Source: Skermanella mucosa (lineage in GTDB: Bacteria; Pseudomonadota; Alphaproteobacteria; Azospirillales; Azospirillaceae). From it: 64,000 nucleotides of DNA. Below the pieces are notes generated by a model. The model did not search any database and had not been told where the DNA came from. It saw only the letters and a list, made by a program, of their open reading frames with translations. The position numbers and the translations under genes were made by a program. Of this stretch, positions 1 to 64,000 are shown one piece after another (the stretch's first letter is position 1; every line of letters starts with the position of its first letter). The DNA lies in the NCBI RefSeq assembly GCF_016765655.2, contig NZ_CP086106.1:6284501-6348500 (forward strand), given 5' to 3'.

Positions 1-2578
1 CCTTGGACCCCACGGGCACGATGACCGCGTTCTTGACCATCTGCGCCTTCATCAAGCCCAGGATCTCGGTGCGGAAATCCTCGCGCCGGTCGGACCAGCG
101 GATGCCGCCGCGCGCGACCTTGCCGCCGCGCAGATGGATCGCCTCGACCCGCGGGCTGTAGACCCAGACCTCCACCATGGGGCGGGGCAGGGGCAGCTCG
201 TCCACGCCCCGGCTGTCCAGCTTCATGGACAGGTAGGGCTTGACCCCGCCGTCCTCGGCCTTCTGGAAATAATTGGTCCGCAGGGTGGAGCGCACGAGGT
301 TGAGGAACCGGCGCAGGATGCGGTCCTCGTCCAGGTTGGCGACCTCGTCCAGCGCGTGGTCGATCTCCACCAGCAGCCCGTTGACCGCGACCTGCGCCTC
401 GTCGGCGCCGCCCGGCGTCGCCCGCCGGTCCGGGTCGTGCAGGGTCTGGAACAGCCGGACGATCAGCCGCGTGATGGCGGCGTGGTCGGCCAGCGTGTCC
501 TCCATGTAGTCCTGGCTGAACTGGAAGCGGATCTGGCGCAAATATTTGGCGTAGGCCCGCAGCATGGTGATGTCGCGCCAGCCCAGCCCGGCGCGGATCA
601 CCAGCCGGTTGAAGCCGTCGTCCTCCATCCGGCCTTCCCAGACCCGCAGGAACGCGTCCTGGAACGCCTGCCGCACGCGGCCCAGGTCCACGGCGACGCC
701 GGCCCGGCTGGTCATGGCGAAGTCGTGGATCCAGACCGGCTCGATCCGGCCGGGGATCGTCACCTCGAACGGCCCGCCCTCCGAGATCACCTTGACGCCC
801 ATGTGCTCCAGCATGGGCAGGATGTCGGACAATGCCACCTGCCCGCTGTCATGGTAGAGCTTCAGGTAAAGCTCGGTCTCGCCGGCCTCGATCGGCCGGT
901 AGAGGTTCAGGCCCAGGCGCCCGGTATGGAGCACCTCCTCGATCCGCTCGATGTCGTAGACGGCCAGTTCGGCCCCGAAACGATCCCGGTATCCCACGTC
1001 GAAGGAGGTGGAATAGCGCCGGTGCAGGCGCAGCCCCTCCTCCTCGCCGCGGGCCTCGACCAGGGCGTCCTGCAAGCGGTCGGGCCACGCGCGGCTCGCC
1101 TCGATCAGCCGCTCCTCGATCTCCCCGGCATCGTAATCGGGAATGCCGCCGGGCTTCGTTTCGATGACGAACTGGACCCGCGCCAGCACGCTCTCGGCCA
1201 GCTGCGTGAAGAAGGCGGAGCAGGTGCCGTTGAAGGCGCGTTCCAGGATCGCCTGGATGCGCCGGCGCAGGTCGGTGTCGTAGCGGTCGCGCGGGACATA
1301 GACCAGGCAGGTCATGAAGCGCTCGAACGGGTCGCGGCGGATGAACAGGGCGGTGCGCTGGCGCTCCTGCAGGTGAAGGACGCCGATCGCGATCTCGTAC
1401 AGCTCGTTGTCGGTGATCTGGAACAGCTCGTCCCGGGGGAAGTTCTCCAGGATGTGGGTCAGCGCCTTGCCGTCGTGGCTGCGCGGATCGAACCCGGCGC
1501 GCTCCAGCACCCGGGCCACCTTGTTGCGCAGGAACGGGATGTCGCGGGCGCTGGCGCTGTAGGCGGCCGACGTGAACAGCCCCACGAACAGGTGCTCGCC
1601 GACCACCTTCCCGTCGTCGCCATAGGCCTTGATGAAGATGCTGTCCATCAGGGCCGGGCGGTGGACGGTCGCGCGCCGGTTCGACTTGGTCACCAGCAGC
1701 AGGCGCGGCTGGCGCAGGAACTGCTGGGCGTCGGGCGGCAGGGAGGCGAAGTTGCGCAGCCCGTCGAACACCCGGACGTCGTCGTCGCGCAGGATGCCCA
1801 GCCCCTCGCCGGCGACCGGGGTCAGCCGGGCCTCGTCGCCCTCGCCCTCGAACCGGTAGCGCCGGTAGCCCAGGAAGGTGAAATTGTCGTCGTTCAGCCA
1901 GTGCAGGAAGTCGCGCGCCTCGGCCAGCTCGCCCTCGGGCAGCGCGTCGGGCGTCCGGTCGACGCCGTCGATGATGCGCCGCATGGGCTCGTGCATGGCC
2001 TTCCAGTCCTCGACCGCGGCGCGCACGTCGGCCAGCACCTTGTCGATCCCCTGGGCGATTCTCTCCAGGAACTGGGGATCGGTCTGCTCGTCCACCTCGA
2101 TATGCATGAAGGATTCGGGCACGGCCTCGGCTGGCGCCGCCTGCGGCTCGTACAGGTCGGTCAGGCGGCCCGACGCGTCGCGGCGCACCCGCACCACGGG
2201 GTGGATCACCAGATGGACGGTCAGGCCCTGGCGGTTCAGCTCCGCCGTGACCGAATCGACCAGGAACGGCATGTCGTCGTTGATGATCTCGACCACGGTA
2301 TGGCCGGACTGCCAGCCATGCTCGTCGAGCTGCGGGTGATAGGCCCGGATCCGGGCGGTCCGCTCCTGCCGCTGGGCGGCGAACTGCCAGATCGACAGCG
2401 CCGCGCTGTAGAGCTGGTCGGGGCTGGATTCCAGCAAGTCGTCGGGAGGCACGTTGGCATAGAACTGGCGGACGAACCGTTCGGCCATGTCGGCCCGGTC
2501 GCGGTTCAGACGGTCGCGAACGCGGCTGACGATCTGCTCCGTCAGCTCGCCCTTAAGTTGTTCGGCCTTGAGGGCCAT
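1..2578 (-). CDS. NAD-specific glutamate dehydrogenase, large (~180 kDa) type, 5' part only
   Basis: Oxidatively deaminates glutamate to 2-oxoglutarate and ammonium with NAD+ in the cytoplasm. The visible 859 codons start at an ATG (MALKAEQLKGEL) and run off the left edge without a stop; the family is about 1600 residues long, so roughly half is present. Near the window edge the translation carries the conserved Bac_GDH stretch ARGGIRWSDRREDFR followed by KAQMVKNAVIVPVGSKG, which belongs to the catalytic core. The N-terminal half has the long regulatory region typical of this class and not found in the ~450-residue enzymes. It stands alone on the minus strand, about 130 bp downstream of ccmB. 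Family assignment is very secure. Confidence 0.95.
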   Translation of the reverse strand, partial: MALKAEQLKGELTEQIVSRVRDRLNRDRADMAERFVRQFYANVPPDDLLESSPDQLYSAALSIWQFAAQRQERTARIRAYHPQLDEHGWQSGHTVVEIINDDMPFLVDSVTAELNRQGLTVHLVIHPVVRVRRDASGRLTDLYEPQAAPAEAVPESFMHIEVDEQTDPQFLERIAQGIDKVLADVRAAVEDWKAMHEPMRRIIDGVDRTPDALPEGELAEARDFLHWLNDDNFTFLGYRRYRFEGEGDEARLTPVAGEGLGILRDDDVRVFDGLRNFASLPPDAQQFLRQPRLLLVTKSNRRATVHRPALMDSIFIKAYGDDGKVVGEHLFVGLFTSAAYSASARDIPFLRNKVARVLERAGFDPRSHDGKALTHILENFPRDELFQITDNELYEIAIGVLHLQERQRTALFIRRDPFERFMTCLVYVPRDRYDTDLRRRIQAILERAFNGTCSAFFTQLAESVLARVQFVIETKPGGIPDYDAGEIEERLIEASRAWPDRLQDALVEARGEEEGLRLHRRYSTSFDVGYRDRFGAELAVYDIERIEEVLHTGRLGLNLYRPIEAGETELYLKLYHDSGQVALSDILPMLEHMGVKVISEGGPFEVTIPGRIEPVWIHDFAMTSRAGVAVDLGRVRQAFQDAFLRVWEGRMEDDGFNRLVIRAGLGWRDITMLRAYAKYLRQIRFQFSQDYMEDTLADHAAITRLIVRLFQTLHDPDRRATPGGADEAQVAVNGLLVEIDHALDEVANLDEDRILRRFLNLVRSTLRTNYFQKAEDGGVKPYLSMKLDSRGVDELPLPRPMVEVWVYSPRVEAIHLRGGKVARGGIRWSDRREDFRTEILGLMKAQMVKNAVIVPVGSK

Positions 2579-2709
2579 GCCTGCCTCCCGTAATGCGGTC
2601 CGCTTCGGCGGTTTTCACCGCTTCTGTTCGGACCCGAGTGTAGCAGGTGAACATGGGTCCGTGGGGGAAGGTTGCGTGACGGGCCTATGACCTTCCGGCC
2701 GGACCTGCT

Positions 2710-3375
2710 CTACTCGATCGCCTGGCGCAGCGCCGCGGCTCCGGCCCAGGGTGCCAGCGGCAGGGCCGCGACCAGCAGTCCGCCCAGCAGCAGCAGGTGC
2801 GGCCGCGCGGTGAAGCCGGACAGGGACGCGTCGATCGCGCCGGCCCCGAAGATCAGCACGGGGATGTAGAGCGGCAGGATCAGCAGCGACAGCAGCACGC
2901 CGCCGCGCCGGGCGCCCAGGGTCAGGGCGGCGCCGATCGCCCCGATCAGGCTCAGCGTCGGCGTGCCGATCAGCAGCGTCGCGACCAGCACGGGAAAGCC
3001 CGCCGGCTCCATGTTCAGCAGCAGCGCCAGCAGCGGGGCCGCTACGATCAGCGGCAGGCCGGTGACCAGCCAGTGCGCCAGCACCTTGGCGAACACCACC
3101 GCCTCCAGCGGCAGGCTGGACAGGGTCAGCAGCTCCAGGCTGCCGTCCTCGTAGTCGTTCTGGAACAGCCGCTCCAGCGACAGCAGCGAGGCCAGCAGCG
3201 CCGCCACCCAGATCACCCCCGCGGCGATGCGGGCCAGGATGTTCGGCTCCGGCCCGACGCCGAACGGGAACAGCACGACGCACAGCACGAAGAACATCAC
3301 CGCGACCGTGGCGTCCGACCCCTGCCGCAGCGCCAGCCGCAGGTCGCGCGACACCAGCTTGAGGAAGCGGTTCAT
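2710..3375 (-). CDS. ccmB: Heme exporter protein CcmB (cytochrome c maturation)
   Basis: Membrane subunit of the CcmAB ABC transporter, which releases holo-CcmE during c-type cytochrome biogenesis at the cytoplasmic membrane. The 221-residue product has the usual CcmB length and about six hydrophobic segments. It begins MNRFLKLVSRDLRLALRQG and contains FQNDYEDGSLELL, which matches the family. The open frame extends further upstream, but the ATG at 3375 overlaps the stop of ccmA by four bases (ATGA), so translational coupling supports this start. No ccmC or other ccm gene follows; NAD-GDH is next, so the rest of the maturation system must lie elsewhere. Confidence 0.93.
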   Translation of the reverse strand: MNRFLKLVSRDLRLALRQGSDATVAVMFFVLCVVLFPFGVGPEPNILARIAAGVIWVAALLASLLSLERLFQNDYEDGSLELLTLSSLPLEAVVFAKVLAHWLVTGLPLIVAAPLLALLLNMEPAGFPVLVATLLIGTPTLSLIGAIGAALTLGARRGGVLLSLLILPLYIPVLIFGAGAIDASLSGFTARPHLLLLGGLLVAALPLAPWAGAAALRQAIE

Positions 3376-4031
3376 GGCTCGATCCCTTCCGCTTCCGTTT
3401 CCGCCGCCAGGGCGAAGTCGTCCAGATGCAGGGTCGAGGCGCCGGGCAGGGCGATCTCGGCATGGGTCGAGACCACGACGATCCCCCCGCCCGCGCGGTG
3501 GTCGGCGATCGCCGCCTCGAGCTGCCCGATGCCGGCCCGGTCGAGCGCCACCGACGGCTCGTCCAGCAGCCACAGCGGCGCGGGTGCGGCCAGGATGCGC
3601 GCCAGGTTCAGCCGCCGCTTCTGCCCGGCGGACAGGTACCGGCCCGGAATGTCCGCGATGTGCGGCACGCCCAGCCGCTCCAGCGCGGCCAGCGCCGCGC
3701 CGCCGGGATCGGCAGCTCCCCCCATGGCCGCCCAGAAGGCCAGGTTCTCCCGCGCCGACAGCACCGGCTTCACGGCGTCGAGATGGCCGACATAATGGAT
3801 GCGCGCCCGGTGCAGGTCCGGATCGCCGGACACCGGCACGCCGTCCCAGCTCATGCTTCCGGAGAAAGGCCGCAGCAGCCCGGCCATCAGCCGCAGCAGG
3901 CTGGACTTCCCGCTGCCGTTCGGCCCCAGCAGCACCAGCGCGCCGCCGGCCGGGACCGCGAACGAGAGATCCTGGAACACCAGCCGCTCGCCGCGCAGGC
4001 AGGTCAGGTCGGTACCGGCGAACAGGGGCAT
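3372..4031 (-). CDS. ccmA: Heme exporter ATP-binding protein CcmA
   Basis: Cytoplasmic ATPase of the CcmAB complex that drives release of heme-loaded CcmE. The 219-residue protein has a Walker A (LLGPNGSGKSSLLRL), an ABC signature LSAGQKRRLNLAR and a Walker B WLLDEPSVALD with the D-loop. The chosen start (MPLFAGTDLTCLRGERLVF) gives the normal family length; an upstream in-frame start at 4091 would add 20 residues of no evident similarity. It is first in a two-gene unit with ccmB, which it overlaps by four bases. The sirtuin gene upstream is also on the minus strand, about 100 bp away. Confidence 0.93.
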   Translation of the reverse strand: MPLFAGTDLTCLRGERLVFQDLSFAVPAGGALVLLGPNGSGKSSLLRLMAGLLRPFSGSMSWDGVPVSGDPDLHRARIHYVGHLDAVKPVLSARENLAFWAAMGGAADPGGAALAALERLGVPHIADIPGRYLSAGQKRRLNLARILAAPAPLWLLDEPSVALDRAGIGQLEAAIADHRAGGGIVVVSTHAEIALPGASTLHLDDFALAAETEAEGIEP

Positions 4032-4128
4032 GGGCGCGGGGCGATCGGCATGAAGGATGGAGAACCGGGCGGGTGCCGAGTGGTACAGCACCCCGCCACC
4101 GCTGCCAAGGGCATTCGGGCAGCCCGCG

Positions 4129-4851
4129 TCACCGCTTCAGCGCCAGCAGCCTCTCGACGAAGGCCGGCACCGCCCCGGTGGCGGGGCCGTAGATCGTCTC
4201 GTCGAACAGGGTGGCGCCTTCCGACGGTTCCAGGTTCAGCTCGACGGTGTGCGCGCCGTTGATCCGCGCCTCCTGCACGAATCCAGCGGCCGGATACACG
4301 TTGCCGGAGGTTCCGATTGACACGAACAGGGCCGAAGTGGCAAGGTTCTGATAAATGCGCTCCATTTCCAGGGGCATCTCGCCGAACCAGACCACGTGGG
4401 GGCGCATCTCGGCGACGGCCCCGCAGTCGGCGCAATCATCCTCCACCGACAGGTCGGCGCGGATCTCGGAGATCGCGCCGCACACGCCGCACCGGGCCTT
4501 CAACAGCTCGCCGTGCATGTGGATCAGGTTGCGCGACCCCGCGCGCTCGTGCAGGTCGTCGATGTTCTGGGTCACCAGCAGGACCTCGCCGGGCCATTCC
4601 CGCTCCAGCCGGGCCAGGGCGTCGTGGGCGGCGTTCGGCCGGATGTCGGCCTGGAGCAATCCGCGCCGCCGGTCGTTGTAGAAGCGGTGGACCATGTCGG
4701 GGTCGCGGGCGTAGCCCTCGGGCGTGGCGACGTCCTCCAGCCGCACCCGTTCCCACACGCCGCCGGCGCAGCGGAACGTGTCCAGGCCCGATTCCTTGGA
4801 GATGCCGGCGCCTGTCAGGATGACGATCCGGTCGGAAGGCTTTAACATCAT
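4129..4851 (-). CDS. NAD-dependent protein deacylase, Sir2/CobB family
   Basis: Removes acyl groups from protein lysines using NAD+, giving O-acyl-ADP-ribose and nicotinamide. Sirtuin motifs visible in order are GAGISKESGLDTFR (NAD binding), TQNIDDLHERAG with the following HMHGEL catalytic histidine, a four-cysteine zinc site (CGVCG, then CADCG) and a terminal part of the Rossmann fold (SIGTSGNVYPAAG). Length 240 residues fits class III CobB. Tandem ATGs at 4851 and 4848 are both possible; the longer open frame upstream does not look like sirtuin. Substrates cannot be read from sequence, although CobB enzymes commonly deacetylate acetyl-CoA synthetase, and an acs gene lies 6 kb away. Confidence 0.93.
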   Translation of the reverse strand: MMLKPSDRIVILTGAGISKESGLDTFRCAGGVWERVRLEDVATPEGYARDPDMVHRFYNDRRRGLLQADIRPNAAHDALARLEREWPGEVLLVTQNIDDLHERAGSRNLIHMHGELLKARCGVCGAISEIRADLSVEDDCADCGAVAEMRPHVVWFGEMPLEMERIYQNLATSALFVSIGTSGNVYPAAGFVQEARINGAHTVELNLEPSEGATLFDETIYGPATGAVPAFVERLLALKR

Positions 4852-4880
4852 GATGCTTTTTCCGAAGCGGGAGAGGTTGG

Positions 4881-5366
4881 GTGAGTTTAGGGGCGGGCCT
4901 CGCCGGGGCCAACGGAAGAGTCCACGCCGTGGCGGATCTGCGCGCATTCCTGGCGGGCGCATGGCGCATCGCCCGCACGGTGCGCGACGCCCGGCTGGGG
5001 CAGGACGGCTCGTTCGACGGGACAGCGGTTTTCCGGGGCAGGGACGACGGCGACCTGCTGCTGACGGAAACCGGAACCCTGCGCTTCGGCGACCATGCCG
5101 GGCCGGCCGAGCAGACCTACCGTTATTGCTTCCCGGACGGGCCGCGGCGCGCGACGGTCTTCCGCCACGACGGCTCGCCGTTCCACGACCTGGACCTGTC
5201 GGACGGCACCGCCCAGGTTCTGCACCTTTGCGGCGCCGACGTCTACCGCGGCGGCTTCCGGGTCGAGAGCCATGACGCCTGGACCGTACGCTGGCTGGTC
5301 ACGGGGCCGCGCAAGGACTATGACATGGTGACGCGGTACAGCCGCGTTCCGGTTCCGGGGGAGTAG
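4881..5366 (+). CDS. DUF6314 family protein
   Basis: A 161-residue soluble protein of unknown role, recognised as DUF6314-like from the opening pattern LRAFLAGAWRIARTVRDA and a repeated beta-strand layout (FDGTAVF, LLLTETGTLRF, AEQTYRYCF, ATVFRHDGSPFHDLDL) that suggests a small lipocalin-like barrel. The start shown is a GTG; a second GTG at 4929 (VADLRAF) would remove a short N-terminal stretch and may be the true start. It is transcribed divergently from the sirtuin gene and ends two bases before the phosphatase ATG, so it probably forms an operon with the next two genes. No catalytic motif is evident. Confidence 0.75.
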   Translation: MSLGAGLAGANGRVHAVADLRAFLAGAWRIARTVRDARLGQDGSFDGTAVFRGRDDGDLLLTETGTLRFGDHAGPAEQTYRYCFPDGPRRATVFRHDGSPFHDLDLSDGTAQVLHLCGADVYRGGFRVESHDAWTVRWLVTGPRKDYDMVTRYSRVPVPGE

Positions 5367-5368
5367 CG

Positions 5369-5875
5369 ATGGTCAAGGTCCTGTTCGTATGCACCGGCAA
5401 CATATGCCGCTCGCCCACCGCCGAGGGGGTGTTCCGCCATCTCGTCGCCGAGGCCGGGCTGGCCGGCAGGATCGAGACCGACAGCGCCGGCACCCACGGC
5501 TACCATGTGGGCGAACCGCCGGACCGGCGCTCCGTCGCGGCCGCCGCCAAGCGCGGCGTCGATATCGGCGACCTGCGCGCCCGCCGGGTGAAGCCGGCCG
5601 ACTTCGAGGAATTCGACCTGATCCTCGCGATGGACCAAGGGCACTACGACCAGCTCGTCCGCATGGCGCCCGATGGGGCCAGGGACCGCGTCAGGCTGTT
5701 CATGGACTATGCGCCCGACGCCCCCCGGCGCGAGGTGCCCGATCCCTATTACGGCGAGGGCACCCACTTCACCGAAGTGCTCGACCTGGTCGAAGCCGCC
5801 GCGTCCGGCCTGCTCGACCAGCTCCGCCATTCCCGTCCCGGAGCCGTCCATGTCCATGCCGCCGACGATTCCTGA
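5369..5875 (+). CDS. Low-molecular-weight protein-tyrosine phosphatase
   Basis: Hydrolyses phosphotyrosine (or serves as an arsenate-reductase-like relative) in the cytoplasm. The P-loop C-X5-R is at residues 8-14 in VCTGNICRSPTAEG, and the general-acid loop is DPYYG beginning at Asp125. The 168-residue length matches the family. The start is fixed by the ATG two bases after the upstream stop. Its 3' end overlaps the next gene by 26 bp in another frame. The pairing with a fructosamine-kinase family gene is a recurrent bacterial arrangement, which suggests a role in repair of glycated proteins or removal of ketosamine phosphates; that link is inferred from context. Confidence 0.93.
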   Translation: MVKVLFVCTGNICRSPTAEGVFRHLVAEAGLAGRIETDSAGTHGYHVGEPPDRRSVAAAAKRGVDIGDLRARRVKPADFEEFDLILAMDQGHYDQLVRMAPDGARDRVRLFMDYAPDAPRREVPDPYYGEGTHFTEVLDLVEAAASGLLDQLRHSRPGAVHVHAADDS

Positions 5876-6686
5876 AGGCGTCGGCACCGTCGCGTCGTCC
5901 AGGCCGCTGGCCGGCGGCAACGCCGCCGAGCTGTGGCTGCTCGACCTCACGGACGGGCGGCGGGTGGTCGCCAAAAGCGGCAAGGGGCTGACGCTCGAAG
6001 CCATGATGCTGCGCTACCTCGCGGAGCATTCCCGCCTGCCGGTGCCGGAGCTGTTCCACGCCGACGACCGCCTGCTGGTGATGTCCCACGTCGAGAGCGA
6101 CGGCGGCGGCCTGACCGCTTCCGCCCAGGAGCACGCCGCCGAACTGGTCGCGGCGCTTCACGGCATCGGCGCCGCCCGCTACGGTTTTCCGCAGGACACG
6201 CTGATCGGCCCGCTGCCCCAGCCGAACCCTGGGACGGACGACTGGATCGCCTTCTTCCGCGACCATCGCCTGATGCACATGGCGCGCAAGGCATTGGACG
6301 AGCGGCGGATTGATGGCGCCCTGATGGCCGCGATCGAGCGGCTCGCCGCCCGGCTGCCCGACCTGATCGGCGAGCCCGCCCCGCCGAGCCTCATCCACGG
6401 CGACCTGTGGGGCGGCAACGTGCTGGCGTTCCGGGGCCGCGTCGCCGGCTTCATCGACCCGGCGATATACCATGCCGATCCGGAGATCGAACTGGCCTTT
6501 TCCACCCTGTTCGGTACCTTCGGCGAGCCCTTCTTCCGCCGCTACCACGAGCTTCGCCCGATCCGGCCGGGCTTCTTCGAGGTGCGCCGCGACCTCTACA
6601 ATCTCTACCCTCTGCTGGTCCATGTCCGCCTGTTCGGCGGCAGCTACCGCGGGCAGGTCGCCCGGATCGTGACCCGCTTCGGCTGA
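5850..6686 (+). CDS. Fructosamine kinase family protein
   Basis: Predicted kinase that phosphorylates ketosamines on glycated proteins or small molecules, starting their repair. The 278-residue protein has an aminoglycoside-phosphotransferase/protein-kinase-like fold. It shows an N-terminal nucleotide-binding region (GGNAAELWLLDL, then RRVVAKS with the probable ATP lysine), the catalytic loop HGDLWGGN, and the metal site FIDPAIYHADPEIELAF typical of this family. The ATG at 5850 (MSMPPTIPEG) lies inside the end of the phosphatase gene; the longer open frame upstream is only the other reading frame of that gene. Operon with the phosphatase and DUF6314 genes is likely. Confidence 0.9.
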   Translation: MSMPPTIPEGVGTVASSRPLAGGNAAELWLLDLTDGRRVVAKSGKGLTLEAMMLRYLAEHSRLPVPELFHADDRLLVMSHVESDGGGLTASAQEHAAELVAALHGIGAARYGFPQDTLIGPLPQPNPGTDDWIAFFRDHRLMHMARKALDERRIDGALMAAIERLAARLPDLIGEPAPPSLIHGDLWGGNVLAFRGRVAGFIDPAIYHADPEIELAFSTLFGTFGEPFFRRYHELRPIRPGFFEVRRDLYNLYPLLVHVRLFGGSYRGQVARIVTRFG

Positions 6687-6696
6687 GGGCCTACCT

Positions 6697-7353
6697 TTAG
6701 GGGAACAGCTGCCGGTACAGCAGCAATGCCGCCTCGACGATCAGGACGACCACGGCGACCACGACCGTGATGCTGCTGGCGGCGACGCAAAGGCCCAGGG
6801 TCACGCAGACGCCGTCCTTCTCCAGCAGTCCCAGCGCCATCAGCGCCACGGCGAAGGCGGGCAGGAGGTTGCCCAGCGGGATCGGCAGGATCAGGATCAG
6901 CGAGAGCAGAAGGCAAACCGCGCCCAGCAGCCGCTCGCCCGGCCCGTCGGTCAGGACGGCCCAGCGCGGCCTGAGCAGGCGCTCGGCCCACACCAGATAG
7001 CGCCGGGTGGCGCCGACCATGGTCAGGAAAGTCTCCCGCCTGACGGACAGGCGCGCCAGCCGGGCGGGCAGCCAGGGCGCCGGGTGGCCCAGCATCAGCT
7101 GGGCCGCGAACAGCACCATCGGCAGCCCCAGCACGGTGGACAGGCCGGGCAGGGGGACCGGGATCATGTTGGGCAGGGCGAAGATCAGCAGCAGCGCCCC
7201 GAAGGCCCGGTCGCCCAGCAGCGTGATCAGGTCTCCCAGCACGATCCGGTCGTCGGGATGCCCCTCGACGAAGATGTCCAGCAGTTCGGATGCCCGCGGG
7301 CGCCCGTGATGGGAGGTCTCGCGCTTCGCGTGCGGGAACATTTCGTCAGGCAT
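6697..7353 (-). CDS. Exopolysaccharide synthesis protein, ExoD family
   Basis: Integral membrane protein of the ExoD family, linked in rhizobia to exopolysaccharide synthesis and alkaline tolerance, with unknown biochemistry. The 218-residue sequence has the ExoD opening (LLDIFVEGHPDDRIVLGDLITLLGDRAFG, shown in parts), the conserved turn ALPNMIPVPLPGLSTVLG, and three or four hydrophobic segments at about residues 55-95, 145-180 and 185-213. The motif WLPARLARLSVRR after the first hairpin is also typical. It converges on the fructosamine kinase gene, with only ten bases between stops. An internal Met at codon 5 is an alternative start. Confidence 0.88.
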   Translation of the reverse strand: MPDEMFPHAKRETSHHGRPRASELLDIFVEGHPDDRIVLGDLITLLGDRAFGALLLIFALPNMIPVPLPGLSTVLGLPMVLFAAQLMLGHPAPWLPARLARLSVRRETFLTMVGATRRYLVWAERLLRPRWAVLTDGPGERLLGAVCLLLSLILILPIPLGNLLPAFAVALMALGLLEKDGVCVTLGLCVAASSITVVVAVVVLIVEAALLLYRQLFP

Positions 7354-7374
7354 GTCGGAAACCGCTCTCCGGCC

Positions 7375-7656
7375 TCAGGGATCGCGAAGGTTCAGGAGGT
7401 CGTGCTTGACCGATTTCCAGACCATCGAGAGCATGTAGATGAAGGCGAATCCGACCAGGTTGAGCACCAGGACCACGGCGATCATGCCGAACATGGACTG
7501 CTGGTCCAGGAACATCCGCAGGCTGCCGTCCAGGTGCAGCATGACGAGCACCGCCACGCTGGCGCCGATCACGGCGAGCGGCAGCAGCACCTTCAGCAGG
7601 ACGGTACGCGCCGTCCTGCGTCCTCGCCGGTCGCGCCGCTCCCACGGATCGGTCAT
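7375..7656 (-). CDS. Small two-helix membrane protein, unknown
   Basis: A 93-residue protein with a basic N-terminus (RRDRRGRRTART) followed by two hydrophobic segments at roughly residues 20-42 and 55-78 (MFGMIAVVLVLNLVGFAFIY). I do not recognise a named family. The start at 7656 (MTDPWE) is preceded by a GGAG ribosome-binding site at good spacing; an upstream in-frame start at 7710 lacks one. It lies 21 bp upstream of exoD on the same strand, so co-transcription is likely and a membrane role connected with ExoD is possible, but this is only context. Confidence 0.6.
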   Translation of the reverse strand: MTDPWERRDRRGRRTARTVLLKVLLPLAVIGASVAVLVMLHLDGSLRMFLDQQSMFGMIAVVLVLNLVGFAFIYMLSMVWKSVKHDLLNLRDP

Positions 7657-7727
7657 CTGAAGCTCCCTGGCGTCGTCGGGTACCGGCCCGCCGGTGCCGG
7701 TACCCGTCATATAGGCGGCAGGAGCGC

Positions 7728-8717
7728 TCAGAACATCGCTTCGAGCACGCGGTCCGGCGGGGCGTGGCCGTCGGCGAAGGTCTTGATGTTGATGATCACC
7801 TTCTCGCCCATGTCGATGCGGCCCTCGATCGTCGCCGAACCCATGTGGGGGAGCAGGACGACGTTGTCGAGCGTCAGCAGCTTGGGGTTGATCGCCGGCT
7901 CGTGCTCGAACACGTCGAGCCCGGCCCCGGCCAGCTCGCCCTTCTGGAGCATGCGGGTCAGGGCGTTCTCGTCCACCACCTCGCCGCGCGAGGTGTTGAC
8001 GATGTAGCAGTGGGGCCGCAGCAATTGCAGCCGGCGCGCTGACAGCAGGTGGTACGTGGCCGGGGTGTGCGGGCAGTTGATGGAGACGACGTCCATCCGC
8101 GCCAGCATCTGGTCCAGGCTCTCCCAGTAGGTCGCTTCCAGCTCGCCCTCGATCTCGGGATGGACGCGGCGCCGGTTATGGTAATGGATCGACAGGCCGA
8201 AGCCGCGGGCGCGCTTGGCCAGCGCCTGCCCGATCCGGCCCAGGCCGATGATGCCCAGGCGCTTGCCCCAGATCCGGTGACCCAGCATGGTGGTGGGTCC
8301 CCAGCCCTTCCACTCGCCCGACCGGACCAACCGCTCGCCCTCCGACAGCCGGCGCGACACCGCGAGCAGCAGCGCCATGGTCATGTCGGCCGTGTCCTCG
8401 GTCAGCACGCCGGGCGTGTTGGTGACCGTGATGCCGCGCTGGCGGGCGGTCTTCAGGTCGATATGGTCCACGCCGGTGCCGAACGAGGCGATCAGCCGCA
8501 GGTTCGGACCGGCCTGGGACAGGACGCGCGCGTCGATCCGATCGGTCACCGTGGGCACCAGCACGTCGGCGGTCTTGACGGCCTCGATCAGCTCCGCCGC
8601 GGTCGGCGGCGTGTCGTCGTGGTTGAGGCGGGTGTCGAACAGCTCCATCATCCGCGTCTCGATCACGTCCGGCAGCTTGCGGGTGACGACGACGACGGGT
8701 TTCTTCTTCTCGGGCAT
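7728..8717 (-). CDS. D-isomer-specific 2-hydroxyacid dehydrogenase (glyoxylate/hydroxypyruvate reductase type)
   Basis: NAD(P)H-dependent oxidoreductase that interconverts 2-oxo acids and D-2-hydroxy acids in the cytoplasm. The 329-residue protein shows the substrate-binding loop SFGTGVDHID, the Rossmann motif GLGRIGQALAKRARGFG, and the catalytic triad Arg (NTSRGEVVDE), Glu (DVFEHEPAIN) and His (LLPHMGSAT). It resembles the GyaR-type glyoxylate reductases of alphaproteobacteria, but substrate is not certain. The ATG at 8717 follows a GGGAG ribosome-binding site; the reading frame extends 25 codons upstream without similarity. It appears monocistronic, divergent from the SH3 gene. Confidence 0.9.
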   Translation of the reverse strand: MPEKKKPVVVVTRKLPDVIETRMMELFDTRLNHDDTPPTAAELIEAVKTADVLVPTVTDRIDARVLSQAGPNLRLIASFGTGVDHIDLKTARQRGITVTNTPGVLTEDTADMTMALLLAVSRRLSEGERLVRSGEWKGWGPTTMLGHRIWGKRLGIIGLGRIGQALAKRARGFGLSIHYHNRRRVHPEIEGELEATYWESLDQMLARMDVVSINCPHTPATYHLLSARRLQLLRPHCYIVNTSRGEVVDENALTRMLQKGELAGAGLDVFEHEPAINPKLLTLDNVVLLPHMGSATIEGRIDMGEKVIINIKTFADGHAPPDRVLEAMF

Positions 8718-8930
8718 CGGACCGGATCTCCCTGGCGGCTTCGCCTTGCCATACCAAGCGCCGTGCCGTCTTGTCCAGCGACGCGGTAACATCCGGCCTG
8801 CGGCGGGTGACCACCTCTTAACGGACTTGGTCTAGGCTGAGCCGCCTCGGGGCGGTCATATCCCCGCCACATTGAGGCAATAGCCCGTTCCCGGGCTTTC
8901 CAGACCCGTTACAGACCTGAGTTCGCGTCC

Positions 8931-9470
8931 ATGATATCTGCCGTCCGTTCCGGCATCCTCGCCATCTGCTTCGGCGCCCTGCTGCTGCCCGTTTCGCTCT
9001 CCGCTCCCGCGGCACTCGCGCAGGAACCCGAGTCGGTCCCCGGCATGGCTCCCCCGACGGGCCTGCCGGTTCCGCGTTTCGTCTCGCTCCGCTCGGCGGA
9101 GGTCAACGTGCGGACCGGGCCGGGCACCCGCTATCCGGTGGAATGGGTCTTCGTGAAGCGCGACATCCCGGTGGAGATCACCGCCGAATTCGACACCTGG
9201 AGACGCATCCGCGACTGGGAAGGCACCGAGGGCTGGGTCCACCAGAGCATGCTGTCGGGCAAGCGCGCCATGATCGTCACGGGCGGCGTGCGCGTGCTGC
9301 GCCGCGCCGCCGGCGATGCCGCGGCGGGCCTCGCCAAGGTGGAGCCCGGCGTCGCCGGCAAGCTGCTGCGCTGCGAGCAGGCCTGGTGCGAGGTCGATGT
9401 CGACGGCTACCGCGGCTGGCTCCAGCGGTCCGAATTCTGGGGCGTCTATCCGGCCGAATCCATCGAGTAG
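8931..9470 (+). CDS. Secreted SH3-domain protein
   Basis: A 179-residue exported protein. An N-terminal signal peptide (hydrophobic core ILAICFGALLLPVSL, cleavage likely after APAALA near residue 30) is followed by two bacterial SH3 folds. The first contains the hallmark AEVNVRTGPGTRYPVEWV and ends at GWVHQSML; the second runs to the repeat GYRGWLQRSEFWGVY. Such proteins bind peptidoglycan or murein-associated partners in the periplasm; enzymatic residues are absent. It is monocistronic between two minus-strand genes. The family (SH3_4/YgiM-like) is clear, the biological role is not. Confidence 0.88.
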   Translation: MISAVRSGILAICFGALLLPVSLSAPAALAQEPESVPGMAPPTGLPVPRFVSLRSAEVNVRTGPGTRYPVEWVFVKRDIPVEITAEFDTWRRIRDWEGTEGWVHQSMLSGKRAMIVTGGVRVLRRAAGDAAAGLAKVEPGVAGKLLRCEQAWCEVDVDGYRGWLQRSEFWGVYPAESIE

Positions 9471-9489
9471 GAGGCTTGCCCCCGCCCGG

Positions 9490-9906
9490 TCACTCCAGCC
9501 GGTCCAGGACCTTCTGGAACCGGGCGGCATGGGCTTTCTCCGCCTTCGCGAGCGTTTCGAACCAGTCGGCGACCTCGTCGAAGCCCTCCTCGCGGGCGGT
9601 GCGCGCCATCGTCAGGTACATCTCGGCGGCCTCGAAGGTCTCGCCCGCGATGGCGGCGGCCAGGTTCTGCCGGGTGGTGCCGATCGGCTTCCCGGTGGCT
9701 GGGTCCCCGACCTCCTGGAGGAATTCGAGATGCCCGTGCGCATGCCCGGTCTCCCCCTCGGCCGTCGTCCGGAACGCGGCGGCAGCATCGTGGAAGCCTT
9801 CCACGTCGGCCTGCTGGGCGAAATAGAGGTAACGCCGGTTCGCCTGACTCTCGCTGGCGAAGGCCGCCTTCAGGTTCTGTTCGGTCCTGGACCCCGAGAG
9901 CGACAT
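9490..9906 (-). CDS. Rubrerythrin-family di-iron protein
   Basis: Ferritin-like protein thought to reduce hydrogen peroxide in the cytoplasm. The 138-residue chain is a four-helix bundle with paired iron ligands: FASESQANRRYLYFAQQAD, then TAEGETGHAHGHLEF (E-x-x-H), AGETFEAAEMYLTMA and KAEKAHAARF. There is no C-terminal rubredoxin domain, so it needs an external electron donor. A strong GGAGG ribosome-binding site precedes the ATG. It lies about 145 bp downstream of the Irr regulator on the same strand, an association that recurs in Rhodospirillales and suggests control by iron or peroxide status. Confidence 0.92.
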   Translation of the reverse strand: MSLSGSRTEQNLKAAFASESQANRRYLYFAQQADVEGFHDAAAAFRTTAEGETGHAHGHLEFLQEVGDPATGKPIGTTRQNLAAAIAGETFEAAEMYLTMARTAREEGFDEVADWFETLAKAEKAHAARFQKVLDRLE

Positions 9907-10050
9907 TCCATCCTCCTCATACTGGGACGGTTCCGATCATGCCGCCGGTCGGGCCGGGTCAAACCATCCCGGCACCTTATGCATCCCGAAGGAGGTAGGA
10001 GTCAATCAACCGGTAATATTCGAAACTGATCCGGGACCGAAAATGCCCGA

Positions 10051-10509
10051 TCAGCCCGCCGCGGAATCCTCCGGCATCAGGCGTATGATCACGTCGACGC
10101 GCGCCACCCTGGTCCCGGCGGGCGCCTGGGGCAGATGGGCGACGGTCACGCTCTCGCTCGGAATATCCTGGAGGTTGCCCGACCCTTCGAAGAAGAAGTG
10201 GTGGTGGTCGGCCACGTTCGTATCGAAATAGGACCGCCCCGCCTCGACCACCACTTCGCGCAGCAGCCCCGCGTCGGTGAACTGGTGCAGCGTGTTGTAG
10301 ACGGTCGCCAGAGACACCCGTACCTCGGCGTCGGTCGCTTCGCCATGGAGTTGTTCAGCGGTGACATGCCTGTCGGCCTTGTCGAACAACAGGCGGGCGA
10401 GCGCCAGCCTTTGCCGTGTCGGGCGAAGGCCAACCTGCTGAAGCCGGTCCAGGACGTGCTTGAAGGGGCGTGTTCCAGTCATGGTTCGCATATGGTAGCG
10501 GGTGGACAC
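10051..10509 (-). CDS. irr: Iron response regulator Irr (Fur family)
   Basis: Fur-family transcription factor that in alphaproteobacteria represses or activates iron and heme genes and responds to heme availability. The winged-helix is seen in GLRPTRQRLALARLLF and VSLATVYNTLHQFTDAGLL, and the dimerisation/metal region contains the histidine triplet ADHHHFFFEG that marks Irr rather than Fur. The N-terminal heme regulatory Cys-Pro motif known from Bradyrhizobium is absent, as in many Irr proteins. Start is uncertain: GTG at 10509 (or TTG 10512) has the only ribosome-binding site (GAGG), while ATGs at 10491 and 10482 do not. The rubrerythrin gene lies downstream. Confidence 0.88.
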   Translation of the reverse strand: MSTRYHMRTMTGTRPFKHVLDRLQQVGLRPTRQRLALARLLFDKADRHVTAEQLHGEATDAEVRVSLATVYNTLHQFTDAGLLREVVVEAGRSYFDTNVADHHHFFFEGSGNLQDIPSESVTVAHLPQAPAGTRVARVDVIIRLMPEDSAAG

Positions 10510-10542
10510 CAATGAAAGGTGCCTCGAAAATCAGCATTAATA

Positions 10543-10560
10543 TTTAGAACGAATACAGCT
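10543..10560. promoter_or_regulatory. Possible iron-control-element half-site upstream of irr
   Basis: TTTAGAAC at 10543-10550 matches the left half of the alphaproteobacterial iron control element (inverted TTTAGAA arms). The right half, GAATACAG, is degenerate. Position, 35-60 bp upstream of the irr start in a short AT-rich stretch, would suit autoregulation. The weak second arm keeps confidence low. Confidence 0.3.
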
Positions 10561-10610
10561 CCGTGCGCAAGGTGGGGTATGGCGGCAAGCCATCCGAGGA
10601 TGCGCGAACG

Positions 10611-10634
10611 AAAAAGGGGGGCTCAAGGCCCCCC
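10611..10634 (-). terminator. Rho-independent terminator of acs
   Basis: Perfect 7-bp stem (GGGGGGC at 10616-10622 with GCCCCCC at 10628-10634) and a five-base loop. On the minus strand it is followed by a run of five U residues (AAAAA at 10611-10615). It sits 36 bp past the acs stop codon. Confidence 0.85.
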
Positions 10635-10669
10635 TCTCCCGACTTGATTCGATCCGCCGAACGGACAGG

Positions 10670-12625
10670 TCAGCCGTGGTTCATGCGGTTGTCGACCAGT
10701 TCGGTGACCACGCCGGGGTCGGCCAGCGTGGAAGTGTCGCCCAGCGCCTCGTGCTCGTTCGCGGCGATCTTGCGCAGGATGCGGCGCATGATCTTGCCGG
10801 AACGGGTCTTCGGCAGGCCCGGCGCCCACTGGATCAGGTCCGGCGTGGCGATCGGGCCGATCTCCTTGCGGACCCAGGTCACCAGCTCCTTGCGCAGCTC
10901 CTCGCTCGGATGCTCGCCGGCGTTGAGCGTGACGTAGGCGTAGATGCCCTGGCCCTTGAGGTCATGCGGGTAGCCGACGACCGCGGCCTCCGCGACCTTG
11001 GGGTGGGCGACCAGCGCGCTCTCGATCTCGGCGGTGCCCATGCGGTGGCCGGACACGTTGATCACGTCGTCGACGCGGCCGGTGATCCAGTAGTACCCGT
11101 CGGCGTCGCGGCGGCAGCCGTCACCGGTGAAGTACTTGCCCTCGAAGGTCGAGAAATAGGTCTGGACGAACCGGACATGGTCGCCGAACACGGTGCGCAT
11201 CTGGCCGGGCCAGCTGTCGGCCATGCACAGGTTGCCCTCGGTCTCGCCCTCCAGAAGCTTGCCGTCGTTGTCCACGACGACCGGCTGGACGCCGAAGAAC
11301 GGCAGCGTGGCCGAACCGGGCTTGGCCGTGGTGGCGCCGGGCAGCGGGGAGATCAGGATGCCGCCGGTCTCGGTCTGCCAGAAGGTGTCCACGATCGGGC
11401 AGCGCTCGTCGCCGACCACCCTGTGGTACCACAGCCAGGCCTCGGGGTTGATCGGCTCGCCGACCGAACCCAGGATGCGCAGCGACTTGCGGCTGGTCTT
11501 CTTGACCGGGGTCTCGCCCTCGCGCATCAGCGCGCGGATCGCGGTCGGAGCGGTGTAGAAGATCGACACGTTGTGCTTGTCGATCACTTCCCAGAAGCGC
11601 GAGACCGACGGGTAGTTCGGGATGCCCTCGAACATCAGGGTCGTGGCGCCGTTGGCGAGCGGGCCGTAGACGATGTAGGAGTGGCCGGTGACCCAGCCCA
11701 CGTCGGCCGTGCACCAGTAGACCTCGCCCGGCTTGTAGTCGAAGACGTACTGGTGCGTCATCGAGGCGTAGACCAGATAGCCGCCGGTGGTGTGGAGCAC
11801 GCCCTTGGGCTTGCCGGTCGAGCCGGAGGTATAGAGGATGAACAGCGGGTCTTCCGCGCTCATCTCCTCCGGCGGGCAGTCGGCGGAAACCTTGGCGATC
11901 TCCTCGTCGTACCAGAAGTCGCGGCCCTCGGTCCACGCGACGTCGCCGCCCGTGCGGCGGACGACGATCTGGGTCTTGACGTTCGGCGACCCTTCCAGGG
12001 CAACGTCGGCGTTCTTCTTCAGCGGCACCTTGCGGCCGCCGCGCAGGCCCTCGTCCGCGGTGATCAGCAGGTGGCTGTCGCAGTCGACGAGACGGTCGCG
12101 CAGGCTGTCGGGCGAGAAGCCGCCGAACACGATGGAGTGCATGGCGCCGATCCGGGCGCAGGCCAGCATGGCGTACGCGGCCTCGGGGATCATCGGCAGA
12201 TAGATGGTGACCCGGTCGCCCTTCTTGACGCCCTTGGCCTTCAGCACGTTGGCCAGCCGGCAGACCTGCTCGTGCAGCTCGCGGTAGGTGATGTGCTTGC
12301 TCTCGGCCGGGTTGTCGCCTTCCCAGATGATCGCGGTCTGGTCGGCCTTGTCGGCGAGGTGGCGGTCGATGCAGTTGGCGCTGACGTTCAGCGTGCCGTC
12401 GAAGAACCACCGGATGTGGACGTCGCCGGTGAAGCTGACATCCTTGACCTTGGTGTAGGGGCGCATCCAGTCGAGGCGCTTGCCATGCTCACCCCAGAAA
12501 GCCTCCGGATCCTTGACCGACTGCTCGTACATCCGGGCGTAGCCTTCGGCATCGACCCAGGCCGACTTCGCAACAGCTTCGGGAGGCGGGAAGGTGCTGG
12601 GAGTCGTGTTCGGCGTTGTGTTCAT
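10670..12625 (-). CDS. acs: Acetyl-CoA synthetase (AMP-forming)
   Basis: Activates acetate to acetyl-CoA through acetyl-AMP in the cytoplasm. The 651-residue length is standard. Motifs include the P-loop-like [16 protein letters not shown], the adenylate-forming core [37 protein letters not shown] at the hinge, and the catalytic lysine in [16 protein letters not shown], which is the site where acetylation inactivates this enzyme and Sir2/CobB restores it. The ATG at 12625 starts [17 protein letters not shown]; the frame is open 25 codons further up without similarity. It is monocistronic, with its own terminator and a long upstream region. Confidence 0.97.
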
Positions 12626-13383
12626 TGGCTCGCGGTTCCCCCGGTTCATTCTGGTTACTGTTCTCGGCCGATCTTGGAACAATCGATCCGGTAACCTCAT
12701 CGGTCAACACGTGATTATCCACAGCGGCCTATCTTTAACAAGCCGCTCGGGCGCAAGGCACGGTGCCCGGCACCAGTCTTCGAGGTTGCGGAAATCCCGT
12801 GCCGGACCTTGTAAAGGCAGTGCCGCCGCCGGGCATTGATCTATCTCAAGCGCCGATCCGACCTCCCGCCTGGGCGGGATACGGCATGATCCTTCACCTG
12901 ATCCGGCCAAATATTGGACCTTGCGGGACAGGACTGGCCATGGAGCGGGACAGGTGGAACGGAACCGCCGCCTTGTTCCAGACCAGACGACGAACCATGC
13001 TGCATTGCGGCATCAATGGCCCGGGATTGGCCGGCGTCTGGAACGGGCCCGCGCAGACCCTCGATGGACTGCCTGCGGGCGATCCGAGATATGGCATGTC
13101 ATTGCGTATCGGCGGTCTTCCCGGCCGCGCTGCCGCTGATGTGGTTACGCAAGTGGTCTTTCCACTCGGGAGACCTCGTGCCTCGCCGGCCACGGGGAGC
13201 CGGGCTTCCCGCCGGGCAGTCCACGGACAATAAGTCGCAAGGCATAGTCCGCCTGGAGGTGGTCCCCCGGCCTTTGCGACCCGGCCCGCGGGCCGTTCCG
13301 CCAAGACAACATTTACCCCGTATTAAGGGACCTGGGGCTAGCGTCGCGATGACGAGCGTGATGCTAAGCGACGGGGCGGCGAC
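12626..13383. other. 758-bp region without a convincing gene
   Basis: Between acs (minus) and a small plus-strand ORF. Open frames exist on both strands (for example plus 12763-13233 and 12914-13459, minus 12894-13304), but none shows recognisable motifs and they overlap each other. The left part should contain the acs promoter region and includes an FNR-like sequence at 12836-12849. Confidence 0.5.
12836..12849. promoter_or_regulatory. FNR/Anr-like binding site
   Basis: TTGAT-CTAT-CTCAA differs at one of ten conserved positions from the FNR/CRP-family consensus TTGAT-N4-ATCAA. It lies 211 bp upstream of the acs start and would suit redox control of acs or of an unrecognised plus-strand transcript. 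Such matches also occur by chance. Confidence 0.35.
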
Positions 13384-13626
13384 ATGTCGGGCGACAGGGG
13401 TGCGGACAGCGGAACGGAAGATGGCGCGGAAGGCGGGGCGGATTGCGTCGGCCGGCTGAGCCGGATCAGCAGCCGCACCAGCATGATGACCATCGACGCG
13501 GTGCTCCAAGCCGTGCCGCGGGACGGCAGGGGCTATGCGGCGGCCGCCGAGGAACTGCGTGGCATCGCGCGACGGGTCGTCCATACCACCCGGGATTTCG
13601 CGGCCAGCCTGCCGGAAGCCCGCTGA
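13384..13626 (+). CDS. Short ORF resembling an isolated chemoreceptor signalling tip
   Basis: An 80-residue ORF from an ATG. Residues from about 28 onward (ISSRTSMMTIDAVLQAV, then GRGYAAAAEELRGIA) line up residue by residue with the hairpin tip of methyl-accepting chemotaxis proteins; compare [17 protein letters not shown] and [15 protein letters not shown] in the Amt fusion of this window. The diagnostic glutamate and arginine contacts for CheA/CheW are partly lost. There is no membrane segment, HAMP domain or long coiled coil. It could be a decayed receptor fragment or a free-standing small protein. It converges on the Rieske gene with four bases between stops. Confidence 0.5.
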   Translation: MSGDRGADSGTEDGAEGGADCVGRLSRISSRTSMMTIDAVLQAVPRDGRGYAAAAEELRGIARRVVHTTRDFAASLPEAR

Positions 13627-13630
13627 GTCC

Positions 13631-14023
13631 TCATTCTGCGGTTTTGTCCGATTCGACGGGGCGGTCCGGGACGAAGACCCGGCCGTCCCTCACCGTGACC
13701 CCCACGGGTGTCAGGAAGCTGCCGAGGCAGGGACCGCTGACGCAGAGCCCCGTACCGATCTCGAACAGCGCGCCGTGGGTGGCGCACTGGATGTGGCGCC
13801 CGTCCAGGCTCATGAAGCGGTCGGGCGTCCAGTCCAGCGGCGAGCGTGCGTGCGGGCACGAATTGACGTAGCCCACGACCCCGTCGCCCCGCCGCACGAC
13901 CAGGATGTCGAGCGGCGCCGATCCCACGGCGGCACCGCCCGCACGCAGCGTGAAGCCGCGTCCGGTACCGTCGGGGATTTCCCCCAGACGGCAGAGTTCT
14001 CCGGGTCTCGGCTCCTCAGGCAT
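13631..14023 (-). CDS. Rieske [2Fe-2S] domain protein
   Basis: A 130-residue soluble ferredoxin-like protein. The Rieske cluster ligands are in SCPHARSPLDW (C-x-H) and CATHGALFEIGTGLC (C-x2-H), the pattern of dioxygenase ferredoxins and nitrite-reductase small subunits rather than of bc1 subunits; there is no transmembrane anchor. The second Cys of GTGLCVSGPCLGSFL is common in these small proteins. It is downstream of the EVE-domain gene, which it overlaps by eight bases, so the two are translationally coupled. The electron-transfer partner is unknown; no oxygenase lies nearby. Confidence 0.88.
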   Translation of the reverse strand: MPEEPRPGELCRLGEIPDGTGRGFTLRAGGAAVGSAPLDILVVRRGDGVVGYVNSCPHARSPLDWTPDRFMSLDGRHIQCATHGALFEIGTGLCVSGPCLGSFLTPVGVTVRDGRVFVPDRPVESDKTAE

Positions 14024-14429
14024 CGATCCCGGCCAGCCGACAGATATGCCGCCATTGGGTATCGGTGACCGGGCAGACCGACAGGCGGGACTGCCGGATC
14101 AGCGCCATGTCGGCCAGGACGGGATCGGCCTTCATCTGCTTCAGCGTCACCGGCGTCGCGGCGGGGACCACGGGCCTGACGTCCACCATGCCGAAGCGGC
14201 CCGCCTCGTCACCGGGATCGGGATAGTATTCCCGGGCGATCTCGACCACGCCGACGATCTCCAGCCCCTCGTTGGAGTGGTAGAAGAAGGCCCGGTCGCC
14301 CAGGCGCATGGCCTTCAGGTTGTTGGAAGCCTGGTGGTTGCGGACGCCGTCCCAGTGGGTGACGCCGTCCGCGACCATCCGGTCCCAGGAATATTTGAAG
14401 GGCTCGGATTTCACCAGCCAATAGGCCAT
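14016..14429 (-). CDS. EVE domain-containing protein
   Basis: A 137-residue PUA-like protein, probably binding modified bases in RNA or DNA. The family signature is clear: MAYWLVKSEPFKYSWDRM at the start, WDGVRNHQASNNLKAMRLGD with the conserved R-N-x-x-A-x-N-x-L, FFYHSNEG, and VDVRPV. The start is the first ATG and coincides with the family N-terminus. It belongs to a minus-strand series that also contains gpsA and tsaD, a common alphaproteobacterial housekeeping neighbourhood. No further function can be assigned. Confidence 0.92.
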   Translation of the reverse strand: MAYWLVKSEPFKYSWDRMVADGVTHWDGVRNHQASNNLKAMRLGDRAFFYHSNEGLEIVGVVEIAREYYPDPGDEAGRFGMVDVRPVVPAATPVTLKQMKADPVLADMALIRQSRLSVCPVTDTQWRHICRLAGIDA

Positions 14430-14478
14430 CGCTGCCGCCTCGGGGTCTTGTCTGTCTGTCCTGGGTTGCGGTCGGGTA

Positions 14479-14769
14479 TCAGGCGGGCGACTTCGGCAGG
14501 ACCTTGCGCCACGGCAGGATCGTTACGCTCTCGAACAGACCGGCCTTGGCATAGGGGTCGTCGGCGGAGAAGCGCTCGGCGCCGGCGCGGTCGTCGAACT
14601 CGACGATCAGCACGCTGCCGGTCATGGCGCTGCCGTCGTCGGTCAGCGTCGGGCCGGCGGCGAAGATCTTGTCGCCGAAGCTTTCCAGATAGGCCAGGTG
14701 GGCGGTTCGGTTGGCCGCGCGGACGTCGCCGCTGCCCTGCCTGTCGGTGCAGGTGATGATGAAATGCAT
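14479..14769 (-). CDS. YciI family protein
   Basis: A 96-residue dimeric ferredoxin-like-fold protein of the YCII family. It shows the core pattern FIITCTDRQGSGDVRAANR, HLAYLESFGDKIFAAGP, TGSVLIVEFDD and the acidic DDPYAKAGLFESVTILPW, where the His and Asp are conserved. YciI proteins are proposed to have hydrolase- or dehydrochlorinase-like activity, with no settled reaction. It lies between gpsA and the EVE gene on the same strand, the usual location in alphaproteobacteria. A diverged second copy is at 47381-47671. Confidence 0.9.
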   Translation of the reverse strand: MHFIITCTDRQGSGDVRAANRTAHLAYLESFGDKIFAAGPTLTDDGSAMTGSVLIVEFDDRAGAERFSADDPYAKAGLFESVTILPWRKVLPKSPA

Positions 14770-14844
14770 TGCTATGCCTCCCCTTGTTTGGTGCTGCCCA
14801 TGTTTGGTGCTGCCTGCCCGCTGTCGCGGGTGACCAGTCTTACC

Positions 14845-15861
14845 CTACCGGCCTTCGATGCGAAACGGCCGAGCCATCAGGGCCGCGATCGTCGCGTCGA
14901 TGTCGGCGCCGCGGTTGAGGATGGCGTCGACCGCCTGGCAGATCGGCATGTCCACCCCCTTGCGCGCGGCGAGCGCTCCGACGGCCGCGGCGGTGTGGAC
15001 ACCCTCCGCGACGGAATGGCGTTCCCCCAGGATGTCGGCCAGCGGCCGTCCCTGGCCCAGCGCCGCGCCCAGCGACATGTTGCGCGACTGGTGGCTGGTG
15101 CAGGTCAGCGTCAGGTCGCCCAGGCCGGACAGGCCGGTCAGCGTCTCCGGCCGGGCGCCCAGCGCCAGGGCCAGGCGCGTGATCTCGGCCAGTCCGCGGG
15201 TGATCAGCGCGGCGCGCGCGTTGTCGCCCAGCCGCTTTCCTTCGATGATGCCGCAGGCGATGGCCAGCACGTTCTTGACGGCGCCGCCGATCTGGGCCCC
15301 GGTCACGTCGTCCGACAGGTACGGCCGGAAGCTGCGGCTGCCCAGCGTCTCGACCAGGCGCGCGCCCAGGGCCTGGTCGCCGATCGCCAGCGTGACCGCG
15401 GTGGGCTGGCCGCGCGCCACCTCGGCGGCGAAGGTCGGGCCCGAGAGCACCGCGACCGGGCGACCGGGCAGTTCCGCCTCGGCGGCCTCGCTCATCAGGC
15501 AGCCGGTCGCGAGCTCGATCCCCTTGGCGCACAACACGACCGGCGTGCCGGCCGCCGCGATCGGGGCCAGCCGGGCGCAGGCGGCGCGCAGGTGCTGCGC
15601 CGGGGTCACCAGCATCAGCACGTCGGCCGCCGCGGCCTCCGCCAGGTCGCCGGTCAGGCCGAGCGCGGGGTCGAGCGGGATTCCAGGCAGGTAGCGGGCG
15701 TTCTCGCGCCGCTGGCGCATCGCCTCCACGACCTCCGGCTCGCGCGCCCACAGGACGGAGTCGCGTCCCGCCCGGAGCGCCGCCAGCGCGATCGCGGTGC
15801 CCCACGCACCGGCGCCGATCACGCCGACTCGGGCGAAGGGCTGGACATCGGCAGCGGTCAT
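14845..15861 (-). CDS. gpsA: Glycerol-3-phosphate dehydrogenase [NAD(P)+]
   Basis: Reduces dihydroxyacetone phosphate to sn-glycerol-3-phosphate, the backbone for phospholipids, in the cytoplasm. The 338-residue enzyme has the N-terminal nucleotide-binding motif GVIGAGAWGTAIAL, the conserved KGIE (VVLCAKGIELATG), SGPTFAAEVARGQPTA, the catalytic lysine in GGAVKNVLAIACGI, and SGLGDLTLTCTS. The ATG at 15861 is chosen because it gives a normal distance to the Rossmann motif. tsaD lies upstream on the same strand but 810 bp away; in relatives these genes are usually close together. Confidence 0.96.
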   Translation of the reverse strand: MTAADVQPFARVGVIGAGAWGTAIALAALRAGRDSVLWAREPEVVEAMRQRRENARYLPGIPLDPALGLTGDLAEAAAADVLMLVTPAQHLRAACARLAPIAAAGTPVVLCAKGIELATGCLMSEAAEAELPGRPVAVLSGPTFAAEVARGQPTAVTLAIGDQALGARLVETLGSRSFRPYLSDDVTGAQIGGAVKNVLAIACGIIEGKRLGDNARAALITRGLAEITRLALALGARPETLTGLSGLGDLTLTCTSHQSRNMSLGAALGQGRPLADILGERHSVAEGVHTAAAVGALAARKGVDMPICQAVDAILNRGADIDATIAALMARPFRIEGR

Positions 15862-16045
15862 GACGGATTTCCCTGGTGGCGGACGGCGCAGTCATTACGG
15901 GAGCGGCGCGGGGATGGCAACCGGGTTGCGCGGATCGCCGGGTCCGGTTCGCCCCGGCGTCACGCGATGGAAGGGCGCTGGCGCTTCCGCGCGATTTCGG
16001 ATAGTTCTATCCGGGTTCGCTCCCGGTCAACAGTTCGCGGTCGGT

Positions 16046-16318
16046 ATGGTCATGGCACTCCTGAAACGGGCCACTCCCGCGTCGGGCCACGATGCCCAGG
16101 CGGTTTCACCTGCACCCGACTCGGGGGGGACCGGCGACCCGGTACAGGAACGTGCCATCGACGACGCGATCCAGGATCTTTTCACCAGGCTCGACGCGGC
16201 GAAAGCCGAGGCCATTGCCTCCGGCGACCTTGAAAGGCTGTCGTCACCCTTTTCCCTGCTTTATCCCACGATGGTTCGCCTTGCCGACAGGGATCGCGAC
16301 GGTGTCGAGCCCGCGTGA
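16046..16318 (+). CDS. Small hypothetical protein (90 residues)
   Basis: Starts MVMALLKRATPASGHD and contains a predicted helical stretch (RAIDDAIQDLFTRLDAAKAEA). No family is recognised. It lies in the 810-bp gap between tsaD and gpsA and is transcribed against both. Codon use is similar to that of neighbouring genes, but no clear ribosome-binding site is visible. It may be a real strain- or genus-level gene or a spurious frame. Confidence 0.35.
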   Translation: MVMALLKRATPASGHDAQAVSPAPDSGGTGDPVQERAIDDAIQDLFTRLDAAKAEAIASGDLERLSSPFSLLYPTMVRLADRDRDGVEPA

Positions 16319-16330
16319 GCCGAAACAGGA

Positions 16331-16642
16331 ATGATCCCGACCAGCCTGTCGCTTCCACCTTTGCAAAACCTTGCCCGGCATCAGTCGGAGTGCCTTTTCT
16401 CGATCATATCCCACGTAGTCAGCCATCCCGACCGGCCTGACCGGGTCGCCCACCGCGCCGACACGCCGTACTTCGTCGTCAGCCGCCGAACCGGACTGGG
16501 CAGGGAGGCGATCGTGGTCGTCTATCGCTGCACGTTGGTCGCGGCCTCGCGGCGGATCGTCCTGGGCGACGGGAAGCCGCACCGGGGAAACATGATGGCT
16601 GTCGAGGTAGTCTCGATCACGACGCATTCTCCCGGCGATTGA
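16331..16642 (+). CDS. Small hypothetical protein (103 residues)
   Basis: Follows the preceding small ORF by 12 bases. It begins MIPTSLSLPPLQNLARHQ and has a beta-rich second half (EAIVVVYRCTLVAASRRIVLGDG). Third-codon GC is high in the second half and lower in the first, so coding potential is mixed. An overlapping minus-strand frame (16244-16627) is less convincing. No family or motif is recognised; it converges on tsaD with 28 bases between stops. Confidence 0.3.
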   Translation: MIPTSLSLPPLQNLARHQSECLFSIISHVVSHPDRPDRVAHRADTPYFVVSRRTGLGREAIVVVYRCTLVAASRRIVLGDGKPHRGNMMAVEVVSITTHSPGD

Positions 16643-16670
16643 CCGCCCAAGCCCGGGATGAACTTCCCCT

Positions 16671-17741
16671 TCACGCCTTGGCGCCCTTGCCCTCCGGCTT
16701 CCGGGCGGCCGGGTCGAGCGGCCAGCGGGGGCGGGGTGCGAAGTCGAGGCCGTCGGATTGGCCGAGCCTGAGCCGTTCCAGCCCGGCCCACGCGATCATC
16801 ACGGCGTTGTCGGTGCACAACCGCATCGGCGGCGCCTGGAAACGGAAGCCCTGCTTCTCCGCCAGGGCGGTCAGCCGGGCGCGCAGGTACTTGTTGGCGG
16901 CGACGCCGCCCGCCACCACCAGCGTGTCGCCGTCCGGATGCTCGGCGCGGAACCGGGCCATGGCCCGGGCGCAGCGGTCGACCATAACGTCGCCGACGGC
17001 GGCCTGGAACCCGGCGGCGAGGTCGCGGACGTCGGCCGGATCCAGCGGGCCGGCCGGCAGCTCGTCCAGACGGTTGCGCACCGCCGTCTTCAGTCCGGAG
17101 AAGGAGAAGTCGCAGCCCGGGCGCCCCTTCATCGGGCGCGGCAGCTCGAACCGGGCGGGATCGCCGCCCTCGGCCGCGCGCTCCAGCAGCGGCCCGCCGG
17201 GATAGCCCAGGCCCATCAGCTTGGCCGCCTTGTCGAACGCCTCGCCGACCGCGTCGTCGATCGTGGTGCCGAGCCGCCGGTAGCGCCCGACCCCCTCGAC
17301 CGCCAGGATCTGGCAATGGCCGCCCGACACCAGCAGCAGCAGGTACGGGAAGGCCAGGCCTTCCGGCGCGGGGTCGGTCAGCCGCGCCGTCAGGGCGTGG
17401 CCTTCCAGGTGGTTGACCGCGACGAAGGGCAGGCCGCGCACGGCGGCGATCGCCTTGGCGGTCATCACGCCGACGATCACGCCGCCGATCAGCCCCGGCC
17501 CCCCGGTCGCGGCGACCCCGTCGAGCCGGTCGAAGCCGATGCCCGCCTCGTCCATGGCGCGGCGGATCAGGCCGTCCAGGTGGTCCAGGTGGGCGCGGGC
17601 GGCGATCTCGGGAACGACGCCGCCATAGGGGCGGTGGTCGGAGAGCTGCGACAGCACGACGTCGCCCAGGATCTCGCGCCGGTCGGTGACGACGGCAGCG
17701 GCCGTCTCGTCGCAGCTGGTTTCGATGCCTAAGACTATCAT
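16671..17741 (-). CDS. tsaD: tRNA N6-threonylcarbamoyladenosine transferase TsaD
   Basis: Catalytic subunit that transfers the threonylcarbamoyl group to A37 of ANN-decoding tRNAs, working with TsaB/TsaE. The 356-residue protein has the ASKHA start [14 protein letters not shown], the family motif [12 protein letters not shown], metal ligands in VNHLEGHAL (two His) and [12 protein letters not shown] (Asp), and phosphate loops VSGGHCQIL and [12 protein letters not shown]. The ATG at 17741 is the natural N-terminus. It is divergent from hemC, a conserved alphaproteobacterial arrangement, with a small unknown gene placed between them on the tsaD strand. Confidence 0.96.
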
Positions 17742-17762
17742 TGAACTATCGATCCGGTGCGA

Positions 17763-18113
17763 TCAGGTTCGGGTCAGGGTTTCGGTCAGGATCTGCTTGG
17801 TAATGACCAGCGACAGGGAGCCGTTCTCGAGTTCGAGGAATTTCTCGGACGACCGGGGCAGCGGGATCTTGTTCTTCCGGCAGAACAGGATCAGGAAGGC
17901 GGCGATCTCGCCCTGGCCGAACCGCATCTCGTGAAGCTTGCGGGCGCCGATCTGCTCGATCTGGACGAACAGCTGAAGCTCCGGCTCGGTCACCGTCCAG
18001 ACCCGCCGCACCTGCCCGTGCGGCATCTTGTCCGGATGCAGGGCCGCGAACAGCCGCACCGCCTCGCGGACCGCGTCGTTCGAGAATATCACCTGCCTGC
18101 GTTCCGTGATCAT
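17763..18113 (-). CDS. Conserved-looking hypothetical protein (116 residues)
   Basis: A soluble, basic protein beginning MITERRQVIFSNDAVREAVR, rich in predicted helices (LQLFVQIEQIGARKLHEMRF) and ending in LSLVITKQILTETLTRT. I do not recognise the family. A GGAGAG ribosome-binding site precedes the ATG at 18113; the much longer frame running upstream is only the complement of hemC. It lies 21 bp upstream of tsaD on the same strand and probably shares its transcript. No catalytic motif, signal peptide or membrane segment is visible. Confidence 0.65.
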   Translation of the reverse strand: MITERRQVIFSNDAVREAVRLFAALHPDKMPHGQVRRVWTVTEPELQLFVQIEQIGARKLHEMRFGQGEIAAFLILFCRKNKIPLPRSSEKFLELENGSLSLVITKQILTETLTRT

Positions 18114-18134
18114 CCGCTTTCTCTCCACCGGTCC

Positions 18135-18197
18135 CCCGCCGCATGGCGGCAGGTTGATCCCGCCGCATCGCGGCAAATCCATTCCACCGCACCGCAG
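18135..18197. repeat. Three imperfect 24-bp tandem repeats
   Basis: Units of 24 bp start at 18135, 18159 and 18183, each containing a CCGCCGCAT-type core (CCCGCCGCATGGCGG, CCCGCCGCATCGCGG, TCCACCGCACCGCAG). The cores are partly self-complementary. They lie immediately upstream of the 116-residue gene, within the hemC/tsaD divergent intergenic region. Confidence 0.7.
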
Positions 18198-18314
18198 CGA
18201 CGGGACAGCGAGACATACAGCGTAAAAGCCCCTATACCAACGGACTTTCCACTTGCGCCGTCCCGGCCCATGTGGGGACTTCCGCAGCGGCCCGTAACGT
18301 CCTAAAGAAAAATC

Positions 18315-19259
18315 ATGAGCATCCCTGTGCGAACCGGCCCCGTCCGTATCGGCACGCGCGGCAGCCCCCTGGCGCTGGCGCAGGCCCACCAGACCCGCGC
18401 CCGCCTGGCCGCGGCCCATGCCGCGCTGGCGGCTCCCGACGCGATCGAGATCGTGGTGATCCGGACCACCGGCGACCGCATCCAGGACCGCACCCTGATG
18501 GAGGCGGGCGGAAAGGGCCTCTTCACCAAGGAGATCGAGGAGGCGCTGGTCGCCGGGTCGATCGACCTGGCGGTCCATTCCATGAAGGACGTGCCGACCT
18601 GGCTGCCCGACGGGCTGGAGATCCGCTGCCTCCTCCCGCGCGAGGACCCGCGCGACGCCTTCTTCTCCAATGTCGCCGCCCATCTCGACGACCTGCCGGA
18701 AGGCGCCGTGGTCGGCACCGCGAGCCTGCGCCGGCAGGCCCAGGTGCTGGCGCGGCGGCCCGACCTGAAGGTGGTGCCGATCCGGGGCAACGTGGAGACG
18801 CGGCTGCGCAAGCTGGCCGACGGCGAGGTCGACGCCACCCTGCTGGCGCTCGCCGGCCTGAAGCGGCTCGACATGACCGACCGGATCACCTCGGTGATCG
18901 AGCCCGACGTCATGCTGCCCGCCGTGGCCCAGGGCGCCATCGGGATCGAGACCCGGGCCGACGACGACATGACCAACGCCCTGCTGGCCCCGCTCAACTG
19001 CGAGGCCACCATGGTCCGGGTCTCGGCGGAGCGGGCGCTGCTGGCGGCGCTCGACGGCTCCTGCCGGACGCCGATCGCGGCGCTGGCCAATCTCGACGAG
19101 GCCGGCACCCTGACCCTCGACGCGCTGGTGGCCGATCCCGCCGGCAAGCAGATGCTCGGCACGGCGCGGCGGGGAACCGCGGCCGATGCCGTGGCCCTGG
19201 GGCGCGATGCCGGCGAGGAGCTGAAGAGCCTGATGCCGCCGGGCTTCTTCGTGCCGTGA
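18315..19259 (+). CDS. hemC: Hydroxymethylbilane synthase (porphobilinogen deaminase)
   Basis: Polymerises four porphobilinogens to hydroxymethylbilane in tetrapyrrole synthesis. The 314-residue enzyme has the opening IGTRGSPLALAQAHQ, the active-site KGLFTKEIEEAL and HSMKDVPT, GTASLRRQAQ, RGNVETRLRKL, and the cofactor-attachment cysteine in LDGSCRTPIAA. The ATG at 18315 is consistent with the family N-terminus. It heads a plus-strand series: hemD follows after seven bases, then the Mic60-like and HemY-like genes. The nucleotide spacing argues for one operon at least through hemD. Confidence 0.97.
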   Translation: MSIPVRTGPVRIGTRGSPLALAQAHQTRARLAAAHAALAAPDAIEIVVIRTTGDRIQDRTLMEAGGKGLFTKEIEEALVAGSIDLAVHSMKDVPTWLPDGLEIRCLLPREDPRDAFFSNVAAHLDDLPEGAVVGTASLRRQAQVLARRPDLKVVPIRGNVETRLRKLADGEVDATLLALAGLKRLDMTDRITSVIEPDVMLPAVAQGAIGIETRADDDMTNALLAPLNCEATMVRVSAERALLAALDGSCRTPIAALANLDEAGTLTLDALVADPAGKQMLGTARRGTAADAVALGRDAGEELKSLMPPGFFVP

Positions 19260-19266
19260 GCGGACC

Positions 19267-20025
19267 GTGACCGCGCAGCCCGCCGGCACCGGACTCCGGC
19301 GCATCCTGATCACGCGCCCGCGCGAGGATTCCGAGGCGCTCGCCGCGGAACTGCGCGGGCGCGGCTTCGAGCCTGTGGTCCAGCCCCTGCTCGAAATCCG
19401 GAACCTGTCCGGCCCGCCGCTGGAGCTGGACGGCGTACAGGCCCTCCTGTTCACGAGCGCCAACGGCGTACGAGCAACCGCAGCGCGTACGGCCAGGCGC
19501 GACCTGCCGGCGCTGGCGGTCGGGGACGCCACCGCCCGATGCGCCCGAGAGGCAGGCTTCGCCCGGGTCGAAAGCGCCCGGGGCGATGTCGAAAGCCTCG
19601 CCCGGCTGGTGGCCGACCGACTCGATCCCGCGGCCGGACGTCTGTACCATGCCGCCGGCAGCGCCGTCGCGGGCGACCTTGCCGGGGATCTCGGCCGGGC
19701 CGGCTTCACGGTGGAGCGCCAGGTGCTGTACGCGGCCGAGCCGGTGACCGGGCTGCTGCCCGGGACCGTGGAAGCGCTGTACGCCGGTACAATCGACGCA
19801 GTCCTGTTTTTCTCTCCCCGGACGGCGCAAAGCTTTGTTAAGGTTGTTCACAAGGCGGGGCTGGCCGATCGTCTGGGAGAAATCCTGGCTTTCTGCCTGA
19901 GCGAAGCGGTCGGTACGGCGGTGCGTACGGTGGGGTGGCGCGACATCCTCATCGCACGCCGGCCGGATCAGGCGGCTCTGCTTGATCTCCTCCCACCCGC
20001 CGGAAGCCTTTCCCCGCCGGATTGA
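19267..20025 (+). CDS. hemD: Uroporphyrinogen-III synthase
   Basis: Cyclises hydroxymethylbilane with inversion of ring D to give uroporphyrinogen III. HemD sequences diverge strongly, but the two-lobed pattern is visible: ILITRPREDSEALAAELRGRG at the start, QALLFTSANGVRA, LYHAAGS in the linker, then DAVLFFSPRTAQSFVKVV and an end (WRDILIARRPDQAALLDLL) typical of the family. Length 252 residues fits. The start is a GTG seven bases after the hemC stop. Position directly after hemC makes the assignment secure. Confidence 0.93.
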   Translation: MTAQPAGTGLRRILITRPREDSEALAAELRGRGFEPVVQPLLEIRNLSGPPLELDGVQALLFTSANGVRATAARTARRDLPALAVGDATARCAREAGFARVESARGDVESLARLVADRLDPAAGRLYHAAGSAVAGDLAGDLGRAGFTVERQVLYAAEPVTGLLPGTVEALYAGTIDAVLFFSPRTAQSFVKVVHKAGLADRLGEILAFCLSEAVGTAVRTVGWRDILIARRPDQAALLDLLPPAGSLSPPD

Positions 20026-20139
20026 ACACGCCGGCCGAAATCCGGACCGGAACCAAGCCCCGGACCGGAACAAGTGCAAGAACAGTCAGACGATAACCGC
20101 CAACGATAAACGCCCCCAGGGAATACGAGAAGGCCGCTC

Positions 20140-21894
20140 ATGAGTCCCCGTCCCCCCGATCAATCGGATAACGACCCGACCGTGCCGGATCCGTCCGACG
20201 GCACCAACCCGACCGGCTCCGCAGCCGAGCGCATCATCGAGAAGTTCGGCGGCATCCGCCCCATGGCCCACAAGCTGGGCATGCCGGTCACGACGGTCCA
20301 GGGATGGAAGAAGCGCGGAGCGATCCCCAGTGCGCGCCATCCCGACCTGCTCGCCGCCGCCGGCCGCCACAACGTGACGCTGGACCAGGCGGAGCTCGAC
20401 GCGGCCGCCCCGGCCGACGAGCGCGCCGCCGAGGACCGCTCGGCCGAGGACCGCACGACGGACGAGACGACGCCGACCGGCACCGTCGCGCCGGAGCCCG
20501 CCGCCGACACGCCGGCGACCGAGACTTCCACGGCTACGCCCTGGACCAGTCCGCGCAGCTACGAGCGGCCCGCGGCCACCTCGACCGAGCCCGAAACAGA
20601 AACGGCGACCAGGACCATGGCCGAGCCGACCCACCACGATTCAGATCCGGTCCGCACGTCCGAGCCCGCCCGGTCCTCCGGCGGCGGCAAGGGCCTCGCG
20701 ACCTTCGCCATCCTGCTGGCGCTGGCCGGCACCGGCGCCGCCGTCACGGCACCCCAGTGGGGACCGCAGGTGATCCCGCAGATCTGGCCGCCCCGCACCG
20801 GCACCGACACCGGCGCTTCCCAGCAGATCTCCGCGCTGGAACAGCGGGTTCAGGAGTTGGCGTCGCGCGGCTCCGACACCGCGCCGCTGAACGACCGGAT
20901 CGCCCAGCTCGAGCAGCGCCTCACGGAAATGTCCCAGGCGCAGCCGCAGCAGGCGGCGCAGACGGAACAGGCCGCTCCAGCCGGTCTCGACCAGGCCCAG
21001 GTCGAATCGATCGTGCAGGACCGCGTCCAGCAGCTCGCCGGCCGGATCGGCGCGCTGGAGCAGCGCCCGCAGCCGCAGCCGGGCGTCGATCGCCAGGCGC
21101 TGGACGCCCGCGTCGCCCCGCTGGAACAGCAACTCCAGGCACTCTCCCAGGTCCGCGACCGGGTTCAGCAGCTTGAAAGCCGCGTCGGCACGCTCGACCA
21201 GCAGCAAAGCCAGGCCATCGCGCGGCTGCGCGACAGCGTCGCCGGGCTGGAGCAGGAGGCCAACCGCCTCGCCCAGGAGATCAACAGCACCGCCAACCGC
21301 GCCACCCAGGTGGCCGAGACGCTGACCCTCCGCCAAGCCCAGGAAAGCAAGGCGCAGGCCCTGGTGCTCGCCGCCGGCCAGCTCCGCGCGACGCTCCAGA
21401 GCTCGCGGCCCTTCTCGTCCGAACTGTCGGCGGTCCGCGCGGTCAACCTGGAGGACCCGAAGGTGGTCCAGGCGCTGGACGCGATCGAGCCGCATGCCGC
21501 CGACGGCATCCCGACCGAGGCGCAGCTGAACCAGCGGTTCTCCGACGTGGCGGGCGAGATCGTCCGCGCCGGCGTGCTGGCCAGCGGCGCCAGCGGCGAG
21601 TGGTGGGACAAGGCGCTTTCCACCGCCTCCTCCCTGGTCAGCGTCCGGCGGACCGCCGGCGAGATCCAGGGCAGCGGTGCCGACGCGGTCACCGCCCGGG
21701 CGGAGCGGCACCTGAAGTCGGGCCGCCTGGACGAGGCCGTCAAGGAGCTCGAAACCCTGACCGGCGAGCCCGCGACGGTCGCCCAGCCCTGGATCCAGGA
21801 TGCCAAGGCGCGCCTCGCCGCCAACGAGGCCGGCGCGCTGCTGACCGGCCAGGCCATCGCCCGCCTGGCGGGCTCCGCCGGAGGCAACCAATAA
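20140..21894 (+). CDS. Mitofilin/Mic60-like inner-membrane protein with N-terminal HTH-like domain
   Basis: A 584-residue membrane-anchored coiled-coil protein of the COG4223/mitofilin group, whose relatives shape intracytoplasmic or inner membranes. Order of parts: an N-terminal helix-turn-helix-like module at about residues 28-72 (KFGGIRPMAHKLGMPVTTVQ, WKKRGAIP), a Thr/Glu/Pro/Ala-rich linker to about 180, one transmembrane helix at about 187-208 (GLATFAILLALAGTGAAV), a long Gln/Arg-rich coiled coil (225-430), and a C-terminal mitofilin-like region (RPFSSELSAVRAVNLEDP, IPTEAQLNQRF). It follows hemD and overlaps the HemY-like gene by one base. The HTH may be structural; DNA binding is inference. 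Confidence 0.85.
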   Translation: MSPRPPDQSDNDPTVPDPSDGTNPTGSAAERIIEKFGGIRPMAHKLGMPVTTVQGWKKRGAIPSARHPDLLAAAGRHNVTLDQAELDAAAPADERAAEDRSAEDRTTDETTPTGTVAPEPAADTPATETSTATPWTSPRSYERPAATSTEPETETATRTMAEPTHHDSDPVRTSEPARSSGGGKGLATFAILLALAGTGAAVTAPQWGPQVIPQIWPPRTGTDTGASQQISALEQRVQELASRGSDTAPLNDRIAQLEQRLTEMSQAQPQQAAQTEQAAPAGLDQAQVESIVQDRVQQLAGRIGALEQRPQPQPGVDRQALDARVAPLEQQLQALSQVRDRVQQLESRVGTLDQQQSQAIARLRDSVAGLEQEANRLAQEINSTANRATQVAETLTLRQAQESKAQALVLAAGQLRATLQSSRPFSSELSAVRAVNLEDPKVVQALDAIEPHAADGIPTEAQLNQRFSDVAGEIVRAGVLASGASGEWWDKALSTASSLVSVRRTAGEIQGSGADAVTARAERHLKSGRLDEAVKELETLTGEPATVAQPWIQDAKARLAANEAGALLTGQAIARLAGSAGGNQ

Positions 21895-23363
21895 TGACCC
21901 GCGCCATCTGGTTCCTGATCAAGCTGGCGATCGTCGTCGCGATCGCCATCTATCTCGTCGAAAATCCCGGCGCGGTCACGATCGACTGGCAGGGCTACGT
22001 CATCAACACGTCGTTCGCCATGCTGCTGCTGGTGACGGTGGCGGTCATCGCGATCGTGGCCCTGGCCTACCGGCTGTATCGGGGCATCCGCGGCGCGCCG
22101 GGGGCCTTCGGCCGCCGCAGCCGGGCGCGCAAGCGCGAGCGCGGCTACCGGGCGCTGACCCGCGGCATGGTCGCGGTGGCGGCCGGCGACGCCGCCGGTG
22201 CGCGCCGCTATGCCCGCGAGGCCGACACCATGCTGCGCGACCCGCCGCTGACCATGCTGCTGTCGGCCCAGGCCGCGCAGCTGAACGGCGACGAAAAGGC
22301 GGCGGAACGCTATTTCCAGACCATGCTGGAACGGCCGGAGACGGCGTTCCTCGGCGTGCGCGGCCTGCTGACCCAGGCGATCCGCGACGGCAACCGGACC
22401 GAGGCGCTGCAACTCGCCCGCCGCGCCAAGTCGCTCCAGCCGCAGACGCCGTGGGTGCTGACCACCCTGTTCGACCTGGAGACCCGGGCCGCCCAGTGGG
22501 GCCGCGCCGAGCAGACCCTGCTCGACGGCATGAAGTCGGGCGCCTTCCCGGCGGAGGCCGGCCGGCACCACCGCGCCGCCCTGCTGCTGGAACGCAGCTA
22601 CGAGGCCGAGCTGGAAGGCCATCACGACGACGCCTTGCGCCACGCCCAGGCCGCCGCCAAGCTGGAACCCGCGTTCCCGCCGGCCGCCTCGCGGCTGGCC
22701 CGCCTGCTGGCCCGCACCGGCAAGCACCGCAAGGCCGGCAAGGTGATCGAGAAGGCCTGGAGCACCCGGCCGCACCCCGAACTGGCCGACGCCTACCGCG
22801 ACATCAGCCCGGACAGCGACCCGCTGGCCCAGGTCAAGCGGTTCGAGCGGCTCCAGTCGATGGTGCCCAACGACCTGGAGGGGCACGTGGCCCTGGCCCG
22901 CGCCGCCATGGCCGCCAAGCTGTGGGGCGAGGCCCGCAACCACCTGAGCAAGGCGCTGGCCGAGCGCCCGAGCGACAGGGTCTACCGCATGCTGGCCGAA
23001 CTGGCCGAGGCGGAGCACGGCGACATCGCCGCCGCCCGCGACTGGCTGGCCAAGGCCGCCAACGCCGAGCCGGACCCGATCTGGGTCTGCAAGGAATGCG
23101 GCACCCTGTCCAAGTCCTGGCGCAGCCTCTGCGGCCAGTGCGGCGCGTTCGACAGCATGGAATGGAAGCTCCCCAGCGTCGCCATCCAGATCGCCGAACC
23201 CCACCGCCTGCCGCCCGCGAAGCCCTCCGAGCCCCCCGCTCCGCCCCAGCCGGCGACCACGACGACGGTGGTGCAGCAGCCGGAGGAGACGCCTGCCGCT
23301 TCTCCGCCGCAGGGAACGCAGCAGGGAACCACGGCGCAGCAGCCGCAGCCCGCCGCGAGTTAG
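21894..23363 (+). CDS. HemY N-terminal-domain protein with TPR-like repeats and a zinc ribbon
   Basis: A 489-residue inner-membrane protein. Two N-terminal transmembrane helices (about residues 4-20 and 38-60, FAMLLLVTVAVIAIVALAY) with the HemY-type NPGAVTIDWQGY between them are followed by helical TPR-like repeats (residues 80-390), a four-cysteine ribbon WVCKECGTLSKSWRSLCGQC near 400-420, and a Pro/Gln/Thr-rich tail. HemY proteins accompany hemCD and Mic60 homologues in proteobacteria, but their biochemical role is unsettled; it is not protoporphyrinogen oxidase of the Bacillus type. The ATG overlaps the preceding stop by one base. Confidence 0.87.
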   Translation: MTRAIWFLIKLAIVVAIAIYLVENPGAVTIDWQGYVINTSFAMLLLVTVAVIAIVALAYRLYRGIRGAPGAFGRRSRARKRERGYRALTRGMVAVAAGDAAGARRYAREADTMLRDPPLTMLLSAQAAQLNGDEKAAERYFQTMLERPETAFLGVRGLLTQAIRDGNRTEALQLARRAKSLQPQTPWVLTTLFDLETRAAQWGRAEQTLLDGMKSGAFPAEAGRHHRAALLLERSYEAELEGHHDDALRHAQAAAKLEPAFPPAASRLARLLARTGKHRKAGKVIEKAWSTRPHPELADAYRDISPDSDPLAQVKRFERLQSMVPNDLEGHVALARAAMAAKLWGEARNHLSKALAERPSDRVYRMLAELAEAEHGDIAAARDWLAKAANAEPDPIWVCKECGTLSKSWRSLCGQCGAFDSMEWKLPSVAIQIAEPHRLPPAKPSEPPAPPQPATTTTVVQQPEETPAASPPQGTQQGTTAQQPQPAAS

Positions 23364-23375
23364 GGAACTCGGCTC

Positions 23376-23437
23376 GGCGACAGATGTGGCGGGTTTCATG
23401 TTGAAGCCGGCGCGGGCTTCGCTTTATATCTGTCGCC
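23376..23437. repeat. Nested inverted repeat (10-bp outer, 6-bp inner stem)
   Basis: GGCGACAGAT at 23376-23385 pairs perfectly with ATCTGTCGCC at 23428-23437. Inside, GAAGCC (23403-23408) pairs with GGCTTC (23415-23420). It lies 12 bp after the HemY-like gene. There is no following U-tract, so it is not a simple terminator; it could be an mRNA 3' structure, a small RNA or a dispersed element. Confidence 0.65.
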
Positions 23438-23546
23438 TGTAGGGAGTTGTTCGCGACTTGTCCGGCCGCGTGCTTGGCAAGCGCCGTGGTTACCCGGCGG
23501 TCCAAAGCCCCGGTTGCGGATCACACCTCCCTCGCCATCTTGCGTG

Positions 23547-23570
23547 AAAGGCCGCCTCCGGGCGGCTTTT
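23547..23570 (+). terminator. Rho-independent terminator
   Basis: GCCGCC (23551-23556), loop TCCG, GGCGGC (23561-23566), followed by TTTT and preceded by AAAG. It lies 180 bp beyond the HemY-like gene and before the methyltransferase gene, so it may end the hemC-hemY transcript or an intervening small RNA. The rest of the 373-bp gap shows no gene. Confidence 0.75.
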
Positions 23571-23736
23571 CCATTATCTGGTGCCGATCAAATCAGCCGG
23601 CGCGTCGGTGTCGGGTGCCGCTTCGCTCTACCCGACCTACGTTTCTTGACGAATAATCAGGTGCCGTGCTGGACAGCGTCCGCCCCGGGCCTTTTCCGAT
23701 TCGACAAGCACCCCTCCGCGCGCTAAACCGCGCGGC

Positions 23737-25029
23737 ATGACCGACAGCACGCTGGCATCCCGCAACGCCGCCCTCGACCTGCTCGAGTCGGTGCTGCGCA
23801 AGAAGATCCCGCTCGACGACGCGTTCGACGCGCACGAGGGGCTGGACGCCCTGGAGCCGCGCGACCGCGCCTTCGTGAGGCTGATGGTGGCGACGGTCCT
23901 GCGCCGCCTGGGGCAGATCGACGCCCTGGTATCGACGGCCCTGACCAAGCCCGATCCGGTCCGCGCCGGCGTCCTGGATATCCTGCGGCTGGGCACGGCC
24001 CAGCTGGTGTTCCTCGATACGCCGCCCCATGCCGCGGTCGATACCTCGGTGGCCGCGGCGGAACAGCGCGGACTCCAGCATTACAAGGGCCTGATCAACG
24101 CCGTGCTGCGCCGGGTCGCCCGCGAGGGCGCCGATCAGGCGAAGAAGCAGGACGCCGGCCGGCTGAACACGCCGGACTGGCTGTGGCTCGCCTGGCGGAC
24201 GGCCTACGGCACCCCTCGCACCCGCAGCATCGTCGAGGCGAACCTGATCGAGGCGCCGCTCGACCTCACCGCCAAGGCGTCGCCCGGCGACTGGGCTGAA
24301 CGCCTGGAGGGCACAGTGCTGCCGACCGGGACCATCCGCCGCGCCTCCGGCGGCCAGGTCGCCGACCTGCCCGGCTACGACGAAGGCGCGTGGTGGGTCC
24401 AGGACGCCGCGGCGGCATTGCCGGCCAGGCTGTTCGGCGACATCCGGGGCAAGACCCTCTACGATCTGTGCGCGGCGCCGGGCGGAAAGACCGCCCAGCT
24501 CGCGGCCGCCGGGGCCGAGGTGACGGCGCTGGACCGGTCGGAGCGGCGGCTGCGGCGCCTCTCCGCCAACCTGGAGCGGCTGAACCTGTGGGCGGAGACG
24601 CTGACCGCCGACGCCGCGACCTGGAAGCCGGACCAGCCCGCCGATGCCGTGCTGCTCGATGCGCCGTGCAGCGCCACCGGCGCCATCCGCCGCCATCCCG
24701 ACATCCTGCGGCTGAAGGGCCAGGAGGACGTCACCAAGCTGGCGGGCGCCCAGCGCCGGCTGCTGGCCCATGCGGTGGACCTGGTCAAGCCTGGCGGCAC
24801 GCTGGTCTACTGCACCTGCTCGCTCCAGCCGGAAGAAGGCGAGCAGCGGATCGACCACCTGCTGGCTTCCGGCGCGCCGGTCGAGCGGTTGCCGGTCGAT
24901 CCCGGCGAGCTGGGGGGACTGTCGGAACTGATCAACGAGCGCGGCGAAGTCAGGACCCTGCCGGGCCAGCTCGCGGAACTGGGCGGCATCGACGGTTTCT
25001 TCATCGCCCGGCTCGTCCGTACCAAATGA
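23737..25029 (+). CDS. RsmB/NOP-family rRNA (cytosine-C5)-methyltransferase
   Basis: S-adenosylmethionine-dependent 5-methylcytosine methyltransferase, probably acting on 16S rRNA. The 430-residue protein has an N-terminal NusB-like helical domain (about residues 5-130, ALEPRDRAFVRLMVATVLRR) and a C-terminal Rossmann domain with motif I LYDLCAAPGGKTAQLA, LDRSERRLRRL, motif IV DAPCSATGAIRRHPDI and motif VI YCTCSLQPEEGE carrying the catalytic cysteine. This architecture is that of RsmB, although some alphaproteobacterial members are only loosely orthologous. The ATG at 23737 fits. rpe follows 125 bp later on the same strand. Confidence 0.93.
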   Translation: MTDSTLASRNAALDLLESVLRKKIPLDDAFDAHEGLDALEPRDRAFVRLMVATVLRRLGQIDALVSTALTKPDPVRAGVLDILRLGTAQLVFLDTPPHAAVDTSVAAAEQRGLQHYKGLINAVLRRVAREGADQAKKQDAGRLNTPDWLWLAWRTAYGTPRTRSIVEANLIEAPLDLTAKASPGDWAERLEGTVLPTGTIRRASGGQVADLPGYDEGAWWVQDAAAALPARLFGDIRGKTLYDLCAAPGGKTAQLAAAGAEVTALDRSERRLRRLSANLERLNLWAETLTADAATWKPDQPADAVLLDAPCSATGAIRRHPDILRLKGQEDVTKLAGAQRRLLAHAVDLVKPGGTLVYCTCSLQPEEGEQRIDHLLASGAPVERLPVDPGELGGLSELINERGEVRTLPGQLAELGGIDGFFIARLVRTK

Positions 25030-25154
25030 TATGCCGATCTCGGTGACGGTCGATTTGCGCAATTCAAACCTGCGTCGGCGGGGACCATGTGTGATCTTGC
25101 GCACACCCCGCCCGACTTGGTAGGACAGCTTCGGTTTCGTAGGACGGCTTCGCC

Positions 25155-25817
25155 ATGCAACAATCGACCCGGATCGCTCCCTCAATCCTGTCGGCCGACT
25201 TCGCCCGCCTGGGTGAGGAGGTGCGCGCCGTCGATGCCGCCGGCGCCGACTATATCCATATCGACGTGATGGACGGGCATTTCGTGCCCAACATCACCAT
25301 CGGCCCTGCGGTCGTGTCGGCCCTGCGGCCCCATTCCGCCAAGGTGTTCGACGTCCACCTGATGATCTCGCCGGTCGACCTGTTCATCGCCGATTTCGCC
25401 AAGGCCGGTGCCGACATCATCACGGTCCATCCCGAGGCCGGTGCCCACACCCACCGGACGATCCAGCTGATCAAGTCGCTGGGCAAGAAGGCCGGCCTGT
25501 CGCTCAACCCCGCGACCCCGGTCGAGGCGGTGGACTATCTGCTGGACGACCTGGACCTGATCCTGGTGATGAGCGTCAATCCCGGTTTCGGCGGGCAGAG
25601 CTTCATCCGGTCCCAGCTGGACAAGATCCGGGAACTGCGCCGCCGGATCGACGCCAGCGGCCGGCCGATCGACCTGGAGGTCGACGGCGGCATCAATTTC
25701 GAGACGGCGGGCGCCGCGATCGAGGCCGGCGCCGATGTTCTGGTCGCCGGGACGGCCACGTTCTCCGGCGGGCAGGGCGCCTATGCCGACAATATCCGGC
25801 GGCTGCGGGGTGCCTGA
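25155..25817 (+). CDS. rpe: Ribulose-phosphate 3-epimerase
   Basis: Interconverts ribulose 5-phosphate and xylulose 5-phosphate in the pentose-phosphate and Calvin pathways. The 220-residue TIM barrel shows [14 protein letters not shown], the catalytic/metal motif [42 protein letters not shown], and EVDGGIN with the phosphate-binding [10 protein letters not shown]. All standard active-site residues are present. It is followed after six bases by a heparinase-like gene, with which it is presumably co-transcribed. Confidence 0.97.
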
Positions 25818-25823
25818 GGCGGG

Positions 25824-27476
25824 ATGACTGGCCAGCGCGACACCTTGGGCTGGCTGAAGCAGGGCGCGCGGGCGTTCGCCTTCGGCAATCCGCTGTACGG
25901 CCTGACCCTTGGCGGCCGTCCGGTCAGCGGGCTGGCGACCGTCCCCAACGATCCCTGGCCGGGCGACGCGGATATCGGTGCCGCGGTGATGGACGGGGTC
26001 TTCCCCTTCGCGGGCGAGGTGATGCAGGCGGACGAGCCGGTCTGGGTGCCGGCCTTGGGCTTCAGCGCGACCTGGGTCGCCCGGATGAACGCGTTCGACT
26101 GGCTGCGCGACCTGCGCGCCGTCGGCGGCGACGCGCCGCGCCGGCAGGCGCGCCTGCTGATTTCCGGCTGGCTCGACCAGAACCACGGCTGGAACCAGGC
26201 GTCGTGGGCGCCCGACGTGCTGGGTGCGCGCATCGCCAACTGGATCGGACAGCACGATTTCTACTGCCAGAGCGCGGACGACGCGTTCCGCGGCCGGGTG
26301 TTCGAAAGCCTGGCGCGGCAGACCCGCCACCTGGCCCGCGTCACCCCCGGCCCGCTCCAGGGCGCGGCATTGCTGACCGCGGTCAAGGGCCTAGTCTATG
26401 GCGGGCTGTGCCTGCCCGGCTGTGAGAAGCACGTGGCCTATGCCCTGCGGCTGCTGGAACGCGAGCTGCCGCTCCAGGTGCTGCCGGACGGCGGCCATGT
26501 GGAACGCAACCCCGAGCGCCACATGCTGGTGCTGCGCACCCTGATCGACCTGCGCGCCGTCCTGCGCGCGGCGCGGCAGGAGGTGCCGGAGATGCTCCAG
26601 CACGCGATCGACCGCATGACCCCGGCGCTCCGCTTCTTCCGCCACGGCGACGGCGGGCTGGCCCTGTTCAACGGCGGGCGGGAAGCCGACCCGGCGATGA
26701 CAGACACGGTGCTGGCCCAGTCCGACGCGCGCGGCCGCCCGCTGAAGAGCGCTCCCCATTGCGGGTTCGAGCGGATGCTGGCCGGACGCACCACGGTGCT
26801 GATGGACACCGGCAAGGCGCCGCCGCCGGGCCTGGACGACGACGCCCACGCCGGCACTCTCAGCTTCGAGATGACCATCGGGCGGGAGCGGCTGATCGTC
26901 AATTGCGGATCGCATCCTAGCCGTTTCGGCCCCTGGCGCGGCGCGCTGGCGGCGACCGCCGCCCATTCCACGCTGGCGGTGGCTGAGACCAATTCGGCCG
27001 AGGTGTTCGAGGGGGGCGGCCTGGGCCGCCGGCCCAACCGGATCACCTGCGAGCGCATCGAGAGCGACGGCGCCACCCTGGTCGAGGCGACCCACGACGG
27101 CTATGTGCGCGCCTTCGGGCTGCTGCACCGGCGGCGGCTCTACCTGGCGGACAACGGCGACGACCTGCGCGGAGAGGACACGCTGGAAGGACCCGCCGGC
27201 CACCCCTTCGCGCTCCGCTTCCACCTTCATCCCGGCGTGGACGCCACCGTGTCGCCCAACGGCGGCTCCGCCCTGCTGCGGCTGCCGGGTGGCTCGTCGT
27301 GGCGCCTGAGGGCGACCGGCGGGACCTTCGCCGTTTCCGAAAGCATCTATTTCGGCGGCGGGTTCGGCGACGGCGACGAGCCGAGGCCGACCAGCCAGGT
27401 CGTCGTGACCGGCGACACCGTGTCCGATCGCACCGTGATCAAATGGGCGCTGCGCCGCGAGAAGAAGCAGGCCTGA
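25824..27476 (+). CDS. Heparinase II/III family protein
   Basis: A 550-residue protein with an N-terminal (alpha/alpha) toroid region and a C-terminal beta-sandwich heparinase II/III domain. Recognisable pieces are [16 protein letters not shown] and [19 protein letters not shown] with the conserved tyrosine/histidine region, [15 protein letters not shown], and [11 protein letters not shown], then [15 protein letters not shown] near the beta domain. No signal peptide is seen, so a cytoplasmic or unconventional location is likely. In alphaproteobacteria this gene commonly sits between rpe/rsmB and purH, which suggests a housekeeping role unrelated to heparin. Its substrate is unknown. Confidence 0.9.
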
Positions 27477-27541
27477 CCCGTCACCGGACCCCAACCGCAG
27501 CCCCGCCCGACGGGGCTGGAATTTCGCAGGATACCGCCGCC

Positions 27542-29125
27542 ATGACCGCCGATCTCGTCCGCGTCACCCGCGCCCTCATCTCCGTTTCCGACAAGACCGG
27601 CCTGGTGCCGTTCGGCCAGGCCCTGGCGGCGCGCGGCGTCGAGATCCTGTCCACCGGCGGGTCGGCCCAGCAGCTCCGCGACGCGGGCGTGCCGGTCACC
27701 GAGGTCGGCGACCATACCGGCTTCCCCGAGATGATGGACGGCAGGGTCAAGACGCTGCATCCGAAAATCCATGGCGGCATCCTGGCGCGCCGCGACCTGG
27801 ACAGCCACCTGGCCGCCATGGAGGCCCATGGCATCCCGCCGATCGACCTGGTGGTGGTCAACCTCTATCCGTTCGAGGCGACGGTCGCGCGCGGCGCCGC
27901 CTTCGAGGACTGCGTGGAGAACATCGACATCGGCGGCCCGGCGATGATCCGGAGCGCCGCCAAGAACCACGGCTTCGTCGCCGTGGTGACCGACGCCGCC
28001 GACTACGACGCCGTCCTGGCCGAGCTGGAGGCAAACGACGGCGCCACGACGCTGGCGCTCCGGCGGCGCCTGGCGGCCGGCGCCTACGCCCGCACGGCGG
28101 CCTACGACTCCGCCATCAGCCAGTGGTTCGCCGGCCGGAACGGCGAGACCTTCCCGGCCCGGGTCACGGTCGCCGGCAGCCTGCGCCAGACGCTCCGCTA
28201 CGGCGAGAACCCGCACCAGCAGGCGGCGTTCTATGTCGGGGCCGACGGCCGGCCGGGCATCGCGACGGCGACCCAGCTCCAGGGCAAGGAGCTGAGCTAC
28301 AACAACCTGAACGACACGGACGCCGCGTTCGAGCTGGTGGCCGAGTTCGATCGCCCCGCCGTCGCCATCATCAAGCACGCCAACCCGTGCGGCGTCGCCG
28401 AGGGCGACAACCTGCCCGACGCCTACGCCCGCGCGCTGGAATGCGACCCGGTCAGCGCCTTCGGCGGCATCATCGCGGTCAACCGCACCCTGGACGCGGC
28501 CACGGCCGAGCAGATCGCCAAGCTGTTCGCCGAGGTGGTGATCGCCCCCGACGCCGACGAGGAGGCCCGGGCGTTCCTGGCCGCCAAGAAGAACCTGCGG
28601 GTCCTGCTGACCGGCGCCATGCCCGATCCGGCGGCGCCGGGCATGACGGTGCGGACGGTATCCGGCGGCTTCCTGTTCCAGAACCGCGACAGCGGCCGGA
28701 TCGGCCTGCCCGACCTGAAGGTGGTGACCAAGCGTTCGCCCGACGAGCGGGAGTTGGCCGACCTGCTGTTCGCCTTCCGCGTCGCCAAGCACGTCAAGTC
28801 GAACGCCATCGTCTATGCCAAGGCCGGCGCCACGGTGGGCATCGGCGCCGGCCAGATGAGCCGGGTGGACAGCTCGCGCATCGCGGCGTGGAAGTCTGCC
28901 GACGCGGCCCGGGCGGCGGGCCGGGCGGAGGCCGGGACGATCGGTTCCGTGGTCGCGTCCGACGCCTTCTTCCCTTTCGCGGACGGCCTTCTGGCGGCGG
29001 CGGACGCCGGCGCCACGGCGATCATCCAGCCCGGCGGCTCGATGCGCGACGGCGAGGTGATCGCGGCCGCCGACGAGCGCGGCCTCGCGATGGTCTTCAC
29101 CGGGATGCGCCACTTCCGGCATTGA
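27542..29125 (+). CDS. purH: Bifunctional AICAR formyltransferase / IMP cyclohydrolase
   Basis: Carries out the last two steps of IMP synthesis. The 527-residue protein has an N-terminal MGS-like cyclohydrolase domain ([71 protein letters not shown]) and a C-terminal formyltransferase domain ([48 protein letters not shown], and [12 protein letters not shown]). The ATG at 27542 is preceded by an in-frame open region without similarity. Its last 29 bp overlap the histidine kinase gene that converges from the right. Confidence 0.97.
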
Positions 29126-30557
29126 GCGTCGAAGGCGCCGTGCATCGGTCGAGATTCCGGCCGGGCGGCGCCGATTCCCGTTGCCCGCTCCGGCAAGAGT
29201 CCGGGAGAAGCCTGTCGGCCGGCAGCACCGCCTCGGCGGTGGTTCCCGATCCCGGAACGCTCTTCAGCTCCAGGGAACCTCCGTGCAGTTCCATGATCCG
29301 CTTGGCCAAGGGAAGTCCCAGACCGGTGCCTTCGTACTTGCGCGCCAGCCGGCTGTCGATCTGCCGGAAGCGCTGAAGCGCCTTCGGGATCTCCTCGGCG
29401 GTCATGCCGATCCCGGTGTCCGCCACGGACAGGCGCAGCCCCCGCCCGGGCACGATGTCGATGGACAGCCGGACGGAGCCGCCCGCCGGGGTGAACTTGA
29501 TTGCGTTCGACAACAGGTTGAGCAACACCTGGCGCAACCGCAGGGGATCGGCGCGCACCAGGGGCAGGGGCCCGCACGGGCAGTTCTCCAGCGCCACCAT
29601 CGACGCCTCCGCCAGCGGGCGCACCATGCTCCAGGCTTCCTGGCAGACCCGGGCCGGATCCATGGCCTCCTCATGGATTTCCAGGCCGTCGGCATCCATC
29701 TTGGCCAGATCCAGGATATCGTTGATCAGGCGGAGCAGGTGGTCCCCGCTCCGGTGGATGTCCGTCGCGTAATCCCGATACCTGCGGTCGCCGAGCGGGC
29801 CGAAGGTCTCCGACCTCATGACGTCGGAGAAACCGAGGATCGCGTTGAGCGGCGTCCGCAGTTCGTGGCTCATGTTGGCCAGGAACTGCGATTTCGCCTG
29901 GCTTGCCGTGGCGGCCGCTTCCAGCGCCTCGCGCAGGTCGTCCGACGTCGCCTCCAGTTCGGCCCGGGTCGTCTCCAGCTGCTGCACCCGCGCGGCAAGG
30001 CTCATCTCCGCGGTCTCCAGCCTGGAAAAGGTCTTGTGCAGTATCCTCGCGGGCAGCAGCCGGGCCGTCATGTAGCTCGCGGCCGCGACGGCGGCAGCCA
30101 CCAGCGTGGCGATCAGGAAACTCTCCATCGCGGGTTCGAGGCTCTGGAACACCTGGACGGTCCCGATCGTCCGCCCGTCGAGGATGATCGGAGCCTCATG
30201 CGCGAGGGTCGGCGCCGGAGGCATGTCGCCATGCTCCGCGACGGTACGCCCGTCCCCGTCCAGGACGCGATACAGCTCCACCTCGTCCTCGGCACGGTCG
30301 AAGCCGCGTACGGTGGCCAGCAGGTCGCCGAGCGGGCGGGCCGGGGAATCCCAGCCGGCTCCGTGCCGGGCGGCGAAGCCCGCCACGTCCCACGCGAGGC
30401 GCCTTGCCTCCATGTCCGTGTGCTCCCGGGTCTCGCGCAGGTTCAGGCTGAAGTCGACCGCCGGGATGCCGATCAGCAGGACGGCCGCGAGCGTGGCGGC
30501 CACCAGCGAGACGAGCCGGTCCAGATGCCTCGCTTCGGCCTTCAATGACGTGTGCAC
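29097..30557 (-). CDS. Membrane sensor histidine kinase
   Basis: A 486-residue kinase, orphan in this window. It has two transmembrane helices (about residues 14-36 and 145-165) around a ~110-residue periplasmic sensor of no recognised type, a coiled coil (175-220), a HisKA domain with the phospho-accepting His231 in [16 protein letters not shown], and an HATPase_c domain with N351 ([11 protein letters not shown]), the G1 box DTGIG at 380-384 and the G2 box GTGLGLPL near 410. The C-terminal tail (about 445-486) is low-complexity. No response regulator is adjacent. The 3' end overlaps purH by 29 bp, tail to tail. Confidence 0.93.
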
Positions 30558-30749
30558 CGCGCATTCACCCAGTTCGGTGATCCCGCGTTGCGCCTTCCGC
30601 AGGACCGTTACAGGAAGCCATCCCCGGGGTTCATGGAAGACGACCTGGGCGCATGGACCTTCCTTATATCGGAAACTTGCTAAAATTCCCTGATTCGACT
30701 GGGAGAAGCCGGAGACGGACCTTGATGCCGGCCTGCGGCCGGAAAGCCG

Positions 30750-31790
30750 TCAGCCGGCCTTCAGGCAGGACGCCAGCGAGGCGGCCATGTCGCGCATCAG
30801 CTGGAAATAAAGGTCCGGACCGTCGGGCAGCCCGGCCCCGAGCGGGTCGAGCACGCCCTTGCCGGCCCCGGTGCCCTCCACCACGGTCGCGACCAGGGTC
30901 GGCTCGAATTGGGGTTCGGCGAACACGCAGGCGGCATCGAGCTCAGCGATCCTGGCCCGGATCTCGCTGAGCCGCCGGGCGCTCGGCCGCTGTTCCGGGC
31001 TGACCGTGATGGCGCCGACGGCGTTCAGCCCGTAGCGGTCCTCGAAATAATGGTAGGCGTCGTGGAAGACCACGAACGGCAGGTCCTTGACCGGCGCCAG
31101 CAGGGCGCCGAGTTCCGCGTCGAGCTCGGCCAGCCGTTCCGTCATGGCCTCGGCGTTGGCCTGATAGCGGGCGGCATTGGCGGAGTCATGCTCGGACAGT
31201 TCCCGCGCGATGACGGCAACCATCGCGCGGGCGTTCGCCACGTCGAGCCAGACATGGGCGTCCCGCGTGCCGTGCCCGTGTTCGTCGCCGTGCCCGTGTT
31301 CATCCGCGTGTCCGTGCCCGCCTTCGGCGTGGTCGTCATGGTCCTCGTGGTGGCCGTCCCCTTGGCCGTCCCCGTGGCCGTGGTCGGACGCCTCGTGCGG
31401 CTCCCAGGCGCCGCCTTCGCGGGTCGGCAGCAGGGTGACGCCGGGGGCTTCCATCAGGGCGGTCACGTTGGCCTTGCCGCCCAGGGACTCGATGGGCTTG
31501 GCCAGGAACGTCTCCATGTCCTCGCCGACCCAGAACACCAGGTCGGCCTGGTTGAGCGCGCGGGCATCGCTGGGGCGCAGGCTGAAGGAGTGCGGGGACG
31601 CCGCGCCCTTGACCAGCAGCGTGGGCTCGGCGACGCCCTGCATCACGCCCGCGACCAGGGAATGTACAGGCTTGATCGAGGTCACCACGCCGACGGGCTC
31701 CGCCGCCAGGGCTGCGGGCGGGAAAGCGGCCGTGGAAAATATCGCTCCGGCCAGGGCCAGGAGTGACGTTGTCGCGCGACGGGCGTTCAT
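30750..31790 (-). CDS. znuA: Zinc ABC transporter substrate-binding protein ZnuA
   Basis: Periplasmic zinc-binding protein that delivers Zn2+ to ZnuBC. A signal peptide (SLLALAGAIFSTAAF, cleavage after AALA near residue 29) precedes two lobes. Zinc ligands are expected at SPHSFSLRPSD, AHVWLDVANARA, FHDAYHYFEDRYG and the acidic FAEPQFEPTL. Between the first lobe and the second there is a His/Asp/Glu/Gly-rich loop at about residues 132-178 with some twenty histidines (for example HADEHGHGDEHGHG), a feature of ZnuA that helps zinc capture. It is divergent from znuC, sharing a Zur-like palindrome. Confidence 0.95.
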   Translation of the reverse strand: MNARRATTSLLALAGAIFSTAAFPPAALAAEPVGVVTSIKPVHSLVAGVMQGVAEPTLLVKGAASPHSFSLRPSDARALNQADLVFWVGEDMETFLAKPIESLGGKANVTALMEAPGVTLLPTREGGAWEPHEASDHGHGDGQGDGHHEDHDDHAEGGHGHADEHGHGDEHGHGTRDAHVWLDVANARAMVAVIARELSEHDSANAARYQANAEAMTERLAELDAELGALLAPVKDLPFVVFHDAYHYFEDRYGLNAVGAITVSPEQRPSARRLSEIRARIAELDAACVFAEPQFEPTLVATVVEGTGAGKGVLDPLGAGLPDGPDLYFQLMRDMAASLASCLKAG

Positions 31791-31852
31791 GATGGGGTGT
31801 GACCTCCGGCCGGGGCAGGGTTGCGCATTTGCATACTCGTGAGGCCCTTACT

Positions 31853-31870
31853 GTTCTGTTATAACATTAC
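31853..31870. promoter_or_regulatory. Zur-box-like operator between znuA and znuC
   Basis: TGTTATAACA (31857-31866) is a perfect 10-bp palindrome flanked by AT-rich sequence ending CATTAC, resembling the alphaproteobacterial Zur consensus (ATGTTATAACAT-type). It is central in the 127-bp divergent region, 67 bp from znuA and 52 bp from znuC, so one dimer could repress both directions when zinc is plentiful. Confidence 0.75.
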
Positions 31871-31917
31871 CTTGTCAAGAGCCGGCTGACCGGCGAGGGA
31901 ATCGGGGCGCAGCCTTC

Positions 31918-32748
31918 ATGTCATCCAACAGAGAGCCTCTGGTCGAAACCCGCGGGCTGACGGTCACCTACGGCAGCCGCACCGTGCTGGAGGGGATCGA
32001 CCTGAGAGTCGGCGAGGGCGAGATCGTCACGCTGATCGGACCCAACGGCGCCGGCAAGACGACCCTGGTCAAGTCGGTGCTCGGCTTGGTCAAGCCGTCC
32101 GCCGGATCGATCCGGCGCCGGCCGGGACTGACCATCGGCTACATGCCCCAGCGGCTCCAGGTCGAGCGCACCCTGCCGCTGACCGTGCGCCGCTTCCTGA
32201 CCCTGTGGCAGCGGGTCGACCTGGCCGAGATGGTGCGGGTCCTGGGCGAGGTGGGGGCGTCCCACGTGATCGACGGCGCGGTCCAGACCCTGTCGGGCGG
32301 CGAGCTCCAGCGCGTGCTCCTGGCGCGGGCGCTGCTGCGCCGGCCGGATATCCTGGTCCTGGACGAACCGGTGCAGGCGGTCGACGTCCACGGCCAGATC
32401 GAGCTGTTCAACCTGATCGCCGAGATCCGCCGGAGCCGCGGCTGCGGCGTACTGCTGGTCTCCCACGACCTGCATCTGGTGATGGCCCGGACCGACACGG
32501 TGCTCTGCATCAACCGCCATGTGTGCTGCTCCGGCCATCCGGAGGATGTCAGCCGGCACCCGGAATACCTGGCGATGTTCGGCCGCCATGCCGAGGCGCT
32601 GGCGGTCTACCAGCACAGCCACGACCATCACCACGACTGCGCGGGCGCCGTGGTCGCCCTGCCGTCGGCCCAGGGAGTTGGCCAGGAAGCCGGCCAGGAT
32701 GCGGCCCGTCCTCTTCCGGAAGCCAGGAGGCATCACGGCCATGGATGA
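31918..32748 (+). CDS. znuC: Zinc ABC transporter ATP-binding protein ZnuC
   Basis: ATPase that powers zinc import through ZnuB. The 276-residue protein has Walker [16 protein letters not shown], the Q-loop region [16 protein letters not shown], signature [16 protein letters not shown], Walker [13 protein letters not shown] and the H-loop [13 protein letters not shown] His-rich C-terminal tail ([11 protein letters not shown], then HHGHG at the end) is typical of ZnuC and may bind zinc. The ATG at 31918 is the first in frame. It overlaps znuB by eight bases and lies 52 bp from the Zur-like palindrome. Confidence 0.95.
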
Positions 32749-33532
32749 TTTCATGATCCGGGCCCTGCTGGGCGGTTGCGGCATAGCACTGGTCGCCGGC
32801 CCGCTGGGATCCTTCGTCGTGTGGCGCCGGATGGCCTATTTCGGCGACACGCTGGCCCATTCCGCCCTGCTGGGGATCGCCCTGGGCTATCTGCTGGGGA
32901 TCGGAATGACGGCCGGCGTGATCGCGGTCTGCGTCGCCATCGCCACGCTGCTGGTGGTGCTCCAGGAGCAGCGCCAGCTCGCCAGCGACACGCTGCTCGG
33001 CATCGTCTCCCACTCCACGCTGTCGCTGGGCCTGGTCGCCATAGCCTTCATGGAGACCATGCGGATCGACCTGCTGGCCTACCTGTTCGGAGACATCCTG
33101 TCGGTCACCGCCGCCGACATCCTGTGGATCTACGGCGGCGGCGCGGTGGCGCTGGCCGGGCTGGCGCTGATCTGGCGGCGGCTGCTCGCCATCACGGTGG
33201 ACGAGGACCTGGCGCGGGTCGAGGGGATGCCGGTGCTGGCGATCCGCCTGGTCTTCATGCTGCTGATCGCGGCGGTGATCGCGATCGCCATGAAGATCGT
33301 CGGCATCCTGCTGATCACGTCGCTGCTGATCGTGCCGGCCGCGACGGCCCGGCGGTTCTCCCGCTCGCCGGAGCAGATGGCTGTCGTGGCGTCCGGGATC
33401 GGCATGGCCGCCGTGATCGGCGGCCTGATGGGCTCGCTGTTCTGGGACCTGCCGAGCGGCCCCGCCGTGGTCACCGCCGCGGCGCTGATGTTCGCTCTGA
33501 GCTTGATGGCGCCGATGCCTCGCGCGGCGTGA
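32741..33532 (+). CDS. znuB: Zinc ABC transporter permease ZnuB
   Basis: Membrane permease of the high-affinity zinc importer. The 263-residue chain has about eight hydrophobic helices and the ABC-3 family patterns [22 protein letters not shown], here split by helix turns, [27 protein letters not shown], and [21 protein letters not shown]-like [19 protein letters not shown]. The ATG at 32741 ([12 protein letters not shown]) lies inside the end of znuC, so translation is coupled. No zur gene is adjacent. Immediately downstream is a decayed chemoreceptor remnant. Confidence 0.95.
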
Positions 33533-33539
33533 TCCGGAC

Positions 33540-34290
33540 AGGCCCGCCGCCGCCGATTCCGGCAGGAACCGCGAATTTTCCGTGTTCATCCAAGACACCG
33601 GGAACGTGCATTGCCGCCTGGACGCCGGATTGTCCCGCGCCGCGGGAATCGTCGGCGGATTGCGGGGCCGGGTCGACACCTTGTCGGAACCGGCGCCGGC
33701 CGATCTCCGGCGGGACTGAGTCCCCGCCATCAGCGCCTTGATCCTGCGGAGCCAGGAGGCGCGCCTTCGGGCGGAACGGAACCTGCCCCCCGGTTTGCCC
33801 GCTTCGGTGCGGTGGGCCTTCCAGATCAAGGCGGCGCTTTGGCAGATGAGCGAGTTCGCCGGCCGTGAACGCGGGCTCCTGGCCGGCGTGATCGCGGGCG
33901 GCAAGCCTTTGCTCCCCGGCGAGATTGAAGCCGTCGCGCGGGCGCGGGGCGAGGTCGACAGCGCCTGGCGGCTGATCGCCCAGCAGCGCGATGCCCATGA
34001 TGCGGCGATCGCCGCGGCCGTCGAGGCGATCGGGCGCGGCTATGGCGCCGCCCTGGACGCCAGCGCGCGCGGCGAACCCTACCCGATGACCGCCGGAGCC
34101 TGGTTCGCCGCCGCGACCGAGGGAACAGAGACGATCCTCGCGGCGGCCAGCGCCGAGCAGGCGACCACGGTCCGCGAGATCGGGAGCGCCATCTTCACCA
34201 TGGACGCCACGACCCACCGCAACTTGGCCCTGGTCGAGGAAAGCACCGCCGCGGCGCACCGGATGGAAGAGAAGTGCCTGGAGATCAATC
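33540..34290 (+). pseudogene. Decayed methyl-accepting chemotaxis protein (nonsense mutation and internal deletion)
   Basis: In one reading frame, a periplasmic sensor-type region of the kind found in Azospirillum-group receptors can be followed: REFSVFIQDTGNVHCRLD, then a TGA at 33717-33719 where a Trp would fit (RRD-stop-VPAISALILRSQEARL), then WQMSEFAGRERGLLAGVIAGG and PYPMTAGAWFAAATEGTETI. The frame then jumps straight to the C-terminal end of a chemoreceptor signalling domain (EQATTVREIGSAI, ALVEESTAAAHRMEE). The second transmembrane helix, HAMP and CheA/CheW-contact tip are missing. There is no clear start. An ORF from a TTG at 33738 might still be translated. Confidence 0.75.
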
Positions 34291-34331
34291 AACGACCTTG
34301 TCGGCCGTTTCCGGCTCGCGTGACGGGCGGC

Positions 34332-34356
34332 GCCGGTCGGTCCTGCGCCGACCGGC
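34332..34356 (-). terminator. Stem-loop downstream of dnaJ
   Basis: GCCGGTCGG (34332-34340) pairs with CCGACCGGC (34348-34356) across a seven-base loop, 16 bp past the dnaJ stop. No U-tract follows on the minus strand, so it may be a 3' stabilising structure or a weak terminator. Confidence 0.4.
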
Positions 34357-34371
34357 TCACCGCCGGTTCCT

Positions 34372-35517
34372 TCAGTCCTTCAGGTCCTCCCAGAACTCCT
34401 TCACCTTGGCGAAGAAGCCTTCGCTTTCGGGGCTGGTGCCTTCCTTGCCGGCCTTCTCGAACTCGCGCAGCAGTTCCTGCTGCTTCTTGTTCAGGTTGAC
34501 CGGGGTCTCGACCACGGCCTGGATATACATGTCGCCGCGCTGGGTGCTGCGCAGGACCGACATGCCCTTGCCCTTCAGGCGGAACTGGTGGCCCGACTGG
34601 GTGCCGGCCGGCACGTTGACCTTGGCCCGGCTGCCGTCGATGCTGGGAACCTCGACCGTGCCGCCGAGCGCGGCCGTCGTCATCGGGATCGGCACCCGGC
34701 AGTGGATGTTGGCGCCGTCGCGCTGGAAGAACCGGTGGGGCGCTATCGCCAGGAAGATGTAGAGGTCGCCGGTCGGCGCCCCGCGCAATCCCGCCTCGCC
34801 CTCGCCGGCCAGCCGGATGCGGGTTCCGTCCTCGACGCCCGCGGGGATGTTGACCTGGAGGTTCTTCTCCTTCCGGGTCCTGCCGCTGCCGCCGCAGCTC
34901 TTGCACGGGTCCTTGATGACCCGGCCGGCGCCGTGGCAGGACGGGCAGGTCCGCTCGATCGTGAAGAAACCCTGCTGGGCCCGCACCTTGCCCAGGCCGC
35001 CGCAGGTCGGGCACGAGATCGGCTGGGTCCCGGCCTCCGCCCCGCTGCCCGAGCAGCCTTCGCAGACCACGGAGGTCGGCACCCGCACGGTGGCCTGGCT
35101 GCCGCTGTAGGCCTCCTCCAGCGAGATCTCCAGGTTGTAGCGCAGGTCCGCGCCCCGGCCGGTCTGGCCGCCGGCGCGCCGGCCGCCCATGAAGTCGCCG
35201 AACATCTCGTCGAAGATGTCCGCGAAACCGCCGCCCCCGAAATTGAAGTCGAAGCCCCCGGCGCCGCGTCCGCCGCCGCCCGGGCCGCCGCCCTCGAAGG
35301 CGGCATGGCCGAAGCGGTCATAGGCGGCCCGCTTCTGCTCGTCCTTGAGGACCTCGTACGCTTCGCTGCAATCCTTGAACTTGGCTTCCGCCTCGGCGTC
35401 GCCAGGGTTCCGGTCGGGGTGATACTGCATGGCCATCTTGCGATAGGCCTTCTTGATCTCCTCCGCCGAGGCACCCTTGGTCAGGCCGAGAAGTTCGTAA
35501 TAGTCCTGCTTCGCCAT
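34372..35517 (-). CDS. dnaJ: Chaperone protein DnaJ
   Basis: Hsp40 co-chaperone that delivers substrates to DnaK and stimulates its ATPase. The 381-residue protein has the complete class I layout: J domain (residues 1-70) with the HPD motif in [11 protein letters not shown], a Gly/Phe-rich linker (75-105), a zinc-finger region with four C-x2-C-x-G-x-G repeats ([32 protein letters not shown]), and the C-terminal substrate domains ([20 protein letters not shown]). It follows dnaK on the same strand, separated by 178 bp that hold a large hairpin. Confidence 0.97.
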
Positions 35518-35562
35518 CAGGCCGCCAGCCCCTGCCTCTGAACCGTTCGATTAACCATAAAA

Positions 35563-35610
35563 CCGCTCCGGCTGGCCGGCCCTGCATGCAGGACCTTCCA
35601 GCCGGAGCGG
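35563..35610 (-). terminator. Large hairpin between dnaK and dnaJ
   Basis: A perfect 13-bp stem (CCGCTCCGGCTGG, 35563-35575, with CCAGCCGGAGCGG, 35598-35610) encloses a 12-bp palindrome CCTGCATGCAGG (35581-35592). On the minus strand it is followed by TTTTAT. It probably works as a partial terminator or processing site that lowers dnaJ relative to dnaK. Confidence 0.75.
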
Positions 35611-35695
35611 AAGACACAATGCCACACAAATCCCGTCGCGGGGGAGGGCGGATTTCAGGCCGCCTCCCCCGGACCCGGGCGTGAAGAGCCGCCGA

Positions 35696-37639
<1,944 letters not shown>

Positions 37640-37768
37640 CATTCAGCCTCTTTGTTACGGCAGACCAGTCGCGGCCCGGTACTTCGGCACCGCCACGGCC
37701 CCCTTGGTTCTGGTGGTTGAGGGTATGGAACGGTGTTGGAGTTCAGATGATCTCTCAGTCTGACCGGA

Positions 37769-37799
37769 GATATAGGCAGGTGCTCCGAAGGCTGCAACC
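37769..37799 (-). promoter_or_regulatory. Putative RpoH (sigma-32) promoter of dnaK
   Basis: On the minus strand, GGTTGCAG (37799-37792) and CCTATATC (37776-37769) with about 15 bp between the core hexamers resemble the alphaproteobacterial heat-shock pattern CTTG-N(16-18)-CYTATnT. The -10 match is good; the -35 is one or two bases off. Its place 127 bp upstream of dnaK fits. Confidence 0.55.
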
Positions 37800-38313
37800 G
37801 CCCCGGGGCAAGGCAAATGCGCCGGACACGGGGCGTCGGACCCGAAATCCGAGGCCCGAAAGCCACAGATGGAGCGGGGTCCGTCGGGGCGGGAGCGCGA
37901 CCGCCTGCCGCACCGGTGCCCGTCGCCGGGAGGAAGCCGGGTCACGAACAGCCCGTTATGGCCGGCGCGTCGCGGGCGCCAGGGAATCACAGCGCCGAGT
38001 TTGAATCTCCATTGCGGGGTGCTACCCCCAGTGTCAATTCTTACCAAGTCCAAGCAAACCGACAAGGAGTAACAAGGGGGTATATGTCTGAGTTTTTGCT
38101 TGAAGTTAACGTATGATTAAAGTATATCGGTGTGCTTTTGTCATGAGACGCAATTGATGGTTGCTGTTATTTCTGTTCGGCTTTATATTATCCACCTTCT
38201 TATCCCCAACGATTATGATATATCTTTTCCCGGGCAAGGCGAACGTGAGGTGTGGGGGACGCCGACGGCCTCGCCCGGAGTCGGTGGCGTGTTCATTAGA
38301 GGGTAAATTCATC
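37800..38313. other. Intergenic region with an AT-rich island
   Basis: The stretch from the dnaK promoter to the next small gene has no convincing ORF. From about 38040 to 38240 the sequence is strikingly AT-rich for this genome (runs such as TTTATATTATCC and GATTATGATATATC). It may hold promoters for the 67-residue gene or be acquired DNA. Confidence 0.5.
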
Positions 38314-38517
38314 ATGACCCACAGACGTCGCGATTTGGCGCTCGCGATCAAGTCCTGCCTTGACAGCCTGGCGCAGGATGCCAAGGACAACGAATTGACC
38401 GAACTCGCCCATTTCGTAAGCCTTGCCGCCCTGGCGGCCGAGGAAGCGGCCCAGTCGGCGGACCCGCAGGCCAACCTGCTGAAGGCCCTGATGTCGGGAG
38501 AAGCCGGCCACTGCTGA
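38314..38517 (+). CDS. Small hypothetical protein (67 residues)
   Basis: A basic, then Ala/Glu-rich helical protein starting MTHRRRDLALAIKSCLDSLA and continuing ELTELAHFVSLAALAAEEAAQ. Codon use matches the genome, unlike the AT-rich DNA just upstream, which supports a real gene with an unusual promoter region. No family, signal peptide or metal site is recognised. A GC-rich imperfect hairpin at 38563-38591 follows 45 bp after the stop. A longer upstream in-frame start (38161) would add AT-rich codons and is not favoured. Confidence 0.55.
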   Translation: MTHRRRDLALAIKSCLDSLAQDAKDNELTELAHFVSLAALAAEEAAQSADPQANLLKALMSGEAGHC

Positions 38518-38647
38518 CCCGGCCCTGCTGAACTGCTTTGCTTTATTTTTCAATGATTTCAAGGGACTGTCGGGGATTTTCCGGCAGTCCCGGCTCCCTC
38601 TCGCCGGGACCGGCGACCGCGGGTCTCGGTCCGCCGGAGAAAGCCGG

Positions 38648-39586
38648 ATGATCATTTCCGCCAGCTACAAGACGGATATACCGGCGTTCCATGGCCGCTG
38701 GTTCCTCAACCGGCTGGACGCCGGCTTCTGCAACGTGGTCAACCCCTATGGCCGGCAGGTCCACCGGATCGACCTCACGCCCGCGGTGGTGGACGGCTTC
38801 GTCTTCTGGACCCGCAACGCCTGGCCCTTCATGGACGCGCTGGAGGCCGTCGCCCGGCGGGGACATCCCTTCATGGTCCAGGTGACGCTGACAGGATATC
38901 CCCGCGCGCTCGAGTCGAACGTGCCGGATACCGCCCGCTCGGTGGATCAGATCCGCGCGCTCCGTGACCGCTGGGGACCGCGCGCCGTCGTCTGGCGCTA
39001 CGATCCGATCGTCCTGTCGTCCCTGACCGGCGCCGCCTGGCACCGCGCCAATTTCGCCGGCCTCGCCCGGGCGCTGTCCGGCGCGGTGGACGAGGTGGTC
39101 ATGTCGTTCATGCAGCCCTACCGCAAGACCGCCCGCAACCTGGACGCCGCCGCCCGCGCCCACGGCTTCGCCTGGCACGACCCGGAGGAGCCGGAGAAGC
39201 GGGCGCTCCTGGCCGACCTTGCGGCGATCGCGGCCGGGGAAGGCATGGCGCCGACCCTGTGCACCCAGCCCCGCCTGCTCGACGTGCCCGGCGTGTCGGC
39301 CGCCCGGTGCGTCGATACGGCGCGCCTGGGCGACGTCGCAGGCCGGCCGGTGGCGGGCCGGCGCAAGGGCAACCGGCCGGGCTGCGACTGCGCCGAAAGC
39401 CGGGACATCGGGGACTACGACACCTGCGTCCAGGGCTGCGCCTATTGCTACGCCGTGGCGAGCCGGCCGGCGGCCCTGCGCCGGGCGAGGGCCCACGATC
39501 CGGACGGAGAGTTCCTGGTCGCCCCGAACCCGCCGGCTCAGAGTTCCGCCGGGTCGAAGACCACCGTCGAGCCGTCCAGCTCATAA
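38648..39586 (+). CDS. DUF1848 family protein (radical-SAM-like)
   Basis: A 312-residue protein of the DUF1848 family, unknown in function. The N-terminal signature MIISASYKTDIPAFHGRWF and VNPYGRQVHRIDLTP are diagnostic, as is FVFWTRNAWPF. The C-terminal part has a dense cysteine set in RPGCDCAESRDIGDYDTC and VQGCAYCYAVAS, the Cys-x3-Cys-x2-Cys-like pattern that suggests an Fe-S cluster, so the family is often considered radical-SAM-related. No partner operon is obvious. Its 3' end overlaps the PAS-domain gene by 49 bp, tail to tail. Confidence 0.9.
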   Translation: MIISASYKTDIPAFHGRWFLNRLDAGFCNVVNPYGRQVHRIDLTPAVVDGFVFWTRNAWPFMDALEAVARRGHPFMVQVTLTGYPRALESNVPDTARSVDQIRALRDRWGPRAVVWRYDPIVLSSLTGAAWHRANFAGLARALSGAVDEVVMSFMQPYRKTARNLDAAARAHGFAWHDPEEPEKRALLADLAAIAAGEGMAPTLCTQPRLLDVPGVSAARCVDTARLGDVAGRPVAGRRKGNRPGCDCAESRDIGDYDTCVQGCAYCYAVASRPAALRRARAHDPDGEFLVAPNPPAQSSAGSKTTVEPSSS

Positions 39587-40065
39587 TCCTGGATGGTCGG
39601 CCGCTCGCGGGCATGGGGGTCGGCGAAGGACGCGTAAAGGCAGGTGAAGATCTGGCAGACGGTCCGCCCGTCCTGGGAGAAAGGCAGGAACAGCTTGTCG
39701 ATGCCCGCCTCGACGCCCCGGAAGGAGGCGCTGCGGTACCGGAAGGCCATCGGCCTGGCGCTTGCCGCGCAGTCCTCGAACTGGCTGAGCACCACCCGGG
39801 CGACCGGCGGCTTCAGGACTTCGTCCAGGAAACGCCCGGTATAGTCCGCGCCGTCGTAGTAGACGATCTCGGTCCCGACCAGCCGCAGGCGGAAGCGGCG
39901 GGGATTTCCCTCCACCCCGATGACCAGCAGGTTGCCCATCCAGGGTTGGAACTCCTCCGGATGGAAACTCGACCGCGACGGCAGGGCGCCCCCGTCGAGG
40001 CGCGAGGACCAGAGGGCGTACAGACTGCGGAGCTTTTCGGCAGGAAGGTGCGAGTTGCTGGTCAT
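39538..40065 (-). CDS. PAS-domain protein (PAS_5-like)
   Basis: A 175-residue single-domain protein of the alphaproteobacterial PAS_5 type: KLRSLYALWSSRLDGG, FQPWMGNLLVIGVEG, RFRLRLVGTEIVYYDGADYTGRFLDE-like motifs (shown here as FRLRLVGTEIVYYDGADYTG) and a terminal beta strand TVCQIFTCLYASF. It has no output domain, signal peptide or membrane segment, so it may be a free-standing sensor or adaptor. It is convergent with the DUF1848 gene, overlapping it by 49 bp. The DNA upstream of its start is AT-rich and shared with the Amt-chemoreceptor promoter region. Confidence 0.82.
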   Translation of the reverse strand: MTSNSHLPAEKLRSLYALWSSRLDGGALPSRSSFHPEEFQPWMGNLLVIGVEGNPRRFRLRLVGTEIVYYDGADYTGRFLDEVLKPPVARVVLSQFEDCAASARPMAFRYRSASFRGVEAGIDKLFLPFSQDGRTVCQIFTCLYASFADPHARERPTIQDYELDGSTVVFDPAEL

Positions 40066-40369
40066 GCTTGGCGAGGCTACCGGTATGAACTTAAGGAATC
40101 CACAAGCTCGACCGAAGACTTGGCGGCCGTCAAGTCACGAATCCTTAACAGATTGCTTTCAATACTAACGTATGTACCCCGTGCTGACCAGCCGAATTAC
40201 CGGTATCTTAGAATCGGCTACTTTATCCGACATCGCAAAAGAACGGTTCAGTATGCCTCAGGGTTGTATGAATGCTTGATTGCACGGCATTTTATGAATC
40301 ATAGTCGTGCCGATACGGCGGATCTGCTGTGGCGGTGCTTTACTTAGATGTCATTCAGGGGAGTTGATA
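40066..40369. other. 304-bp divergent intergenic region, no gene seen
   Basis: Lies between the PAS gene (minus) and the Amt-chemoreceptor fusion (plus). It is lower in GC than its neighbours. A reading frame is open on the plus strand but has no recognisable content. I found no convincing sigma-54 element, even though the downstream gene concerns ammonium. GGGGAG at 40358-40363 is the ribosome-binding site of the fusion gene. Confidence 0.55.
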
Positions 40370-42946
40370 ATGCGATCAGCGACAATTCACGCTCCTTGCC
40401 CCATCACCCATTCAAACCATTCTGTTCATGTTTCCCGCCGCTCGTCACGGCCCGTATTCCGGCGAACTGCGGCCGTCCTGCTTGCGGCCCTGTCCTCATC
40501 GGCCCTTCAGGCCGGTCCCGCCCTGGCCCAGGCGGCCGACCCGGCCGGCGACCTGGCGGCCCGGATCGCCGCTGTGGAGACCTTCCAGACCAACCTCAAC
40601 TATGTCTGGGTCATGGCGGCCGCGGCCCTGGTCATGCTGATGCAGGTCGGGTTCCTGCTGCTCGAAGCCGGGCTGGTGCGCTCGAAGAACTCGGTCAACG
40701 TCGCCCAGAAGAACCTGGTGGATTTCGTCCTGGCCGTGGGAATCTTCGGGATGGTCGGCTTCGCCGTCATGTTCGGCGCCGACCAGGCCGGCCTGGTCGG
40801 CTGGAGTACCGGCATGATGCTGTTCAACCACGCCAGCGACTGGGACTACGCCTTCTTCATCTTCCAGCTCGTGTTCTGCGGCACCGCCGCCACCATCGTG
40901 TCCGGCGCCGTGGCGGAGCGGATGCGGTTCGGCAGCTATCTCTGGGCGACGGTCTTCGTCTCGGCGGTCATATATCCGGTGTTCGGCCACTGGGCCTGGG
41001 GCAACCTGCTGGACACGGGCAACCACGCCTTCCTGGGCAGCCAGGGCTTCATCGACTTCGCCGGCTCGACCGTGGTGCATTCGATCGGCGGCTGGGTGGC
41101 GCTGGCCGCGGTGATCGTGATGGGACCGCGAATCGGCCGGTTCGACCAGCATGGCCGGCCGGTCAAGATCCACGGGCACAGCCCGGTGCTGGCGACTTCC
41201 GGCGCGCTGATCCTGTGGGTCGGCTGGATCGGCTTCAACGGCGGCTCGACCCTGGCCGGCACGCCGCAATTCGCCCACATCGTGTTCAACACCATCGTGT
41301 CCGGCGCCATGGGCGGCCTGTCCGGCATGTTCGCCGGACGGATGGTCGACCACAACTGGCGGGTCGACCGGGTGATCAACGGCGTGCTCGGCGGGCTGGT
41401 CGGCATCACCGCGGGGTGCGACGCGGTGACCTCCGGCGGGGCCGTCTTCATCGGGCTTTCGAGCGGACTGGTCGTCCTGGCGGCGGGCGAGCTGCTGGAG
41501 CGGGTGTTCAAGCTGGACGATGCCGTCGGCGCGGTCCCGGTCCATGGCGTCTGCGGCGCCTGGGGGACCCTGATGACGGCGTTCTTCGCCACCGCCGACA
41601 AGCTCCCGGCGGGCGACGTCCTGTCCCAGCTCCTGATCCAGGCGCAGGGGGTGGCGGTCGCCTTCGCGTGGGGATTCGGCGTCTCGTACCTGTTCTTCAG
41701 GCTGCTCAACAGCAACATCGCCGGCGGCATGAGGGTCTCGCGGGAGGAGGAGCTGCTGGGCCTGAACGAGGCGGAGCACGGCGCCACGCTGGGCACCGGG
41801 CAGCTGCTCAACAACATGCTCGCGCTGTCGCGCGGCGGCGCCGACCTGAAGGTGCGGCTGGAGGAGGGCCGCGGCGACGAGTCGTCGGAGCTGGCCTACG
41901 CCTACAACCGGCTGATCGACAATATCGAGGCGATCGTCGGCGGCGTCGCCGACGGGGCGCGCGACCTGTCGCGGGCGGCCGACGACCTGATGGCGCTGTC
42001 CTCCGACCTGGCCGCCCAGGCGCATGACGCCACCGCGAAGGCGGTGTCGGTGTCGCGTTCGACCGGGACCATGGCCGAGGACATGGTCAGGATCACCGGC
42101 GCCGTCAGCGGCGTGCGGGCCAACGCCGACAGCATCGACCGCAGCGCCGCCAGCATGTCCGCCCATATCGGGGCGGCCGCCGCCGACACCCGGCGGGTGA
42201 CCGAGCGGATCGCCTCGATCGAGACCGGGATGGCGGCGGCCCGGCAGGTGGTCGAACAGGCCATGGACCAGGCCGGCCGGGCATCCTCCACGGTCGACCA
42301 GCTGAGCGTCGCCGCCGGGGCGATCGGCGACGTCCTGCGCCTGATCCGCGAGATCGCCGGCCAGACCAACCTGCTGGCGCTCAACGCCACCATCGAGGCG
42401 GCCAGAGCCGGGGAGGCCGGCAAGGGCTTCGCCGTGGTGGCGCAGGAGGTCAAGAACCTCGCCGGCCAGACCGCCCGCGCGGTCGAGGACATCGAGGGCA
42501 AGGTCGGCGCGATCCAGGGCGAGGCGGGTGAGGCCGTGTCGGTGATCCGGACCATCACCGAGGTGGTCGGCACCCTGGACGAATCGGTCCGCTCGGTCTC
42601 GGCGGCGCTGGCCGAACAGGCCGACGCGGCCCAGCACATCGTCGAGAGCATGGGCAACGCCAGCGGCGAATCGTCCAACGTCGCCGGCTCGATCGGCGAG
42701 GTGGCGGAAGCCGCGCGCGGCGCCCTCGAGATCGCCGAGACCGCGGCGTCGGACAGCATCCGGGTGACCACGGAGGTCCAGGCGATGCGGGGCGCCGCGG
42801 AGGCGACCAACGTCCGGGCCGACCAGCTCGCGGTCACCGCCTCGGCGATCGGCGCCATCGCCCAGCGGCTGCGCGGACTGGTCGGGACCGTGGTGGCGGA
42901 ACCGGGTGCCGCCGCCCCGCCCGCCCTGGCCCACGCCGCGGAATAG
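40370..42946 (+). CDS. Ammonium transporter (Amt) fused to a methyl-accepting chemotaxis signalling domain
   Basis: An 858-residue membrane receptor. A signal sequence (about 30-55, [20 protein letters not shown]) precedes a full Amt/Mep/Rh domain (about 70-460) with roughly eleven helices. Conserved parts include [36 protein letters not shown], the twin pore histidines His237 (TVVHSIGGW) and His392 ([10 protein letters not shown]), and [12 protein letters not shown]. Then a HAMP-like segment (about 485-530, [16 protein letters not shown]) leads into a cytoplasmic chemoreceptor coiled coil with an intact tip near 660-700 ([35 protein letters not shown]). There is no C-terminal CheR/CheB pentapeptide and no adjacent glnK. 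It probably senses ammonium or its conduction and signals to CheA; flux sensing is inference. Confidence 0.95.
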
Positions 42947-42958
42947 CCTGCCGGAGCG

Positions 42959-43997
42959 TCAGCGCGCGGTATTCCGCCAGCCTTGGATCCCGTCCACCAG
43001 GGTCAGCTGGGTGCCCTCGGAAAGCCGGATGATGGCCGGTCGCTCCATTTCGAGGGTCCACCCGGCCTTGGGCAGGCTGTCCATCAGGCGCCCCTCGATC
43101 TGGCGGGAGTGGGTGCCGATCACCATTTAGGCCACCCGGCGCGACAGGGTGTCGATGCAGCCATCCACCAGGTCGGCTTCGCCGCCCTGGATGTCCACGT
43201 GCAGGAGGTCGAGTCGGTCGCCGATGACCTCGTCGAGCGGGATCATCGGCAATTCGTCATGGCTCCCTTCGCGGAGCGCCCGGCCGCGCTCCTCCCCGGT
43301 CGCGTTGAAGATGGGCTCCAGCCCCCATTCCATGCCCGAGGTCTTCTGGCGCGGAAACAGGGCCGTGCCCGCCGTGGCGGCGGCGATCCCGTGGAACAGG
43401 GTGACCTCATCCTCGGCGAAGCCGTTGGAGGCGCAGGCCTCCCGCGCGAAGGCGATGTGCCCCTCGTCGCCTTCGACGCCGATCAGGTGCGGCTTGAGGC
43501 CCAGGCGCCGGGCGACGACCCCGGTGTTGCTCATCCAGCAGCCCCAGCCGCAGCCCAGTTCGGCCATGGTGAAGCTTTCCCGGGCCAGCTCGACCGCGCG
43601 CAGGGCCGCACCCCATTCGGCGATGTCGGCGTGCCAGTTGGCCGGGATCGGGATGTCCTCGACCTGCCCGGCCCGGTCCCCCAGGATTCCAGGCAGGAAC
43701 CCGCTGTGGATGACGACACCGAGGAAGTTGGTCAAGTGGCCGTCACGTGGCTCGAGCCCCCGGCACCGCATGACGCCGCATGATCTCCTGGGCGTCGAAA
43801 CAGGTGTGATAATGATGGAAGGGACTCGAAATCCGCTTTTCAGCGAACTCGCGGGACTGTCCTATGGAGCGCACGACCTCGGCCGCAGAGCGCATGCGGC
43901 GATAATCCTCGATGACGCTGTCGCTCTCGGGCCGGCGGCCAAGCAGCACCTCGTAGATCGCGACGATATCTTTGCGCGAAAGGGGCTGGGTCGATTT
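42959..43997 (-). pseudogene. FkbM-like SAM methyltransferase, inactivated by a frameshift and a stop codon
   Basis: Three collinear pieces of one protein are visible. The 5' piece (43997-43743) reads YEVLLGRRPESDSVIEDYRR and HYHTCFDAQEIMRRHA. After a frameshift near 43760 the main piece (43771-43130) reads LTNFLGVVIHSGFLPGILG, IPIPANWHADIAEWGAALRA, the SAM motif ELGCGWGCWMSNTG, IGVEGDEGHIAF and LHVDIQGGEADLVDG. A TAA at 43129-43127 interrupts RRVA-stop-MVIGTHSRQIEG, where the reading frame then continues to a stop at 42961-42959. No start codon is seen for the 5' piece. The central ORF might still be expressed as a truncated protein. Confidence 0.8.
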
Positions 43998-44269
43998 CTA
44001 CATGGGCTTCCGTCTCTCGCAGTCTTTCCCGTTGAAAGCCGCCGAACCGACCAATCGCCCCGTGGCGTTGTGGTGCCCACCGTCGCGGCAGCGAAGCGCC
44101 AAACCGCAAGTTGACTTCAATGGTCCTGCTCAATTCCGCCAGAATTACCGGAACAATCGATTCAGCCGCAGGGACTCCCGCTCACAATTCCTGTTGCAAG
44201 GTTCACGGGGGCTCTGAAACCAAGGGTCACCGTAAGGGGAAACCCAAGCTACGAAGGGGAAAAACGACA

Positions 44270-44995
44270 GTGACCGGGATAGACAAGTCCAGGCGGACAT
44301 TCTTCAAGCAGGCCTGCGGCGGCGCCGCGGCGGGGGCCCTGGCCGGCGCGATCCTTCCGGTCGGCACGGCTTTCTCGGCCGGCCCGGCCGCCAGGACCGA
44401 CCTGACGCCCGACCAGGCGCTCCAACTGCTGAAGGAGGGAAACCGCAACTTCCTCACCGACAGCGCCTACCGCGCCGGCGAGAACCGCGACCGCCGGATC
44501 GAGATCGCGCGCGGCCAGACGCCCTTCGCCGTGCTGGTGAGTTGCTCCGACAGCCGCGTGCCGCCGGAACTGCTGTTCGGCCGCGGCCTGGGCGAACTGT
44601 TCATCGTGCGCAACGCGGGCAACACCGTGGACACCGCGGCGCTGGGCAGCATCGAATACGCGGTGGCGGAGCTGGGCGTGCCGCTGGTCGTCGTGATGGG
44701 CCACGAGCGGTGCGGCGCGGTCGCCGCCGCGGTGTCGGTGGTGCGCGACAACGCCAGGTTCGCCGGCAGCATCGGCAGGATGGTCGAGCCGATCATCCCC
44801 GCGGTCCTGGCCGTGCGCGACCAGCCGGGCGACCTTCTGGACAACGCGGTCCGGGCCAACGTCCGGCGGATCGTCCGGCGGCTGCGCGAATCCCAACCGC
44901 TGCTCGTCGATCCGCTGGAAGCGGGCAAGCTGAAGATCGTCGGCGCCCGCTACGACCTGGACGACGGCGTGGTGGACTTCTTCGAGGACGCCTGA
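44270..44995 (+). CDS. Beta-class carbonic anhydrase with Tat signal
   Basis: Interconverts CO2 and bicarbonate, apparently in the periplasm. The 241-residue protein begins with a twin-arginine signal (SRRTFFKQACGG, then a hydrophobic Ala/Gly stretch ending TAFSAGPAA near residue 40). The beta-CA zinc ligands are seen in SCSDSRVPPELLF (Cys, and the Asp/Arg dyad) and VVMGHERCGAVAAA (His, Cys). The start is a GTG with AAGGGG upstream; an earlier in-frame ATG (44111) would place the signal internally. It is monocistronic, ends in a bidirectional hairpin shared with the DUF2254 gene, and has lower-GC DNA upstream. Confidence 0.93.
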   Translation: MTGIDKSRRTFFKQACGGAAAGALAGAILPVGTAFSAGPAARTDLTPDQALQLLKEGNRNFLTDSAYRAGENRDRRIEIARGQTPFAVLVSCSDSRVPPELLFGRGLGELFIVRNAGNTVDTAALGSIEYAVAELGVPLVVVMGHERCGAVAAAVSVVRDNARFAGSIGRMVEPIIPAVLAVRDQPGDLLDNAVRANVRRIVRRLRESQPLLVDPLEAGKLKIVGARYDLDDGVVDFFEDA

Positions 44996-45008
44996 CCCGG
45001 CGGGCCCC

Positions 45009-45054
45009 GATCGCCACCGGTCCGTTACGGATCCGTCACGGATCGGTGGCGATC
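45009..45054. terminator. Inverted repeat between convergent genes
   Basis: GATCGCCACCG (45009-45019) pairs with CGGTGGCGATC (45044-45054), with a second pairing GGATCCGT/ACGGATC inside. It lies between the carbonic anhydrase stop and the DUF2254 gene and includes the last codons of the latter, so it could terminate both transcripts. There is no strong U-tract. Confidence 0.5.
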
Positions 45055-46427
45055 AGGCTGGCCAGCGCCGCCTCGTGCCGGTCCGCGATCTCGGCCTGGT
45101 CCTGCTCCTCCTCCACGTCGCGCTGGCCGGCCGACGCGATCATTCCGGCCTGTCGGGCCAGCGCATCGCGCTGCTCGACGGTCCGGACATGGGCCGCCAG
45201 CCGGTCGATCGAATCGAGCAGGTGGATCAGGATGGCGGTCTTCCCGGCGGCGGCCTGCCGGATCTCGTTGAAGGATCGGTCGACCAGCCCGGTGAAGGTG
45301 GCGGGATGGGCGACCAGCCTCACCTTGCCGTCCTCGTCCCGGTGCAGCACGGGCTCCATGTCCCGTGACATGGCGATCGCCAGCGACGCCGTCAGGCGGT
45401 CGATCACCGCCACGGCGGTATAGGGATCGTTGATACCGGGCGACAGCGCGCGCAGCCCCACCTCGACCAGCTGGCGGATGCAGAACTCGGTGTCCTGGGT
45501 CGGCGTCCGGTCCGCGCCGATGACGACGGCCGAGGCCAACCCCCTGGCGATCTCGTCGGCGGAGCGGTCGCGCGGGCTGAACGAGGCGTGGCGGCCGCCG
45601 GCCAGCAGATGCCATCCCGCGCGGAACCGCAGCGTCAGCACGGCGTCGTGCTCCCGCGCCAGCGCCACCAGCGCGGAATGGTCGATGGTCTGGACATAGC
45701 CGCCCTTGGGCAGGCTCAGTTCGGCCCCTCCGCCCCCCGTGGATTCTCCTTCGTCGCGCCGTCCGTCCTCGCGGTCGCTTCCGGAGGACGGGTCCACCTC
45801 CGGCAGCAGCCGCCGCAGCACCTCGTCCAGCTCGGCGCCGACCCGGTTGATCACCGTGTCCGAAACGATCGAGCTGGCGAGATGGTGGACATAGAAAAGC
45901 AGCAGGAAGATACAGGCCAGCGACATGGCGGAGCCGACCGTGATGGCGACGTTCGGCACGTTGTCGGCGGCCAGGTGGTCGTCGACCCGCCGGTAGACCA
46001 GCAGCAGGTAGACGATGGTCATCACGAAGAAGCCCAGGGCCATCTGGGTGCGGCGGTCGCCGATGAAGTTCCTGATCAGCCGCGGCCCGAGCTGGCTGGC
46101 CGCCAGGGTCAGCACGACCATGGTGATCGAGATCGCCAGCGTCGACATGGTGATGATCGACGACAGCAGCGTGGACAGCAGCTCGCTGGCGTTCTCCGCC
46201 TTGCCCCCGTACAGCCACCAGGCGCGCTCGTCGCTCTTCAGCAGGTTGGCGTCGATGCCGAGCGCGAACACCGCCAGGACCAGGGCGCCCAGCGTCATCA
46301 GCATGGGGACGAACCACAGGTTGGTCTTCAGCCGTCCCCATATGTTGAGCAGCCGGTCATAGGTGGAGTTTCGAATTTCCAAGGGATCATCCGCTCGACA
46401 GCCGGGGACAGGTTCGGATTTGAACAC
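45036..46427 (-). CDS. DUF2254 family membrane protein
   Basis: A 463-residue protein. Four transmembrane helices in the first half (about residues 37-57, 88-110, 128-146 and 160-182) carry the family signatures LKTNLWFVPMLMTLGAL, ISITMVVLTLAASQLGPRL and FVMTIVYLLLVYRRVDD. A soluble C-terminal half follows (GGYVQTIDHSALVALAREHD, RALSPGINDPYTAVAVIDRL). Function unknown; the family is common in proteobacteria and actinobacteria. A Gly/Asp/Arg-rich insertion lies at about 225-245. The ATG at 46427 gives a normal N-terminus. It appears monocistronic. Confidence 0.9.
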   Translation of the reverse strand: MFKSEPVPGCRADDPLEIRNSTYDRLLNIWGRLKTNLWFVPMLMTLGALVLAVFALGIDANLLKSDERAWWLYGGKAENASELLSTLLSSIITMSTLAISITMVVLTLAASQLGPRLIRNFIGDRRTQMALGFFVMTIVYLLLVYRRVDDHLAADNVPNVAITVGSAMSLACIFLLLFYVHHLASSIVSDTVINRVGAELDEVLRRLLPEVDPSSGSDREDGRRDEGESTGGGGAELSLPKGGYVQTIDHSALVALAREHDAVLTLRFRAGWHLLAGGRHASFSPRDRSADEIARGLASAVVIGADRTPTQDTEFCIRQLVEVGLRALSPGINDPYTAVAVIDRLTASLAIAMSRDMEPVLHRDEDGKVRLVAHPATFTGLVDRSFNEIRQAAAGKTAILIHLLDSIDRLAAHVRTVEQRDALARQAGMIASAGQRDVEEEQDQAEIADRHEAALASLIATDP

Positions 46428-46483
46428 AATCCACGCGAATCCGTTCCGCGGCCGCGCGCTCCCCTCGGATCAGGCCCGAACGG

Positions 46484-47275
46484 TCACGCGAACTCGTAGA
46501 CATCCATCGCCAGCACGCCGAAGGCGTGGCTGGCATGGACGCGGGTGCCCCTCGATCCCGAGTCCGGCGACGCGGCGCCGATCGCCGCGAACAGCGGCAT
46601 CAGGTGCTCCTCGGTCGGGTGGTTGCGCTCCGCGGAGGGGGCCAGCCGGCGATAGTGTGCCAAATCGGCGGTGCGGCCGTCGCGGATCGCTTCGGCCAGC
46701 CACTCGCCGAACTCCGAGACCCAGCCCGGCGCCGGCGCGTCGTGGGCGTTGCCCCTGAACTCGTACAGGTTATGGGTGGCGCTGCCCGACGCCAGCACCA
46801 GCACGCCCGAGTCGCGCAGCGGGCGGATGGCCTCGCCGAGCGCCAGATGATCGGCCGGGCCGCCGTCGCGCAGGATCGAGAGCTGGGCGACCGGGATGTC
46901 GGCCGCGGGATACATCAGCGACAGCGGCACCCAGGCCCCATGGTCGAGCCCCCGGTCGGGATCGAGCCTGACCGGCCGCCCCGTCGCGGATTCCACCAGG
47001 CGCGCCGCCTCCATGGCCGTTTCCGGTGCGCCCGGGGCGGGATAGCGGATCCGGTGCAGGGCTTCCGGAAAGCCCCTGAAATCGTGGATGGTCCCGGGCG
47101 CGGCGCTGGTGCCGACCGTCGGCGCCGCGGTCTCCCAGTGGGCGGACACCACCAGGATCGCTTCCGGCCTTCCCAGCCGCTCGCCGTAGCCGCGCAGGAA
47201 ATCGGCGGCACCGCCCCGCTCCAGGGCCAGGGTGGGCGAACCGTGCGAGACGAACAGGCTGGGGAAACGGGACAT
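46484..47275 (-). CDS. Class III extradiol ring-cleavage dioxygenase, DODA type (YgiD-like)
   Basis: Non-heme Fe(II)/Zn(II) enzyme related to 4,5-DOPA extradiol dioxygenase, using O2 to open catechol rings in the cytoplasm. The 263-residue protein has metal-ligand histidines in FVSHGSPTLALE, VVSAHWET and GTIHDFRGFPEAL, the motif DRGLDHGAWVPLSLMYP with its catalytic His, and the family end HASHAFGVLAMDVYEF. The start at 47275 (MSRFPSLFVSHG) follows a GGAG ribosome-binding site; an upstream in-frame ATG at 47305 lacks one. The physiological substrate is unknown. YciI-2 is upstream on the same strand. Confidence 0.9.
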   Translation of the reverse strand: MSRFPSLFVSHGSPTLALERGGAADFLRGYGERLGRPEAILVVSAHWETAAPTVGTSAAPGTIHDFRGFPEALHRIRYPAPGAPETAMEAARLVESATGRPVRLDPDRGLDHGAWVPLSLMYPAADIPVAQLSILRDGGPADHLALGEAIRPLRDSGVLVLASGSATHNLYEFRGNAHDAPAPGWVSEFGEWLAEAIRDGRTADLAHYRRLAPSAERNHPTEEHLMPLFAAIGAASPDSGSRGTRVHASHAFGVLAMDVYEFA

Positions 47276-47380
47276 GGCAAGGCTCCAAAGGGGGCTGACG
47301 ATCACCTACCCCCATTATGGACCCGATCATCCGGCAGTATAATCCACCGCCAAGTCGATGGACTGTATCGCCGGGTGCAA

Positions 47381-47671
47381 CTATGCCAGCGGCGCGCAGC
47401 GGAACGGACGCACCTCGATCTTCTGCCAGACATTGCCGGTGACATAGGGATCGCGGGCCAGCCAGGCATCCACGGCGGCCCGGTCGGGCATCTCCACGAT
47501 GCAGGAGGAGCCGATCATGCGCCCCTCGTCGTCCAGGATGGCGCCGCCGACGATCATGCTGCCGTCAGCCTTCATGGCGCGGGCGGCCTCTATATGGGCC
47601 TCGCGGACCGCCATGCGCCGGTCCAGCGCCGCTTCGTCGGTCCCGTCATAGGCGATGACCAGGAACTGCAT
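47381..47671 (-). CDS. YciI family protein, second copy
   Basis: A 96-residue YCII-domain protein starting MQFLVIAYDGTDEAALDRR and continuing VREAHIEAARAMKADGSMIVGGAIL, SSCIVEMPDRAAVDAWLARDPYVTGNVW and EVRPFRCAPLA. The conserved His of REAHI and the Asp-Pro-Tyr are present. It differs from the 14479-14769 copy in spacing and length of loops, so they are distant paralogues. It is about 105 bp upstream of the DODA-type dioxygenase gene on the same strand. The reaction is unknown. Confidence 0.9.
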   Translation of the reverse strand: MQFLVIAYDGTDEAALDRRMAVREAHIEAARAMKADGSMIVGGAILDDEGRMIGSSCIVEMPDRAAVDAWLARDPYVTGNVWQKIEVRPFRCAPLA

Positions 47672-47876
47672 CTTCGGTTTCCTCCCAAATCGGTGCTTCG
47701 CCATCCCACCATAGGCCGGTCCCCCCGGGAACCGGGACGCCGCATGGCAGATTTGCGCTCTGCGCAAGCCTTCCCGGCCACCGTCGGTTGGTCCCCGGGA
47801 AGGATACGGGCATAGTGTCGCACATACGATTTTCCCGCCGCCTTCTTTTCCGCAGCAGATCCGGCAGTCCTCCCCA

Positions 47877-48818
47877 GTGGCTTTCTTCAGCACGCGCCTG
47901 TTCCCGTCCAAGCTCTCCGTCACGGTGGAGGGGGCGCTGTGGATGGTCACGGCGGCGGCCCTGTTCTCGGTGCTGAACCTGCTGATCCGCCATGCCTCGA
48001 CCGAGCTGCACCCTTTCCAGGTCACCTTCTTCCGCAACTTCTTCAGCCTGGCCTTCATGCTGCCCTGGCTGATGCGGGCGGGGCTGGGCGGCCTGCGGAC
48101 CCGCAAATGGGGCCTCTACTCGACCCGCGCCCTGACCGGGCTGGCCGCCATGCTGACCTGGTTCTACGCGATCAGCGTGATGCCCCTGGCGGAGGCGGTG
48201 GCGCTCAACTTCACCACGCCGCTGTTCGCCACCGTGGGCGCGGCGCTCTTCCTGGGCGAGGTGGTCCGGCTGCGGCGCTGGACCGCCACCGTCGTCGGGT
48301 TCCTCGGCGTCCTCGTGATCGTCAGGCCCGATGCCGAGGCCATAGACCTGATGGCGGTGCTGGTGCTGGTGTCCGCCTGCTTCAGCGCGGCGTCGGCGCT
48401 CCAGGTCAAGGCGCTGGCGCGGACCGAGTCGACCACCGCCATGGTGACCTACATGGTGCTGTTCCTGACGCCGATGTCGCTGGTCCCGGCGCTGTTCGTC
48501 TGGTCCTGGCCGAGCTGGGGGATGCTGGTCTGGCTGGTCGCCATGGGCGGCGTCGCGACCCTGGGCCACCTGTCGCTGACCCGCGCCTTCCACATGGCCG
48601 ACGCCTCCGCGATGATGCCGTTCGACTATACCAAGCTGCCCTTCGCGGCATTGCTCGGCTACCTCATGTTCGGCGAGACCATGGACCTGTGGGCCTGGGT
48701 CGGCGCCGGGATCATCGCCGGTTCCACCATCTACATCGCCCAGCGGGAGGCGTCGCTGGCCCGCCGGGAGCGGACGGCCGCCGCGGCCTCGGCCAGCGTC
48801 CGCGACCCCGGCCGCTAG
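47877..48818 (+). CDS. DMT superfamily (EamA) transporter
   Basis: A 313-residue inner-membrane permease with ten predicted transmembrane helices in two EamA repeats: first FSVLNLLIRHASTELHPFQ, YSTRALTGLAAMLTWFYAI and VALNFTTPLFATVGAALFLGE; second SACFSAASALQVKALARTES, GVATLGHLSLTRAFH and MPFDYTKLPFAALLGYLMFGE. The patterns are those of drug/metabolite exporters; substrate cannot be predicted. The start shown is a GTG (47877). It converges with the DUF3429 gene, sharing four bases at the stops. Monocistronic. Confidence 0.9.
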   Translation: MAFFSTRLFPSKLSVTVEGALWMVTAAALFSVLNLLIRHASTELHPFQVTFFRNFFSLAFMLPWLMRAGLGGLRTRKWGLYSTRALTGLAAMLTWFYAISVMPLAEAVALNFTTPLFATVGAALFLGEVVRLRRWTATVVGFLGVLVIVRPDAEAIDLMAVLVLVSACFSAASALQVKALARTESTTAMVTYMVLFLTPMSLVPALFVWSWPSWGMLVWLVAMGGVATLGHLSLTRAFHMADASAMMPFDYTKLPFAALLGYLMFGETMDLWAWVGAGIIAGSTIYIAQREASLARRERTAAAASASVRDPGR

Positions 48819-49315
48819 CCGGCGGCCGGACCGGGCGCCAGGCCCAGCAGCACCCGGGCGAGCGACAGGGCGAGCGCCAGGATCACCAGCACGGTCAGGA
48901 CGCCGCGCATCGGCAGGTACCAGGCGGGCGCATGCCCGGAGCGCACCGCGGCGCGGTCGCCGAGATACATGCCGGCGAAGGCGACGATGAAGGTGACCAG
49001 CGCCGGCACCGCCGTCAGGGCGACGGCGATCCAGGCCACCAGCGGCGGCACCACGCTCCAGCCCAGGCGGGTCCAGGTCATGGCGGGCGCCGGATTTCCG
49101 GGGGACGGGGGATCGCCGCCCCAGTTCGCCAGCGCCAGTCCCCAATGGACGGCACCCAGGAACGACAGGATCGTCGCGGCATAGAGCACCTGCACCTGGA
49201 GCGCATGGACGTTCCAGGGCAGCGGCGCCAGCCACACGGCGACGGCTCCCAGATAGAAGGGGATAAGCCCGGCGAAGCCGAGCGCGAGGGCGGGGCGGGG
49301 GGTATCGGACAGCAT
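48815..49315 (-). CDS. DUF3429 family membrane protein
   Basis: A 166-residue inner-membrane protein with about five hydrophobic segments. It starts MLSDTPRPALALGFAGLIPF and shows the DUF3429 hallmark LSFLGAVHWGLALANWG in the second and third helices, then GWSVVPPLVAWIAVAL. Function unknown. Start is uncertain: an in-frame ATG at 49354 would add 13 residues; neither has a strong ribosome-binding site. It overlaps the EamA stop by four bases and is divergent from the dehydrogenase gene at 49446. Confidence 0.85.
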   Translation of the reverse strand: MLSDTPRPALALGFAGLIPFYLGAVAVWLAPLPWNVHALQVQVLYAATILSFLGAVHWGLALANWGGDPPSPGNPAPAMTWTRLGWSVVPPLVAWIAVALTAVPALVTFIVAFAGMYLGDRAAVRSGHAPAWYLPMRGVLTVLVILALALSLARVLLGLAPGPAAG

Positions 49316-49445
49316 GGCCGCTGTTAAACTAGGGCGGCGGGCTGTTCCGTCCATCCCCCGCCGCCATTCCCCGCCGGGTGCTGCAATCGCCCGCCCACTC
49401 TGCTAAAGAGCGGGCCGATCCAACAGTGTAAGGGGAGGAAGACCG

Positions 49446-50207
49446 ATGAAGGTCAGGAATCATGCCGCCATCATCACCGGCGGCGGCTCGGGCATGGGGG
49501 CGGAGACCGCCCGGCGCCTCGCGGCGGAAGGCGCCAAGGTCGCCCTGTTCGACCTCAACGTCGATGCCGTCCAGGCGGTCGCCGACGAGATCGGCGGGAT
49601 CGCGGTCCAGTGCGACGTGTCCGACGCCGCCAGCACCGAGGCGGCCTTCGCCACGGCGCGCGACGCCCACGGGCCGGCCCGGATCGCGGTCAGCTGCGCC
49701 GGCGTGGCGACGCCCGGTCGCATCGTCGGCCGCGAGGGGCCGCTCGACCTCGCCGCCTTCAAGCGGGTGGTGGACATCAACCTGGTCGGCACCTTCAACG
49801 TGATGCGGCTGGCCGCCTACGACATGAGCAAGCTCGACCCGCTGGAGACCTCGGAGCGGGGCGTCATCATCAACACGGCGTCGGTCGCCGGGTTCGAGGG
49901 CCAGATCGGGCAGGCCGCCTACGGCTCGTCCAAGGGCGGGGTGATCGCGCTCGGCCTGCCGGCGGCGCGCGAACTGGCGCGCTTCGGCATCCGGGTCATG
50001 ACCATCGCGCCGGGCCTGATCGCCACGCCGATGCTTCTGACCATGCCGCAGGAGGTCCAGGACAGCCTCGCCGCCTCGGTCCCGTTCCCCAACCGCTTCG
50101 GCGACGCGGGCGAATACGCCGACCTGGCGCTGCACATCATCGGCAACGTCATGCTGAACGGCGACGTCATCCGCCTGGACGGCGCCCTGCGCCTGGCACC
50201 GAAGTAA
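49446..50207 (+). CDS. Short-chain dehydrogenase, 3-hydroxyacyl-CoA dehydrogenase type II-like
   Basis: A 253-residue NAD(H)-dependent SDR. The cofactor motif is TGGGSGMGAETARRLA, the acidic residue FDLNVDA favours NAD, and the catalytic residues fall in INTASVAGFEGQIGQAAYGSSKGG (Ser, Tyr and Lys), cited here as TASVAGFEG and AAYGSSKGG. The conserved IAPGLIATPML and the C-terminal NGDVIRLDGALRL resemble the HSD17B10/2-methyl-3-hydroxybutyryl-CoA dehydrogenase group, which suggests beta-oxidation of acyl-CoAs; the exact substrate is inferred. A clear GGGGAGG ribosome-binding site precedes the ATG. It converges on the ada-like gene with seven bases between. Confidence 0.9.
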   Translation: MKVRNHAAIITGGGSGMGAETARRLAAEGAKVALFDLNVDAVQAVADEIGGIAVQCDVSDAASTEAAFATARDAHGPARIAVSCAGVATPGRIVGREGPLDLAAFKRVVDINLVGTFNVMRLAAYDMSKLDPLETSERGVIINTASVAGFEGQIGQAAYGSSKGGVIALGLPAARELARFGIRVMTIAPGLIATPMLLTMPQEVQDSLAASVPFPNRFGDAGEYADLALHIIGNVMLNGDVIRLDGALRLAPK

Positions 50208-50214
50208 GTCGGGC

Positions 50215-51093
50215 TTATCCCGCGGCGCGCGCCGCCTCGTAGGCCAGCAGGGCCTTCTTGCGGCGCACGCCCCAGCGGTAATTGTGGACGACGCCCGACT
50301 TCAGGATCACCCGGTGGCACGGGATGATCAGGCTGATCGGGTTGCGCCCCACGGCGGCCCCGACGGCGCGCGGCGCCTCCGGCCGGCCGACCGCCCGGGC
50401 CAGGTCCTGGTAGCTGACGAACCGGCCGGCGGGGATGCGAAGCAGCGCCTCCCACACCTTGATTTGGAAATTGGTGCCGCGCAGCACCAGCGGGATCGCC
50501 TCTCCCGCCGCCCCCTCTACCGTCGCTACGCCGCCGAAGACCCGGTCCGCGATCCCGGCGGTGGCGGCGGGGTCCTCGACCAGCACGGACTCGCCCCATT
50601 CCTCCCGGAAGGTGGCGACCGCCGCCCGATCGTCGCCGTCGATCACGAAGCTCAGCCAGCACAGCCCGCGCGGCGTGGCCGCCATCAACGCGCGGCCGAA
50701 CGGGCTGTCGTGCAGGCCCCAGCGGACCGTCAGGCTGGCGGCCCCGGCCTTGTAGTCGCCGGGGGTCATCGCCTCGCATGCGACGAACAGGTCGTGCAGG
50801 CGGCTGGGGCCGGACAGCCCCACCTCCAGCGCGGTATCCAGCACGCTGCCGTCCTCGTCCAGCAGACGCTTGGCATGGCCCAGGGTCACGAACTGGGCGA
50901 AGCGCTTGGGGCTGATCCCGGCCCAGCGCTTGAACACGCGCTGGAAATGGAACGGGCTCATGTTGGCCGCCGCGGCCATGTCCTCCAGCGAGGGCTGGTC
51001 CTGGTAGCCGTCCACGATCCGGTCGATCGCGGCGGCGATGGCGGCGTAGTGGCTGCGGAGGTCCTGGTCTTCGGTCAGTTCGGCAGCGGTCAT
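50215..51093 (-). CDS. AraC-type DNA-binding domain fused to O6-alkylguanine-DNA methyltransferase
   Basis: A 292-residue Ada-like protein. The N-terminal AraC helix-turn-helix pair (residues about 20-115: LEDMAAAANMSPFHFQRVFKR and VLDTALEVGLSGPSRLHDLF) is followed by a ribonuclease-like lobe and the C-terminal alkyltransferase with the acceptor cysteine in IPCHRVI, GRFVSYQDLARAVGRP and the family end VHNYRWGVRRKKALLAYE. It lacks the N-terminal zinc/methylphosphotriester domain of full Ada, so it repairs O6-methylguanine and may regulate transcription. This two-domain form is common in proteobacteria. Confidence 0.93.
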   Translation of the reverse strand: MTAAELTEDQDLRSHYAAIAAAIDRIVDGYQDQPSLEDMAAAANMSPFHFQRVFKRWAGISPKRFAQFVTLGHAKRLLDEDGSVLDTALEVGLSGPSRLHDLFVACEAMTPGDYKAGAASLTVRWGLHDSPFGRALMAATPRGLCWLSFVIDGDDRAAVATFREEWGESVLVEDPAATAGIADRVFGGVATVEGAAGEAIPLVLRGTNFQIKVWEALLRIPAGRFVSYQDLARAVGRPEAPRAVGAAVGRNPISLIIPCHRVILKSGVVHNYRWGVRRKKALLAYEAARAAG

Positions 51094-51183
51094 CTCATCC
51101 TCCCCGGATCGATGGACAGCAATGGATGAACGGCATATGCCGCCGATTCCGGGGCGGGGCCAACCCGATTCTTGCGGTACCGC

Positions 51184-51690
51184 TCAGGCGCGGGGATGGA
51201 CGCGCCGGCACTTGCCCAGCGCCTCGTTCAGCGCCTTGGCGAAGTCCAGCCTCTCCTCCGGCGACAGGAAGGAGCCGACGGTCAGGGTCTGGCCGTGGCT
51301 GGTCAGGGTCACCTGGCTCTCGTGCTCGGGGGGATCGTCCATGGTCACCCGCAGCCAATAGGGCTGGAAGCTCCAGGACCGGTCGTCGCCGGTCACGCCG
51401 ACCCGGTGGACCACCAGCTCATGCTCGGTCAGGCGGACCGTCTCGTACATGCGGGCGCTGCGGTAGCTCCGGCGGAAAGCCCACCAGACCAGCAGGATGT
51501 CGAGCCCGAAGAAGCCGAAGACCGGCCAGGCGCCCTGGAGCCAGAAGAATCCGCCGACCGTCAGGCTGATCGCCGTGAAGGCTCCCATGAAGATCGCGAA
51601 TCCCCGCCGCGACAGGCTCCTGTGGGGATGCAGGATCGCGTCGAAGAAGACCCGCGGCTCGGCGGAGTCGTCATGGGCTATGGCGGTCAT
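51184..51690 (-). CDS. DUF2244 family protein
   Basis: A 168-residue membrane protein. It opens VFFDAILHPHRSLSRRGF, with the conserved Pro-x-x-Ser/Leu, followed by two transmembrane helices at about residues 33-70 (FTAISLTVGGFFWLQGAWPV, FFGLDILLVWWAF), then a cytoplasmic portion with LTEHELVVHR and WSFQPYWLRV. Function unknown. The ATG at 51690 was chosen for the family N-terminus; the frame is open much further upstream, antisense to nth. It is divergent from nth, a recurrent arrangement in alphaproteobacteria. Confidence 0.9.
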   Translation of the reverse strand: MTAIAHDDSAEPRVFFDAILHPHRSLSRRGFAIFMGAFTAISLTVGGFFWLQGAWPVFGFFGLDILLVWWAFRRSYRSARMYETVRLTEHELVVHRVGVTGDDRSWSFQPYWLRVTMDDPPEHESQVTLTSHGQTLTVGSFLSPEERLDFAKALNEALGKCRRVHPRA

Positions 51691-51789
51691 GGGACTAGGA
51701 TATGATGCGTCGGAGGAAATGGTAAAGACCGATCGGTACGGATCGGCCGGCCCTTGGCGCGGGGCGGAACCAGGAGATATCCTAGGGTC

Positions 51790-52467
51790 ATGAAGCCAGC
51801 CGACATCGAAGAATTCTTCCGCCGCCTTGCCGCCGACAACCCGGCGCCCAAGACCGAATTGGAGTTCACCAACCCCTACACCCTGCTGGTCGCCGTGGTG
51901 CTGTCCGCCCAGGCGACCGACGTGGGTGTCAACAGGGCGACGGGCCCGCTGTTCCAGGTGGTGCAGACGCCGCAGCAGATGCTCGACCTGGGGGAGGAAA
52001 AGCTTCGCCACTACATCAGGACGATCGGCCTGTTCAACACCAAGGCCAGGAACGTCATGAAGCTGTCGGAGATCCTGGTCGCCGAGCACGGCGGCGAGGT
52101 GCCGCGCAAGCGGAAGGAGCTGGAAGCCTTGCCCGGCGTCGGCCGCAAGACCGCCAACGTCGTGCTGAACGTGGCGTTCGGCCAGACCACCATCGCGGTG
52201 GATACCCACATCTTCCGGGTCTCCAACCGCACCGGGCTGGCGCGCGGCAAGACGCCGGAGGAGGTCGAGCGCAAGCTGGTGCGCTACGTGCCGGCCCGCT
52301 GGAAGCCCCACGCGCACCATTGGCTGATCCTGCACGGCCGCTACATCTGCAAGGCCCGCAAGCCGGACTGCCCGGCCTGCGTCGTGCGCGACCTCTGCGC
52401 CTATCCCGACAAGACCACCGAGCGCGACATGCTGGAAGACCCGCCCGTGCCGGTCAGCGCCGGCTGA
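51790..52467 (+). CDS. nth: Endonuclease III
   Basis: DNA glycosylase/AP lyase that removes oxidised pyrimidines in base-excision repair. The 225-residue enzyme has the helix-hairpin-helix LEALPGVGRKTANVVLN with the catalytic Lys, the catalytic Asp in AVDTHIFRVSNR, and the [4Fe-4S] loop CKARKPDCPACVVRDLC in the canonical C-x6-C-x2-C-x5-C spacing. The ATG at 51790 matches the family start; an in-frame start at 51754 is also open. It is followed by a GC hairpin (52509-52527) and then a sigma-54-type promoter for the next gene. Confidence 0.97.
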   Translation: MKPADIEEFFRRLAADNPAPKTELEFTNPYTLLVAVVLSAQATDVGVNRATGPLFQVVQTPQQMLDLGEEKLRHYIRTIGLFNTKARNVMKLSEILVAEHGGEVPRKRKELEALPGVGRKTANVVLNVAFGQTTIAVDTHIFRVSNRTGLARGKTPEEVERKLVRYVPARWKPHAHHWLILHGRYICKARKPDCPACVVRDLCAYPDKTTERDMLEDPPVPVSAG

Positions 52468-52508
52468 CCGGCAGGATTTTCCAGGCACCGGCAGCTTTTG
52501 CCGGGAAG

Positions 52509-52527
52509 GGGCGGCGTCCCGCCGCCC
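52509..52527. terminator. GC hairpin downstream of nth
   Basis: GGGCGGCG (52509-52516), loop TCC, CGCCGCCC (52520-52527), 42 bp after the nth stop. No U-tract follows on the plus strand. It separates nth from the sigma-54 promoter 30 bp downstream. Confidence 0.4.
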
Positions 52528-52558
52528 GGAAAAGGCGCTCCCGCGGCCCTTCCGGACC

Positions 52559-52576
52559 TTGGCACGCCCCTTGCTA
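52559..52576 (+). promoter_or_regulatory. Sigma-54 (RpoN) promoter
   Basis: TTGGCACGCCCCTTGCTA matches the RpoN consensus TTGGCACG-N4-TTGCA/T closely, with the invariant GG and GC 12 bp apart. It lies 24 bp upstream of the ATG at 52600, just enough for transcription start and a ribosome-binding site (GGAGG at 52588-52592). Confidence 0.85.
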
Positions 52577-52599
52577 ATGGACAGGCAGGAGGCCATGCC

Positions 52600-53568
52600 A
52601 TGTCCATCGATACCCTGACCGCCACCCGCGCGACGCCCCGGAACTGGGAAACCCCGGTTCCGAACGGAGTCGCCGAGAACGAGATGCCGGATACCGGGGA
52701 GGTCGACATGTCCTTCTGGGACTTCGTCGATATCGTCAATCCGCTCCAGCACATCCCTGTGGTCAATACGGTCTACCGCGAACTGACCGGCGACACCATC
52801 AAGGGGGTGTCGCGGGTGATCGGCGGCGGGATCTATGGCGGAATCATCGGCCTGGTCGCCGGCGTCGGCAGCGCCATCATCGCCGAGACGACCGGCAAGG
52901 ACCCCGGCGAGCACCTGATGGCCATGGTCACCGGCTCCGGCGACGAGGAGCCGGCGGCCGAGGCGCCCCAGGTGGCGCCCCAGGTGGCGTCGTCGGAAGC
53001 CCCCCAGCCTTCGGCCCCGGCGGCGGCCACGGCGGCGGCACCTCCCGCCGCTGCTCCTGCCGCCCTCCCGGCCACCCCCGCCGCCGTCCCGTCGGACAAG
53101 ACCCCTCCCGTCCCGCCGGCCATGGCGGAGGCGGCGCCGGCCGGAGAGGTGCTGATCCCGGCCGCGGTGGCGCCCAACCCGGTTCCCGCGTCCCGCCGGC
53201 CGGGGGAGACCGACTCGAAGTTCTTCGCGGTGCCCAAGCGGGTCGCGGGCCTCCAGCCGAAGTCGGCGCCGCCCATCGCGACCGGGCCGGGCGCCCACCT
53301 GGAGAAGCTGCCGGCTCAGCGGGCCTCCGCCCAGCTCGCGGCGGCCCAGGCCGCGGAGAAGACGCCCGCCCCGGCCGCCGCTCCCGCCCCGTCCCCTCCC
53401 GCGTCCCAGAGCGCGAGCTGGCCCCCCGGCGGACCAGCCGCGATCCCGCCCGAACTGGTCGCCGACATGATGATGAACGCCTTGGACAAGTACCGGCAGG
53501 GCGCCCGCACCGGCACCGCCGCCGCTCCCGCCGGCGCGTCCCCCGGAGCCGCCCGCGGCAGCTATTGA
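52600..53568 (+). CDS. Ala/Pro-rich protein with a Gly-zipper membrane segment, unknown
   Basis: A 322-residue protein of unknown function. The N-terminal region (about residues 35-110) is the only conserved-looking part: SFWDFVDIVNPLQHIPVVN, VYRELTGDTIKGVSRVIGGG and a glycine-zipper hydrophobic stretch (IYGGIIGLVAGVGSAIIA) that could insert in a membrane. The rest is a low-complexity Ala/Pro linker (about 110-180 and 240-280) with a short island EVLIPAAVAPNPVPASRRPGE, and ends with LVADMMMNALDKYRQG. No signal peptide is present. It follows a sigma-54 promoter, so it is probably under nitrogen, flagellar or other RpoN control. The ATG at 52600 has a GGAGG ribosome-binding site. Confidence 0.8.
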   Translation: MSIDTLTATRATPRNWETPVPNGVAENEMPDTGEVDMSFWDFVDIVNPLQHIPVVNTVYRELTGDTIKGVSRVIGGGIYGGIIGLVAGVGSAIIAETTGKDPGEHLMAMVTGSGDEEPAAEAPQVAPQVASSEAPQPSAPAAATAAAPPAAAPAALPATPAAVPSDKTPPVPPAMAEAAPAGEVLIPAAVAPNPVPASRRPGETDSKFFAVPKRVAGLQPKSAPPIATGPGAHLEKLPAQRASAQLAAAQAAEKTPAPAAAPAPSPPASQSASWPPGGPAAIPPELVADMMMNALDKYRQGARTGTAAAPAGASPGAARGSY

Positions 53569-53599
53569 TCGGATCGCCCGCGTCGGATAGGCAAGGGAC

Positions 53600-54097
53600 A
53601 TGGATATCGAGGTTTCACGGGACGGCGTCCTGACCTGGACCGGCGGCAGCTTCCGCTGCGCGCTCGGCCGCGGCGGCATCAGCGCCGGCAAGCGCGAGGG
53701 CGACGGCGCCACGCCGGTCGGCAGCTTCCCCCTGCGCCGGGTGCTCTACCGCCCGGACCGGCTGGCCGCGCCCGAAACCGGGCTCCCCGTCGCGCCCATC
53801 GCCCCCGACGACGGCTGGTGCGACGATCCCGCCGTCCCCGACTACAACCGCCCCGTCAAGCTACCCTTCGCCCCCAGCCATGAGGAGATGTGGCGGGCCG
53901 ACGGCCTGTACGATGTCGTGGTGGTGATCGGCCACAACGACGACCCCGTGGTCCCCGGCGAGGGCAGCGCCGTCTTCATGCATGTGGCCAAGCCCGACTA
54001 CGAGCCGACCGCCGGCTGCGTCGCCCTGGCGCTGCCCGACCTCCTGGCCCTCCTGCGCGACTGCCGCCCGGGCGACCGCCTGACCGTCGCCGGCTGA
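53600..54097 (+). CDS. L,D-transpeptidase (YkuD) catalytic-domain protein
   Basis: A 165-residue protein with a YkuD catalytic motif: VVVIGHNDDP and FMHVAKPDYEPTAGCVAL, containing the His and the active-site Cys (consensus HxxHG...S/T-x-GC). The N-terminal SAGKREGDGATPVGSFPLRRV is also typical. It lacks a signal peptide, so this subgroup may act in the cytoplasm or be exported in another way. It starts 32 bp after the sigma-54-driven gene on the same strand and could be co-transcribed; it converges on the YggS-family gene. Confidence 0.88.
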   Translation: MDIEVSRDGVLTWTGGSFRCALGRGGISAGKREGDGATPVGSFPLRRVLYRPDRLAAPETGLPVAPIAPDDGWCDDPAVPDYNRPVKLPFAPSHEEMWRADGLYDVVVVIGHNDDPVVPGEGSAVFMHVAKPDYEPTAGCVALALPDLLALLRDCRPGDRLTVAG

Positions 54098-54116
54098 CCG
54101 GTTTTTCCGCCGTCCC

Positions 54117-54824
54117 CTATTCCTTCGGCGGCCGGGCGCCGAAGATCGCGGTGCCGACGCGGACATGCGTGGCGCCGAACCGCACCGCCGTCTCATAGTC
54201 GCCGCTCATGCCCATGCTGACGACGGGCAGGCCGTGGCGCTTCGCCAGGTCGGACAGCAGCGCGAAATGCAGGGCGGGCTCCTCGTCCGCCGGCGGGATG
54301 CACATCAGGCCGGAGACCGGCAGCCCGTATTCGGTCCGGCAGGTCTCCAGGAAGGCGCCGACCTCCTCCGGCGGGATGCCGGCCTTCTGCGGCTCCGCCC
54401 CGGTATTGACCTCGACGTAGCAGGCCGGCCGCCGGCCCTGCTTCGCCATTTCCTCGGCCAGCGCCTTGGCCAGCTTCGGCCGGTCCACGGTCTGGATCAC
54501 GTCGAACAGGGCCACCGCCTCCTTCACCTTGTTGGTCTGGAGCGGACCGATCAGGTGAAGCTCGATGTCGGGATAGCGCTCGCGGAGCGCCGGGAACTTG
54601 GCCTTGGCCTCCTGCACCCTGTTCTCGCCGAACACGCGTTGGCCCGCCTCAAGCGCCGCCTCCAGCTTTTCGACCGGCTGTACCTTTCCGACGGCGACCA
54701 GCGTGACGCCGGCGGGATCGCGCCCCGCCTCGCGGGCGGCCTCGGCGATGGCGTCGCGCACGGCCGCCAGGTTGGCGGCGACGTCGGACCCGGACTCGGG
54801 TGTGGGCGTATCTATGGTCATCAT
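54117..54824 (-). CDS. YggS-family pyridoxal-phosphate homeostasis protein
   Basis: PLP-binding alanine-racemase-like fold that buffers PLP and affects amino-acid homeostasis; no racemase activity is expected. The 235-residue protein shows TLVAVGKVQPVEKLEAAL with the PLP lysine (most homologues read SKT/SKN here), GENRVQEAKAKFPAL, LHLIGPLQTNKVKEAV, VNTGAEPQKAGI and the phosphate-binding SMGMSGDYETAVRFGATHVRVG, cited in parts. Tandem ATGs at 54824 and 54821 are both possible. It is divergent from the cupin gene across a ~300-bp region holding a long inverted repeat. Confidence 0.93.
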   Translation of the reverse strand: MMTIDTPTPESGSDVAANLAAVRDAIAEAAREAGRDPAGVTLVAVGKVQPVEKLEAALEAGQRVFGENRVQEAKAKFPALRERYPDIELHLIGPLQTNKVKEAVALFDVIQTVDRPKLAKALAEEMAKQGRRPACYVEVNTGAEPQKAGIPPEEVGAFLETCRTEYGLPVSGLMCIPPADEEPALHFALLSDLAKRHGLPVVSMGMSGDYETAVRFGATHVRVGTAIFGARPPKE

Positions 54825-54908
54825 GATCCGTCTTGTCGCGCATCGGGCCGGAAACGGCAAGACCCAACCCGGAGGGCGGCCCCGGCTCCCCTGCCGCCGA
54901 ACGTGCCG

Positions 54909-55047
54909 GGATCACGGATGAACGGGATAGGCACGGATGGGCACGGATATCATTTCCCCCTGGTGGATTCGTCCCCCGGCCTGATATTCGATCGGCAAGA
55001 AAACGCATCCGTGTTCATCCGTGCCTATCCGTGTCCATCCGTGATCC
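54909..55047. repeat. Long imperfect inverted repeat built from ATCCGTG units
   Basis: A 40-base left arm (54909-54948) is the near-exact reverse complement of a 41-base right arm (55007-55047), about 90% identical with one indel, separated by 58 bp. Each arm is itself a tandem of 10-11-base units with core ATCCGTG or its complement CACGGAT, four per arm. The spacer is unrelated sequence. It lies between yggS and the cupin gene and would form a large cruciform or RNA hairpin. Confidence 0.9.
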
Positions 55048-55120
55048 TGCCGCCTTCCCGAACAGAGGCTTGACCGGATTTCACCCCCGGACCGGATCGG
55101 ACCCGCGAGAGAGGGACCCC

Positions 55121-56314
55121 ATGTCCGAGACGATCGCCAGCCTTGCCGACATCCTTCACCCGCTGACGGTGGAGGAGTTCTTCCGCGACTATCACGGCCG
55201 AAAGCCTCTCCACATCCCCGGTGCTGCCGGCAAGCTGGCCTCGGTCATGGATTGGCGGACGCTGTCGGGATTGCTCGGCCAGTCCGGCCTGTGGTCGTCC
55301 AAGTCGCTCCAGCTCGTGCTCGACACCCGCATCCTCGAAGCCCCGGACTATTGCCGGCCGGGACTGGACCGGGAAGGGCGGGAGGCCATGATGGCCGACC
55401 TGGACAAGGTCGGCACCTGGCTGCGGCGCGGCGCCTCGCTGGTGTGCAACGACATCGACAGCCTGACCCCCGGCCTGAAGGCGGTCGCCAACGCGCTGGA
55501 GCAGGGCCTCGGCGGCAAGGCGCAGGCCAATCTCTATTGCTCGTGGCGGGCGCACCAGGCGTTCGGCAGCCATTTCGACACCCACGACGTCTATGCCCTG
55601 CATGTGGAGGGGCAGAAGACCTGGCGGATCTACCAGCGCCATTTCGAGGACCCGATCGCCCATCCCTTCTTCAAGACCCTGGGGCAGGAGTTCCACGACA
55701 AGCACAAGGGCCCGGTCAGCCTGGAGGTCACGCTGAAGCCGGGCGACGTGCTGTACCTGCCGCGGGGCTGGTACCACGACGCGCTGGCCTCGGCCGAGAC
55801 CGCGATCCACATCGCCTTCGGCCTGACCTCGGTGATCGGGCTCGACCTGATCAGCATGCTGTTCGAGCGGGCGGTGCAGGACCCCCTGTTCCGCCGCACC
55901 GTGCCCCGGCCCGACGCTCCGGACGGAGCCATGGCGGAGCATCTGGCGGCGCTTGGCGCCCGGGTCGCGGAGTATGTGCGCGAGCCGGCCGTCGTCCAGC
56001 AGTTCGCCGCCTTCATGCGCGCGTACCATTACGACCGGGGCTCGCTCGACCTGCCGGGCGACGCCCTGGCGAAGCGCTGGCGCCGCCGCAGCGCCAGCCT
56101 CAAGGTGACCCGCGGCCCGGCCGGCTGGCAGCTCGGCGACGACCGCCGCGCGGTGCCGATCCCGCCGGGCGCCGAAGGTCCGGTTTCCTGGGTCGTCGGC
56201 CGCGAGAGCTTCACTGAGACCGAACTGGCCCAGGCGCATCCCGGCCTGAACGAGAAGGCCCGCCGCCAGCTGCTGACCGACCTGTCCAACATGAAGGTGG
56301 TCGAGGTGGCGTGA
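55121..56314 (+). CDS. JmjC/cupin-type 2-oxoglutarate oxygenase (ribosomal oxygenase-like)
   Basis: A 397-residue Fe(II)/2-oxoglutarate oxygenase of the cupin_4 group, whose best-known members hydroxylate ribosomal proteins. It starts LADILHPLTVEEFFRDY and GRKPLHIPG. Iron ligands are His151 and Asp153 (FGSHFDTHDVYALH) and His230 (AIHIAFG), with the double-stranded beta-helix motifs VEGQKTWRIYQRHF and LPRGWYHDA. The C-terminal third (about 250-397) is the usual dimerisation plus winged-helix region. The ATG at 55121 matches the family. Its stop abuts that of the convergent Doc toxin gene exactly. Confidence 0.88.
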   Translation: MSETIASLADILHPLTVEEFFRDYHGRKPLHIPGAAGKLASVMDWRTLSGLLGQSGLWSSKSLQLVLDTRILEAPDYCRPGLDREGREAMMADLDKVGTWLRRGASLVCNDIDSLTPGLKAVANALEQGLGGKAQANLYCSWRAHQAFGSHFDTHDVYALHVEGQKTWRIYQRHFEDPIAHPFFKTLGQEFHDKHKGPVSLEVTLKPGDVLYLPRGWYHDALASAETAIHIAFGLTSVIGLDLISMLFERAVQDPLFRRTVPRPDAPDGAMAEHLAALGARVAEYVREPAVVQQFAAFMRAYHYDRGSLDLPGDALAKRWRRRSASLKVTRGPAGWQLGDDRRAVPIPPGAEGPVSWVVGRESFTETELAQAHPGLNEKARRQLLTDLSNMKVVEVA

Positions 56315-56767
56315 TCAGGGATCGGGGTCGATGGGATAGGAGTGGTCGGCCACCCAGTCGCGGAACCTGTCTTCCGACAGCGCGCCCGCGGCGAGATCCA
56401 GGATCCTGTCGGCCGCTTCGCGCTCGGTCGCGTCGAGTTCGAACCCGTTCAGGCCGAGCGTGACGCCGAGCGCCACGAAGGCTGCCCGCTTGTTGCCGTC
56501 CACGCAAGGATGGCTTCGGCATATGCTGACGCACAATGCCGCCGCCAGGTCGAAGATCGTCAGCCTGTCGTCACCGTAGGCGATGAGTTGGAAAGGCCGG
56601 GCCAGCGATGCCTCCAGCCCTCCACGATCGCGCAATCCCGGAGCCCCGCCATGCTCCGCCAGCAATTCGCCATGAAGGTCGAGGAGCGCCTGCAAAGGCG
56701 GGTTCAGGAAGCGCCGGCCCTGGATCGTCGCTTCTTCGACAACCGGGCTCATTCCGGCCGGGCTCAT
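56315..56767 (-). CDS. Type II toxin, Doc/Fic (death-on-curing) family
   Basis: A 150-residue Fic-fold protein. The catalytic loop is HPCVDGNKRAAFVAL, compared with the consensus HxFx(D/N)xNKR; the Phe is Cys here. Upstream are GLRDRGGLEASLARPFQLI and FDLAAALCVSICRSHP. Doc toxins phosphorylate EF-Tu and stop translation; Gly in place of Ala between D and N (DGN) and chain length fit the Doc branch. It is downstream of an AbrB-type antitoxin, overlapping it by four bases, so synthesis is coupled. Confidence 0.9.
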   Translation of the reverse strand: MSPAGMSPVVEEATIQGRRFLNPPLQALLDLHGELLAEHGGAPGLRDRGGLEASLARPFQLIAYGDDRLTIFDLAAALCVSICRSHPCVDGNKRAAFVALGVTLGLNGFELDATEREAADRILDLAAGALSEDRFRDWVADHSYPIDPDP

Positions 56768-56988
56768 TTTGAAAGGATCGCCATGGTGCGGCGATAGCGT
56801 GCCGCGAAGCGCCGTCCGATCTCCATCGCCTGATTGTATCCGTCATCCGCCTTGGTGATCTCGATCTTTCCATCCCGGACGTCGATTGCGACCTCGTCGC
56901 CTCGGCTCAGCCCGGCCGAGGCAAGCACGTCGCGGGGTACGGTCAGGCCAGTCGAATTGCCGATCTTGGTCAGTTTGGTCGTGTGCAT
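56764..56988 (-). CDS. AbrB/MazE-family antitoxin
   Basis: A 74-residue SpoVT/AbrB-fold DNA-binding protein: KLTKIGNSTGLTVPRDVL and ASAGLSRGDEVAIDVRDGKI form the swapped-hairpin barrel. The C-terminal tail (AMEIGRRFAARYRRTMAIL) presumably wraps round the Doc toxin. The start at 56988 (MHTTKLTK) is preferred; an upstream ATG at 57015 would add nine residues. It is the first gene of the pair and likely represses it through the palindrome at 57020-57039. Confidence 0.9.
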   Translation of the reverse strand: MHTTKLTKIGNSTGLTVPRDVLASAGLSRGDEVAIDVRDGKIEITKADDGYNQAMEIGRRFAARYRRTMAILSK

Positions 56989-57019
56989 GGTGGCCTCGCC
57001 TCTGTGACTGTCCAATCAT

Positions 57020-57039
57020 GTAATAACGTCCGTTATTAC
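57020..57039. promoter_or_regulatory. Palindromic operator of the Doc/AbrB locus
   Basis: GTAATAACG-TC-CGTTATTAC is a perfect 9-bp inverted repeat with a two-base spacer, AT-rich in a GC-rich setting, 31 bp upstream of the antitoxin start. Such palindromes are typical autoregulatory sites of toxin-antitoxin operons, bound here presumably by the AbrB-fold antitoxin. Confidence 0.75.
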
Positions 57040-57085
57040 GTCAAGGAGTATCCACGACGATTGGGCCCGATAGCCTTTGCCCAAC

Positions 57086-57117
57086 GAAAACGGGGCGGTG
57101 GTTCGCACCACCGCCCC
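57086..57117 (-). terminator. Rho-independent terminator of porin 1
   Basis: An 11-bp GC-rich stem (GGGGCGGTGGT, 57092-57102, with ACCACCGCCCC, 57107-57117) and a four-base loop. On the minus strand it is followed by GTTTTCG. It lies 48 bp past the stop of the porin at 57165. Confidence 0.85.
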
Positions 57118-57164
57118 GGTTCCGAAGCCTCCAGGACCTCCGGCCCGCGAGGGCCGGGCGGTTC

Positions 57165-58301
57165 TTAGAAGTTCAGGCGGGTGCTGACGACCCAGACGTA
57201 GCCGTCGGTGCTGACCTTGTTGGAGGCGGCCGTCGCGGCGGCGCTCGTCTTCAGGTCTTCCTCGAGGTACATCAGGTCGGACTGGATCAGGAAGCCCGGA
57301 GCCAGGACGTAGGTGCCGCTCAGGCCATAGAGCTCGTAGCTGTCGGCGTAGGTGCCCGGAGCGCGCTTGTAGCCCTCGGAGTCCGAGTAGAACAGGCCGA
57401 CGGTGGCCGGGCCGGTGGTGTAGGTGGCGCCGACGTTCCAGGCATGCTGGTCGCCGCTGTCGGTCCGGACCGGAACGTTGAAGTTCTCGGCGTCGATGTA
57501 GCTGCCGCCGAACTTGAAGCCGGCATAGCCGACCTGACCGCCGAGCTGCCAAGCGGTGAAGTCCTTCAGGGCCGGGGTGCCGGTGGCACCCTTGCCGTTG
57601 CCGCTGGTGCCGGTGGCGCTCGCGGAGACGGACACGCCGCTGAACTCGCCGACATAGTTCAGGCCGAATTCCAGGAAGTCGGAGTAGCCCGAGGTGTTCT
57701 TGGTGGTGACGACGTTCTGCGCTTCGTCACCGTTCTCCGGGGTGTAGCTGAAGCCGCCCTGGAAGCCCATGAAGCGCGGGGTCAGGTACATGATCTTGGT
57801 CGCGTCGCTGCTGTCCGGCGCCTTGATGGCGGCGCCCCAGGGCGTACGGCCCAGTTCGTAGGTGCCGGTCTTGCCGGGGAACGTCACGCCGGTGACGGAA
57901 ATGAAATCAAGCCCGTCGCCGTCGAGGGCGTCGACGCCGGTCAGCGGGGCGTAGATCGCCAGGGTGTCGGCGGCGCCGTCGAAGTCGCCCATCTCGATAC
58001 GGCCCCAGGAGCCGGCGAGATAGACCGACGCCTCGTCGGTGCCGACGCTGGCGGTGGTGCCGTTCTGCAGCTCGACCTTGGCGCCGTACAGCAGGCCGTT
58101 GTCGGCCTTGCCGTCGGCCTTGATCACGATCTCGGTCTCGAGCTGGAACTCCCGCTCGGTGCCGTTGACCAGATTGTTGTCGTAGATGGCCGCGAAGAAT
58201 TCGGTGTAGCCGCCCAGGGTGACCTTGATCTGTGCGTTGGCGGCGGAAGCGAAGCCGGCGACGGCGGCGAGCGCGGTGGTGGCGAGGAGGATGTTCCTCA
58301 T
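57165..58301 (-). CDS. Outer-membrane porin (Gram-negative porin family), copy 1
   Basis: A 378-residue beta-barrel. A signal peptide (NILLATTALAAVAGFASAANA) precedes alternating amphipathic strands with frequent Gly/aromatic residues: KVTLGGYTEFFAAIYDNN, AKVELQNGTT, DEASVYLAGSWGRIEMGDFDG, TYTTGPATVGLFYSDSEG. It ends in the outer-membrane signal STRLNF with a terminal Phe. The family normally forms 16-stranded trimers. It is closely related to the porin just upstream (58535-59620), sharing motifs such as VELQNGTT and SVGTDEASVYL, and has its own terminator. Selectivity cannot be read. Confidence 0.92.
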   Translation of the reverse strand: MRNILLATTALAAVAGFASAANAQIKVTLGGYTEFFAAIYDNNLVNGTEREFQLETEIVIKADGKADNGLLYGAKVELQNGTTASVGTDEASVYLAGSWGRIEMGDFDGAADTLAIYAPLTGVDALDGDGLDFISVTGVTFPGKTGTYELGRTPWGAAIKAPDSSDATKIMYLTPRFMGFQGGFSYTPENGDEAQNVVTTKNTSGYSDFLEFGLNYVGEFSGVSVSASATGTSGNGKGATGTPALKDFTAWQLGGQVGYAGFKFGGSYIDAENFNVPVRTDSGDQHAWNVGATYTTGPATVGLFYSDSEGYKRAPGTYADSYELYGLSGTYVLAPGFLIQSDLMYLEEDLKTSAAATAASNKVSTDGYVWVVSTRLNF

Positions 58302-58471
58302 TGCTTTGACTCCCTTGGAGAACCTTTGAATTACCCAATCTTTCGGGGCTGCGAATTTGGATAATCCTTTATGGGTAATCCTTGCAATCGGCTATTACCA
58401 TCGGCCGTGTAGAAGCGCCCACACTGTGACGCGTTAGACACATCGCCATCGTCGGACCTCCCGGAATCGGA

Positions 58472-58499
58472 AACGGCGGCATCCGGGGATGCCGCCGTT
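58472..58499 (-). terminator. Hairpin downstream of porin 2
   Basis: AACGGCGGCATCC (58472-58484) and GGATGCCGCCGTT (58487-58499) form a 13-bp perfect stem with a tiny loop, 36 bp past the porin stop. The arms end in TT/AA rather than a long U-tract, so termination strength is uncertain. Confidence 0.65.
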
Positions 58500-58534
58500 C
58501 CTGGGCCGGTGAAGCGGGCGAGTATCCGCCGGGA

Positions 58535-59620
58535 TCAGAAGTCGAGGCGGGTGCCGACCACGAAGACGTAGCCGTCGTTGTTGCCCTTGACCGTGGCGCC
58601 GCGGGTGCCGGTCAGGACGTCGTCCTCGAAGAAGGTGACTTCGGTCTCCAGGATCATGCCGGGGGCCAGTGCGTAGGTGGCGCCCACGCTGAAGGCCTGA
58701 TAGTCGTCGCTGTAGTCGGTCGAACCGCCGTATGCTGCCGTATAGCCCTGGGCGTTCAGGTAGCTGGCGGCGACGGCGACCGGGCCGGCGGTATAGCTGC
58801 CGCCGACATGCCAGGCGGTCTGGTCGTCGTCGATGGCGCCCGTGGTCGGCAGCAGGAAGTCGCCGGCATCGACATAGCCGCCGCCGAAGGCGAAGCCGCC
58901 GAAGGTGAACTGGGCACCCAGGTTCCAGGCGGTGAAGTCCTCGACCCCGCTGTTGGTGCCGCTGGACGCCGTGGTCAGGGTGGCGCCGAGCGCCACGCCC
59001 AGGCCCGAGAACTCGCCGGTATAGTTGATGCCGAACTCGCCGACGTCCTTGTAGGTGCTGGTCGTCTTGAGCGCGACGACGCTCTGCGCCTGGTTGTCGG
59101 CTTCCGGCGTGTAGCTGGCGCCGGCCTGGAAGCCCGCGATGCGCGGGGTCAGGTACATGATCTTGGTCGAGTCGCCGCTGTTCGGGATATGCATGCCGAA
59201 GTTCGGCTGGCCGCCCGCGAAGTCGGAATAGTCGCCGTCGATCTGCTCCACGCCGACCACGGGCGCGTAGATCTTCAGGGTGTCGGACGCGCCGTCGAAA
59301 TCGCCCAGCTCAAGCCGCCCCCAGGTGCCGCCCAGATAAACCGAAGCCTCGTCGGTGCCGACGCTGTTGGTCGTGCCGTTCTGCAGCTCGACCTTGGTGC
59401 CGTACAGCAGGCCGTTGTCGGCCTTGCCGTCGGCCCTGATCACGATCTCGGTCTCCAGCTGGAACTCCCGGCTGGTGCGGTCGGAGCCGGTGTCGTCGTC
59501 ATAGGTCGCGGCGAAGAACTCGGTGTAGCCGCCAAGGGTGACGGTGACCTGCGCCTGGGCCTGCGCGGCGAACGCGCAGACGGCTGCGGTGGCGGTCGTG
59601 GCGAGAAGGAGCTTGCGCAT
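58535..59620 (-). CDS. Outer-membrane porin (Gram-negative porin family), copy 2
   Basis: A 361-residue porin, paralogue of the neighbouring copy. A signal peptide (KLLLATTATAAVCAFAAQAQA) is followed by VTVTLGGYTEFFAATYDDD, SREFQLETEIVIRADGKADN, GTKVELQNGTTNSVGTDEAS and a terminal strand VVGTRLDF with a C-terminal Phe. Loop lengths differ from copy 1, with the N-terminal third best conserved, consistent with tandem duplication and divergence of pore loops. The 233 bp between the two genes presumably carries copy 1's own promoter. Confidence 0.92.
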   Translation of the reverse strand: MRKLLLATTATAAVCAFAAQAQAQVTVTLGGYTEFFAATYDDDTGSDRTSREFQLETEIVIRADGKADNGLLYGTKVELQNGTTNSVGTDEASVYLGGTWGRLELGDFDGASDTLKIYAPVVGVEQIDGDYSDFAGGQPNFGMHIPNSGDSTKIMYLTPRIAGFQAGASYTPEADNQAQSVVALKTTSTYKDVGEFGINYTGEFSGLGVALGATLTTASSGTNSGVEDFTAWNLGAQFTFGGFAFGGGYVDAGDFLLPTTGAIDDDQTAWHVGGSYTAGPVAVAASYLNAQGYTAAYGGSTDYSDDYQAFSVGATYALAPGMILETEVTFFEDDVLTGTRGATVKGNNDGYVFVVGTRLDF

Positions 59621-59780
59621 CTGTTTTCCCCGTAATGACTTCTGGTCTATCGACCGTTCGGCTTATTGTTGTGATTTTCGGGATATGAGCCGCAAATGCT
59701 TTCTATCGCGCCGCCATAGACAACCTGAGACCGTAACAATTTTGCCACTTATGTGGTAACTAAAACGGAGAGAAGCGTTT

Positions 59781-60073
59781 ATGGAGCTTGGCGGCTGGGT
59801 GTACATGATGGCGAATCGACCGGACGGAACGCTCTATGTCGGCGTCACTGCCGATCTCGCCCGACGCGTTTAAGAGCACCGCGAACGCGCGTCGGACGGC
59901 TTCACAAAGCGCTACAACATACAGCGTCTGGTGTGGATCGAGCGGCACACGACATCCGCCTCGCGATCCAGCGCGAGAAGAACATCAAGCACTGGCCACG
60001 GGCGTGGAAGGTGGCGCTGATCGTCGCCGCCAATCCGGAATGGAGGGACCTGTACGAGGACCTGATGAAGTGA
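59781..60073 (+). pseudogene. GIY-YIG endonuclease-like gene, inactivated
   Basis: The frame from ATG 59781 gives GGWVYMMANRPDGTLYVGVT and DLARRV, then a TAA at 59871-59873 (where a Trp or Gln codon would fit) followed by EHRERASDGFTKRYNIQRLV. Near 59955 one base is missing, after which another frame reads DIRLAIQREKNIKHWPRAWK and the family end NPEWRDLYEDLMK. Together these make one small GIY-YIG protein of about 97 residues broken by a stop and a frameshift. Free-standing copies of this family are common in alphaproteobacteria and their role is unclear. Confidence 0.85.
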
Positions 60074-60190
60074 CCGGCGCTTCTCCTTTTTGCTGGGGGG
60101 CCTGTGTCCCCTTCCTTTCCCCACGGCCTTCCGTCCCCTTTCGCCGCGGCCTCCGCTCCCCTTCCCAACAGGCACCCGCCACCCCCTTTC

Positions 60191-60416
60191 CGTCATGACC
60201 GGGCTTGACCCGGTCATCGTCCTGCATGGAGACGCCTCGCTGCCGCCTGCGGGAGATAGCCGGGTCAAGCCCGGCTATGACGAATGGGGAGGAAGGGAAG
60301 CGGAAAGGAAGCGAAAGGGAAGCGGAAAGGAAGCGGGAGAGTCGGAGAGCGCACCGAGCCGCTCCCGCTCCCCCCTCCCCCCTCCGTCATGACCAGGCTT
60401 GACCCGGTCATCGTCC
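60191..60416. repeat. Three copies of a dispersed palindromic repeat, with purine-rich spacer
   Basis: Copies at 60191-60222, 60255-60282 (inverted) and 60385-60416 share the core GGCTTGACCCGG flanked by TCATGACC or GGTCATCG. Each copy is partly palindromic (CCGGG...CCCGG). Between the second and third copies is a purine tract built from AAGGAAGCG-type units (about 60288-60340). This 453-bp region (60074-60526) has no convincing gene. Confidence 0.8.
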
Positions 60417-60526
60417 GGCGGCCGGCAGGGGCGGGGACCCGCAGCCCCCTTCGGAGCATCCCGTTTGACCGATCGCTTGCGCTCGCACACGCCTTTGGTC
60501 TAATTTCCGGCGCCCGAACCGCAGAG

Positions 60527-61141
60527 ATGTCAGACAAAATGGCCCGTTTTCCGCTTTCCACCGTTCAGATGCGCAACACCCCCGGGGCGCCGACCCGGCG
60601 CAAGTCGGCCGCAGCCCTGCTGGGCGTGCTCGGCGCAACGCTGCTGCTGAGCGGTTGCGGCGGCGTCCAGCCGGAAGCCAAGTTCCCCGATCCGGACGAG
60701 GACAAGCGGTACCGCTACGGCAGCTTGCTGGGCGGCGAGGGCGGCTTCACGCTGCTCGGCCCGCGCCGCGCCGAGTCCGGGCCGCAGGACGGCCAGGGCA
60801 TCGGCGTCAACAGCTACCTGTGGCGCGCCTCGCTCGACACGCTGGCCTTCATGCCGATCGCCTCGGCCGATCCGTTCGGCGGCGTGATCCTGACCGACTG
60901 GTATTCCCCGCCGGAAACGCCGAACGAGCGGTTCAAGGTCAACCTCTACATCCTCGACCGGCAGCTCCGCGCCGACGGGGTGCGGGTCAGCGTCTTCCGG
61001 CAGCAGCGCGCCGGGACCGGACCCAACGGCGGCGAATGGCGGGACTCGGGCGTCAGCACGGAAACGGCGAGCCGGCTGGAGGACACCATCCTGACGCGCG
61101 CCCGCCAGATCCGGATCGCGCAGACCGCCGACAGCCAATAG
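60527..61141 (+). CDS. DUF3576 lipoprotein
   Basis: A predicted outer- or inner-membrane lipoprotein of the DUF3576 family, found in alphaproteobacteria next to leuS. The lipobox is LLLSGC with the lipidated Cys at residue 44 from this start; if translation begins at 60569 (MRNTPG) the signal is a more typical 29 residues. The mature part shows GIGVNSYLWRASLDTLAFM, ADPFGGVILTDWYSPPETPNE and RFKVNLYILDRQLRADGVRV. Function unknown. leuS starts 127 bp downstream on the same strand. Confidence 0.9.
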   Translation: MSDKMARFPLSTVQMRNTPGAPTRRKSAAALLGVLGATLLLSGCGGVQPEAKFPDPDEDKRYRYGSLLGGEGGFTLLGPRRAESGPQDGQGIGVNSYLWRASLDTLAFMPIASADPFGGVILTDWYSPPETPNERFKVNLYILDRQLRADGVRVSVFRQQRAGTGPNGGEWRDSGVSTETASRLEDTILTRARQIRIAQTADSQ

Positions 61142-61268
61142 GCTTCCCGAGGCGGGGATTTTCAGGGCTCCGGCGGGAACGATCGGCCGGGGCCGACGAT
61201 AGACGATAGTGCATCGGTGAAGTGTCGCCCGCCCTGCTTGGGCATCGGGGCGCGGTGAGGAATGGTTC

Positions 61269-63833
61269 ATGTCGCGGTACAACTCCAAGGAAACGGAAGC
61301 CAAGTGGCAGGCGGTCTGGGACGAGCACGGAAGCTTCGTCGCCCACGAGGACCCCTCCCGGCCGAAATACTACGTGCTGGAGATGTTCCCCTACCCGTCG
61401 GGGCGGCTCCATGTCGGCCATGCCCGCAACTACGCCATCGGCGACATGGTGGCGCGCTACAAGCGGGCGCGCGGCTTCAACGTGCTCCATCCCATGGGCT
61501 GGGACGCCTTCGGCCTGCCGGCGGAGAACGCCGCGATCGCCAACAAGGTGCATCCCGCGACCTGGACCTACGAGAACATCGCGACCATGCGCGCCCAGCT
61601 CAAGACGCTGGGCCTGGCTTATGACTGGACGCGCGAGATCGCGACCTGCGCGCCCGAATACTACCGCCACGAGCAGAAGATCTTCCTGGACTTCCTGAAG
61701 GCGGGCCTGGCCTACCGCAAGGAAAGCTGGGTCAACTGGGACCCGGTCGAAAACACCGTGCTGGCCAACGAGCAGGTGATCGACGGCCGCGGCTGGCGCT
61801 CCGGCGCTCCGGTCGAGAAGCGCAAGCTCAGCCAGTGGTTCCTCAAGATCACCCAGTACGCCGACGAGCTGCTGGAAGCCATCGGTACGCTCGACCGCTG
61901 GCCGGACAAGGTCCGGACCATGCAGGAGAAGTGGATCGGCAAGTCCTCCGGCCTGCGCTTCACCTTCGACCTGGCGGACGATCCGGAAAAGATCGAGGTC
62001 TTCACCACCCGGCCCGACACGCTGTTCGGCGCCAGCTTCGTCGCGGTGTCACCCAACCATCCGCTGGCGGCCCGGCTGGCGGCGTCCAATCCCGACCTCG
62101 CGGCCTTCATCGCGGAATGCAACCGCATCGGCACCAGCGAGGCGGCGATCGAGACGGCGGAGAAGCTGGGCTTCGACACCGGGCTCAAGGCGATCCACCC
62201 CTTCGTCGAGGGCCGGACCGTGCCGGTCCACGTCGCCAACTTCGTGCTGATGGAATACGGTACCGGCGCCATCTTCGGCTGCCCGGCCCACGACCAGCGC
62301 GACCTGGACTTCGCCCGCAAGTACGGCCTGCCCGTGCTGCCCGTCGTCGTCCCCGACGGTGCCGACCCGGCCGCGTTCGAGGTCGGGACCGAGGCCTATG
62401 TCGGTCCCGGCCACTTGGCGAACTCCGCCTTCCTCGACGGGATGGAGGTCGAAGCCGCCAAGCGCGCCGTGATCGACCGCATGGAGGAAGCCGGCAAGGG
62501 CGAGGGCACCACCATCTACCGCCTGCGCGACTGGGGCGTCAGCCGCCAGCGCTACTGGGGCTGCCCGATCCCGGTGATCCATTGCGAAAAGTGCGGCATC
62601 GTCCCGGTGCCGGAACAGGATCTGCCGGTGGAGTTGCCGACCGACGTCAGCTTCGACCAGCCGGGCAACCCGCTGGACCACCATCCGACCTGGAAGCACA
62701 CGACCTGCCCGACCTGCGGCGGCGAGGCCCGGCGGGAGACCGACACCTTCGACACCTTCTTCGAAAGCTCCTGGTACTTCGCGCGCTTCTGCTCGCCGCA
62801 CGACACGGCGACCGCGTTCGACCGGGGTGCTGCCGACTACTGGCTGCCGGTGGACCAGTATATCGGCGGCGTCGAGCATGCGGTGCTCCACCTGCTCTAT
62901 TCCCGCTTCTTCACCCGCGCCCTCAAGGACTGCGGCTACCTCGCCGTGGCCGAGCCCTTCGCGGGGCTGATGACCCAGGGCATGGTGACCCACGCGACCT
63001 ACCGCGACGCCTCCGGCCAGTGGCTCTATCCGGAGGAGGTCGAGCAGCGGGACGGCCAAGCCGTCAAGCGCGGCACCGGCGAGGCGGTGGAGGCCGGCCG
63101 GCTGGAGAAGATGAGCAAGTCGAAGAAGAACGTCGTCGGCTTGGAGCACATCATCGACACCTACGGCGCGGACACCATGCGGCTGCTGCTGCTGTCCGAC
63201 AGCCCGCCGGAACGCGACCTGGAATGGACCGAATCGGGCATCGACGGCGCCTGGCGCTACGTCGCCCGCGTCTGGCGGCTGATCACCGAGCCGGCGGTGC
63301 CCCTGGCCGCCTCCGGCACCCCGGCCCCGGCGGAGATCTCCGAGAAGGGACAGGCGGTCCGCCGGATCGTCCACAAGACGATCGACGGCTTCGGCGACGA
63401 CGTCGAGAAGTTCCGTTTCAACAAGGCCGTCGCCCGCGCCCGCGAGCTGACCAACGCCCTGGCCGAGCTGGATGGCAAGGGCGCCGGCGAGGACTGGGTG
63501 CTGCGGGAAGGTTACGAGACCCTGGTCAAGCTGATCGGCCCGATGATGCCCCATCTGGGCGAGGAGCTGTGGCAGGGGCTGGGGCATTCCACCCTGCTGA
63601 CCGAGTCGCCCTGGCCCGAGGCCGACCCGGCCCTGGTGGTGGACGAGAGCGTCGTGGTCGCGGTGCAGGTCAACGGCAAGCTGCGCGCCCAGATCCCCCT
63701 GCCGCGCGACGCCGCCGAGGACGCCGCGCGCGAGGCGGCGCTGGCCGACGCCAACGTCCAGCGGGCGATGGACGGCAAACCGATCCGCAAGCTGATCTAT
63801 GTGCCCAACCGGATCGTCAATGTGGTGGTCTGA
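61269..63833 (+). CDS. leuS: Leucyl-tRNA synthetase
   Basis: Charges tRNA-Leu with leucine. The 854-residue class I enzyme contains the HIGH-type motif in [14 protein letters not shown], the editing domain (about residues 220-410, with [12 protein letters not shown] and [17 protein letters not shown]), a zinc region (CEKCG, CPTCGG), [10 protein letters not shown] with the KMSKS loop, and the C-terminal anticodon-binding and end domains ([11 protein letters not shown]). All catalytic parts are intact. The ATG at 61269 is standard. holA begins 28 bp after the stop. Confidence 0.98.
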
Positions 63834-63861
63834 TCCCGCGGCCCGCCAGGGGATGTAGGCG

Positions 63862-64000
63862 ATGAAGATCCCGGCCGGCCGGATCGAGGGGTTCGTCCGC
63901 CGTCCCGACCCCAACGTCCGGGCGGTGCTGTTCTACGGCCCCGACGGCGGCTTGGTGCGCGAGCGGGCCGACACCGTCTCCCGCGGCGTGGTCGAGGACC
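63862..64000 (+). CDS. holA: DNA polymerase III delta subunit, 5' end only
   Basis: The window ends inside this gene; 46 codons are visible. The translation MKIPAGRIEGFVRRPDPNVR, then AVLFYGPDGGLVRERAD, matches the N-terminus of alphaproteobacterial HolA, the clamp-loader subunit that opens the beta sliding clamp. The P-loop-like GPDGGLVRE is typical. It follows leuS by 28 bp. In most alphaproteobacteria lptE lies between leuS and holA, but no room remains for it here. Confidence 0.85.
   Translation, partial: MKIPAGRIEGFVRRPDPNVRAVLFYGPDGGLVRERADTVSRGVVED

Follow-up and report, generated by a model that had tools for sequence, protein, structure and literature searches.

A probable ammonium chemoreceptor in Skermanella mucosa that joins a sensor-type Amt domain to a chemoreceptor signalling hairpin

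Introduction

Two Amt proteins with solved structures combine the Amt fold with a signalling output and are the closest described relatives of the protein reported here. One is deposited as 8QJ3, 8QJ4 and 8QPF, which we take to be Sd-Amt1 of Shewanella denitrificans, an Amt-HAMP-diguanylate cyclase (Science Advances 2024). The other is Ks-Amt5 of Candidatus Kuenenia stuttgartiensis (PDB 6EU6), which, according to the accessible part of PMC5764959, binds ammonium but does not translocate it efficiently; the same part places its membrane site at Q24, E31, N47, D50, T51, T109 and T112, describes a pore obstructed by F27, Y30 and F34, and regards a trimeric core bearing histidine kinase modules as unprecedented. 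Ammonia is also sensed by a kinase outside the Amt family, GrtK (accessible part of PMC12918730).

No recognised description of a fusion between an Amt domain and the signalling part of a chemoreceptor (MCP) was found in the open full-text literature, a scope outside which most subscription papers fall. None appears in the accessible parts of PMC5764959, PMC3169532, PMC3180692, PMC2907700, PMC3543383 and PMC2628731, while ‘chemotaxis’ is absent from that of PMC10433425 and ‘ammoni’ from those of PMC8547431 and PMC1183210. A search of the open full-text literature for ammonium taxis or sensing together with ‘chemoreceptor’ found only two papers, both on the alga Chlamydomonas. We regard the protein as a known sensor module joined to an output with which it has not been found described. 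Ammonium is a main nitrogen source, and the Amt-MCP family is a direct bacterial candidate for ammonium chemoreception.

The gene lies in a 64,000-nucleotide stretch of the Skermanella mucosa genome, which as a whole is called the window here (positions without a prefix are counted in it, and the gene product is the window protein). From sequence comparison we judge, with a probability of roughly 0.77, that this product is a transmembrane ammonium chemoreceptor that binds its ligand with a sensor-type Amt.

Architecture of the fusion gene

A preliminary description, made from the window's letters alone, had reported one continuous 858-codon frame joining a signal peptide, a complete Amt domain with both pore histidines, a HAMP-like linker and an intact chemoreceptor tip. 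That observation is confirmed (Table 1). The frame is open throughout, with a GTG at 40307 as a possible alternative to the ATG start, and PF00909 (Ammonium_transp) is matched almost from end to end. The tip is supported by the PF00015 (MCPsignal) match, at residues 634-782 with E 4.2e-30, and by the invariant residues described below; the protein scores far under the cut-offs of the NCBIfam chemoreceptor models. The HAMP match of the window protein is below threshold (PF00672, residues 481-520, E 0.0074, 17.0 bits, gathering score 25). Among the Amt-MCP proteins compared, 12 of 16 match HAMP at E ≤ 0.1 (best 7.7e-07), and ‘HAMP-like’ is therefore a fair name for the linker. The hydrophobic stretch near the N-terminus fits a signal peptide, but we call this feature probable only.

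Table 1. Coordinates of the fusion gene and its features in the window.
Feature	Residues	Window position	Strand	Basis
Amt-HAMP-MCP fusion gene	858 aa	40370-42946	+	open frame plus stop
Probable ribosome-binding site AGGGGAG		40357-40363	+	read by eye; 6 nt before ATG
Probable signal peptide	1-54	40370-40531	+	inferred from hydrophobic stretch 34-52, then ALAQA
Amt domain	79-473	40604-41788	+	PF00909 (E 1.3e-106, profile positions 1-397 of 399); TIGR00836 ‘ammonium transporter’ (NCBIfam, fusion protein 369.7 bits, cut-off 343.3)
Aligned two-ammonium site (Q92 E99 N115 D118 F119 T175 S178)	92-178	40643-40903	+	alignment with 6eu6
Pore histidine	His237	41078-41080	+	alignment
Pore histidine	His392	41543-41545	+	alignment
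Amt C-terminal tail and HAMP-like linker	466-520	41765-41929	+	weak PF00672 match; N466-N513 = 47 aa
MCP coiled-coil hairpin, tip E682	521-841 (approximate ends)	41930-42892	+	PF00015, arm lengths, aligned chemoreceptor structures
Expected CheA/CheW-contact tip	655-712	42332-42505	+	alignment

Sixteen Amt-MCP proteins were gathered from the class of S. mucosa and from a second class in the same phylum, and every one matches both PF00909 and PF00015 (E ≤ 0.1). A one-off fusion is thereby ruled out. Both pore histidines are invariant across the 16 aligned proteins, and N672, E676, G681 and F687 are among the invariant columns of the tip, the part of chemoreceptors that contacts CheA and CheW. 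The preliminary description had named a frameshift or misassembly between the two halves as a finding that would speak against the fusion. The Azospirillum halopraeferens DSM 3675 protein is 70% identical, aligned over residues 25-858, and since this homologue from another genus spans both halves, a frameshift or misassembly there is excluded. DNA similarity between the A. halopraeferens locus and the window is limited to the gene itself. In DSM 3675 two contigs (L004 and L005) carry the same 10,502 bases around the gene, either as a recent, true duplication or as an assembly duplicate.

The strict methylation-site pattern occurs once in the window protein, at 745-754, and in the cytoplasmic part of two others among the 16; it is rare in the family. 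The adaptation pentapeptide had been noted as missing, and a pattern search for the W..F type in the last 40 residues found none in any of the 16. This is ordinary, since only about 10% of chemoreceptors carry one (accessible part of PMC7390727). Upstream of the gene a sigma-54 promoter was not found (best candidate 9 of 12 positions, equalled by 18% of base shuffles). Structure prediction from the window protein and P0006 alone was poor: it reached a mean pLDDT of 44 and was not used.

The Amt domain and its two-ammonium site

Compared with solved structures, the Amt part reaches 324 bits for 6eu6 (Ks-Amt5), 304 for 8qj3, 162 for 2b2f (presumably A. fulgidus Amt1) and 133 for 1xqe (presumably E. 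coli AmtB). In the alignment with Ks-Amt5, His237 and His392 correspond to the twin histidines, F169 and F289 to the Phe gate, whose conservation the preliminary description had proposed to survey, and W210 and S293 to the outer site. The membrane site of Ks-Amt5 maps to Q92, E99, N115, D118, F119, T175 and S178, so that six of the seven ligands are kept: Q92, E99, N115, D118 and T175 are identical, S178 replaces Thr (T112), and F119 stands where Ks-Amt5 has T51, a position that is Phe in 8qj3 as well. The plug residues of Ks-Amt5 are partly kept, in that F95 is retained but Tyr and Phe are replaced by L98 and L102. Because this bulky plug is only partly kept, the Amt part may still conduct.

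Every MCP-fused row (15, counting the window) reads QEND at the first four site positions, as do the 14 kinase- or cyclase-fused loci and the two solved sensors, Ks-Amt5 and 8qj3; the partial L033 was left out of this comparison. Among unfused Amts QEND occurs in two of 30 readable rows (32 rows in total), and a third unfused row, on a long branch, reads HEID. The unfused set is no census: of 80 Amt matches it draws on the 30 best-scoring loci, at most one per genome, of which two turned out to be fusions, and a few further loci were added. Both unfused loci with QEND adjoin a P-II gene (L037:2737-3072, confirmed by Pfam; L038:3014-3238, a 75-codon frame with E 1.2e-7), so the site residues do not prove sensing and may belong to transporters too. 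This argues that Ks-Amt5-type site residues mark a clade wider than the sensors, a real limit on the sensor claim.

Phylogeny of the fused Amt domains

In an Amt tree of 61 rows, rooted on the AmtB of the S. mucosa genome, all fused Amts form one clade (99/97) together with Ks-Amt5 and 8qj3. The MCP-fused Amts and a single cyclase fusion form a clade within it (96/91, or 98/96 without three long branches), and the unfused rows split off again in the second tree, calculated without the three long branches (L036, L044_400 and L016). An Amt fragment (L066) and a row with a missing N-terminus (L043) were left out of both trees, and the rows, found by searching with an Amt-MCP profile and with Pfam across the class, are not an even sample. 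The 14 kinase or cyclase fusions include nine scanned with Pfam (six with HisKA and HATPase_c, one with HATPase_c alone and two with GGDEF); the other five were placed by their tree position beside these. The cyclase fusion inside the MCP-fused clade is an Amt-PAS-GGDEF-EAL protein (L035, positions 1-3051, minus strand, genome G815). Its position suggests an exchange of output domains, and a strict grouping of the MCP fusions without it is not rejected (p-AU 0.065). The MCP tails taken alone cannot decide between one origin and several: in a tree of 124 hairpin columns, set against 20 of the genome's 51 MCP matches, a single origin has p-AU 0.42, and there are many long branches.

The tree bears on the strongest rival to the sensor reading, in which the protein is a true transceptor, whose Amt part would carry ammonium into the cell and also generate a signal tied to the transport cycle. 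The pore would allow this, with twin histidines, Phe gate and the W/S pair all intact and two of the three plug residues smaller than in Ks-Amt5, and unfused Amts with QEND and an adjoining P-II gene exist. However, the Amt part groups with Ks-Amt5, for which the accessible part of PMC5764959 reports binding but no efficient translocation, and the genome has a canonical unfused AmtB elsewhere. We regard a transceptor as a serious possibility that falls short of even odds. The preliminary description had offered direct coupling of Amt to the chemotaxis tip as a candidate transceptor; the comparison backs a sensor-type Amt with a chemotaxis output, but does not establish the transceptor part.

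Spacing of the joint and the coiled coil

The preliminary description had also proposed comparing linker lengths among homologues, and the joint between Amt and HAMP turned out to be near-constant. In 27 of the 30 fusions measured, whichever output they carry, the Asn of the GLN motif and the Asn of the HAMP-like motif are 46-47 residues apart. All nine MCP fusions from the class of S. mucosa have 47; the seven from the other class have 46 (four) or 51-53 (three), and the kinase and cyclase fusions have 46 in 13 of 14 cases and 47 in the remaining one.

Beyond the joint, the arm from the HAMP Asn to the tip measures 169 aa in seven of nine own-class members and 148 aa in all seven from the other class, a gap of exactly three heptads. 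Where this heptad rule holds, the coiled coil is, as judged from motif spacing, in register with the HAMP-like part, like that of working receptors. Whole-heptad spacing was also considered as a rule for all members and fails, as the arms of L031 (153 aa) and L036 (185 aa) do not differ from 169 by whole heptads. Tsr is a 36-heptad receptor; its arm by the same motif is 134 aa, five heptads under the window protein (counted by hand in the alignment), and by this Tsr-based count the window receptor would be near 46 heptads, with no class assigned.

Genome context

Among the six neighbouring frames scanned with Pfam (upstream DUF1848 and PAS_5; downstream a weak FkbM-like match, carbonic anhydrase, DUF2254 and a LigB-type match) there is no chemotaxis or nitrogen-control family. 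The earlier remark that no GlnK lies alongside the gene also stood: phmmer found no P-II gene in the 64 kb window (one P-II query, E ≤ 1, frames ≥ 60 aa). Over the compared loci, P-II lies beside the Amt in none of 28 fused loci (14 MCP-fused, 14 kinase- or cyclase-fused) versus 16 of 31 unfused ones, an absence close by, given that flanks were mostly near 1.5 kb. For S. mucosa this contrast is weak, because its own unfused AmtB (L001) likewise has no P-II within its flanks. The absence of GlnK beside the fusion gene tells little for the same reason, and also because glnK is not downstream of amtB in A. brasilense Sp245 and Azospirillum sp. B510 (accessible part of PMC3169532).

The S. mucosa genome (G000) has three Amt matches: the unfused AmtB of 480 aa, an Amt-histidine kinase of 756 aa and the Amt-MCP protein. 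The kinase (L002, G000:C1:2062288-2063697, minus strand) carries HisKA and HATPase_c, and similar Amts lie in frames of 744-758 codons in three of the four other genomes of the genus (outputs scanned for L002 and L011). This second fusion in the same genome, the recurrence of the family and the near-constant joint are features beyond the view from a single sequence.

A CheA-type match (PF02895) is present in all 13 Amt-MCP genomes tested (weakest in G803, E 1.1e-6) versus seven of 14 controls. The window genome has three such matches and 51 MCP matches, numbers that would accommodate a second rival, namely an output other than swimming through another CheA pathway, for example one controlling aggregation or second messengers. 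No such pathway is pointed to, and the six scanned neighbours hold no chemotaxis family; we consider this reading unlikely.

Distribution and a broken copy in a sister genome

The distribution of the Amt-MCP gene is patchy. A full-length match was found in one of five genomes of the genus, the window's own (E ≤ 1e-60), and in two of 82 genomes of the family including it, the other being G022, with a protein that has the same sequence as the A. halopraeferens one. At E 1e-150, four genomes in a class draw of 385 pass (the own genome and those with L030 plus the partial L033, L031 and L032), and four in a phylum draw of 398 (the own genome, L034, L036 and the Amt-PAS-GGDEF-EAL protein L035). In the order of G597, outside the class of S. 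mucosa, seven of 293 sampled genomes pass and all seven are Amt-MCP; in the orders of G204 and G116 one of three and one of nine pass, in both cases the starting genome. Among 72,556 plasmid records, three had a single region spanning 80% or more of the query, two from Tritonibacter mobilis and one from Phaeobacter inhibens. The thresholds in these searches were strict and the counts are lower bounds. Duplicate rows were dropped: the identical A. halopraeferens copy (L005), L017, L028 and the second Tritonibacter record (H2), as well as L003, L008, L018, L012, L019, L020, L021 and L029.

The P. inhibens gene is on pP88_b (NZ_CP010727.1; L014:3953-6418), a plasmid typed as conjugative, where it adjoins a recombinase and an IS481 transposase. 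Its product is labelled only ‘ammonium transporter’, which is likely an annotation problem. The candidate strains are A. halopraeferens DSM 3675, Phaeobacter inhibens P88 and Tritonibacter mobilis F1926.

The sister genome G002 holds a broken copy, in which the outer flanks and both gene ends are kept and the equivalent of 40603-42472 (about 1.87 kb) is missing; 181 bases stand in the gap (L013:1323-1503), with inverted-repeat character by eye, and most of the FkbM-like stretch downstream is gone as well. The Amt-MCP gene is thus dispensable in the genus. That the window copy too is decaying or neutral, as this break and the lack of a full-length match in three other genus members (E ≤ 1e-60) could hint, is very improbable, for its frame is open throughout and all 16 proteins have the same pore histidines and key tip residues.

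Proposed function

On the preferred reading of a sensor-type Amt driving a chemoreceptor, the gene probably lets the cell steer by ammonium; the ligand, the direction of the signal and the control of CheA are what we infer. Ammonium would enter from the periplasmic side and be held in the membrane-embedded site, and movement would pass to the cytoplasmic tail with its GLNxxEHG motif and from there into the HAMP-like relay. The relay would determine how the MCP hairpin packs and thereby how active the tip-bound CheA is. We think of the first and last of these steps by analogy with Ks-Amt5 and with chemoreceptors, respectively.

The most interesting point is structural: a channel fold built as a trimer would have to drive a receptor that works as a dimer. 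Amts form trimers, whereas receptors form dimers that cluster in groups of three. We propose a six-chain unit, with three receptor dimers under two Amt trimers, because it would satisfy both symmetries. More broadly, Amt and HAMP together may be an ammonium-sensing cassette that evolution has reused, keeping the joint near-constant, to drive chemoreceptors, kinases and cyclases alike; in its chemoreceptor form, two Amt trimers would sit on one trimer of receptor dimers and turn the threefold symmetry of the sensor into the twofold signalling of the receptor. This general scheme is tentative, and we would sooner bet against it than for it in its entirety.

Comparison with known systems

The nearest comparison within the genome is the Amt-histidine kinase L002, which belongs to the fused-Amt clade and has the same site letters as the window protein, with a tail-to-HAMP spacing of 46 rather than 47 aa, but differs in its HisKA and HATPase_c output. 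The Amt of 8QJ3 has the same seven site letters as the window protein, QENDFTS. That protein presumably also has a HAMP and a two-ammonium site, and a diguanylate cyclase output where the window protein has a chemoreceptor hairpin.

On the output side, 6S1K (which we take to be E. coli Tsr) and 6S18, an aromatic acid chemoreceptor, share the hairpin and the conserved tip with the window protein, and 6S18 also aligns through its HAMP-like part. Receptors of this type have a periplasmic ligand-binding domain where the window protein has its Amt, and the arm of the window protein is 35 aa (five heptads) longer than that of Tsr.

Ks-Amt5 resembles the window protein in having an N-terminal Amt as membrane ammonium sensor followed by a cytoplasmic output, with five of the seven site residues identical and Ser in the window protein for T112. 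According to the accessible part of PMC5764959 it differs in its histidine kinase output and in having no HAMP; its pore plug is fuller, and the window protein has F119 in place of T51.
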